A DNA stretch of 47,652 nucleotides from Phycisphaerae bacterium (GTDB lineage Bacteria > Planctomycetota > Phycisphaerae > SM23-33), in assembly GCA_016929245.1 (NCBI GenBank), contig JAFGJE010000174.1, positions 1-47,652 of the forward strand, in the 5' to 3' direction. Shown here piece after piece: positions 1-47,652 of the stretch (position 1 is the first letter of the stretch; each line of letters starts with the position of its first letter). A model generated the notes under the pieces. The model worked only from the letters and a program-made list of their open reading frames with translations. It searched no databases and was not told the DNA's origin. A program made the translations under genes and the position numbers.

Positions 1-2
1 CC

Positions 3-59
3 ATCTATCACAGCGGCCTGTGGCGAACCTACTGGACACAAGAAAAAGCCGCCGCCTGA
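3..59 (+). CDS. C-terminal end of a CDS truncated by the window edge (..IYHSGLWRTYWTQEKAAA*)
   Basis: Open frame from the window edge to TGA at 57-59; too short to assign. Confidence 0.35.
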   Translation: MYHSGLWRTYWTQEKAAA

Positions 60-248
60 GGCCGCCATGATTTATCCTCGCACACGCTGATCTGAATCAT
101 GAGATTGAATCCTTGCGTACCGGCCTGTGGATCGAATACATTCCCGGTAGCGTACCGATTCCGCGAGGAATGTGGTATGAAAAAACCTTCGTTTCGGAGG
201 AATCGTGAGCGACCGGATTTTCAGGTATAACAGAAGAAACAGCAAATC

Positions 249-329
249 CGACACTGAGTTTCTGAGAGACTGAGAAGATTTTAATATATCTTCTCTGGTT
301 TTCTCCGTTTTCTCCGTATCTCAGTGTCG
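249..329. repeat. Intergenic fold-back: CGACACTGAG (249-258)/CTCAGTGTCG (320-329), inner GAGAAGA (272-278)/TCTTCTC (289-295)
   Basis: Inverted repeat read directly. Confidence 0.7.
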
Positions 330-468
330 TTCTTTCTTGAGTTTTCACGGTGCCTTAAGCTGTACTGATTCACAACCAGAAAATAATGTCACTCACAAGG
401 AATCCGCCTTCTCCGCGAGACAAGGCGCGTATACAATTGGACCGTGGCTGTTTGGACGCCGGAGAACC

Positions 469-1074
469 ATGGGTATGAACGGTGCGGTAATTGTCGCCCA
501 TCCGGATGACGAGATCATCTGGTGCGGCGGGGTGATGTTGTCCCGTCCCGACTGGAAATGGACGGTGCTGACGCTCTGTCGGGCCGACGATCCCGACCGG
601 GCGCCGAAATTCCACACCCTCTGCGTGAAGCTGGGAATCCACGGAATCATGTCCAACCTGAACGACGGGGAAACACTCCAGGCGATTCACCCCCCCACCG
701 ACATCGGGAACCGCATCATCGAGCTTCTACCGAGCTGGCGGTGGGATTTGTGCTTAACCCACGGCAGGAACGGGGAATACGGCCATCCGCGGCACGTGGA
801 GGTGCACGAGGCGGTGTTGCATTTATTCCGCAACGGAATCCTGGCGTGCGACGCGTTATGGACGTTCGCGTATGAATGCGAAGCGCCCACGGGGCGATGC
901 GCCCCGGCCGACTGGGGCGACCACGTCGTGGAACTCACCGACGAACAACTTCAAGAAAAACGACGGATCATCCGAGAAGAATACGGGTTTCCACTGGGAT
1001 CGTTTGAAGAGACCGCCTGTATTTCTCCGGAATCGTTTTTGCGTATGGAAAGCAGTGAAGGAGCAAAACCATGA
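469..1074 (+). CDS. PIG-L/LmbE-family deacetylase
   Basis: MNGAVIVAHPDDEIIWCGGVML (AHPDDE motif) and HGRNGEYGHPRHVEVH motif; start probably ATG 469 or 475 inside ORF 337..1074. Confidence 0.85.
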   Translation: MGMNGAVIVAHPDDEIIWCGGVMLSRPDWKWTVLTLCRADDPDRAPKFHTLCVKLGIHGIMSNLNDGETLQAIHPPTDIGNRIIELLPSWRWDLCLTHGRNGEYGHPRHVEVHEAVLHLFRNGILACDALWTFAYECEAPTGRCAPADWGDHVVELTDEQLQEKRRIIREEYGFPLGSFEETACISPESFLRMESSEGAKP

Positions 1075-2213
1075 AGGTGCTGTTGCTGTATGACTATCCG
1101 CCCTCGCCCGGCGGACTGGCGACACAGGGCGATTTGTTGTATCAAGGGTTACGGGAAATCGGAGTCGACGCCAAGGCGGTGAATTTCGAAGCCGCCCAGG
1201 AAAAGGAGTGGTACTACCGCTGGTACAAACCCGACATCGTGTTGGGCGTGGGCTTCTGGGGACACGCCCCGCACCTGGTGTTTCACCCCCAGAAATTCGG
1301 GATGCAGCCGGTGCCGTGGCTGGTCGTGGACGGATACCTCGCGAACTATCTCGAAGTCCTCAACAAGCTGCCGTTGCTTCTGACAACGTCCAACTGGGTC
1401 AAGGACGTGTACGTCCGGGACGGTCTGAAGCCCGACAACATCGAGGTCCTGCCCGTCGGATGCGACACGGATTCCTTCCTCCCGCGGGACAAAAGCGATC
1501 CGATGGTCGCTTCCGTGCGGGAATCCCTGGGCGTGCGCGACCATGAACTGATGATCCTGACCATCGGCGGGGACGCCGCCAGCAAGGGCGCGCAGGAAGT
1601 GATGCAGGCGCTGGCGCTGATCGAGGGAAAAGTTCCGGAATACAAATATGTCTGCAAGGTTTGGCCCCAGCCCCGCACCGACCAGCAGAACCTCGCGGAC
1701 ATGCAGATGGCCGGCAGCCTCGGACTGGAAAAACGGGTGATCTACACCACCGGGAAGATGTCCCGGAATTACATTCCGTTCCTGATCTCCGCGTGCGACG
1801 TGTACGCCGCCCCGTCGCGTCTGGAAGGTTTCGGCATGCCGCAGGTGGAAGCCGGCGCCTGCGGAAAACCCGTCATCGGGATCAAGGCGATGGCGATGCT
1901 CGACACCCTCGTGCACGGGAAAACCGCGTTCCTCGCGGGCGTCGCCCAGGAAATCCGCCTGCGGGAGACCATCCTCGGACAGGACCAGGGATACGAGGAC
2001 GGGCACCGGGTGGTGTTCAAACGTCCCCGAACCGCCGACTACCGCGCCAGCATCCACGACATCGCCGACGCCCTGATGAAACTCCTGAACGACGAGGCGC
2101 TGCGAAACAAAATGGGCCAGGCGGGGCGACAACGCGTCGTGGAAAATTACGACTATCGCACCGTGGCGAAGAAATTCGTCGAGATCATTACCCGACGACT
2201 GGGTGTCAAATGA
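1071..2213 (+). CDS. Glycosyltransferase family 4
   Basis: GT4-like MKVLLLYDYPPSPGGLATQGDLLYQGL and PSRLEGFGMPQVEAGACGKPVIG motif; ATGA overlap with the upstream gene. Confidence 0.85.
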   Translation: MKVLLLYDYPPSPGGLATQGDLLYQGLREIGVDAKAVNFEAAQEKEWYYRWYKPDIVLGVGFWGHAPHLVFHPQKFGMQPVPWLVVDGYLANYLEVLNKLPLLLTTSNWVKDVYVRDGLKPDNIEVLPVGCDTDSFLPRDKSDPMVASVRESLGVRDHELMILTIGGDAASKGAQEVMQALALIEGKVPEYKYVCKVWPQPRTDQQNLADMQMAGSLGLEKRVIYTTGKMSRNYIPFLISACDVYAAPSRLEGFGMPQVEAGACGKPVIGIKAMAMLDTLVHGKTAFLAGVAQEIRLRETILGQDQGYEDGHRVVFKRPRTADYRASIHDIADALMKLLNDEALRNKMGQAGRQRVVENYDYRTVAKKFVEIITRRLGVK

Positions 2214-3424
2214 GTCTGACTCCGCGGGAATCCGACTACGTGCGGAAAGCCAAGGCGGCGGCCCTGGAAGTGCTCGTGCACAACATGCACGGACCTTACC
2301 GGGGCCTGCCGCGGACGGCCGGGTGGGGCTATCCCGAACCCTACACGCGCGACCTGATGATCGCGACGCTGGGGATTCTCGCATCGGGACACAAGAAACT
2401 CATCGCCTCCACGCGACGCGTGCTGGAGTCGCTGGCGAAAAATCAGACGCGACTGGGGCACATCCCCTCGCTCGTGCACGACTCGGAAGACCGCGGCGCC
2501 AGCGACACCACACCCCTGTTCCTCCTGGCGGTGGGCATCTTCCGACGGGTGATGAACCAACCGGATTTCCTCGAAGACGCCGTCCGGAAATCCCTCACCT
2601 GGATGGACTACCAGAGCGTCGAGGATCGCGTGATCGTGCCCCAACTGCCCACCAGCGACTGGCGCGACGAACAATGGGTGCTCGGATACGGGCTGTTCGT
2701 CAACACCGTCGTGTACAGCTATCTCCGCTGCTTCGGCCTGCACGAGAAGGCCGACTTCCTGCAAAATCTCATGAATCGTTTCACCGTGAAGGCCGAAGTC
2801 AAGCAGCGCCACGTCCATGAAGGCCTGGTCCTGCCCAGCAAACCCTACTACGCCCTGTATTCCTACAAGGTGCATCGCTCCGAGCGGTTCGATCTGCTGG
2901 GAAACAGTATCGCGCTGCTGTCGGGACTCGCCTCGCCGACCCGCGCGAACAACCTGATTACCTGGATCGAAGAGGAAACCACGTCCATGCGGAAACACGG
3001 CGAACTGGCCGTCGACCTGCCGCCGAACTTCTTCCCGTATATCTACCCCAGCGATCCGGACTGGATGCCCCGCTACAAACGCTTCAACCAGCCCGGCGAA
3101 TATCACAACGGCGGGATCTGGCCTTTCGTGTGCGGGTTCTACATCGCCGGTGTCGTGGCCGCCGGCAAGCAGAAACTCGCGGAGCAGAAGCTCCTGGCGC
3201 TGACGGACCTGATCACACCCGCCGTCAACGAGAAACTCCCCTACGGGTTCAACGAATGGTGCTACGCCCGCGACGGTCAGCCGGCCGGACAGGACTGGCA
3301 GACCTGGTCGGCAGCGATGTATCTCTACGCGGCGACCTGCGTGGAGTCCGGCAAGGCGCTGTTCTTCGATGATTTCCGTATTGCCCCCAATACCAATCAG
3401 ACGAAAAAATCAAATGGTGGGTAG
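2210..3424 (+). CDS. GH100-like (alkaline/neutral invertase) or amylo-alpha-1,6-glucosidase-type protein
   Basis: MSLTPRESDYVRKAKAAALEVL..GWGYPEPYTRDLMIATLGIL..; begins inside ORF 1661..3424 at the ATGA overlap with the GT4 gene. Confidence 0.6.
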   Translation: MSLTPRESDYVRKAKAAALEVLVHNMHGPYRGLPRTAGWGYPEPYTRDLMIATLGILASGHKKLIASTRRVLESLAKNQTRLGHIPSLVHDSEDRGASDTTPLFLLAVGIFRRVMNQPDFLEDAVRKSLTWMDYQSVEDRVIVPQLPTSDWRDEQWVLGYGLFVNTVVYSYLRCFGLHEKADFLQNLMNRFTVKAEVKQRHVHEGLVLPSKPYYALYSYKVHRSERFDLLGNSIALLSGLASPTRANNLITWIEEETTSMRKHGELAVDLPPNFFPYIYPSDPDWMPRYKRFNQPGEYHNGGIWPFVCGFYIAGVVAAGKQKLAEQKLLALTDLITPAVNEKLPYGFNEWCYARDGQPAGQDWQTWSAAMYLYAATCVESGKALFFDDFRIAPNTNQTKKSNGG

Positions 3425-3429
3425 TAGTT

Positions 3430-3492
3430 GGTAGCCTGTAGTCGGTAGTCGGGAATCCGACACTGTCTACCGACCACCGACTACGGACTACC
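3430..3492. repeat. Fold-back repeat (ggtagcctgtagtcggtagtcgg / ccgaccaccgactacggactacc)
   Basis: 23-nt arms 3430-3452 and 3470-3492, 3 mismatches. Confidence 0.8.
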
Positions 3493-3520
3493 ATCTATTC
3501 AAAAATATGGAGCCAATGGA

Positions 3521-4018
3521 ATGATGTCGCAAAACACCGGCTATTCTGCGCCTAGGATTGTTTGCACGGTTTTCTTTTTCGTTCTCCTGGCGAGTCTCTA
3601 TCCCGCCGTCCCTTTAACCCGTTGGTTCAACTCGATTCCCAACCTGACTTCCTCCTATGAGAAATGGAAGCCCGCGTTTTTCCTTTTCTCCAGGATCGCG
3701 TCGGCGGGTGTGCTCCTGTCGGCTGTGGTAAGTCTTTGCGTAAGACTCAAATCGCTGCGCGTCGCCGGTTTTGTCGCCATTCCCTGCATGCTGTTTTCCC
3801 TAAGGTTTCCCCTGGAGTATTTCTTCGTGATACCGGCGGCGTTCTACGGAGCCGCCGTCGTCCTCTCTCTCCTCCACGCATGGCGCAAGAAAGGAACCCC
3901 CTGGAAGATTATCGTTACGAACGTAATGGCGACGGTGGTGTTTCTCCTGAGCGTATACGGCAGTCTGCTCTGCGCAAAGCTCATGGCCCTCGACTGGGCG
4001 GCGGCGATGGACCATTAA
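3521..4018 (+). CDS. Hypothetical multi-pass membrane protein
   Basis: 165 aa ORF with several hydrophobic segments. Confidence 0.65.
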   Translation: MMSQNTGYSAPRIVCTVFFFVLLASLYPAVPLTRWFNSIPNLTSSYEKWKPAFFLFSRIASAGVLLSAVVSLCVRLKSLRVAGFVAIPCMLFSLRFPLEYFFVIPAAFYGAAVVLSLLHAWRKKGTPWKIIVTNVMATVVFLLSVYGSLLCAKLMALDWAAAMDH

Positions 4019-4026
4019 GTCGGTAA

Positions 4027-4099
4027 TAGGGCGTGCAACTTGTTGCACGCGCAATGTTCCTCTTTCCTAATTCCCGCGTGCAACAAGTTGCACGCCCTA
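4027..4099. repeat. Perfect 25-bp inverted repeat with nested palindromes, overlapping the prfB stop codon
   Basis: TAGGGCGTGCAACTTGTTGCACGCG (4027-4051) and its exact reverse complement (4075-4099). Confidence 0.9.
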
Positions 4100-5210
4100 C
4101 TTCTTCCCCGCCGCTCGATATCGCAGGTACTCGTCGATGAATCCCTGCAAATCGCCGTCGAGGATTTTATCGGTGTGGGGGCTTTTTCGTTCCGTTCGTT
4201 CGTCGCGCACGAGTTGGTAGGGGTACAGCACGTAGGAGCGAATCTGGTTGCCCCAGGCGATTTCGCCCTTGTCGCCGTAGAGTTTCGCCAGTTCGGCGTC
4301 GCGTTTGGCCTGCTCGTGCTGGTAGAGCTTCGCCGCGAGCATGCGCTTCGCTTCGGCGCGGTTCTTGTGCTGCGAGCGGTCGTTCTGACACTGCACGACC
4401 AGGCCCGTCGGAAGGTGCGTCAGGCGGACGGCGCTGGAGGTTTTGTTCACGTGCTGCCCGCCCGCGCCGCTGGCGCGGTAGGTGTCCTCGCGGATGTCCT
4501 TGTCCCAGTCGATCTCGACGTCCACGTCGTCCATCTCCGGCAGGACGTCCACCGACGAGAAACTCGTGTGCCGCCGGTTCTGGGAATCGAACGGGCTGAT
4601 CCGCACCAGGCGGTGCACGCCGCGCTCTGCCGACAGATACCCGTAGGCGTAAGGTCCCTTCACGTGGTACGTGATCGAACGGATGCCGGCTTCCTCGCCG
4701 TCGGTGCGGTCGATTTCGTCGGCGGAGAAACCCGAACGCTCGAAATACCGCAGGTACATGCGGAGCATCATCTCCGCCCAGTCGCAGCTTTCGGTTCCCC
4801 CGGCCCCGGCGTGAATGGAGAAATAGCAGTTGCCCGCGTCATGCTCATCGCTCAGCAAGGCCTTCAGCTCGAGGCTTTCCAGGTCGTCCTTGACCTTCTG
4901 GGCGATTTCGGCCACTTCCCGGAATTCCTCTTCGCTGTCCTCTTCCCGCGCGAGTTCGTAGTGCACCTGCAGGTCTTCCACGCGCCGCGACAGATCCTTC
5001 GTGGGCGCGACAATCGCCTTCTGGGCCTTCAATTCCGCGACGACCTTCCGGGCCGACTCCTGGTGGTCCCAGAATCCGGGCGCGGACATCGTCCGCTCCA
5101 GTTCGTCCATCTTGCCTTGACGCGCGGGGATGTCAAAGAGAGTCCCGGATAGCGACGATCCGGGCGCTGAGGTTTTCAATCACGTCATGCAATGAATCCA
5201 GTTCGATCAT
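4097..5210 (-). CDS. prfB: Peptide chain release factor 2, expressed by programmed +1 frameshift (5210..5136 then 5134..4097)
   Basis: Short ORF MIELDSLHDVIENLSARIVAIRDSL* ends CTT TGA C; +1 frame continues DIPARQGKMDELERTM..; GGQ motif in SGAGGQHVNKTSSAVRLTHLPTG. Confidence 0.93.
5133..5138 (-). promoter_or_regulatory. prfB recoding site CTT-TGA-C
   Basis: In-frame TGA after codon 25; downstream frame is RF2. Confidence 0.9.
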
Positions 5211-5357
5211 AAACACCAACTCCCGTTCTTCTCTTACGCCACGCCGTTTCGGTGACGCGGGATCAGGATACCATATCTTTCCATCGGACGTATCTGAATT
5301 TTTCATCCGACAACTTGAATTTGAAAAACCATAATTGTGTCCTCCCGAGCGAAATAG

Positions 5358-5458
5358 TGTCATCCTGAGCGGAGCGAGTCTTCGAGCGGAGTCGAAGGAC
5401 CTTACGCTCAGCAACCCTTGAGGTCCTTCGACTCCGCTGCGCTCCGCTCAGGATGACA
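5358..5458. repeat. Family-A fold-back, copy A1 (TGTCATCCTGAG...CTCAGGATGACA)
   Basis: Arms read directly. Confidence 0.9.
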
Positions 5459-5480
5459 ATCCAGACTGGATGACAACACA

Positions 5481-6323
5481 CTACCTTCTGTCATGTTGCC
5501 TCCGCCAAAACCGCGGACTTTGCCCCGTCACCTGCCGGAACTGCCGGCTGAAGAAGTACACGTCGTTGTACCCAAGATCGTCGGCGACCTGCGAAATCGT
5601 CCTTCCGGTTTCCAGCAGCATCCCCGCCGCGGCGCGAACACGGGACTGCTTGATATACGCCCGCGGCGTCATGCCGAAACTCTTGCGGAACTGCATCGTC
5701 AGGTACGCGGGATTGAGCTGACAGTGCTTCGCCAGTTCGGCGACGGAATATCGTCGCGCGAGATTGTCGTGAATAAACTCCAGGCATCGCCTTTGCTGGT
5801 GCGGCTGCAATCCTCCCAATCCCGCCGGGGGCGCGTCGGCAAGCTGCAAAATCTCGCAGAGCAGTTGCGCGAGGATGCTCCTGTGGCGCAACGACTCGAG
5901 GGAACCGCCATGTTGTCGTCCCAGAGAAAGCTCTCTCAACAGGGAATCCGCCCAGCTCGCCCGTTCACAAAGGATATAATTCGCTTGAAGCCGCGGACAA
6001 CGTCTCGACCCGAAGCGAAACCGTAGATACGCCACGCACGCCTCCCCCCGGGGCAGACGCACCTCCTGTCGAGCGCCAGGCTGCACCCACAGCAGCGCCC
6101 CGGGAGGGATCACGATCTCCTTCCCGGCAATCCTGGCCGCGGTTTGCCCCCGGCGGTTGTAATGGATCAGGTGTTCGTCAATCACGCGCGGCGCAATGAA
6201 CGTGCAAGGTCCGACGGCTTCGGCCCGACCTCGCGACGAAAGGTCCAGCGTCGAGCGGGATTGGAGAAGCATCTCGACCAGGCGCGTCTCGGTGACGATC
6301 GTTCGGGGATTCGAGGAAGGCAT
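5481..6323 (-). CDS. AraC-family transcriptional regulator with N-terminal cupin-like domain
   Basis: C-terminal HTH: YSVAELAKHCQLNPAYLTMQFRKSFGMTPRAYIKQSRVRAAAGMLLETGRTISQVADDLGYNDVYFFSRQFRQVTGQSP. Confidence 0.92.
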   Translation of the reverse strand: MPSSNPRTIVTETRLVEMLLQSRSTLDLSSRGRAEAVGPCTFIAPRVIDEHLIHYNRRGQTAARIAGKEIVIPPGALLWVQPGARQEVRLPRGEACVAYLRFRFGSRRCPRLQANYILCERASWADSLLRELSLGRQHGGSLESLRHRSILAQLLCEILQLADAPPAGLGGLQPHQQRRCLEFIHDNLARRYSVAELAKHCQLNPAYLTMQFRKSFGMTPRAYIKQSRVRAAAGMLLETGRTISQVADDLGYNDVYFFSRQFRQVTGQSPRFWRRQHDRR

Positions 6324-6397
6324 AATATGAGATATAATACATCTTTTTGATTTCCGCGTCCATTGGGTTTTCCGGGAGGATCGACTACCATACAGAC

Positions 6398-7642
6398 ATG
6401 ACTACACTCTCAACCGTCCCTACCGACGTGATCGTATTGCGCGATCTGGCAAAGCGATACGTCGAGGTGGCCGCCGACCCGATCCAGAACCAACGACGCG
6501 ACCTGTGGCGAAGACATAACCGTCTGAAACCCACCCGGCCTCTGCTCTACCTCCGAGGCGGGGAGGCATGGAACGAAGTTCCCGAAATCACGACGCGGAA
6601 ATGCGCGGATTCACTTTTCCAGTCCGTCGAGCGAAATCTTCGCTACCTGCTCTTCCGGGCAGCGATGGGGGACGACTCGATTTTCGAGCCATGGTTCGTC
6701 GTGTCGCCCGTTTATTCGAGTATCGGTTGGGGTGTCGAAGGCACGCACGTGTTTTCCGAAGAATCGTTCGGATCGTATAAAATCGACTATCCCATAAACG
6801 ATCTGGACGCCGATCTGGAAAAACTTCGCATGCCGAGTCACGCGATTGACGAAGCGGCTACGCGGCAGACGTTTGATCGAATTACCGACGCGATCGGCGA
6901 CATTCTGCCCGTGGTGCTGGATCGAGGTCCGTGCTACCGCATGTGGGGCGGGGATCTTTCGACGGCTCTGGGGCATCTGCGCGGCATCGAACATTTCATG
7001 CTCGATATGATGGACAACCCCGCCGGACTGCATCGGTTGATGGCGTTTTTGCGGGATGGGATTTTAGCGGTGCATGAACAGGCGGAGGCCGCCGGCGACT
7101 GGAGCACACTCGCCCACGAAAACCAGGCCATGCCGTATGCCGAGGAACTGCCCGACCCAGCCGCCGATTCGGCCGGCGTCTCACGAAGCGAACTGTGGGG
7201 TTACCAGGCCGCCCAGGAATTCACGCTCGTGTCACCCGCGATGCACGAGGAATTCCTGCTGGAATATCAACTGCCGATTCTGGAGAAGTTCGGCCTGGTC
7301 GCCTACGGGTGCTGCGAAGACCTGACGCGGAAAATCGACATGCTCCGCCGCCGCGTCAAAAACCTGCGCCGCATCGCCGTATCTCCGATGGCCGACGCGA
7401 AAACGTGCATCGAACAAATCGGCGAGGATTACGTGATCTCCTGGCGGCCCAGCCCCGCCGAAATGGTCTGCACCGGTTTCGACGCCGACCGCGTGCGGCG
7501 CGTCACGCGCGAAACGCTCCGGATGGCCCAAGGCCTGCACATCGACATCACCCTAAAAGACGTCCAAACCGTCCAGAACGACCCCCGCCGGCTACAAGAA
7601 TGGACGCGCATCACCCGCGAAGTCGCGGATGAGTTCGCGTAA
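6398..7642 (+). CDS. Uroporphyrinogen decarboxylase (URO-D/MtaA/CmuA)-family protein
   Basis: GCCEDLTRKIDMLRRRVKNLRRIAVSPMADAKTCIEQIGEDYVISWRPSP; divergent from AraC. Confidence 0.75.
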   Translation: MTTLSTVPTDVIVLRDLAKRYVEVAADPIQNQRRDLWRRHNRLKPTRPLLYLRGGEAWNEVPEITTRKCADSLFQSVERNLRYLLFRAAMGDDSIFEPWFVVSPVYSSIGWGVEGTHVFSEESFGSYKIDYPINDLDADLEKLRMPSHAIDEAATRQTFDRITDAIGDILPVVLDRGPCYRMWGGDLSTALGHLRGIEHFMLDMMDNPAGLHRLMAFLRDGILAVHEQAEAAGDWSTLAHENQAMPYAEELPDPAADSAGVSRSELWGYQAAQEFTLVSPAMHEEFLLEYQLPILEKFGLVAYGCCEDLTRKIDMLRRRVKNLRRIAVSPMADAKTCIEQIGEDYVISWRPSPAEMVCTGFDADRVRRVTRETLRMAQGLHIDITLKDVQTVQNDPRRLQEWTRITREVADEFA

Positions 7643-7655
7643 ATCGATGTTTCCG

Positions 7656-7714
7656 GGTGGGCATGCTTTTCCCTGAGGGATAAGCATGTCTTTGATTACC
7701 AATGCATGCCCACC
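7656..7714. repeat. Fold-back repeat GGTGGGCATGC/GCATGCCCACC with inner GCTTTTCCCTGAGGGATAAGC
   Basis: Arms 7656-7666 and 7704-7714. Confidence 0.75.
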
Positions 7715-7810
7715 TCCCTTCGGGATAAGGGCCTTGCCGCCCTTTCGGGAAAACCATTATTGGATTTGGGTGACGGGAACAATCGAAAAACATGCAAACC
7801 CGGGGCCGAT

Positions 7811-8941
7811 TTATGAACCTGTTCGCCCGCGTCGCAGGATACCCCAACCGCCCAGAATCAGGATTCCGCACGTGGTCGGTTCGGGCACTTCCGGCAGTTC
7901 CAGGTCCGCGTAATCGTAGTCGATCGTTCCGTCCACGGCGGTGACTTTCAACTTCACCGTATGCCATCTTCCGCTCATTCCCAGCGTATTTTGCAGATAC
8001 TCCAGCGTCGCCGTCGGGGTTTCTCCGAACAGGTCGTAGGTTCCGTCGTTGTTGACATCCCACTCATAGGAGGCGATCCCGCTGGAAGCCATCGACCACG
8101 TGGCGTCAAGTTCCAGATCATCCTCCTCGGAAGCAAAATACCTACCGGGCGCCGCGATGGCCGTCGCCCAGGGAGTTCCGTCGGGCGCGGGATCATACAC
8201 GTGGATGGCGCCGGGAGCGCCGGAGTCATATCCCACGACGCCCGTCGTATATAACCGCGTGCCGTCGGTGGCGATGGCCCGGACGCCCTGTGTGAAATTC
8301 CCGAGTTTGAAGATTCGTTCCCGATCCCCGGTCACCGGATCCAATTCCACGACAATCGCGTTGTCCAGATTGATCGAAATCACCGCCAACAGATTATCGC
8401 CGTAGGCACACAGAGCATCGGGTGTCCAATAGATACACCCGCTGCGCTCATAGTATGGAGAAGGAACGGCGTCTAAAATCTCTCCGGTGGCGGAATTGCG
8501 TTTTTGAATTTCATTATAGTAGCCGCACGTGTACAACTCTCCATTGAGGAATGTGGGATGGCTGACGGGATACACATCGGAAATCTCATGAATCGTGGTT
8601 CCCGTCGCGGGATCAAACTCGCGCAACTTCGCCGCGATGTTCCAGGAACTGATGACTGTGAACAGGCTTGTCCCGTTATACCCCAATCCATGGGCGTTGC
8701 TCAGAGAATAATCATCCAGCACCGAACCGTCCGACGGTTGGATCGTATAGATTTTATTTCCTCCCTGAAGAATCAGATTCGTCCCGTCATGAACCAAGCC
8801 ATGGCCGGACCAGTAGGGAGTGGTGATACTGTGGGAAAACACGAAGGGTTCCGCGACGGCGGTCGCGGTCCATACCGATCCCACCAGAAGCAACACCGGA
8901 ATCGCGCATGACAAGGAAAAACGAGTCTTTTGTCGTTTCAT
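7811..8941 (-). CDS. Secreted beta-propeller-like protein with PEP-CTERM sorting signal
   Basis: Signal peptide MKRQKTRFSLSCAIPVLLLVGSVWTATAVA; C-terminus PEPTTCGILILGGWGILRRGRTGS. Confidence 0.8.
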   Translation of the reverse strand: MKRQKTRFSLSCAIPVLLLVGSVWTATAVAEPFVFSHSITTPYWSGHGLVHDGTNLILQGGNKIYTIQPSDGSVLDDYSLSNAHGLGYNGTSLFTVISSWNIAAKLREFDPATGTTIHEISDVYPVSHPTFLNGELYTCGYYNEIQKRNSATGEILDAVPSPYYERSGCIYWTPDALCAYGDNLLAVISINLDNAIVVELDPVTGDRERIFKLGNFTQGVRAIATDGTRLYTTGVVGYDSGAPGAIHVYDPAPDGTPWATAIAAPGRYFASEEDDLELDATWSMASSGIASYEWDVNNDGTYDLFGETPTATLEYLQNTLGMSGRWHTVKLKVTAVDGTIDYDYADLELPEVPEPTTCGILILGGWGILRRGRTGS

Positions 8942-9180
8942 AGTTGTTCCCTCTGATTCGCGAAAAACCGCTAAACGGACAATCAAAACAGGCAATGCCG
9001 ATGGAAATTACCAGGAAAGATATCTACCAAGGCTCAATTGGTATTTCACGTTTGATAATCAATCCCTCACCATCTGATCGGCTATGAATGGAATTGTATC
9101 TTGTTTACTGTTTTCGTCAAGAAGAATATGGCTGTTTTTGAACATGAACTTTTTATCCCTCATTCCGTATATCCTTCCGG

Positions 9181-10488
9181 TTACGGCAATTGCAACAGCG
9201 TATATGGGCCGTCGGGGATGACGGCCACTCGGACGGCGGGATTGTTTCGCAGGTATTCGTCGATCGCGCGTTGAGTGCGGTGTTGGACGTCGCCTTCCCC
9301 CAGGATCGGCGTGACGGAAAGGTGTTTTTGCATCTCGGCGTCGATGCCGTCGCTGACGAACCCTAACTTTTCCCTGCCGACGCGCTTCAGCACGCGCGCG
9401 TGCATCTGGTATTCCCACTGATCGAGGCGCGTTTCGTTCCGGTTCGCCTCGATGTCCCGCAGAAACGCCCGCCAGTCGTTGTCGTAACGCAGCATCAGGT
9501 CCGTGTACGCCCGCGAACCCACGCCCCGGCTGCATTCGCTGATTTGCAGAAGCGTGGATTGTTCACCCAGCGCCGGTAAGGCTGCGCACATCCCCTTGAC
9601 GCTCTGGTAGAAATTCTGATCCAGCGGATGGCCGCCCGCGGATGTGATAACCAGATCAAACGGTTCGTCGATCCGGCAGGACGTCCATTTCGCCACCTGC
9701 TCACAGCCGGCTTGATGGGCCTGTTCGAGGTCGCCGCAGAACACGCCCGCGACGCGATGGTCGCCGGTAATGGCGACGTTGAACAGGAAATCCACACCGA
9801 CGGCCCGCGCGATCTTCAGCGCGATCTCGTGACAGGGATTCTCCCGCAGGTTGCCCATCGTCGCGTTGGGATCGGCCATCGTGTCGAATCCGTGAAATCG
9901 CCGGACGGTTTGCAGGTCCACCAGCGCGGGACAGACGCCCTTGCGCCCGCCGGAAAACCCGGCCATGAAGTGCGGCTCGATGAATCCGGTGACAATCCTG
10001 AAATCCGCCTTCGCGAATCGGGCGCAGACGCGGATCGGCGGATCGTCGCACACGCGCAGAAGCGTCGAGGGATCGTCGGCCCGGTGGTCGATCACTTCGA
10101 TCCGATCCAGAATATCCCTGCCGACGAGAGCCTCCCGGTCCGCCTCGGTGCCGGGCGAGTGCATGCCGGTTCCGATGATAATCACGATATGCGAATCGTC
10201 GATCCCGGCTGTGTTGATCGTCTCCAGCAGCGCGGGCAGGAAATCGCGATTCGGCACGGGGCGCGTGATGTCGGAAATGGTGATCGCGACGGTTTTGGGC
10301 TTGCGCTTCGCCAGCAACTCCGCCAGCGGTTCCGTGCCGATGGGATTCGCGATCGCTTCGGCGACGGCGGTTTGCGGATCCCCCAACGCCGGCGCCGGCG
10401 TGCCTTGTAAGACCGTCGCGTCGGCGGGAACTCTCAACGACATGGTTTTCTTTCCGTGGCGAACCGAGATGGATTTTGTTTCTGACAT
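9181..10488 (-). CDS. LarA-like / DUF2088 protein (lactate racemase-related)
   Basis: ITISDITRPVPNRDFLPALLETINTAGIDDSHIVIIIGTGMHSPGT; MAGFSGGRKGVCPALV. Confidence 0.8.
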   Translation of the reverse strand: MSETKSISVRHGKKTMSLRVPADATVLQGTPAPALGDPQTAVAEAIANPIGTEPLAELLAKRKPKTVAITISDITRPVPNRDFLPALLETINTAGIDDSHIVIIIGTGMHSPGTEADREALVGRDILDRIEVIDHRADDPSTLLRVCDDPPIRVCARFAKADFRIVTGFIEPHFMAGFSGGRKGVCPALVDLQTVRRFHGFDTMADPNATMGNLRENPCHEIALKIARAVGVDFLFNVAITGDHRVAGVFCGDLEQAHQAGCEQVAKWTSCRIDEPFDLVITSAGGHPLDQNFYQSVKGMCAALPALGEQSTLLQISECSRGVGSRAYTDLMLRYDNDWRAFLRDIEANRNETRLDQWEYQMHARVLKRVGREKLGFVSDGIDAEMQKHLSVTPILGEGDVQHRTQRAIDEYLRNNPAVRVAVIPDGPYTLLQLP

Positions 10489-10504
10489 GTCAAAAAACAA
10501 AAGC

Positions 10505-10618
10505 TGTCATCCTGAGCGTAGCGCAGCGAAGTCGAAGGACCTTACGCCTAATTCCCCGTGAGGTCCTTCGACTTCGCCGCGCTCCGCTCAGGCCCTTGGG
10601 GCTCCTTAGGAGATGACA
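10505..10618. repeat. Family-A fold-back, copy A2, with extra CCCTTGGGGCTCCTTAGGA block in the right arm
   Basis: Arms read directly. Confidence 0.88.
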
Positions 10619-10642
10619 ATGATTGGTCTTTTTCAATAAATC

Positions 10643-11743
10643 CTACGAGGACGGTAAGTCCATCACGAACATCCAGTGGTATTCCGGCAGAGCGGGCAGC
10701 TCCAGGCCGAGGTCCACGCCGGCGCGTTCGCGGAGTCCCTGGTCGCGGAGGAACCACTTCCAGCCTTTGGGAGTGTCGAAATGCTGCGCCAACGGACGGC
10801 CGTCCCCGCGGACGACGCGGGTGAAAAACCAGTCGAAGAACATGTTCATCCGCCGCTGCGTGTCGTTGAAGCAGACCGCCTCGATCACGATCAGCCGGCG
10901 GCGCACGACGCGCAGAATTTCCCGCAGCGCCGGGAGGGGATCTTCATACCGATTCAGAACGTCGATCAGCAGCGCCGCGTCGTGAGATTTGTCCGCCAGC
11001 GGAATCGCCCCACCGTCGTGGAGCGTCAGGGGAAGGTCGGTCCGGTTTCGATCCTCCGTGTCGAGGAGATGTACGTCGATCTGCTCGGAGAATAATTCCG
11101 ACAACTTCCCGTCGCCCGCGCGCACGTGCAGGAGGCTTTTCACCCCGGCGGTATAGGGTTGAATTCGACGATGAAGAATCTTGGGCAACTCCGCGAGGCT
11201 GGCGTCGATTCGCCCGGCCAGTTCCAGCGGCGCGAGCAGTTCGCGGAGTTGATCTTCCACCGTCCAGGAGGGCTTCGGCGTGGTGCAGAGACGGAAGAAT
11301 TCCTCGATCATCGGACCGGCCGTCTCGGCGGGGATCTCCAGGTGCGTCAGCAGATCGGTCATAAACTCACGCAGATTCGCCATCGCCTGGGCGTTGCGGG
11401 CGTCCTCGGCCTGGAGGACGTCGTTGATCTTCATGCTCCCCTCGGCGACGTTCAACAGCGCCCCGACGCCCGTCATCAGCAGCACCTTGCGCACCTCCGG
11501 CTGCACGCGGATCAGTTCCATCGACCGGTTCTTCTGCTTGAGACGTTTGAAGGCGTACATCATCGCGCCGATGCCGACGCTGGAGATGAAATCCACGCCG
11601 TGCATGTCGATAATCAATCGCCCGTCCGCGTTGTCGATGGCGTCGTCCAGCGCGAAGGCGAGGTCGTCAGACGCGAACCCAGTCAGTTCCCCCTGCAGCC
11701 GCAGAATCACCTCCCCCGCCAGTTGCTCCTTTTCGTACTTCAT
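10643..11743 (-). CDS. STAS (anti-anti-sigma) domain fused to a SAM-methyltransferase-like domain
   Basis: N-terminus GRLIIDMHGVDFISSVGIGAMMYAFKRLKQKNRSMELIRVQPEVRKVLLMTGV (STAS); C-terminus SLLHVRAGDGKLSELF..HDAALLIDVLNRYEDPLPALREILRVVRRRLIVIEA. Confidence 0.75.
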   Translation of the reverse strand: MKYEKEQLAGEVILRLQGELTGFASDDLAFALDDAIDNADGRLIIDMHGVDFISSVGIGAMMYAFKRLKQKNRSMELIRVQPEVRKVLLMTGVGALLNVAEGSMKINDVLQAEDARNAQAMANLREFMTDLLTHLEIPAETAGPMIEEFFRLCTTPKPSWTVEDQLRELLAPLELAGRIDASLAELPKILHRRIQPYTAGVKSLLHVRAGDGKLSELFSEQIDVHLLDTEDRNRTDLPLTLHDGGAIPLADKSHDAALLIDVLNRYEDPLPALREILRVVRRRLIVIEAVCFNDTQRRMNMFFDWFFTRVVRGDGRPLAQHFDTPKGWKWFLRDQGLRERAGVDLGLELPALPEYHWMFVMDLPSS

Positions 11744-11800
11744 CTGTGACGAGAATCGTAAAAAAAACACCCGCGGAATGCAAATCCGCCAGCGTGAAAA

Positions 11801-14401
11801 TCACTTCCAGGTTGCCCGAAGCGTTTTGATTTCAAAAGGCCTGAACGCCAACGGAACCGTCGATCCCTCGCACGGCAGCGTTTCCGATGATTCCAGCAGC
11901 GCGTTGGTTTGTTCGAGTTTCGTGACGCCCGAAGGCAAGGTGACGACGCCGTTCGTCGATTCACCGGCGGTTTCGATCAGGCGGACGACGAGTGAACCGT
12001 CCGGCTGCGGAATCATCGCCGAACAGACGATGTTCGGTGGATCGATCTTCAGCAAGGATTCACTCGCGGGGGCTGCGGGAGTTTTTTCGGGAAACCGAGA
12101 GCGATCCTTTTCCCGCACGTTCGCGGAATCCACGACGGCCGGGGGAATATTGAATTCCATCCCTCGTCTCGCCGGGGCAAGATCGTCGAGTTTCGTCTTC
12201 CCGGAAAACGGAATGACGGCGTAATCAAAACGGTGTTTTTGCCCGATCTCAAACGCCTCGTCGCTTTGGGCGCGCGTGTGGATATTCACCGACCGCATGA
12301 GGGAAAGCATCATCACGCCGTCGGTGACGTTGTTACCGGGCAGGCCTTTGTTTAACAAAACAACTCCCTTTTCGTCGTTGTAATAAGCAATATAGTTCTG
12401 GGCCGGGAACTCCCCTTCCGGCCGTTCGTATCGGCCGAAGGGAATTTCGTGCAGAATCGTCCCGCCGTCGATATCCGTGAAGAACGCCGCCCGCAGGCGA
12501 TACCACTTGCCCGCGACGTGATGGGTTTCGAGGGAAAAATCGATTTGCGGATCGTCGGCGTGGAACGTCACCGTGAGGGTGGTGTCGATGCGGATTTCCT
12601 CGTTGTAGAAACCGGGCAAATTCGGAAATCGACGCGCAATCGCGGAGGTAATGGTAATAACCAGACGATCCTCGGAGAGGTCCTGAACGTCAAACTTCGC
12701 CCGCGGTCCGTTGCGGTTGTCCAGGACGTCCAGGAAATACCGTTTGCCCGTCCGGTTGAGTTGACGACGCTCCCGCGGATACGGATCGTCCATGATCTCC
12801 TGCTCCGCGCCGAGCGGCGCGCCGTCGGAATGCGGGCCGTCGTAGTAATGCCACAAATCTCCGCGATCCGTCTGGTAGCACAGCGCGGAAAAGGCCGGTC
12901 GCTTCGGATCGATGAATTCCACGCCGTCGGTTCGGGTTTTGAGGCTTCGGATCGTCCCGCCCGGTGCAAAGGTCGCGTCATACAACGGCGTTCGCACCGC
13001 GATTCCCATCCCGTTTTCCTGTTCAATCGATTCCACGGAAAACGCCTTGGCCGGTGTTTTGGGTCGCGCCGCGCCGGGCAAAAGAGATTTCGATTTCACC
13101 GGGTCGATTCTAAACACCCCCAAGCCGCTCGCGGGCAACTTCGCCGTCCAATGCAATTGATTCCCGATCTTGCGGGAGGGAATTTCTTTATTTTGATCAT
13201 CGAAGACTTTCGCGTCCGAAACGTTCTGCTCCAGCGCGACGGAAATCGCCGCCGTGCGATCCCAGGCGAGGGGATTGAACACCGCCACCCGCCGCGTATC
13301 GGAATTTTTATCGACAAGCAGGCCGAGACGATCCTCGATCATGTCGCGGCAGATCATCTCCACGCGCTTGGCGCGTTGCAGCGCCTCGCGGTAGGACGTA
13401 TCGCTGATCGTACCCCAGAGGGTGTCGTGAAACTGGTTCAGGAACGTCATGTTCCACGCGCGGGCCAGACCGTCGTGATCCGCCGGCGCCTGGAAATGTT
13501 TCTCCGCCCAGGCGCTGAAAACCTCAACCGTATGGAGCATCGCCTCGCAACGACGGTTGTTTCGCTTGATCCGAATCCGTGAGGAGTAACACCCCTGATG
13601 GCTGGGATTCCACTCGCGGGTTTCCAGCGGCGCGTGGGAAAAGTCGACGGCGTCCAGGCCCTGCCGGTAGGTGGAGTACAGGAATTTCGTGGGATGTTCT
13701 TTGTTCCACTGTTCCACCGACGCGATGCCGCGCTCGTAGGGAAATTTGAAATCCCCGCCGTGCGGGAGAATCGCCGCGGGTCCGGCGTGATGGTTCTCCA
13801 GGTGCTCTTGTATCGAGGCAAGGAGTTGCTGATCGTCTCCGCCGGGGAATTGATGCCAACCCGCGTATCCCACCAGGGAAAGCCAATACGTCGGAATCAC
13901 CGTCCCGTCAATCCCTTCCCAGCGAATCTCGCTGTTGCGTTCGCGGGAATCGACGGCCCGGAAGAACAGGAAATAATCGTACCCCGTCGTCGCGGTGATT
14001 TGCGGCATGGAGGCGGGATGGCCGATGCAGTCGCCCATGTCCAGCACGGTCGGCTCGATTCCCAATTGCTCGCGACACCAACGCTTTCCGACCAGAAGAT
14101 TCCGAAGAATCGCCTCCCCGCCGGACATGTTGATGTCGGCCATCGAATACATCCCCGAACTGACCTCCAGCCGCCCCTCGGCCGCGAATCGACGCATATC
14201 CTCCACGAGTGAAGGATACTCCCGCAGGAACGTATCCAGCAGATACACCTGCTCGACGCGAAACGTGTATCGCGGATGCTTCTTCAGCAATCGATGCGCC
14301 TCGAGAAGATTCGCGAGGCTGATTTCCATGTACGCCCCCAACGGGAGAAGATATTCAATGTCGTAATGGAAACTGGGTACGAGATGAATGGTGTCCAGCA
14401 T
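11801..14401 (-). CDS. Glycoside hydrolase family 38 alpha-mannosidase
   Basis: MLDTIHLVPSFHYDIEYLLPLG.. and LDMGDCIGHPASMPQI nucleophile region; 866 aa. Confidence 0.85.
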   Translation of the reverse strand: MLDTIHLVPSFHYDIEYLLPLGAYMEISLANLLEAHRLLKKHPRYTFRVEQVYLLDTFLREYPSLVEDMRRFAAEGRLEVSSGMYSMADINMSGGEAILRNLLVGKRWCREQLGIEPTVLDMGDCIGHPASMPQITATTGYDYFLFFRAVDSRERNSEIRWEGIDGTVIPTYWLSLVGYAGWHQFPGGDDQQLLASIQEHLENHHAGPAAILPHGGDFKFPYERGIASVEQWNKEHPTKFLYSTYRQGLDAVDFSHAPLETREWNPSHQGCYSSRIRIKRNNRRCEAMLHTVEVFSAWAEKHFQAPADHDGLARAWNMTFLNQFHDTLWGTISDTSYREALQRAKRVEMICRDMIEDRLGLLVDKNSDTRRVAVFNPLAWDRTAAISVALEQNVSDAKVFDDQNKEIPSRKIGNQLHWTAKLPASGLGVFRIDPVKSKSLLPGAARPKTPAKAFSVESIEQENGMGIAVRTPLYDATFAPGGTIRSLKTRTDGVEFIDPKRPAFSALCYQTDRGDLWHYYDGPHSDGAPLGAEQEIMDDPYPRERRQLNRTGKRYFLDVLDNRNGPRAKFDVQDLSEDRLVITITSAIARRFPNLPGFYNEEIRIDTTLTVTFHADDPQIDFSLETHHVAGKWYRLRAAFFTDIDGGTILHEIPFGRYERPEGEFPAQNYIAYYNDEKGVVLLNKGLPGNNVTDGVMMLSLMRSVNIHTRAQSDEAFEIGQKHRFDYAVIPFSGKTKLDDLAPARRGMEFNIPPAVVDSANVREKDRSRFPEKTPAAPASESLLKIDPPNIVCSAMIPQPDGSLVVRLIETAGESTNGVVTLPSGVTKLEQTNALLESSETLPCEGSTVPLAFRPFEIKTLRATWK

Positions 14402-14434
14402 GACGGATTCCTTGCTTCGTGATTTCGTTTGAAG

Positions 14435-14710
14435 TCAATCCTCTCGGATTTTGAATACAATAAGACAGTTCCCCTCAAACGTACAGAAGATATGCAGGTG
14501 TCGTACACGAATTTTCCAAAAAACCCTTTGTTTCCCCCGAAGCATTTTTACAAATCCCGCCCCGTGCTTGCGACACAATATATCCATCGCCGCCGTCGCG
14601 TCATCCTGACGGAGCAATTCCAGCGCCGCCTGAACGCGTCGCTGTTCCCGCCGCGACAATTGACGCAACTGCTCCCGCGCCGATTTCTTGATTCGTACTT
14701 CGCAGGCCAA
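14435..14710 (-). CDS. RelE/ParE-superfamily toxin (TTG start)
   Basis: VRIKKSAREQLRQLSRREQRRVQAALELL..VFWKIRVRHLHIFCTFEGNCLIVFKIRED; abuts antitoxin. Confidence 0.8.
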   Translation of the reverse strand: MACEVRIKKSAREQLRQLSRREQRRVQAALELLRQDDATAAMDILCRKHGAGFVKMLRGKQRVFWKIRVRHLHIFCTFEGNCLIVFKIRED

Positions 14711-14962
14711 TTACAGCCCCAGTTCCTGTTTCACCTCGTCCCAGGGAATCGTATCTTCAGATTCATCCCAGGCAGCCTCCGCTTCGGCAAGATCACGCTG
14801 ATCTTCGCGCAATTGCTCCAATGCTTCAATATCCTCGATCGGCACGATCGCCACCCTCTGGGAACCGTGCCGTTCCACGACGATGCGCTCGTGCTTGGTG
14901 CACACGTCGGTAAACAACTGCGATAATCGAGCGCGGGCGTTTGTGAAGGAAATCGTTGTCAT
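14711..14962 (-). CDS. Phd/YefM-family antitoxin
   Basis: MTTISFTNARARLSQLFTDVCTKHERIVVERHGSQRVAIVPIEDIEALEQL. Confidence 0.88.
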   Translation of the reverse strand: MTTISFTNARARLSQLFTDVCTKHERIVVERHGSQRVAIVPIEDIEALEQLREDQRDLAEAEAAWDESEDTIPWDEVKQELGL

Positions 14963-14976
14963 GTCATCCACCTTTC

Positions 14977-15044
14977 TGTACAGCGTTGTACATCAATGTA
15001 CAATATTGCACAATACTGTACATCTCTGTACATAGTATCGTACA
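14977..15044. promoter_or_regulatory. Phased TGTACA operator array (6 units at 10-bp pitch plus 1)
   Basis: TGTACA at 14977, 14987, 14997, 15017, 15027; TGCACA at 15007; CGTACA at 15039. Confidence 0.85.
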
Positions 15045-15172
15045 AAAAAGGCATGAAAGCAATAGTTTTTATAGGTTTCTGCGCATTTTCCAAAGTGTGT
15101 CCGGGCCTTCTTTGGAATTCCTTCGTGATGATTTATCCCAATTGCCGATATGTTGCTTGGGAGTATCCCGCG

Positions 15173-15201
15173 TTGTCAGATATTCCGAAGAACGGTACAA
15201 T
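15173..15201 (+). promoter_or_regulatory. Sigma70-like promoter TTGTCA-N17-TACAAT
   Basis: -35 at 15173-15178, -10 at 15196-15201, start codon at 15208. Confidence 0.6.
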
Positions 15202-15207
15202 ATCCTC

Positions 15208-15498
15208 ATGGTGAGTTTGAACGACATCCAGTCCCAGCGGGAACGCATTCTCGAAATCGCCCGGCGGCACGGCGCCAGCCACGTGCGCATCTTCGGGTCC
15301 GTCTCACGGGGACGTGCAACCCAAGCCAGCGACATCGACCTGCTGGTGACCATGGCCCCCGATCGTTCGCTGCTCGACCGAATCGCATTGATTCATGAAC
15401 TGGAAGATTTGCTGCGGAATCCCGTGGATGTGGTCAACGAACGCGCCCTGCATCCGGAAATCCGTGACGAGGTGTTGGCCGAGGCGGTGGAGTTATGA
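15208..15498 (+). CDS. MNT-type minimal nucleotidyltransferase (HEPN-MNT antitoxin)
   Basis: HVRIFGSVSRGRATQASDIDLLVTM (GSxxRG..SDIDLLV). Confidence 0.88.
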   Translation: MVSLNDIQSQRERILEIARRHGASHVRIFGSVSRGRATQASDIDLLVTMAPDRSLLDRIALIHELEDLLRNPVDVVNERALHPEIRDEVLAEAVEL

Positions 15499-15557
15499 GC
15501 CGCGATCAACTGTATCTGATCCATATACGCGACGCGATTCAGAATATTCTGACGTAA
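15495..15557 (+). pseudogene. Truncated HEPN-domain toxin (20 codons, then TAA)
   Basis: MSRDQLYLIHIRDAIQNILT* resembles HEPN (DUF86) N-termini; ATGA overlap with MNT. Confidence 0.65.
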
Positions 15558-15579
15558 ACCGGATTATACATACATAAAA

Positions 15580-15607
15580 CCGTGGCGGAGCCGGTGCTCC
15601 GCCACGG
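15580..15607 (-). terminator. Terminator-like hairpin CCGTGGCGGAGC-N4-GCTCCGCCACGG, followed by TTTT on the minus strand
   Basis: 12-bp perfect stem. Confidence 0.7.
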
Positions 15608-15633
15608 TTGGGATAGGTCGCGTTATGGAACAG

Positions 15634-15699
15634 CTACTTCGCGTGGAAGTCGATCATCCGTTTACCGGAGGTGACGGGCACTTTGCGGGTTCCGCCGGC
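15634..15699 (-). pseudogene. 3'-end remnant of a second class II fructose-bisphosphate aldolase
   Basis: AGGTRKVPVTSGKRMIDFHAK* aligns ungapped to [21 protein letters not shown] of the intact fba nearby. Confidence 0.7.
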
Positions 15700-16454
15700 T
15701 CGGCAAGGCAAAAAAGGTTGGACGACTGGAAAGCCTTATGATCCCAACGTTGTAACCGCCTCCATAGATTCGGCATCGGAAGAATTCTGGATGCCGCGAA
15801 AAAACACCGATGAAAAAAGCCGGTTCCATCAAAGGACTTCACGACAAATCCCGCGGAATGAAGCAACCGGCGAAGGGAATCGCGGGAAAAATGCTCGTGG
15901 TTCCTCTTGCCCTTCTCTATGTCCCCGACCAGGCCATAGGGATTTCCTCCACCGTATCGGTAGTGATACGCCTCCCAGCCGTACTTCCGCGTGTACCACC
16001 ACCTGTGAATACCGGGAAACATGAACTTATAGTTCCCGATATCGAGAAAGGAAAAGAGATGTTTCCCCGGGACGGTGACGACAAGAATCCCGTCGGGCGT
16101 TACAACCCGTCGAAGCTCCCGCAGCAGAAGTTTTTGCCTGCGAATGTGCTCGATGACATCCAGCAAAAGAACACGATCAAAAGAGGCGTCCGCAAAGGGA
16201 AGATTCGGAAAAGTCTCGGGTGGCAGGGCTCGAAGTGACAAGGCTGGAAATTTTTTTTGCCCTTCTTGAATCGCGTCGTCACACACATCCACCCCGACGC
16301 GCACCACGGAGGTCTCGGCGCGGCGAAGACGGACCAATAATTCACCGTCATGACAACCGTAATCCAGAACCGCGTGGCGGGGAGAGACATGTTCCCACGC
16401 CCAGGCATACCGGCCCGGTGGAAACGGATTCGATGGATTCAGTCGAAGTCGCAT
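15654..16454 (-). CDS. Class I SAM-dependent methyltransferase
   Basis: HAVLDYGCHDGELLVRL; FDRVLLLDVIEHIRRQKLLLRELRRVVTPDGILVVTVPG. Confidence 0.82.
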   Translation of the reverse strand: MRLRLNPSNPFPPGRYAWAWEHVSPRHAVLDYGCHDGELLVRLRRAETSVVRVGVDVCDDAIQEGQKKFPALSLRALPPETFPNLPFADASFDRVLLLDVIEHIRRQKLLLRELRRVVTPDGILVVTVPGKHLFSFLDIGNYKFMFPGIHRWWYTRKYGWEAYHYRYGGGNPYGLVGDIEKGKRNHEHFSRDSLRRLLHSAGFVVKSFDGTGFFHRCFFAASRILPMPNLWRRLQRWDHKAFQSSNLFCLAEPAEPAKCPSPPVNG

Positions 16455-16476
16455 ATTCCCAAGCCCGCGTGAACGG

Positions 16477-16516
16477 ATTCAAGCCCCCAATCGCTCCCGC
16501 GACGGGGGACTTGAAT
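16477..16516 (-). terminator. Hairpin downstream of fba (ATTCAAGCCCCC / GGGGGACTTGAAT)
   Basis: Inverted repeat with a 1-nt bulge. Confidence 0.5.
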
Positions 16517-16588
16517 CGCGGTGATATTCATCATCCGAAGGCGGACATACCTTCGAACCTATCCGGCAAGATCGAGATCGGGTGATTC

Positions 16589-17611
16589 TTACTTCTTGTA
16601 GAAGTCGATCATTTCCTTGCAGGTTTTTGTGGGAACTTTCCCCGCCCAGCCGGCCTGACCGAAGGCGATCATTCGGGCTTTGCAGATTTCCTTCATGGAC
16701 TCGCGCGCCGGGCCGAGGTATTTGCGGGGGTCGAACTCCGCCGGTTTTTCCGTGAAGACCTTGCGGATGGCGGCCGTCATCGCCAGGCGGTTGTCCGTGT
16801 CGACGTTGATCTTTCGCACGCCGTGCTTGATGCCGCGCTGAATTTCCTCCACGGGCACGCCGTAGGCGGGTTTCAGGCTGCCGCCGTACTTGTTGATCTC
16901 GTCGCGCAGTTCCTGCGGCAGGCTGCTGGAGCCGTGCATGACGATGTGGCAGTTCGGAAGACGCTTGTGGATTTCCTCGATCACGTCCATGCGGAGCACG
17001 TCGCCGGTGGGCTTTTTCGTGAACTTGTACGCCCCGTGGCTGGTGCCGATGGCGACCGCCAGCGCGTCCAAACCCGTGTCCGCGACGAACTGTTCGGCCT
17101 GGGCGGGATCGGTCAGGTGTTCCTGGGCTTCTTCTTCGCTCAGACCCGCGCCGTGCCCGTCTTCGATTCCGCCGAGGCAGCCGATTTCACCCTCGACGCT
17201 GATGCCGCGGGCGTGGGCGGCGGCGACGACTTCCTTCGTCACCGCGACGTTCTGCTCGTAGGTGTTGGGGTTTTTCCCGGCTTCGTCCAGCGAACCGTCC
17301 ATCATCACGCTGGTGAAGCCGTTCTCGATCGCGCTCATGCAGGTGGCGGGACTGTTTCCGTGGTCCTGGTGCATCACGATCGGGATGTTCGGGTTGAGTT
17401 CCGCTGCCGCCAGCATCAGGTGGCGCAGGTAGTTGTCGTTGGTGTAGTCCCGGGCGCCGCGGCTGGCCTGGATGATGACCGGCGAATCGGTCTCGGTGGC
17501 CGCTTCCAGAATCGCCTGGATCTGCTCCATGTTGTTGACGTTCAGCGCCGCCACGCCGTAGTCGTTCTCGGCGGCGTGGTCCAGTAAGGTTCGCATTGGG
17601 ATTAATGGCAT
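16589..17611 (-). CDS. fba: Class II fructose-1,6-bisphosphate aldolase
   Basis: [66 protein letters not shown]. Confidence 0.95.
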
Positions 17612-17740
17612 AATCGTACTCCATTCGTGCTGGGGTTCTTCGGGATTCTTTGGAAAATTCGCGGCCGTCCGCGAGCGCCGGGATTATACGCCCGGATACC
17701 ATCATAGTGCGAGATATTTTTTATCATGAACGCCCGAACT

Positions 17741-17864
17741 GTCATCCTGAGCGGAGCGAAGCCCCTTGGGGGCAAGCTACGTCGAAGGACCATACGCCGT
17801 CGAACCCGTGATATCCTTCGACGTAGCTTGCCCCCAAGGGGCTTCGCCCCGTTCAGGATGACAA
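17741..17864. repeat. Family-A fold-back, copy A3 (arms about 49 nt, 2 mismatches)
   Basis: Both arms carry the same extra AAGCCCCTTGGGGGCAAGCTACG block. Confidence 0.93.
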
Positions 17865-17909
17865 CGATTGTTTTTTCTTTTCTGAAAAATTCAGAATAAT
17901 TCAGAATAC

Positions 17910-19271
17910 TTATGACGTTTTTCCGTCTTTGGGCACGCCCCAGTTGGTGATATCGAACGCTTCGGCGTACCAGGTGTGCATTTCCTCGTCGCTGACGGCG
18001 GTGGTGCGTCCGGTTTCGTATTCGGCTTCCACCTTGTCGCGAATCGCCAGCAGGCGCGGGTCGTCCTTGGCGACGTCCTGGTTGTAGTGGCGTTCGATCC
18101 AGTGCTTGATCCCGGCCGCCCCGGACTTGTCGGTAATCGCCACGGCGGCCGGTCGGCCCAGGATTTTCCGCGTGTCGAACGCGGAATAAATTTCCTCGCT
18201 CTTGAGCAGCCCGTCCGCGTGGATGCCCGCGCGGGTGGTGTTGAAATCACGACCCACCAGCGGGAAGTTCGGCGGAATCTGGTATCCGATCACTTCTCGG
18301 AAGTATTTCGCAATTTCCGTGATCACCTGGTAGTCGGGGGTCTGGCCGCTGTTGACGGCCTCGCGCAACTGGGCCGCCTCGATGACCATCGCCTCAAGCG
18401 GGCTGTTGCCCGTGCGCTCGCCGATCCCCAGCAGGCTGGAGTTGCAGCCCGCGCAGCCGTACAGCCAGGCCGTCGCCGGATTGATCAGCACCTTGTGGAA
18501 ATCGTTATGCCCGTGGAATTCCAGCAGTTCCGAAGGCACGCCGGCCAGGTGGACCATGGCGTGGACCATCTTGGGAATGGAGCGCGGCAGGGTCGCGTGC
18601 ACCCACGGAACGCCGTATCCCATCGTGTCGCACAGGCGAATCTTGATATCCAGCCCGCTTTCGTCGCGCAGCTTCATCAGCTCCTGCGCGAACGGGATGA
18701 CGAATCCGTAAAAGTCGGCCCGCGTGATATCCTCGAAATGGCAGCGCGGGCGAATGTTATGCTCCAACGCGGAGCGAACCACGTCGAGATACTGCTCCAG
18801 CGCCTGGCGACGGTCCTTGTGCAGCTTCAGGTAGATGTGATAATCGCTGCAACTGGTCAGAATGCCCGTCTCGGGAACGTTCATGTCCTTGACGAGTTTG
18901 AAGTCGCTCTTGACGGCCCGGATCCAACTGGTGACTTCGGGGAATTTCGCGCCGAGTTCCTGGCATTTTTCGACGGCTTCGCGGTCCTTCTTGGAATACA
19001 CGAAAAATTCGCTCATGCGAACGATGCCGCTGCCGTTGTCCAGTTTCGTCAGGAGCTTGAAAATCTCGACGATCTGCTGAATCGTATACGGCGGGCGCGC
19101 CTGCTGGCCGTCACGAAAGGTCGTGTCGGTGACCCAAATTTCGTGCGGGGGCGCCGGCGGAACGACGGCATCCTCGAAATGCACCTTCGGCAGCTCCGTG
19201 TAGGGAAACATATCCCGGTACAGATTCGGTTCGCTGACGTTTTGCAATTCCACAGGTTTCGCTTTGGCCAT
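17910..19271 (-). CDS. DRE-TIM acyltransferase (2-isopropylmalate/homocitrate synthase family; possibly Re-citrate synthase)
   Basis: IWVTDTTFRDGQQARPPYTIQQIVEIFKLL; LEFHGHNDFHKVLINPATAWLYGCAGCNSSLLGIGERTGNSPLEAMV. Confidence 0.8.
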   Translation of the reverse strand: MAKAKPVELQNVSEPNLYRDMFPYTELPKVHFEDAVVPPAPPHEIWVTDTTFRDGQQARPPYTIQQIVEIFKLLTKLDNGSGIVRMSEFFVYSKKDREAVEKCQELGAKFPEVTSWIRAVKSDFKLVKDMNVPETGILTSCSDYHIYLKLHKDRRQALEQYLDVVRSALEHNIRPRCHFEDITRADFYGFVIPFAQELMKLRDESGLDIKIRLCDTMGYGVPWVHATLPRSIPKMVHAMVHLAGVPSELLEFHGHNDFHKVLINPATAWLYGCAGCNSSLLGIGERTGNSPLEAMVIEAAQLREAVNSGQTPDYQVITEIAKYFREVIGYQIPPNFPLVGRDFNTTRAGIHADGLLKSEEIYSAFDTRKILGRPAAVAITDKSGAAGIKHWIERHYNQDVAKDDPRLLAIRDKVEAEYETGRTTAVSDEEMHTWYAEAFDITNWGVPKDGKTS

Positions 19272-19383
19272 GGTGTATACCTCGTTTCTACCCGATGTCT
19301 AGAGTCGAGGCATTCTAGGACAAATTTCCGTCGAAAGCAAATGGAACTCCCGAAAGAACGCGGAATTTGTACACCATATCCAT

Positions 19384-19497
19384 TGTCATCCTGAGCGGAG
19401 CACAGCGGAGTCGAAGGACCTAACGGGTAGGTGGGCGTAAGATCCTTCGACTCCGCTACGCTCCGCCCAGGTCCTTGGGACTCCTTAGGAGATGACA
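19384..19497. repeat. Family-A fold-back, copy A4, with TCCTTGGGACTCCTTAGGA block in the right arm
   Basis: Arms read directly. Confidence 0.88.
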
Positions 19498-19603
19498 GTT
19501 ATCAAGGCAGGATTTCCTCAAGCCCCTTCGGGCATCCTGACGATATTGCTATAGATTACACGGACGACAACGGATGTCGTCCCCGACAAGGAGAACGGAT
19601 TCG

Positions 19604-19795
19604 ATGTGCCCTTATCTGGAAAAGTCGCATCCTCGCTGTTCGACCCACCTGAGCTTTCGCAATATCACCCAGGCGTTCAGGCATTGCGCCGGGCGATACG
19701 AAACGTGTCCCATTTACCAGGAACTCCGGTCCAATTTGCGGGATTATGACGTCGACTACCACACAGCCGGTTACCACCTCCTGGCCGCGTCCTGA
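19604..19795 (+). CDS. Small four-cysteine protein
   Basis: MCPYLEKSHPRCSTHLSFRNITQAFRHCAGRYETCPIYQEL; 4 nt upstream of the recombinase start. Confidence 0.6.
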   Translation: MCPYLEKSHPRCSTHLSFRNITQAFRHCAGRYETCPIYQELRSNLRDYDVDYHTAGYHLLAAS

Positions 19796-19799
19796 GCCC

Positions 19800-20687
19800 A
19801 TGGTTCATTTGCACGGTTTTCTGGACTACCTGCAAGTGGAATGCGGCCTGGCGACGGCGACGCGGTCGGCGTATCGCTCCGACCTGCTGAATTTCTGTCA
19901 ATATCTCGAAGAGATCGATCAGCCTCGCCTGGATCGTCTGCGCCCCAGTCATATCGAGGGATTTATCGGATTTTGTCGCCGGAGGGGGTTGGCGGCTTCT
20001 TCAACCGCCCGCGCGACGGCGGCGGTGCGCATGTTCTGCCGGTATCTCGTTCTGCAGAATATCCTCGACCAGGATCCCTCCGCGAGCATCGACTCGCCGA
20101 AAAAGTGGAACCGCCTTCCCGTGGTGCTGGACACCCCGGCTGTGCAGGAACTCCTTAACGCGCCCAACCCCGCCCAGGACGTTCACGCCTCGCGCGACCG
20201 GGCGATTCTGATGCTCCTGTACGCCACCGGAATGCGCGCCGCGGAGCTGGTGGGACTGCAATCCGGCGACCTGAACGCGAAAATCGGCGTGGTGCGCGTG
20301 CTGGGGAAGGGCTCGAAGGAGCGAATCATCCCGGTAGCCGACGAAGCGATCCATATCGTGGACGCCTACGTTCGCGAACATCGTCCCGTCCTCGCCAGCC
20401 GGCGGGATTCGGGACATCTGTTCCTCTCCCGCACCGGCAGGGGTTTGCTCCGCGAGGATGTGTTCCGGATCGTGGTCAAATACGTCCGGCGCGTCGCGGC
20501 CCGGGGGAACGTTTCGCCGCATACGTTGCGTCACTCGTTCGCCACGCAACTGCTCAAGGGCGGCGCGGACCTGCGCAGCGTCCAGGAAATGCTAGGCCAC
20601 GCCGACATCGCCACCACCCAAATCTACACCCACGTGGACGCCGAACGCCTGAAATCCATCCACAAACAATTCCACCCGCGGGGTTAG
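19800..20687 (+). CDS. Tyrosine recombinase XerC/XerD family
   Basis: LLYATGMRAAELVGL; HTLRHSFATQLLKGGADLRSVQEMLGHADIATTQIYTHV. Confidence 0.95.
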   Translation: MVHLHGFLDYLQVECGLATATRSAYRSDLLNFCQYLEEIDQPRLDRLRPSHIEGFIGFCRRRGLAASSTARATAAVRMFCRYLVLQNILDQDPSASIDSPKKWNRLPVVLDTPAVQELLNAPNPAQDVHASRDRAILMLLYATGMRAAELVGLQSGDLNAKIGVVRVLGKGSKERIIPVADEAIHIVDAYVREHRPVLASRRDSGHLFLSRTGRGLLREDVFRIVVKYVRRVAARGNVSPHTLRHSFATQLLKGGADLRSVQEMLGHADIATTQIYTHVDAERLKSIHKQFHPRG

Positions 20688-20785
20688 AAAACTACGCGAA
20701 CCTGGTAGAGTGGGTAATACCTAAGGCATCTCCGCTTCGCTTCGAATCGTTACCCGTCCTACCACTGCGAATCCTACGGAAAACA

Positions 20786-20819
20786 GCACGGGCGGATCGA
20801 TGGTTCGATCCGCCCGTGC
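20786..20819 (-). terminator. 15-bp perfect stem hairpin GCACGGGCGGATCGA-N4-TCGATCCGCCCGTGC
   Basis: On the minus strand followed by TGTTTTCC, downstream of the PEP-CTERM gene. Confidence 0.75.
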
Positions 20820-20875
20820 GTATGGTTTGGGGATGGATACAATCCACTCTTCAATTGTCGGTTCGGTCGAATCGG

Positions 20876-21562
20876 TTATCGACGACGTCGCGCCAGCGCC
20901 AACGCGCCGACGGCCAGCAGACTCATCGTCGCCGGTTCGGGAACGCAGCGCGTGTAGATCACGGCTTCGTCCATCCAAAGGGTGCATCCGTCCGTCCACT
21001 CGGGATCCTTGAGTTCCAGCTTATAGCTTTCGCATTCCGGCTGGGGATCGATGATCCAGTGATCCTCGATATAATACCAGCCGTCGGCAGCCGTCGTGAC
21101 GATGGGTTCGCAAGTCCGATACGCGACGCCCGATCCGGTGCTGTAGGACGGCGTCAGCGTCGTGGCGGATTCCGTCACGAAATCCGGATTGTCCGTCGCG
21201 ACGGTCAACAGGACGACGACCTCTTTGTACTTCGTCAAATCCTCTTCGTTGGGGATGTTGAACTCGATATAGTCGCCATCCACGGACGCGCTAAGAATCC
21301 CCGTGCGCAAACCGAAGGGACCACCCTGGAAAGCTTCCAGCCAGTGTGCGTTGGGTCCGCCGATCGCGGCGCACGGAGTTCCGAAGGGATTGTCCACTTC
21401 CTCCGGCGCGAACAACGAACCGCAGTTGGTCTCGAATTCCCACGCCTGCCGGGTATTCGTGGGATTCCCGTCGTCATACCACCCCGGCCGGTTGAAGTCG
21501 TCCGCCCAGGCGACGCCGGACAAACAGACGGACACCGCCAAAACAACAATGGTTTTCTTCAT
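20876..21562 (-). CDS. Secreted protein with PEP-CTERM sorting signal
   Basis: Signal peptide MKKTIVVLAVSVCLSGVAWA; C-terminus VPEPATMSLLAVGALALARRRR. Confidence 0.88.
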   Translation of the reverse strand: MKKTIVVLAVSVCLSGVAWADDFNRPGWYDDGNPTNTRQAWEFETNCGSLFAPEEVDNPFGTPCAAIGGPNAHWLEAFQGGPFGLRTGILSASVDGDYIEFNIPNEEDLTKYKEVVVLLTVATDNPDFVTESATTLTPSYSTGSGVAYRTCEPIVTTAADGWYYIEDHWIIDPQPECESYKLELKDPEWTDGCTLWMDEAVIYTRCVPEPATMSLLAVGALALARRRR

Positions 21563-21820
21563 ATTCCAACTCCTTTGCTCCATTAGGCTCTAATGCAAAT
21601 ATTCGGCGTTCCGTACTGTACGGCTCGCCCTTCTGAAAAACCCAAACCTTATGGTAGATACTATACGGTAAAACCCGGAATAAATCAAGAAAGAAACAAA
21701 ACCTCTACCGGTAATTTTCAGCATTAATTTAACATAAAGGCATTGTTAAAAATTGATTACAAACCGTAGTGTTTTGGTCTCCAAACAGGTGTATATCGAA
21801 CGTATGGGTTCTGACATCCC

Positions 21821-22720
21821 TCAAAGCACCTCGGCGAGGAATTCGGGATTGAGTGTTCCCTGGAGCGTCACGCGGACGAGGGTTTCGAGGCAGACGTTCG
21901 TCACATCGCCGCAGGCGTTGACGGCGAAGTATACGCGCAGTACGTCGCCGCCGCGGGCGCGGACGAGAACGGGCGTTTCGCACTGGCGCAGCGGGCCGTC
22001 CCACTCGAAGCGCAATGCCGTCAGAATCGCCGAGGCGCTCGAACCGGTTCCGCAGGCAAGCGTCTCGTCTTCCACGCCGAACTCGAACGTCCGCACGGCG
22101 ATCTCGCCCTCCCCCAACACCTGCACGAAGTTCACGTTCACCCCGCGAGGATGGAAATCATGATGATGCCGCAACGCTTCGCCCCAGCGACGCACGTCGA
22201 CGGCTTCGACGTCGTCGACGTAGGTCATCAGGTGCGGCACGCCCACCACGGCGTAGTCGCAGGAGAAGGTTTTCCCTTCCACACTCACGTGCAGATCGCG
22301 CCGGATGCTCTCCGGCGAGGGGATGCACACGCGGACGTATCGCCCGTCCTGGCGGCTGGCCCGCACGACGCCGGCCGGGGTGAGAATGCGAATCTCCCCG
22401 TCCGCCACGAGACCCTGGAGCACGGCGAAGCGGGTGAAACACCCCGTGCCGTTTCCGCACAGTTCGCACTCGCTGCCGTCGGCTTCCAGGAACCGCGCGC
22501 CGAGATCGGCGAGTTCCTCAATTTCGGATTCGACGGCGAAGATCACCCCGTCGGCGCCGACGCCGTGCCCCCGACGACACAAACCGCGCACGAACCGCCC
22601 CAATCGGTCGGGATCGTCCAGCAGGAAGTCCAGCCGCCCGTCATGATTGTCCAGGCAGATGAAATCATTCCCGCTGCCCGAGAGTTTCCAGAAGGGTATC
22701 GCTTCGGTAGGCATATCCAT
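21821..22720 (-). CDS. dapF: Diaminopimelate epimerase
   Basis: FWKLSGSGNDFICLDN, ELCGNGTGCFTRFA, ETLACGTGSSASA. Confidence 0.92.
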   Translation of the reverse strand: MDMPTEAIPFWKLSGSGNDFICLDNHDGRLDFLLDDPDRLGRFVRGLCRRGHGVGADGVIFAVESEIEELADLGARFLEADGSECELCGNGTGCFTRFAVLQGLVADGEIRILTPAGVVRASRQDGRYVRVCIPSPESIRRDLHVSVEGKTFSCDYAVVGVPHLMTYVDDVEAVDVRRWGEALRHHHDFHPRGVNVNFVQVLGEGEIAVRTFEFGVEDETLACGTGSSASAILTALRFEWDGPLRQCETPVLVRARGGDVLRVYFAVNACGDVTNVCLETLVRVTLQGTLNPEFLAEVL

Positions 22721-22723
22721 CCA

Positions 22724-23317
22724 TCACTTCGTCGGATCGGGCACCTCTTCCACCGGGGCGGAGGCGGGAACTTTGGGGATGGTTTCGTTGTGCGGATCGC
22801 CGGGTTTGTCCCCCGCCGACGGCTGGATTCCGCGAAGCTGTCGAACCTCCTCCTGCAGCTTCTCCAGATCGGTTTTCAATTTCGTGTTCTCCCGCCGCAA
22901 CCGGGCCGCCAACGCCCCGGCGGTCTCCTTCTCCGTCTTCATGACGGAGTTGGTTTTTTTGAGTTTGGCGATCTGATCGTTCAGGTCGGCAAGCTGTTTC
23001 CGGAGCGCCGCTTCTTTTTCCTTCGCTTCGTTCCTGAGAGCCTCAAGATTCTGATTCACGACGCCGAGTTGGTTTTTCGCGTCGGCGGCGGCCTTTTGGG
23101 CGGTTTTCAGATCCTTCTGGAGGGACTTGTGCTGCTCTTCCAGTTCCGCGAAGGATTTCCGCGTCGCCTGGACCTGTTCCTGGAGTTTCGCCAGATCGGC
23201 TTTGGCGTCGTCGAGTTCCTTCCGGGCCTTTTCCGTCTCCTCCCGGTCGCACCCGCCGGAACCCAGCATCATGACCATCACCGCCGTCAGCAACATCCCG
23301 TTTCGCGTGTTCATCAT
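22724..23317 (-). CDS. Coiled-coil putative lipoprotein
   Basis: Lipobox-like MLGSGGC then long heptad-rich KELDDAKADLAKLQEQVQ.. Confidence 0.7.
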   Translation of the reverse strand: MMNTRNGMLLTAVMVMMLGSGGCDREETEKARKELDDAKADLAKLQEQVQATRKSFAELEEQHKSLQKDLKTAQKAAADAKNQLGVVNQNLEALRNEAKEKEAALRKQLADLNDQIAKLKKTNSVMKTEKETAGALAARLRRENTKLKTDLEKLQEEVRQLRGIQPSAGDKPGDPHNETIPKVPASAPVEEVPDPTK

Positions 23318-23444
23318 ACACTCCTTACGCCACGGTGTGTTCGCCGGAGACACACCCTTACGTGTTCCATCGTCTCCCCAACCTTCCCCCTACCATACCC
23401 ACCCGCGAAACGGATCGCAAGGATCGGATTTTTCGACGATGGAG

Positions 23445-24335
23445 TCAAGGCCTGTCGGCGGAATCCGTCGTCGACGTCGCGGCGTATCGACGGGGACTCA
23501 ACCCCGCGATCTTTCGGAACAGGCGGGAAAAGTACGCGGGATTCTCGACGCCCACCGCCCTGCCGACCTGCGCCACGGTCCTGCCGCCTTCCCGGAGCAG
23601 CCACTTGGCCCGTTCGACGCGAAGGCGGTGCGTGTACGCCAACGGGGACAATCCGAAGGCGGCGTGAAACACCCGGCAGGCGTGGGCGTAGCTGCTGCCC
23701 AGGGATTGGAGTTCCTTTTGAAGGGAGGGCATCTGTTCGATCGGAAGGTCCGCCAGGCCGTCCAGACGGGCGCGAATCGCCTGGGCCAGTCGCCCGGATC
23801 GCCCGGCGGGTTTCAGCGCGTCCGACGCGCCCGGACCGAACAGTTCCACCAGCAGTTGCAGAAAAATCCCGCGACAGAGCAACTGCTCGTGCAACCGCTC
23901 GGTGTTCCAAAGGGAATCGAGTCGGGCATGGATTTCCAGCGCCGCCGGCGACGGAACCGGTCCCTGGAACACCTCGCGCGGAACAAACCGGGGCGCCGAT
24001 ACCATCTCCCCGGGCACGATCTGTTTCGGCGGATAGGAAATCAGGGGGCGCTGGATGGTTTCGCGGGGAACCACCCAGTCGAAGTGCACCCAGCAGCGCC
24101 GCCCGGCGCGGCTGGTCATTCGCGTCACGTGAAGTTCCCCCGGCGGAACGATCAGAAACGTTCCCTCGCCGCGGGGATAACTACACGAAGAAAATTCCAC
24201 GTCGAACTCCCCTTCGGCGAAGAGCACGAGCTGATGATCGTGAATCAACCGCTGCGGTTCGACCCATCCGGCGGTGTAACGAGCCGATCCGACGTTTCGA
24301 AGGTTGGGCGAGATGTGGTTCAGCCAGTGAGTCAT
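23445..24335 (-). CDS. AraC-family transcriptional regulator
   Basis: ERAKWLLREGGRTVAQVGRAVGVENPAYFSRLFRKIAGLSPRRY. Confidence 0.92.
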   Translation of the reverse strand: MTHWLNHISPNLRNVGSARYTAGWVEPQRLIHDHQLVLFAEGEFDVEFSSCSYPRGEGTFLIVPPGELHVTRMTSRAGRRCWVHFDWVVPRETIQRPLISYPPKQIVPGEMVSAPRFVPREVFQGPVPSPAALEIHARLDSLWNTERLHEQLLCRGIFLQLLVELFGPGASDALKPAGRSGRLAQAIRARLDGLADLPIEQMPSLQKELQSLGSSYAHACRVFHAAFGLSPLAYTHRLRVERAKWLLREGGRTVAQVGRAVGVENPAYFSRLFRKIAGLSPRRYAATSTTDSADRP

Positions 24336-24340
24336 AGTGA

Positions 24341-24372
24341 TATCATTTTCGTATAAATTATATCATTTCCGT
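24341..24372. promoter_or_regulatory. AraC-type direct-repeat operator (TATCATTTTCGT / TATCATTTCCGT, 20 bp apart)
   Basis: Starts at 24341 and 24361; weaker third copy TATTATTTTCAT at 24439. Confidence 0.6.
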
Positions 24373-24469
24373 GGCCTTGTATAAATATATTTTATAGTCG
24401 AAAATGGAGACGGAAAGAGAAACACCGGTTTCACTTGATATTATTTTCATGCAATTCAGGAGCTGTGAA

Positions 24470-25471
24470 ATGAACGGGAAGGCGTTGGTTTGCACGGAAG
24501 ATCAGACATTTTCGATGCAGGACGTGTCGCTGGGCGAGATGGGCCCGGAGGATCTGTTCGTCCGGACGCGATACAGCGGCGTGAGCATCGGCACGGAGTT
24601 CGCGCTGATTCGCAAGAAGCTCCGTTGGGGTGGGTTCCCGATCTGCACGGGTTACCAGGCGATCGGCGTGATCGAGCGGGTCGGCGCGAAGGTGAAGGAG
24701 TTCCAGCCCGGGCGGACAATTTACTTCCGCAACACGAAATCCATCACGCTGTCGGACGGCACGAACGTTTCGCCGGTGGCGGGGACGCATTGTTCGCACG
24801 CCGTGGTCGCGCCGTCCACGACGCACGGGCCGGCGCTGTTACCGGCGGACGTGGACCCGGAGGCGGCGAGTCTGTTCGTCATGCCGGCGGTCTCGCTGTA
24901 CGGTACGGACATGGCCGGGGTGGGCATGGGCGATCTCGTCGTCGTGCAGGGCGCGGGATTGATCGGTCTGGGCACGGTGGCGGCCTGCGCGTTGCGCGGC
25001 GCGGAAGTCATCGCGATCGACGTGATTCCCGCGCGCCTGGAGGCGGCCCGGATGCTCGGCGCGAGTTACTGTATCCACGCGGGGAAGCAGGATGTCCTCC
25101 AGGCCGTCAGGGACATCGCGCCCGACGGCGCGGACGTGGTGTTTGAATCGACCGGCGTGGGATCGCTGATCGACCAGGCGATTTTGCTCGCGCGGCTGGG
25201 CGGGAAGTTCGTCTTCCAGGGCAACTTCGGCGCGGGGCGGATTCACCTGACGTTCCTCGAAGCCCACGCGCGACAATTGCGGGCGTTTTTCCCCTGCGAC
25301 GACGGATACATTCCGGCCCGTCGGGCGGTGATGCGATTGCTCGCTTCCGGCGCGCTGCCGTTGGGGAAACTCATCACGCATCGCGTGCCGGCGGAAGAGA
25401 GTCCGGCGTTTTACGATAAAATCAACCGCAACCAGGCCGACGACGTGCTCGGCGCGGTGATCGTCTGGTAA
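24470..25471 (+). CDS. Zinc-type MDR dehydrogenase
   Basis: VVVQGAGLIGLGTVAACALRGAEVIAIDVIPARLEAARMLGA Rossmann motif; RBS-like caggag. Confidence 0.85.
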   Translation: MNGKALVCTEDQTFSMQDVSLGEMGPEDLFVRTRYSGVSIGTEFALIRKKLRWGGFPICTGYQAIGVIERVGAKVKEFQPGRTIYFRNTKSITLSDGTNVSPVAGTHCSHAVVAPSTTHGPALLPADVDPEAASLFVMPAVSLYGTDMAGVGMGDLVVVQGAGLIGLGTVAACALRGAEVIAIDVIPARLEAARMLGASYCIHAGKQDVLQAVRDIAPDGADVVFESTGVGSLIDQAILLARLGGKFVFQGNFGAGRIHLTFLEAHARQLRAFFPCDDGYIPARRAVMRLLASGALPLGKLITHRVPAEESPAFYDKINRNQADDVLGAVIVW

Positions 25472-25503
25472 CCGAATTATATTTATACAAAGAAAACGAA
25501 TCG

Positions 25504-25589
25504 GGCGCCGTGGTTCGCGCAGCGCCGCGGAGCAACCACGTTATCCAAGAAACGTGGTTGCTCCGCGGCGCTGCGCGAACCACGGCACC
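25504..25589. repeat. Family-F fold-back copy 1 (39-bp arms, 1 mismatch, 8-nt loop)
   Basis: Arms 25504-25542 and 25551-25589. Confidence 0.93.
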
Positions 25590-25615
25590 CTTGTGACAAT
25601 TAGAGAGGATATAAA

Positions 25616-26641
25616 ATGAAAGCAGCCGTTGTGGAATCCCGGGGGCGACTGGTCGTGCGCGACGTTCCGGAACCGAAGATGGGCGAATATGACTGCCTCT
25701 GCGAAACGCTCTACGGCGCCACGTGCAGCGGAACGGACGTCCACCTGATCGAAAACCACTCCATGCCGTTCGAGTATTCCTACCCGATGATCCTCGGCCA
25801 CGAGAGCATCGGACGGGTGCTGGAGGTCGGCGCGAAGGTGAAACAGTTTCGCGTCGGCGACCTCGTGACGCGCGTGGTGAACTACTCGACGGACGATTTG
25901 GCGTCGTTCTGGGGCGGATTCGCCGAGCGCAGTTTGGTGTCCGACCATGAAGTCATCAAAAAGGAAACCGGCCGGGAGATCGGATTCTCCGACGGGATTC
26001 ACAAGGTGCTCCCGGCGGAAATCGACCCCGCGGGCGCGACGATGGTCATCACCTGGCGGGAGACGCTGAGCTTCCTGCAACGTATCGGGGTCGCGCCGGG
26101 GGCGGCCGTGCTGGTGATCGGATCGGGCGGGAACGGTTTCTCGTTCGCCAACCACGCGCGGAATTTCGGCGCGGGGAAGATCGTGATGATCGGCAGCGAC
26201 TCCCGGCGGGAGGTCGCCCGGCGCGTCGGCGCGGCGGCGCTGTTCTCGTACAAACTCGACGACGTCGCCGGCGCGATCCGCGACGCGGGCTTCGGTCCGT
26301 TCGACCTGATCCTCGACGCCGTCGGACAGGCGGGGCAGATCGACCGCGTGCTTCCGCTGCTCAAGCCCGGCGGTCAGGTGGCGATGTACGGCGTGGACGA
26401 TTTCGGAAAAGTGACGATCAACCCCTCTCGCGCGCCGGGAAGCTTCACCTTCGCCAATCCCGGATACAACGAAGGCGAGGCCCACGACGCCGTGGTGTCT
26501 TTCCTGCGCGAGGGCAAGCTCCGGCCGGGCGATTTCTGCGATCTGGAGACGATCTACCCGCTGGAGTCGATCCACGACGCCTTCGCCGCCGTGCGCCAGC
26601 GAAAAGCCGTCAAAGCCGTGGTGCGGTTAGGGGAAGAATAA
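25616..26641 (+). CDS. Zinc-binding MDR dehydrogenase
   Basis: ATCSGTDVHLIENHSMPFEYSYPMILGHESIGRVLEVG; VLVIGSGGNGFSFANHARNFGAGKIVMIGSD. Confidence 0.87.
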   Translation: MKAAVVESRGRLVVRDVPEPKMGEYDCLCETLYGATCSGTDVHLIENHSMPFEYSYPMILGHESIGRVLEVGAKVKQFRVGDLVTRVVNYSTDDLASFWGGFAERSLVSDHEVIKKETGREIGFSDGIHKVLPAEIDPAGATMVITWRETLSFLQRIGVAPGAAVLVIGSGGNGFSFANHARNFGAGKIVMIGSDSRREVARRVGAAALFSYKLDDVAGAIRDAGFGPFDLILDAVGQAGQIDRVLPLLKPGGQVAMYGVDDFGKVTINPSRAPGSFTFANPGYNEGEAHDAVVSFLREGKLRPGDFCDLETIYPLESIHDAFAAVRQRKAVKAVVRLGEE

Positions 26642-26650
26642 AAACCTGAT

Positions 26651-26733
26651 TTGACCACAGAGATTCAGAGGACACGGAGAAAACCATTAAGAAAATATTT
26701 CTTTCTCCGTGACCTCTGAGTCTTGGTGGTCAA
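26651..26733. repeat. Fold-back repeat, 32-nt arms with 4 mismatches, overlapping the purN 3' end
   Basis: TTGACCACAGAGATTCAGAGGACACGGAGAAA / TTTCTCCGTGACCTCTGAGTCTTGGTGGTCAA. Confidence 0.88.
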
Positions 26734-27364
26734 TGTATTGTTTGATTTTCACAATCCGTCCGTCGATGGTCAGTCTGCCTTCGGCGAACAGGCGTATCGC
26801 TTCGGGATACGCGGCGCATTCCTGCTCGAATACGCGCGCCGCGAGGGCGTCCGGTGTGTCGGTGTCGAAGACGGGCACGGTCTTCTGCACGATGATCGGC
26901 CCCTCGTCGTAATCGTTGGTCACGAAATGCACGGTACAGCCGGACACCTTGCAGCCGGCCGCCAGCACCGCCTCGTGAACGCGCCGGCCATACATCCCAT
27001 GTCCGCCGAACCCCGGCAGCAGCGCGGGGTGGATGTTCATCACCCGCCCGACGTAGTTCGGCGGAATGATCCACATCGACAAAAAACCCGCGAGGATCAC
27101 AAGGTCCACCCCCGCGGCGTCCAGATGCTCCGCGATGCCGGCGGAATAGTCCTCCAGCCGCTCCGGCCCGTATTCCTGATACGGCACGAGATGGACAGCC
27201 AGCCCGGCGTCTTTGGCGCGATCGATACCCTTGCAGGGGCGCGACGCGATCACGACGGCGATCTCCGCCGGCAGGTCGGGCGCTTGCAGAAGGTTGACCA
27301 TCGTCCGCCCCCCGCCCGAAAGCAGCACGCCCAGGCGCAGTTTTTTCTCCACGGAACCACTCAT
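26687..27364 (-). CDS. purN: Phosphoribosylglycinamide formyltransferase
   Basis: LGVLLSGGGRTMVNLL; VMNIHPALLPGFGGHGMYGRRVHEAVLAAG; start 27364 or 27373. Confidence 0.9.
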   Translation of the reverse strand: MSGSVEKKLRLGVLLSGGGRTMVNLLQAPDLPAEIAVVIASRPCKGIDRAKDAGLAVHLVPYQEYGPERLEDYSAGIAEHLDAAGVDLVILAGFLSMWIIPPNYVGRVMNIHPALLPGFGGHGMYGRRVHEAVLAAGCKVSGCTVHFVTNDYDEGPIIVQKTVPVFDTDTPDALAARVFEQECAAYPEAIRLFAEGRLTIDGRIVKIKQYIDHQDSEVTEKEIFS

Positions 27365-27407
27365 GGAAACCATTAAACCCAGCGACGAGTTGAGAGTCAA
27401 TGCAACG

Positions 27408-29603
<2,196 letters not shown>

Positions 29604-29620
29604 TTAATAATCATCTTGGC

Positions 29621-29721
29621 TGTCATCCTGAGCGGAGCGCAGCGCAGTCGAAGGACCTCACGCGCACGAACCCATGAGGTCCTTCGACTCCGCTCGAAGA
29701 CTCGCTTCGCTCAGGATGACA
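29621..29721. repeat. Family-A fold-back, copy A5
   Basis: TGTCATCCTGAGCGGAGCGCAGCGCAGTCGAAGGACCT ... CTCAGGATGACA. Confidence 0.9.
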
Positions 29722-29745
29722 ATTGTTGGTCATGTACTTTTTTTC

Positions 29746-30210
29746 CTATTCCCGGTCCACAGCCGCGTAGATCCAGGGATCGTCCAGGAATTCGTACTCC
29801 AGAATATCCTCGTCGTCGAACCACAAATCGATTTCGCGCCGGGCGGATTCGGGGGAATCCGAGGCGTGGATCAGGTTGTAGCGTCGGGAAGCGCCGAAAT
29901 CGCCGCGGATCGTCCCCGGCGCGGCGTCGGGCCCGAACGTCGAACCGACCATCGAACGGACGATGGAAATCACGTCGTATCCCTCCACGACCATCGCCAC
30001 GACCGCCCCGGCCGTCACGAACGCCACCAGCGGTTCGTAAAAATCCTTGCCCTGATGTTCGGCGTACATTTTCCGCGCCAGGGACTCGTCCATCGGCCGC
30101 ATCCGCAGGGCGACGATCTTCAGGCCTTTGCGCTCAAGTCGATGGAGAATTCGTCCGATGAGATGACGTTGCACCGCGTCGGGTTTGACGATCACCAGCG
30201 TTCGCTCCAT
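29746..30210 (-). CDS. ndk: Nucleoside diphosphate kinase
   Basis: MERTLVIVKPDAVQRHLIGRIL; YNLIHASDSPESARREIDLWF. Confidence 0.93.
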   Translation of the reverse strand: MERTLVIVKPDAVQRHLIGRILHRLERKGLKIVALRMRPMDESLARKMYAEHQGKDFYEPLVAFVTAGAVVAMVVEGYDVISIVRSMVGSTFGPDAAPGTIRGDFGASRRYNLIHASDSPESARREIDLWFDDEDILEYEFLDDPWIYAAVDRE

Positions 30211-30275
30211 GCGTGTCTCCTGGTCGTGGGTACGAAAATCGAAAACCGCCTCAACTGTAGAGGCCCGGACCGGGG

Positions 30276-30320
30276 CGGTCAAGGGGCAAGAGGCGGCAAA
30301 AAAAAGTTGCCCCTTGACCG
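30276..30320. promoter_or_regulatory. Perfect 14-bp dyad between divergent ndk and rpsO
   Basis: CGGTCAAGGGGCAA (30276-30289) / TTGCCCCTTGACCG (30307-30320). Confidence 0.75.
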
Positions 30321-30474
30321 GAACAATTGGGCTTGCATTTTATCGTAAATTCCGTAGAGTACCGTAACGGAAAGAGCAGAAAAAGGTAAACACGTAGGTA
30401 CATGAAAGGAAAGCCGCCCCGGCGGGCCCCGCGCCCAGCCGGTACTCACCGCGGCGAACAGGGTTGTAGAAAGC

Positions 30475-30744
30475 ATGACGATTACGGGCGAAGCGAAAAA
30501 GAAGATTGTGGAAGAAAACGCGATCCATGAGGGCGACACGGGTTCCGCGGAAGTGCAGGTCGCGCTGCTGACGGCGCGCATCAATCACCTGGCGGATCAT
30601 CTCCAATCCCACAAAAAGGATCACGCGTCTCGTCGGGGGTTGCTCAAGATGGTGGGCAAACGAAACAGTTTGCTGAAGTATTTGTCCAACACCGAACCGC
30701 AACGCTATCGTGATCTGATCGGAAAACTCGGACTGCGCAAATAG
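30475..30744 (+). CDS. rpsO: 30S ribosomal protein S15
   Basis: [51 protein letters not shown]. Confidence 0.97.
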
Positions 30745-30924
30745 TCCGGATTCCACGTGTCGGATGTTCGCGTCCTTTGGGACGGCCGCCTCGGCGGCGT
30801 CGTGTCTGTCCTTTCCCCGTCGGAAGGTGTCCGGCGCGTTTGCGCCGGGGATATCCGCTCCGACCCGATCCATTTTTTGAATTATGTACAGGTTGAATAT
30901 ACACGTAGACAGAGGTAAACAAGA

Positions 30925-33150
<2,226 letters not shown>

Positions 33151-33177
33151 ATCCCTTCCCTATTCATATACGACAAC

Positions 33178-33226
33178 GCGGAACGGCAAGTCGAGGACCG
33201 TATCGGTTTGCCGTTCCGCATTTTTT
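33178..33226 (+). terminator. Rho-independent-type terminator of pnp
   Basis: GCGGAACGGCAA / TTGCCGTTCCGC stem followed by TTTTTT. Confidence 0.85.
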
Positions 33227-33277
33227 ATCAAAAAATAATCCGTGAAATCCATTTTATCTCCGTGAAATCCGTGGATA

Positions 33278-33994
33278 ATGATTCCCGATATGGAACCCCC
33301 CGAACCCAATTCGGCGATCGCGGAACTCTCGCGGATCGTGGGCGGCCTGGCGCACGAGATCAAAAATCCCCTCTCCACGATCAACCTGAACCTCAAGCTG
33401 CTCGGGGAAGACCTGGGACGCTACCGGGACGACGATCACCAGCGTTTCGCGCGACGGTTGCAACTCGTGCAGGCGGAAGCCGACCGGTTGCGACAGATTC
33501 TCGACGATTTCCTGCAATACGCCGGGCGACATGAACTGACCCTCGTGGAGGTGGACCTGCGCGACCTGGTCGGCGAGTTGCGGGATTTCTTTCTCCCGCA
33601 GGCCGAGGCCTCCCGCGTGGTGCTGCGCACCAGCCTGGGCAACGAGCCGATCCTCTGCCGGCTGGACGTGAACCTGATGAAACAGGCGCTGCTGAACCTG
33701 ATGATCAACGCCACCCAGGCGATGACCGACGGCGGGGAACTGCTGCTGCACGTGGGCCGCCGCGGCGAGAACGCCCTGATCGACGTGATCGACACCGGAC
33801 CGGGCATCCCCGCGGAGAACCTGCACAATATCTTCCGCGCCTACTGGTCCACGAAATCCGGCGGAAGCGGCCTGGGCCTGCCCACCGCCCGACGCATCGT
33901 CCGCGAACACGGCGGAACCATGAGCGTCGAATCCGAACCGGGAAAAGGCACGCGCTTCCTCATCACGCTGCCGCTGGCGAAACGGCCGGAATAG
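33278..33994 (+). CDS. Sensor-less histidine kinase (HisKA + HATPase_c)
   Basis: RIVGGLAHEIKNPLSTINLNLKLL; VIDTGPGIPAENL; GGSGLGLPTARRIVREHGG. Confidence 0.9.
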   Translation: MIPDMEPPEPNSAIAELSRIVGGLAHEIKNPLSTINLNLKLLGEDLGRYRDDDHQRFARRLQLVQAEADRLRQILDDFLQYAGRHELTLVEVDLRDLVGELRDFFLPQAEASRVVLRTSLGNEPILCRLDVNLMKQALLNLMINATQAMTDGGELLLHVGRRGENALIDVIDTGPGIPAENLHNIFRAYWSTKSGGSGLGLPTARRIVREHGGTMSVESEPGKGTRFLITLPLAKRPE

Positions 33995-34005
33995 ATTGGT
34001 ATACC

Positions 34006-35067
34006 ATGGACGCTTTTTTCTATGAAGTCTTTGACGAGGAACGCGACGCGATTCTTCGCTATCTTCCCGCCGACGCGCGAGTGGAGATGACCCCCGCGAC
34101 GCCCCAGGAACTCGGCCACGACGCGCCGCCGGCGAAAATTCTCTCCACGCGGACGCAGTCGAAGATTCCCCACGCCTGGGCCGGCGAACTGACCGCTCTG
34201 TTGACTCGCTCCACCGGGTATGACCATATCGTCCGCTACGCGCGGGAAGCGAACTTCACCGGCCAGTGCGGGTATCTGCCGCTGTATTGCGCCCGGGCGG
34301 TCGCGGAGCAGGCGTGCATGCTCTGGATGGCCCTGCTGCGAAGGTTGCCTTTACAGCGCGCGCAGTTCGGCGCGTTTCACCGCGACGGCCTGACCGGCCG
34401 GGAGGCGCTCGACAAAACGCTGGTTGTGGTGGGCGTGGGCAATATCGGGCATGAGATTGTGAAGATCGGCTGTGGATTGGGCATGAACGTAATCGGAGTG
34501 GATATCGATCCGCGCCACGACGACGTGACGTACGCCGCCGTTAACGACGCCCTGCCGCGTGCGGACGTCATCGCCTGCGCGATGAACTTAACCGCCGACA
34601 ACGCGGGATACTTCAACACCGAACGACTCTCGAAATGCAAACCCGGCGCGATCTTCGTGAATATCGCGCGCGGGGAGCTTTCTCCGACCGCCGATCTGCT
34701 TTCCGCATTGGACGAAGGGAAACTCGCCGGCGTCGGTTTGGACGTGTATGAGGAGGAATCCGCGCTGGCGGTCGCCCTGCGGGCGGGAGATTGCGGACTC
34801 GTGCTTCGCGGCGAAGCGCCGCTTCGCAGAGTAGTATTGAGGAATGTCGAAGATCCCCTAGGGGCGGATTGCGGATTGGAAAACAAGACACAAAGTTCCG
34901 CCGTTCGGGCGGCGCTGGAACTGGCGAAACGTCCTGACGCGATTCTCACGCCCCACAACGCCTTCAACACCGCCGAAGCTCTCGAACGCAAAGCCCAACA
35001 GACGGCCGAAAGCCTGACCGCCTTCCTCCAAACCGGAAAATTCCCGCATCCGGTTCCTATCTGTTAA
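34006..35067 (+). CDS. D-isomer-specific 2-hydroxyacid dehydrogenase with an in-frame repeat-derived insert
   Basis: LVVVGVGNIGHEIVKIGCGLGMNVIGVDIDPR; GAIFVNIARGE; ILTPHNAFNT. Confidence 0.88.
   Translation: MDAFFYEVFDEERDAILRYLPADARVEMTPATPQELGHDAPPAKILSTRTQSKIPHAWAGELTALLTRSTGYDHIVRYAREANFTGQCGYLPLYCARAVAEQACMLWMALLRRLPLQRAQFGAFHRDGLTGREALDKTLVVVGVGNIGHEIVKIGCGLGMNVIGVDIDPRHDDVTYAAVNDALPRADVIACAMNLTADNAGYFNTERLSKCKPGAIFVNIARGELSPTADLLSALDEGKLAGVGLDVYEEESALAVALRAGDCGLVLRGEAPLRRVVLRNVEDPLGADCGLENKTQSSAVRAALELAKRPDAILTPHNAFNTAEALERKAQQTAESLTAFLQTGKFPHPVPIC
34786..34898 (+). repeat. Repeat-derived in-frame insert inside the 2-hydroxyacid dehydrogenase
   Basis: attgcggactcg..cttcgcggcgaagcgccgcttcgc..gatcccctaggggc..ggattgcggattggaaaacaagacacaaag. 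Confidence 0.6.
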
Positions 35068-35078
35068 CCAGTGTAAAT

Positions 35079-35162
35079 TGTCATCCTGAGCCCCTAAGGG
35101 GTGAAGGACCTTACGGTTAGCTACGCGTAAGATCCTTCACCCCTTAGGGGCTCAGGATGACA
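35079..35162. repeat. Family-A fold-back, copy A6 (CCCCTAAGGGG variant in both arms)
   Basis: TGTCATCCTGAGCCCCTAAGGGGTGAAGGACCTTACG and near-perfect reverse complement. Confidence 0.92.
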
Positions 35163-35191
35163 GTACAAATCATGTTCCCAACACTAAAATT

Positions 35192-36283
35192 CTACGGATT
35201 CCAAAGATCCCGCCAGCGCTCCTCGATCATTTTCTCTCGTCCCCGTGAAGAGCCAGGCCTGGAGATGTCCACGGGTGTCACGCCGCCCGGTGTGAACTGA
35301 AACCGCAGAAACCACAATCCATCGGGACTGGCCGTCCGCCAGGCGTACCGCATGTCGTGAAATTCCACGATCGTCGTTTCGCCCTCCTCGTGAACCACCG
35401 CGCGAAGCTGCCCGCCGGCGAACCAGTTGAAAAGTTTATACGCCTCCGTTTCCCGGGCCCGCGTGACTTCCGGTGGAATCGGCCTCCGCTTCGCCGCGCG
35501 GGACGTCTCGACGCGATCCCGATCCCCGAAGAGGTGCACGCGCAGAACGTACCAGTCGCCCGGGGTTTGAACGACGACGCGCCACAGGAAGATCGACCCG
35601 ACCATCGGATACGCCTCCGCGGAGACGATCCGTCGGTCCCCCACCTTCTCCATGCCGCGATACTTCGCGATATCGTGACACACCCGCCCGGCGACGAGAT
35701 ACCCCGTCGAAAGCGCCATGCCCAGAATCCCGATCGCCAGCGAAATCCGCGCCGCCCGTGCGGGCTTGCGTCGCCGGAGTTTCCGCGCGACGTAGCACAG
35801 CAGGAGCGTCAGAATGAGAATGGGCGTATAGATCAGGTCGATAATCGGAACGCAGTCCCACGCGAGGCGGTCCGCCGAAAACGGCCACAACAGTTGCGTG
35901 CCGTAGCTCGTGCACGCGTCCAGCAGGCCGTGCGTCGCGACGGCGACGAAGCAGCACGCGTACAGCCATCCGAACCGAACCGTCCCGCGATGCGACACCC
36001 AGTTCCGTCGCAGCCACCATCGCCTGAGCGCCCACCACAACCCCGCCGTCAGCAGCGCCAAGACGGGAATCGCCACCAGCGAATGCGTCAACCCACGGTG
36101 ATACCGCAGGCCGTCCATGGGCTGGCTTTGTCCCAGCCAGTGGGCGATGGGGGCAAAGAAGATATCCACGTCGGGCAGAACCCCCGCGAAGAAGGCGGCC
36201 CACGTCGCGTCGCGCCCGATCTTCTGCCGAAACCCGCACTGCGCGGTGGCGGCCCCCAGCAATCCTTGTGTGATCGTGTCCAT
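35192..36283 (-). CDS. Membrane-bound metal-dependent hydrolase (YdjM/DUF457-like)
   Basis: MDTITQGLLGAATAQ; FAGVLPDVDIFFAP; YHRGLTHSLVAIPV; THGLLDACTSYGTQLLWPFS. Confidence 0.88.
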   Translation of the reverse strand: MDTITQGLLGAATAQCGFRQKIGRDATWAAFFAGVLPDVDIFFAPIAHWLGQSQPMDGLRYHRGLTHSLVAIPVLALLTAGLWWALRRWWLRRNWVSHRGTVRFGWLYACCFVAVATHGLLDACTSYGTQLLWPFSADRLAWDCVPIIDLIYTPILILTLLLCYVARKLRRRKPARAARISLAIGILGMALSTGYLVAGRVCHDIAKYRGMEKVGDRRIVSAEAYPMVGSIFLWRVVVQTPGDWYVLRVHLFGDRDRVETSRAAKRRPIPPEVTRARETEAYKLFNWFAGGQLRAVVHEEGETTIVEFHDMRYAWRTASPDGLWFLRFQFTPGGVTPVDISRPGSSRGREKMIEERWRDLWNP

Positions 36284-36366
36284 GTCGATTCATTGTAGCC
36301 GCAACACACCGAAGGATAACGATGAAAATCCGTCCACGAATTGCACGAATGGAATAAGTGGAAAAC

Positions 36367-36427
36367 GGGTGCCGTGGTTCGCGGATCAACGTGGTTGCTC
36401 CGCTGCGCTCCGCGAACCACGGCACCC
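36367..36427. repeat. Family-F fold-back copy 2 (19-bp perfect arms)
   Basis: GGGTGCCGTGGTTCGCGGA (36367-36385) / TCCGCGAACCACGGCACCC (36409-36427). Confidence 0.9.
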
Positions 36428-36439
36428 GCCAAAATAATA

Positions 36440-39400
36440 TTACTTCGTCGAAATTTCGCTGAGGCGTTGGTAATAGTGTCGCAGCGCCTCGCGGTATTCT
36501 TTCGGTTGGGGGGATTGCATGGCGTTGGTGATTTCGTCGAGTTGTTCCTTGGGAATGCTCTTCGACGTGTCGCGCTGAATGTCGAGTTCGCCGGTGAGCA
36601 TTTCCCGCGTCCGGCGGATCGCGCCGAGCGTGCTTTCCCGGCGGCGCAGGGCGTTTTGGTAGTCTCCCGCTTCCAGGTCGCGCCGCACGCGGTTCATCAG
36701 CAACACGGCCTGGTTCATGCGAAATCCCGCATAATCGCCGATCTTCAGTCGCGCCGCGACGCGTTCGGCGCGGTTGACGATACTCGCCTGCCGGCCGGCC
36801 AGGCGCTTTAGCTGTTCGGCTGTCGGAGCGGGGGTCGGTCCTTCCAGTCCTTCCGCGCCCGCGCCGCTGACCTTCCCGCCGCCGGTCGCCCCGCCGCCCG
36901 GATCGGTGGAAGCATCCTTGATCTGTCCTTTCTGGAACGGATCGTCGCTGAGGCGCGTGGGGGTGCGCCGTCCTCCTTTGCCGACGGCCTTGTCTTCCAC
37001 GTATTCACCGCTGCTCTTTCCGGATCGCCCTTCCCCGCTGCGGCCTTGGATTTCGCTCGTGTTGGGCAACCGGTTGCCGGTGACGCCCTGGGCGTTCATG
37101 TTCGAGATCGGCCCGTCCACGGCGTCCCAGCCGATGCCCTTGTCGCCGGACATCGTCGCCTTGCTCGAAATATCGTCCATCTCCTCGAACAAATCCTCCT
37201 CCTCTTCCAGCAGTTCGGCCATCAGGTCTTCCAGTTCCGTCGGGAGCTCCGCCTGTTCGATGTTGTCCTGCGCCTCGGGCGCCTCCATATCCCACCGGAT
37301 GCGGTCCGGCGTGTCGGGCAGCCACTTTTCGAGGTTGGCGGTCAAACTCTCGGCGTTCTCCAGGCCGTTCTCTTCGCACGCGGTGGCGATTTCGACGGCC
37401 TTCGCTTGCAGGGCGTCCCTGGCCATCGTCACGTCGGCCTTGACGGACAGAAGCTCCTTCAGCAGCGAAGGATTGGCGAAATCCTGTTCGGCGAATTTGG
37501 AGAAATCCGTGAAGGCTTCGTTGAGGAATTTCTCCCATTGATCCTGCGAGGCGATTAGGTCGTCCAACAGTTTCCGATCGGCGGGAGTGAAATCGTCCAG
37601 CGCCTTTTTATTCAGCCGCCGTGAGGCTTCGATGATTTTCTTCTGATCGGCGGTGAATTTTTGTAATGCCGCGTTGAGTTCCTCCCGCTTTTCACGCCGC
37701 GAATCGGCGGGCAGGTCTTCCCCGGATTTTTGCTCGATGTCCTGAAATTGCTTCGCCAGGATCGGTGCAATCGCGAGCATTTCCCGCAACGCGGCGATGA
37801 TCGCGTCCTGCGTCCGGAGCAACGGATTGCAGAGCGCCGGAAGTTGCTTTTTGTCCGTCACCGTTCTTAGCGCTTCCGATTGCTCGACGGCAAGGTTCGC
37901 TTCACGATTCGTCAAGAACACCAACGCTTTGCGTAGATCGTCCATCGTCGGTGCAAAAGGAAAGGTGTTCGACAAAGAAGACAAATCGCCGTGAATTCGT
38001 TTCTGCCCGTCATACACGGCTTGCCCGTTCCGCGACGTTTCGATCTGTGTTCGATCCGATGATGATAGAAGAGAGGTTCGAACGCGCAGTTTCGTCTGAA
38101 GCTCCAGGAAAGCAAGTAATCGTTGCTGAAACTCCTGGAGTCTTCTTGTGCGATCGGCCTGGATTTTGGCGGGAGGTTGGACGCGAACTCGATACAGCGG
38201 AGTTTTCGTCGTCCGCGGGCCTTCCAACGCGCCCAGCTTCCGGTTGTCCGTCGCGACGGCCTGGTAGACCACCACGTCCCCGACGGCGAATTCTTTCAAT
38301 GACCAGGGAAATGTGACGGATAGTTTCTTCTTTCCGTCGAGTTTCACCTGAAACGCGGGGACGGATTTTAGCGGCTGACCTTCCCGCCCGGCCTGGAGTT
38401 GCAGCTCCGTGAATCCGTAATCGTCCGAGGCATTGATACGAACCGGCAGCGTCCCGCCGGCGGGAGCGTCCGCTTCGCGGGTGGGAGACGCGATTGAAAC
38501 CTTCGGCGGCGCGTCGGGGATGGCGAGAATTTGAAAAAATTCCTCCCCCCTGCCGTCCGGCAGGCGAAGCAACTCCCGCTCATCTTCACCGAAAAACAAA
38601 ATCCGATACCCGCCGTCACCGCGAACGGTGAATCGTGTCGCGAACGTTTTCCCGCCGTCGCGGCGGTCCATGTCCACGCGCCGATTCGTTTTGAACTCAG
38701 ATACGCCCCGCGCGACGGGCTGATTCAGACGCACGGAAACCGTCGCCAGGCTCCCCGTCGGCGCTTCGAGATCCCCGCCGGCGGGGGATAGCGTCACGTT
38801 TCGTTCCGACAGGCGCGTGTATTCGGGATATTCATATCGCACGTCAAACTGATCGAGATGCAATGAGCGCAGTCCCACGCGATACCATTGCTTTCGAGCC
38901 GGCCAGCGCCCTTTTTGGTTTCGATTTTCCGCGCGAACGAAATACCGCAAAGGTTCGTGGACGGCTTCGACGCGATATTCAAATACCGTCGCGTCGGTTT
39001 CGCTCGGTGACGATTCAACGAGATACATTCGCCCGGGCGTATCGTCGCCGTCAAAAACAACATGCGCCTGAGTATCCTCATCGGGAGAAGATCGCACCGC
39101 CAGGCGAATCGTCACGGGATCGGAAGGAAACACTTCCGCGTCGCCGGGCGCGAGGGAAACCAGCGGGAGGGTATTGTTCGCGGGGACGTACGCGCCGGGA
39201 CGCAGCACAGCCAGGGCGCCCCGTCGAAACACGCCCGGCTGAAGCGCGATGAACGTCGCCAGGACGATCCCCGCCGCCAAGGCAATCCCCGCGGCGCCGC
39301 CCAACGGTCGCAGCGAGACGCTCCGTCGCAAATCCACGTGTCCCACGCGGCCGACGGTTTCATAAATGGCGGATTGCACCAGCGCGGGGGAGGGTTGGTC

Positions 39401-39772
39401 GGCGTCGCGGGCGAGTTGAACCGTGTTGATCAGGTCGTTGCGAAGCTCCGGCCGGCGGGATTCGACGAACCGGGCCGCCTGGGCGAGATTGAAACGACGG
39501 AACAGCGAACGGACGACCAATCCCAACGCCGCCGCCCACAGAACGAGCACTCCCGCCAGGCCCCCCCACCGCAGCGTCGCGGGCGGCTGATCGGACCAAT
39601 ATCCGCACAGGGACACGAGGAACAATCCCGCTGCCGAGATCCCCACGGCCAGGAACAGCGTCCGAAACACCCCGACCAGCCAACAGCGATTCCGCACACC
39701 GTCCAGGACGGCCTGGATGTCCTCCACGCCCGAATACCGAGCGCCGACGGATATTTCATTCGTCGAATCCAT
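36440..39772 (-). CDS. Large N-terminally membrane-anchored protein (DUF4175-like), coiled-coil and acidic C-terminal half
   Basis: 1110 aa; N-terminal TM segments; RFVESRRPELRNDLINTVQLARD. Confidence 0.75.
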   Translation of the reverse strand: MDSTNEISVGARYSGVEDIQAVLDGVRNRCWLVGVFRTLFLAVGISAAGLFLVSLCGYWSDQPPATLRWGGLAGVLVLWAAALGLVVRSLFRRFNLAQAARFVESRRPELRNDLINTVQLARDADQPSPALVQSAIYETVGRVGHVDLRRSVSLRPLGGAAGIALAAGIVLATFIALQPGVFRRGALAVLRPGAYVPANNTLPLVSLAPGDAEVFPSDPVTIRLAVRSSPDEDTQAHVVFDGDDTPGRMYLVESSPSETDATVFEYRVEAVHEPLRYFVRAENRNQKGRWPARKQWYRVGLRSLHLDQFDVRYEYPEYTRLSERNVTLSPAGGDLEAPTGSLATVSVRLNQPVARGVSEFKTNRRVDMDRRDGGKTFATRFTVRGDGGYRILFFGEDERELLRLPDGRGEEFFQILAIPDAPPKVSIASPTREADAPAGGTLPVRINASDDYGFTELQLQAGREGQPLKSVPAFQVKLDGKKKLSVTFPWSLKEFAVGDVVVYQAVATDNRKLGALEGPRTTKTPLYRVRVQPPAKIQADRTRRLQEFQQRLLAFLELQTKLRVRTSLLSSSDRTQIETSRNGQAVYDGQKRIHGDLSSLSNTFPFAPTMDDLRKALVFLTNREANLAVEQSEALRTVTDKKQLPALCNPLLRTQDAIIAALREMLAIAPILAKQFQDIEQKSGEDLPADSRREKREELNAALQKFTADQKKIIEASRRLNKKALDDFTPADRKLLDDLIASQDQWEKFLNEAFTDFSKFAEQDFANPSLLKELLSVKADVTMARDALQAKAVEIATACEENGLENAESLTANLEKWLPDTPDRIRWDMEAPEAQDNIEQAELPTELEDLMAELLEEEEDLFEEMDDISSKATMSGDKGIGWDAVDGPISNMNAQGVTGNRLPNTSEIQGRSGEGRSGKSSGEYVEDKAVGKGGRRTPTRLSDDPFQKGQIKDASTDPGGGATGGGKVSGAGAEGLEGPTPAPTAEQLKRLAGRQASIVNRAERVAARLKIGDYAGFRMNQAVLLMNRVRRDLEAGDYQNALRRRESTLGAIRRTREMLTGELDIQRDTSKSIPKEQLDEITNAMQSPQPKEYREALRHYYQRLSEISTK

Positions 39773-39816
39773 GATCTCCCAACACTACTTATTCTATGCC
39801 GGGTGGATGTAAAGTT

Positions 39817-40800
39817 TCAGACCGCCAACGAGCGGAGACGTTGGATTCGGTCTTTGATGGGCGGATGGGTGTCGAAGACGCTCTTGGAGCGTTCCTCGAA
39901 TTTCTTGATGGGATGGACGATGTACAGCGGCGCGGTGGCGCGGTTGGCGACTTCCAGCACTTCCGGATCGCCGGCGAGTTTCGCCAGGGCGCTCGCCAGG
40001 CCGTCCGGGTTGCGCGTCAGTTCCACGCTCCCGGCGTCGGCGAGGTATTCGCGCTGACGGGACAGCGCCATCTGGAGGATGCGCGCGAGAATCGGCGCGA
40101 TGATCGCCAGGACGATCGCGATCACGAGCAGAACCGCCTGGGCCGCCCCGCCGCCGCGGTCGCTGCTGCCGCGTCGGCGTCGTCCGCCGCCGAACCACAG
40201 GCTTCGCAGGAACACGTCGCAGAGCATCACGAGACATCCGACCATGACCGCCATCAGCGTCGCGTACAGAATGTCGTAATGTCGCACGTGACTGAGCTCA
40301 TGGGCCATCACGCCCTGGAGTTCGTCGCGGGAGAGTTTCTGTCGCAGGCCCGTCGTGATGGCGACCGAGGCGTGTTTGGGATTTCGCCCGGTCGCGAAGG
40401 CGTTCATCGCCGAATCCTGGATCAGGTAGATTTTCGGCATGGGAACCCCGCCGGCGAGGGTGAGTTCCTCCACGACGTTGAACAACTGCGGATCGTCGGA
40501 TTTTTTGATCTCGCGGGCCTTGCTGATCCCCAACAGCGCGCTGCTTCCGCCGTAGTAGCTCAGCAGTGTCAGAAAAAACGCGATGACCGCCGCGACGGCG
40601 GCCACGGCAATACTGAACGACCAGTTCCAACCCGCCGTTTCGACAGGTCGGCCGTGGGCGTCAACATCCGGTTCGTATCCGCCCCAGACCAGGCCGATGA
40701 TCAACCCGATCCCGATAAAGACGATAAAAAATCCCAGGATCAGCCAGAAGCTGTTCCGCTTGTTCTTCGCGATTAATGTATGAAACGTTTCGACAGCCAT
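39817..40800 (-). CDS. htpX: M48-family membrane metalloprotease (HtpX-like)
   Basis: GVMAHELSHVRHYDILYATL (HExxH), NAFATGRNPKHASVAITTGL. Confidence 0.92.
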   Translation of the reverse strand: MAVETFHTLIAKNKRNSFWLILGFFIVFIGIGLIIGLVWGGYEPDVDAHGRPVETAGWNWSFSIAVAAVAAVIAFFLTLLSYYGGSSALLGISKAREIKKSDDPQLFNVVEELTLAGGVPMPKIYLIQDSAMNAFATGRNPKHASVAITTGLRQKLSRDELQGVMAHELSHVRHYDILYATLMAVMVGCLVMLCDVFLRSLWFGGGRRRRGSSDRGGGAAQAVLLVIAIVLAIIAPILARILQMALSRQREYLADAGSVELTRNPDGLASALAKLAGDPEVLEVANRATAPLYIVHPIKKFEERSKSVFDTHPPIKDRIQRLRSLAV

Positions 40801-40821
40801 GATGCTGGATTCCATCCGTAC

Positions 40822-40931
40822 GAGAACGCGAATAAGACGAATAAGAACGAATAAGAACGAATAAGACGAATTCTTTTTTAATTAAAAAATCATTCGCGTA
40901 ATTCGGTCTTATTCGTCTTATTCGCGTTCTC
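40822..40931. repeat. Fold-back repeat with 25-bp perfect outer arms and internal (A)CGAATAAGA direct repeats
   Basis: GAGAACGCGAATAAGACGAATAAGA (40822-40846) / TCTTATTCGTCTTATTCGCGTTCTC (40907-40931). Confidence 0.92.
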
Positions 40932-40943
40932 TTTTTTTCCTGT

Positions 40944-41513
40944 TCAGAACGAAACCTTCGGCGCTTCGCGCTGGGCGGTGTCGGTCAACTCGAACATGTC
41001 TCGCCTGGTGAAGTTGAACATGCCCGCGATGATGTTGTTCGGAAACTTCTGCGTGGCGATGTTGTAGACCGCGACCGAGTCGTTGTAATGCTGCCGTGAG
41101 AAGGCGATCTTGTTTTCCGTGCTGGTCAGTTCTTCCTGCAACTGGGCGAAGTTCTCGTTGGCTTTCAGGTTCGGGTAGGCTTCCGACAGGGCGAAGAGCT
41201 TGTTCAGCGCGCCGGTGAGCATGTTCTCCGCTTCCGCCTGCTGGGGCACGCCCTGGGCGCTGATGGCGGCGTTGCGAGCCTGGATCACGTTCTCCAGCGT
41301 TTCCTTCTCGTGGGCGGCGTAGCCCTTGACCGTCTCGACGAGGTTCGGGATCAGGTCGTAGCGGCGCTTCAGTTGCACGTCGATCTGCGCCCAGGCTTCG
41401 TCGCAGCGGATGCGCTTCTGCACCAGGCCGTTGTAGATGGCGATGATGGACAGAATGATCAAAACCACCACGCCGATGACGATGTACAGTCCGATCATGG
41501 CTGACGCTAACAT
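40944..41513 (-). CDS. lemA: LemA family protein
   Basis: YNGLVQKRIRCDEAWAQIDVQLKRRYDLIPNLVETVKGYAAHEKETLENVIQARN. Confidence 0.94.
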   Translation of the reverse strand: MLASAMIGLYIVIGVVVLIILSIIAIYNGLVQKRIRCDEAWAQIDVQLKRRYDLIPNLVETVKGYAAHEKETLENVIQARNAAISAQGVPQQAEAENMLTGALNKLFALSEAYPNLKANENFAQLQEELTSTENKIAFSRQHYNDSVAVYNIATQKFPNNIIAGMFNFTRRDMFELTDTAQREAPKVSF

Positions 41514-41686
41514 GGATAGAACCCTTTCTCCCCGAACTCCGGGGTTTTTCATCCTTCATTCAACACCCGGGTTTGCCTGTTGACATCCCTGAGTGCAATC
41601 TACAGCGTACCGAAGCGTCGCGGGAAATGCAAGTCGGCGGCGGCATTTGGTTGCCTGAATCGCCCCGGCAAGGTACAGTGTGCGGC

Positions 41687-43045
41687 ATGTCGTTACCGGT
41701 AGTCGCCATTGTGGGTCGGCCCAACGTCGGCAAGAGCAGTCTGCTGAATTGCCTGGCGGGTCGACGGATATCGATTGTGGACGCCACGCCCGGCGTGACG
41801 CGCGACCGCGTGAGCACGACGCTGGCGCTGGGCGAGGGGGATTCCGTGCGCTACGTCGAACTCGTCGACACGGGCGGGATGGGCGTGGAGGACGTGGACC
41901 ATCTGACGGAACACGTCGAGAACCAGATTCTCTACAGCATCGCGGCCGCCAACCTGGTGCTGTTCGTCGTCGACGCGCGGGAAGGAATCGTCTCGCTCGA
42001 CAAGCACGTCGCCCAGCAGCTTCGCCGGCACGACAAGCAGGTGATCCTGGTCGCCAACAAGATCGACCAGGCCGGCGTGCTGACGGAACTGGGCGAACTG
42101 ACGCGCCTGGGATTCGGCGAACCCGTCCCCGTCAGCGCCGCCCACAAGCAGAACCTCCACGACCTGCTGGACGTCATGATCGACCGCCTGGGCGAACTCC
42201 CGGCGGACATTCCGCCCGAACCGGTGCTGAAACTCGCCGTCGTCGGAAAGCGCAACGCCGGCAAGAGCACGTTCATCAACGCGCTGGCGGGCGAGGATCG
42301 CCTGATCGTCTCGGAAACCCCCGGAACCACGCGCGACAGCGTGGACGTGGAGATCGAATTCGAGGGCAAGCACCTGGTGCTGATCGACACGGCCGGCGTG
42401 AAGAAGAAGAACAAGTTCGCCAACGACATCGAATTCTACAGCCAGCACCGCGCCCTGCGATCCGTCCGCCGGGCCGACGTGGTGGCGATGCTGATCGACG
42501 CGTCCGTGCCCGTTTCGCAGGTGGACAAAAGCCTCGCCGGCATGATCGCGGAGGAACACAAACCCGTCGTCATCGTCGTGAACAAGTGGGATCTCGCCAA
42601 AGGCGTCGCGACCGGCGAGGACTATATCGAATATTTCGAGAAAACCTTTCCCGAACTGTCCTACGCGCCGATCAGCCTGACGGCCGCGAAGGACGGCGTG
42701 AACCTGCATGAAACCATCGCGCTGGCGGGGCAACTGTTCGGACAGGCTTCGCATCGCGTCACGACGGCCAAGCTCAACGAAGCCATCCGGCAGATTCTCC
42801 AAAAGCGCGGGCCCAGCCACAAACGCGGCACAAAACCGCCGAAAATCTATTACGCCTCGCAGGTGGCGGTCGAACCGCCGACGATCGTGTGCTTCGTCAA
42901 CGATCCGCGAAGTTTCGACCAGAGCTACCAGCGATTCCTGACCAACCAGCTTCGCGAATACCTCCCCTTCGCCGAAGTGCCCATCCGCGTGTTCTTCCGG
43001 AAACGCGAACGAAGCGAAGCGAAATTCCAGAACGACGGCCTATAA
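41687..43045 (+). CDS. der: Ribosome biogenesis GTPase Der (EngA)
   Basis: Two G-domains: VAIVGRPNVGKSSLLN and LAVVGKRNAGKSTFINAL; C-terminal KH-like domain; starts inside ORF 41573..43045. Confidence 0.94.
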   Translation: MSLPVVAIVGRPNVGKSSLLNCLAGRRISIVDATPGVTRDRVSTTLALGEGDSVRYVELVDTGGMGVEDVDHLTEHVENQILYSIAAANLVLFVVDAREGIVSLDKHVAQQLRRHDKQVILVANKIDQAGVLTELGELTRLGFGEPVPVSAAHKQNLHDLLDVMIDRLGELPADIPPEPVLKLAVVGKRNAGKSTFINALAGEDRLIVSETPGTTRDSVDVEIEFEGKHLVLIDTAGVKKKNKFANDIEFYSQHRALRSVRRADVVAMLIDASVPVSQVDKSLAGMIAEEHKPVVIVVNKWDLAKGVATGEDYIEYFEKTFPELSYAPISLTAAKDGVNLHETIALAGQLFGQASHRVTTAKLNEAIRQILQKRGPSHKRGTKPPKIYYASQVAVEPPTIVCFVNDPRSFDQSYQRFLTNQLREYLPFAEVPIRVFFRKRERSEAKFQNDGL

Positions 43046-43109
43046 TGGAATTGCGGATTGCGAAATGCGGACCTGTGCCATAGGTATTGTGGATTGAAAA
43101 TAAACACAA

Positions 43110-43173
43110 ATAGAATCGTCTTTCTTTGTGATCTTCGTGTTCTTTGTGACCTTCGTGATTTCTTCGATTCTAT
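43110..43173. repeat. Repeat with ATAGAATCG/CGATTCTAT flanks and two CTTTGTGAYCTTCGTG direct repeats
   Basis: Flanks at 43110-43118 and 43165-43173. Confidence 0.65.
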
Positions 43174-43197
43174 GTTCCGGACAGGAGACCTGAACGT

Positions 43198-44610
43198 ATG
43201 GCGTTTGACTATGATCTGATCGTGATCGGTATGGGTCCGGCGGGGATGGCGGTTTCCGCGATGGGCGCGGAGATGGGGTTGAAGGTCGCCGCGATCGAGG
43301 CCGACCGGATCGGCGGGGAGTGCATGAACGTCGGCTGTATTCCCTCCAAAGCGCTGCTGCGGATGGCCAAGGTGCGGGCGGTGTTCGACAAGCTCACGGA
43401 CTACGGCCTGTCGCGAAGCCCGAAACCCGACGTGCTCGATCCGTTCCCGCGGATTCATCGCCACCTGGATTTCATCAACGAGAAAAAAACGATCAAAATG
43501 TTCGACAAGGTCGAATTGATCCTGCGCGAAGGCAAGGCGGGATTCGTCGACGATCACACGGTGGAAGTCGGATCGCGCCGTTTGAGCGCCAAGCGCATTT
43601 TCATCTGCACGGGCACCAAGCCGGCCCTTCCGCCCATCGAGGGTCTGGACCGGATCGACGTCCTGACGAACGAAACCATATTTGATCTCGACGGAATCCC
43701 CGCGTCGCTGCTGGTACTCGGCGGCGGCGCGATCGCCTGCGAGATGGCCCAGGCGTTCGCCCGATTGGGAAGCAACGTGACGATCGTCATGCGAGGATCG
43801 GCCATACAGTGGCGGGAAGACGCCGACGGCGTGGCGCTGGTGCAGGAAGCGTTTCGGAAGGAAGGGATCGATCTGAAACCGAATCGAACCATGACCCGCG
43901 TCGAACAGCGCGGCCGACAAGTGATTCTGCGCACGACCGAAGACGGCGAGATCGTCGCGGATCGCGTGCTGTCGGCGACCGGACGTCGCATGGCTTTTGA
44001 GGATCTGCACCTCGAAAACGCCGGTGTGAACTACACGGACAAGGGAATCACCGTCGATCCATTTCTTCGCACGTCCCGGAAGCACATTTACGCCGTCGGC
44101 GACTGCAACGGTTTCGCGCAGCTTTCCCACGCCGCGATGCACCAGGGAATGATCGCCCTGATCAACGCGATGTCCCCCCGGCCGCTGAAAAAGGACTACC
44201 GGTCTTTCGTCGTCCCGTGGACGATGTTCACCGAACCGCAGTTCTCCCACGTCGGCCCGCGCGAAAGCGAACTGAAGCGGCGCGGCGTCCGCTACGAAAC
44301 GATCAAGGTTCGACACGAGGACTACGGAGCCGCCATCGCGGAAGAACTCGGGAAAGGATTCGTGAAAATCCATTGCAGTCCCGGCGGGAAGATTTACGCC
44401 GCCTGCATCGTCGGCGAAGGATCCGGAGAAATGATCAACGAGTGGGCGCTGGCGATCCAGAACAACATCCGCATGCACAAGATTCTCTTCCAGCAGCATT
44501 CCTTCCCGACGATGGGCTTTTTGAGCAAACGGGCCGCGGAAACGTGGATGATGAAGCGGATGCAATCGTCATGGCTGCGCAAAATCGCCGCCTGGATGTA
44601 CCGGCGGTAA
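43198..44610 (+). CDS. Class I pyridine nucleotide-disulfide oxidoreductase (dihydrolipoamide dehydrogenase/mercuric reductase-like)
   Basis: GGECMNVGCIPSKALLRMAKV redox motif; FAD and NAD binding motifs. Confidence 0.88.
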   Translation: MAFDYDLIVIGMGPAGMAVSAMGAEMGLKVAAIEADRIGGECMNVGCIPSKALLRMAKVRAVFDKLTDYGLSRSPKPDVLDPFPRIHRHLDFINEKKTIKMFDKVELILREGKAGFVDDHTVEVGSRRLSAKRIFICTGTKPALPPIEGLDRIDVLTNETIFDLDGIPASLLVLGGGAIACEMAQAFARLGSNVTIVMRGSAIQWREDADGVALVQEAFRKEGIDLKPNRTMTRVEQRGRQVILRTTEDGEIVADRVLSATGRRMAFEDLHLENAGVNYTDKGITVDPFLRTSRKHIYAVGDCNGFAQLSHAAMHQGMIALINAMSPRPLKKDYRSFVVPWTMFTEPQFSHVGPRESELKRRGVRYETIKVRHEDYGAAIAEELGKGFVKIHCSPGGKIYAACIVGEGSGEMINEWALAIQNNIRMHKILFQQHSFPTMGFLSKRAAETWMMKRMQSSWLRKIAAWMYRR

Positions 44611-44625
44611 TACAAAAACCTTGAT

Positions 44626-44726
44626 TGTCATCCTGAGCGAAGCGCAGCGAAGTCGAAGGACCTCACGGGTAGCTTGGCGTTAGATCCTTCGACTTCGCTC
44701 GAAGAGTCGCTCCGCTCAGGATGACA
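44626..44726. repeat. Family-A fold-back, copy A7
   Basis: TGTCATCCTGAGCGAAGCGCAGCGAAGTCGAAGGACCTCACG ... CTCAGGATGACA. Confidence 0.9.
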
Positions 44727-44734
44727 ACTTGATA

Positions 44735-45559
44735 TTACGGTCCGAAGCGATTTTTCCGCGCGCGGAAAGCGCTGGGCGACAGGCCCGCGACGCGTTTGAA
44801 GGTTTTGGAAAAGTGAAACGCGTCGGAAAACGCCAGTTGCCCTGCAATGGATTCCAGCGTTTCGTCGGAATTCCATAATACCTGTTGCCCGCGTTCAATG
44901 CGTCGGCGCAGCACGTAACGCATCGGCGGGATTCCCATCGCCTTGACGAACTGACGCGAGAAATACGTCGGCGCCCGATGAAACAACCCCGCCAGTTCCG
45001 CCAGCGTGATTCGACGATGCAGATTCGCGTCGATATACTGGAGCACCGGACTGAAACGTCGCAATTCCTCGCGGCGATCTTCCTGCTTGTTTCTATCCCC
45101 AGCCGCGAGAAACGGGCTGAGCAGTTGCAGCAGCAGACCTTTGACTTCCAGCTCCTTTCCCGGCGAATTTCCCTTCCAGGCGACGATGATTTCCTCCAGC
45201 CGCATGACGATTTTCCCGATGTCCTTCGGCTGAAGATCCAGGGGACAGCCTAGATAGTCAAACAGGTCCATATCCCCCAGCACCGCGGCCGTGAAGTGTA
45301 TGTATAAAACTCGCGCCCGACGGCTGCAATGAAAGCGCACTGTGGTATTGGCGGGGATGACATGCAGTCCGCCGGTGCGCATATCCTGCCGCCGCCCGTG
45401 ATGCGTCACGTCCGCGTTCCCCGATACCACGCAGTACATTCGCGCGTAGGGATCGCGCGACGTTCGATCCGGGCCGCAAGGCAAACCCCAGGTCGAATCG
45501 ATTCGCGCGAGATTGGCGGCCAGGACTTCGCAACGCAGACTGTCCAAAGGATTCCACAT
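44735..45559 (-). CDS. AraC-family transcriptional regulator
   Basis: RRITLAELAGLFHRAPTYFSRQFVKAMGIPPMRYVLRRRIERGQQVLWNSDETLESIAGQLAFSDAFHFSKTFKRVAGLSPSAFR. Confidence 0.93.
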   Translation of the reverse strand: MWNPLDSLRCEVLAANLARIDSTWGLPCGPDRTSRDPYARMYCVVSGNADVTHHGRRQDMRTGGLHVIPANTTVRFHCSRRARVLYIHFTAAVLGDMDLFDYLGCPLDLQPKDIGKIVMRLEEIIVAWKGNSPGKELEVKGLLLQLLSPFLAAGDRNKQEDRREELRRFSPVLQYIDANLHRRITLAELAGLFHRAPTYFSRQFVKAMGIPPMRYVLRRRIERGQQVLWNSDETLESIAGQLAFSDAFHFSKTFKRVAGLSPSAFRARKNRFGP

Positions 45560-45675
45560 GAATACACAAGATTATACATGCCTCTAGCTGATTCATCCAT
45601 GGTAATTCTTTAACTATATATGATCTAATACAGATACGGGTTTATTGTATCACTAATATCATACATGGACTTCAA

Positions 45676-46803
45676 ATGACGTCGAAAGAACGATTACTGG
45701 CGGTGCTGCACGGTGAAATTCCGGATCACGTTCCGGTCTGTCCCGATATTTCCAACATGATCCCCGCGAAACTCACGGGCAAACCCTTCTGGGACGTTTA
45801 CGTTTACCAGGATCCCCCGCTGTGGAAGGCGTATATCGACGCCGTGAAATACTTCGGAATCGACGGCGGCATGGAGCTGTATCAATTCGGCGACCTGTTC
45901 GGCGACCTGGGCCCACAGCCGGAAACACGGATCGTCCACCGCCGGGATGACGGCAGCTTCTTCACGCAAGACTACCATCCGGAAACGGACCAATGGAGCG
46001 CGACGCTGCTATATCACACCCGCGACAATCCTCCCGGATACGGCATCAAACCCGAAACCGTCGGCCTGCCGACAACACCCTCCACCTGGGAGCCCATTGT
46101 CGGCGTCAAAGAATGGCCAACGGGTATGGAATTGTGGAAGTTGATGCGAAACGAGATGGGTGACCACGGTATCGTAGCTATGCCGTCCGGCGCATCAACG
46201 CTTTTGCTGCATAACGTAGAGGAAGTGTACGAATATCACGACAACCCAGCCAGGTTCCATCAGCGTCGCGACGAAATGCTACGTTTAGTGGAATCGCGGA
46301 TGGACATCATTGCAGACCTGGACGATAAGCCGGACTTGCTCTTCTGCGGTGCGTCGGGGTCGCTGGTGTTCCAGTCGCCGGCCATCTTCCGCGAACTGGC
46401 CTTGCCGGTGCTCAAACGCGCGACGGAACTGGCGTACGACCTGGGCATCCCGACGCACGTGCATTCCTGCGGGCCGGAAGCGGCGATGGTGAAAATGGCC
46501 GCCGAGGAAACCCGGCTGACGGTGATCGACCCGCTGGAAATCCCGCCGATGGGCGATTGCAACCTGGCGGAACTCAAACAACGATACGGCGACAGGATCG
46601 TCCTGAAGGGCAACCTGCATACCACGGACGTCATGCTCCGGGGAACCGTCAACGACGTTATCGCCGCGAGCAGGCAAGCCATCGACGACGCCGGGAAAGG
46701 CGGAGGATTCATTTTATCCACCGGCGACCAGTGCGGCCGGGACACGCCGGACGAGAATCTCTTCGCCATGGTCGAAACCGCGAAAACCCACGGGAGATAT
46801 TGA
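45676..46803 (+). CDS. Uroporphyrinogen decarboxylase (URO-D/MtaA)-family protein
   Basis: MTSKERLLAVLHGEIPDHVPVCPDISNM; HVHSCGPEAAMVKMAAEETRLTVIDPLEIPPMGDCNLAELKQRYGDRIVLKGNLHT. Confidence 0.87.
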   Translation: MTSKERLLAVLHGEIPDHVPVCPDISNMIPAKLTGKPFWDVYVYQDPPLWKAYIDAVKYFGIDGGMELYQFGDLFGDLGPQPETRIVHRRDDGSFFTQDYHPETDQWSATLLYHTRDNPPGYGIKPETVGLPTTPSTWEPIVGVKEWPTGMELWKLMRNEMGDHGIVAMPSGASTLLLHNVEEVYEYHDNPARFHQRRDEMLRLVESRMDIIADLDDKPDLLFCGASGSLVFQSPAIFRELALPVLKRATELAYDLGIPTHVHSCGPEAAMVKMAAEETRLTVIDPLEIPPMGDCNLAELKQRYGDRIVLKGNLHTTDVMLRGTVNDVIAASRQAIDDAGKGGGFILSTGDQCGRDTPDENLFAMVETAKTHGRY

Positions 46804-46809
46804 TCGGAG

Positions 46810-47547
46810 CTACACCAACCGCGCCGCGGCGGTGTCGAGGACGACGTGCATCGTTCCGTGGCGCGGGTCCACGCGGGCGGCGGGTAATTCCCGGTCGCCG
46901 TGTTTGAACACGCGTTCGATCACCTCGGCCTTGTCGTCGCCGGTGACCAGCAGCAGGATGTTTCGCGCGGCGTTGATCAGCGGGAAAGAGAAGGTCATGC
47001 GGTTTCGCCCCAGCACCGGGACATGGCAGGCGGCCACCAGGCGCTGCGTTTCCGCGAGAATTTCGGTATGCGGGAACAGGCTGGCGACGTGCCCGTCGCC
47101 GCCCATACCGAGCATGACCAGGTCGAACTGGGGAATCCCCTCCGGCCCGGCCGGCACGAGATGGCGGATGGTGGCTTCGTACTCCCGGGCGGCTGAGTCG
47201 ATGTCCTTCGCGTCGGCGCGCATCGCGTGCACGCGGGACCAGTCGATGGGGGTGTTGTCCAGCAGCACCTTCTGGGCCATCCCGAAATTGCTCTCCACGT
47301 CGTCCTGCGGCACGTCGCGTTCGTCGCCGAAGTACACTTCCACCTTCGACCAGGGCACGTTATCGCCCAACGCGCGATTGGCCAGGTGATGATACATGCT
47401 TCGCGGGGTCGTTCCGCCCGACAGCGCCAGGTGACAGACATCCCGCTGCCGGAGAGTTTCCAGAACGATGGACTTGAAGATGTCCGCCGCCTTGGCCGCC
47501 GCCTGCTCGGGCGTCGGTTCCACGATCATCCGTTTCGTTTCGATCAT
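46810..47547 (-). CDS. pgl: 6-phosphogluconolactonase
   Basis: HLALSGGTTPRSMYHHLA; VEVYFGDERDVPQDDVESNFGMAQKVLLD; LVMLGMGGDGHVASLFPHT. Confidence 0.92.
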   Translation of the reverse strand: MIETKRMIVEPTPEQAAAKAADIFKSIVLETLRQRDVCHLALSGGTTPRSMYHHLANRALGDNVPWSKVEVYFGDERDVPQDDVESNFGMAQKVLLDNTPIDWSRVHAMRADAKDIDSAAREYEATIRHLVPAGPEGIPQFDLVMLGMGGDGHVASLFPHTEILAETQRLVAACHVPVLGRNRMTFSFPLINAARNILLLVTGDDKAEVIERVFKHGDRELPAARVDPRHGTMHVVLDTAAARLV

Positions 47548-47652
47548 ATCACGTACCCCGCGTTAGTGGTTCACCATATACCTATCGAACAGTATATGTA
47601 TCGACTACAACCCTTGCCAGTGCTGATGCGGATTTTCGAAGATTCGATCCGC

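Follow-up and report, generated by a model that had tools for sequence, protein, structure and literature searches.

The window analysed here, that is, the whole stretch of 47,652 nucleotides from a Phycisphaerae bacterium (contig JAFGJE010000174.1), carries on its minus strand two adjoining genes of the toxin–antitoxin type, preceded by a regular array of short palindromes and, beyond it, by a divergent gene. A genome of the same genus, G296, possesses the orthologous locus (L126) and serves as the reference for conservation. The features are the following:

14435..14710, minus strand: RelE-fold toxin-like protein of 91 residues (predicted), its TTG start codon immediately following the stop of the antitoxin gene
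14711..14962, minus strand: Phd/YefM antitoxin of 83 residues, with ATG at 14962 and a possible start at GTG 14971
14968..14975, minus strand: predicted ribosome-binding site of the antitoxin gene, AAAGGTGG, conserved in G296
14977..15032, no strand: putative operator array of six 6-bp palindromes, TGTACA (TGCACA at 15007), with an exact 10-bp pitch
15034..15062, minus strand: predicted promoter TTGCTT-N17-GATACT, with the -35 element at 15062-15057 and the -10 element at 15039-15034
15039..15044, no strand: seventh, off-pitch unit CGTACA, one 12-bp step after the sixth and abutting the -10 element
15209-15540, plus strand: MntA-like nucleotidyltransferase gene (PF01909) and a short reading frame, absent at the orthologous locus of G296

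Between the array and the antitoxin ATG lie 14 bp. The preliminary description had called this antitoxin Phd/YefM-like, an assignment that profile searches confirm: the protein belongs to PF02604 (E = 9.7e-14, 51.3 bits, for a curated cut-off of 29.8) and also scores above the cut-off for TIGR01552. It can be aligned gap-free with the N-terminal region of E. coli YefM (2a6q) and retains R10 and R31, the arginines needed for DNA binding in the E. coli protein (PMC4803016). With regard to the second gene product, direct sequence search gave no match in Pfam or the PDB, and a profile of two toxin sequences returned chance matches only, a situation resolved by profile–profile comparison and fold search. 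The profile of the toxin and its G296 orthologue matches RelE-type toxins adjoining homologous antitoxins with 97.3% probability, and a structural model of moderate confidence (pLDDT 65) has RelE proteins as its top Foldseek matches (best E = 1.5e-4). Profile and model thus assign to the protein the predicted RelE fold that defines the RelE/YoeB superfamily. A further criterion of the superfamily, the C-terminal motif (H/N/D)R-x-x-x-Y, present in almost all toxins beside homologous antitoxins, is missing from the window toxin and from that of G296, both of which end at about that point in the alignment. Furthermore, both harbour about 13 extra residues in the middle of the protein compared with their relatives.

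As for the divergent gene, the short frame that follows the PF01909 gene resembles the first part of a HEPN toxin, ending after about 20 residues. At two other loci (L145 and L181), the reading frame of an antitoxin relative continues into a nucleotidyltransferase domain, with a HEPN-like gene next to it; these may represent a possible Phd-MNT fusion.

Within the array, TGTACA begins at 14977, 14987, 14997, 15017 and 15027, and TGCACA at 15007; the 4-bp spacers, read on the plus strand, are gcgt, tcaa, atat, atac and tctc. Positions and spacers are exactly those given when six TGTACA/TGCACA hexamers at a 10-bp pitch were first described. Since all five spacers differ, the array is not a plain 10-bp tandem repeat. 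The window contains 11 copies of TGTACA for 2.3 expected, a number reached in 0 of 100 shuffles, and 5 TGTACA-N4-TGTACA pairs (up to 2 mismatches) for 0.26 expected. A search of the genome to which the window belongs found the six-unit array a single time.

The orthologous locus of G296 is bordered on one side, as in the window, by fructose-bisphosphate aldolase and methyltransferase genes, and on the other by a downstream gene common to the window locus. Its array reads TGTACA, TGTACA, TGTGCG, TGTACA, AGTGCA, TGTACA, that is, six units at a 10-bp pitch with no net indel. Between the window and G296, the one genome pair on which conservation of the six-unit array rests, 33 of 36 hexamer positions are identical, compared with 11 of 20 spacer positions (Fisher p = 0.002), and both arrays have a degenerate third unit (TGTGC), counted from the promoter. 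The antitoxin genes display a pN of 0.11 and a pS of 0.71, indicating saturated synonymous sites and a constrained protein. As judged from this comparison of sequences, the hexamers of the array are under constraint.

Two elements of the preliminary description fared less well in the same comparison. The seventh unit, CGTACA at 15039, is present after a 12-bp step as described, but it is not conserved in G296; it is rejected as an essential part of the array and would be optional or due to chance. An antitoxin promoter built from the repeat units themselves, TTGTGC-N17-TACAAC, had also been put forward. This sequence lacks conservation in G296 and is rejected, whereas TTGCTT-N17-GATACT corresponds to TTGCTT-N17-GATAAT at the same position, so that a promoter just upstream of the array is conserved in both species. 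With this promoter, transcription would be expected to start near the first unit, around 15027, and the array would fill the leader.

The association of the array with the antitoxin was followed in larger genome sets. It had been stated at the outset that homologues devoid of TGTACA motifs, together with an array segregating independently, would speak against an operator; a search of 299 class genomes, allowing up to 3 mismatches, found a four-unit array solely at this locus, in the window species and G296, an outcome in favour of the operator. Exact TGTACA-N4 triples were found in 87 stretches among 85,462 GTDB species genomes, and in 27 stretches in IMG/VR. Many of these loci have identical spacers, unlike the window array, and look like plain tandem repeats. 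When variable gaps between TGTACA hexamers were allowed in 286 genomes of the phylum, three genomes only were retrieved beyond the window, all with identical-spacer tandem repeats. Beside arrays with heterogeneous spacers, PF02604 stands well ahead of every other family, with 15 cases including the window, compared with 2 for the next family; a single PF02604 gene lies beside an identical-spacer array. Individual scans gave 15 PF02604 matches outside the window, of which 12 exceed the curated cut-off and three fall slightly below it. Judged by their record titles, the array-linked loci span Actinomycetota, Chloroflexota, Omnitrophota, Acidobacteriota, Pseudomonadota, a Gottesmanbacteria genome and others. 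At the level of sequence, TGTACA-N4 arrays at PF02604 genes represent repeated use of one architecture. Many TGTACA-N4 arrays elsewhere stand away from any Phd/YefM gene, which counts against reading the array as an operator.

Several individual arrays deserve mention. Three viral contigs (L100, L103 and L104) code for small Phd-like proteins, with no Pfam match, directly downstream of TGTACA-N4 arrays of three to five units. Another viral contig (L094:568-623) has six perfect units, their five spacers all different, within non-coding DNA rich in repeats, and no Phd gene was found near this array. In Absicoccus porci (L085:515-760), a MazE-like gene is preceded, at a distance of about 130 bp, by 25 exact TGTACA hexamers with TAGT or TTGT spacers and a 10-bp pitch. 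In Aeriscardovia aeriphila (L051:5844-5969), an ATPase gene and a small reading frame flank 13 partly degenerate units, whose pitch is exactly 10 bp and whose spacers mostly differ; there is no Phd gene. Finally, HTH_17-type genes lie beside arrays with differing spacers in two Bacteroidota (L019 and L037), perhaps an unrelated regulator with the same geometry.

The pitch of GTAC-containing operators was compared across lineages. Upstream of 107 PF02604 genes sampled from one phylum, where GTAC cores were counted if present, a spacing of 12 bp, mostly between two cores as in the canonical yefM operator, is the most frequent (17 adjacent pairs). In 55 upstream regions of the antitoxin's class relatives, the cores follow a 9-bp pitch (41 pairs), with further spacings of 18 and 27 bp. 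Two GTAC-type cores 10 bp apart were found in none of the 107 phylum and 55 class-relative regions, compared with six units at 10 bp in both the window and G296. No other self-complementary 4-mer upstream of PF02604 genes gave a peak comparable to that of GTAC. Of note, CTAG occurs at a 9-bp spacing (6 pairs) in the general PF02604 upstream regions, and this spaced palindrome could be the signature of a further operator type within PF02604. Paralogues of the 9-bp type exist in the window's own genome (L121 and L122) and in G296 (L153), so that, given L121 and L122, the 9- and 10-bp geometries coexist in one cell. From these sequences, we conclude that operator pitch is lineage-specific within PF02604, with 12 bp in general, 9 bp in the class relatives and 10 bp in the genus, which is new here. 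As regards the comparison of array length with that at homologous antitoxin genes, proposed beforehand, class relatives have two to four GTAC sites, over a sigma-70-like promoter of the TTGAC-N17-TACAAT type; PF02604-linked arrays in other phyla have three to five units and end no more than about 50 bp from the start codon; and the window and G296, with six, have the longest such arrays found.

Could the array act in the RNA rather than in the DNA, as self-complementary UGUACA hairpins in the antitoxin mRNA leader that control translation? The leader does fold better than shuffled sequences in both species (z of -2.8 and -4.7), although palindromic repeats tend to do so by construction. The two species differ in their predicted pairings (units 1-6/2-5/3-4 or similar in one, 1-4/2-3 in the other), the spacers have no complementarity shared between them, and an exact 10-bp pitch with PF02604 genes directly downstream in many phyla fits DNA sites and not an RNA fold. 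A leader structure is therefore disfavoured, as the pairing is not common to both species, and we consider it improbable. Even less probable is that the array belongs to the divergent nucleotidyltransferase gene or to another regulator recognising TGTACA sites. It does lie about 165 bp upstream of the gene at 15209, but a separate promoter-like site precedes that gene (TTGTCA-N17-TACAAT at 15173-15201), and a global regulator is hardly consistent with an array present once in the genome. Moreover, G296 has kept the array and lacks the nucleotidyltransferase gene, and an operator of this gene is rejected for that reason.

A recent, microsatellite-like tandem duplication without function is the least credible of these alternatives. 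Plain 10-bp TGTACA repeats do exist elsewhere with identical spacers, but the five spacers of the window array are all different, and the conservation of hexamers and not spacers between two species with saturated synonymous sites largely refutes this origin.

Among known systems, the closest are yefM-yoeB of E. coli and axe-txe of E. faecium. As described in two papers (PMC7730913 and PMC4803016), the operators of both systems have palindromes with TGTACA cores at two sites, 12 bp from centre to centre, in line with the two palindromes invoked for yefM-yoeB in the preliminary description. A 12-bp spacing also occurs in Streptomyces (PMC3303803), and altering it in E. coli YefM-YoeB disturbs cooperative binding (PMC4803016). 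The window locus shares with these systems the TGTACA-core palindromes at the promoter, in the region where the operon starts, a toxin of the RelE superfamily, and R10 and R31 in the antitoxin. It differs in having six sites at a 10-bp pitch in both species instead of two at 12 bp, the single 12-bp step not being conserved; as read from the sequence, this is a departure from the yefM geometry, not simply more of the same. The phd-doc system of phage P1, a case of conditional cooperativity, offers Phd-family dimers on adjacent palindromes and a toxin that bridges dimers as co-repressor (PMC4803016), but with two sites and the Doc toxin rather than six sites and a RelE-fold toxin. For the omega repressor of omega-epsilon-zeta, dimers have been proposed to polymerise along short operator repeats (PMC4803016); this is, however, a ribbon-helix-helix protein encoded by a separate regulator gene and acting on 7-bp repeats (heptads). 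The 9-bp operators of the class relatives are similar in their homologous antitoxin, RelE-type toxin and GTAC cores, and differ in pitch and in number of sites.

Because the array adjoins a PF02604 gene, has conserved hexamers, is linked to the antitoxin and consists of the YefM/Axe core TGTACA, we interpret it as the probable autoregulatory operator of the adjacent Phd/YefM-RelE toxin–antitoxin operon, with a probability of about 0.88. The expanded operator initially proposed thus holds as regards its linkage to the antitoxin, the constraint on its hexamers and the similar arrays at PF02604 genes in other phyla, but not as an extension of the yefM geometry, from which its pitch departs. Protein binding, cooperativity and an effect on transcription are inferred from YefM, Axe and Phd. 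By this analogy, one antitoxin dimer would bind each palindrome, giving six dimers one helical turn apart and on nearly one face of the DNA, as 10 bp correspond to about 343 degrees, with a drift of about 17 degrees per step. The stretch occupied by the dimers would run from just below the -10 element up to the ribosome-binding site, taking in the first transcribed bases as well as the leader, and the promoter would be blocked, with the toxin acting as co-repressor. With six sites instead of two, repression should depend more steeply on antitoxin and toxin amounts and on their ratio. A cooperative antitoxin/toxin filament on one DNA face, as envisaged in the preliminary description, is plausible, with the omega repressor on its heptads as a precedent. 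As the pitch differs from the 12 bp of E. coli and the 9 bp of the class relatives, it does not follow that neighbouring sites can be occupied at the same time, and the 10-bp pitch may work differently from the spacing in YefM-YoeB.

A broader reading would join these observations: pitch and site number could form a specificity code of Phd/YefM proteins that keeps GTAC-sharing paralogues apart by 10 versus 9 bp, the array of this genus could nucleate a side-by-side filament on one DNA face, and the toxin, having lost its nuclease motif, could be mainly a co-repressor. As a whole, this remains speculative and rather unlikely.

Described Phd/YefM operators have one or two sites in the papers cited here, longer arrays being possible in further literature, and the usual account of conditional cooperativity involves two sites. 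A natural array of six sites at an exact pitch, conserved between species, lends itself to testing how the steepness of autoregulation is set by site number and helical phase. With regard to the family, a common GTAC core occurs at spacings of 12, 9 or 10 bp, two of which (9 and 10 bp) are present in one genome; this would allow testing whether spacing alone provides insulation between related antitoxins.
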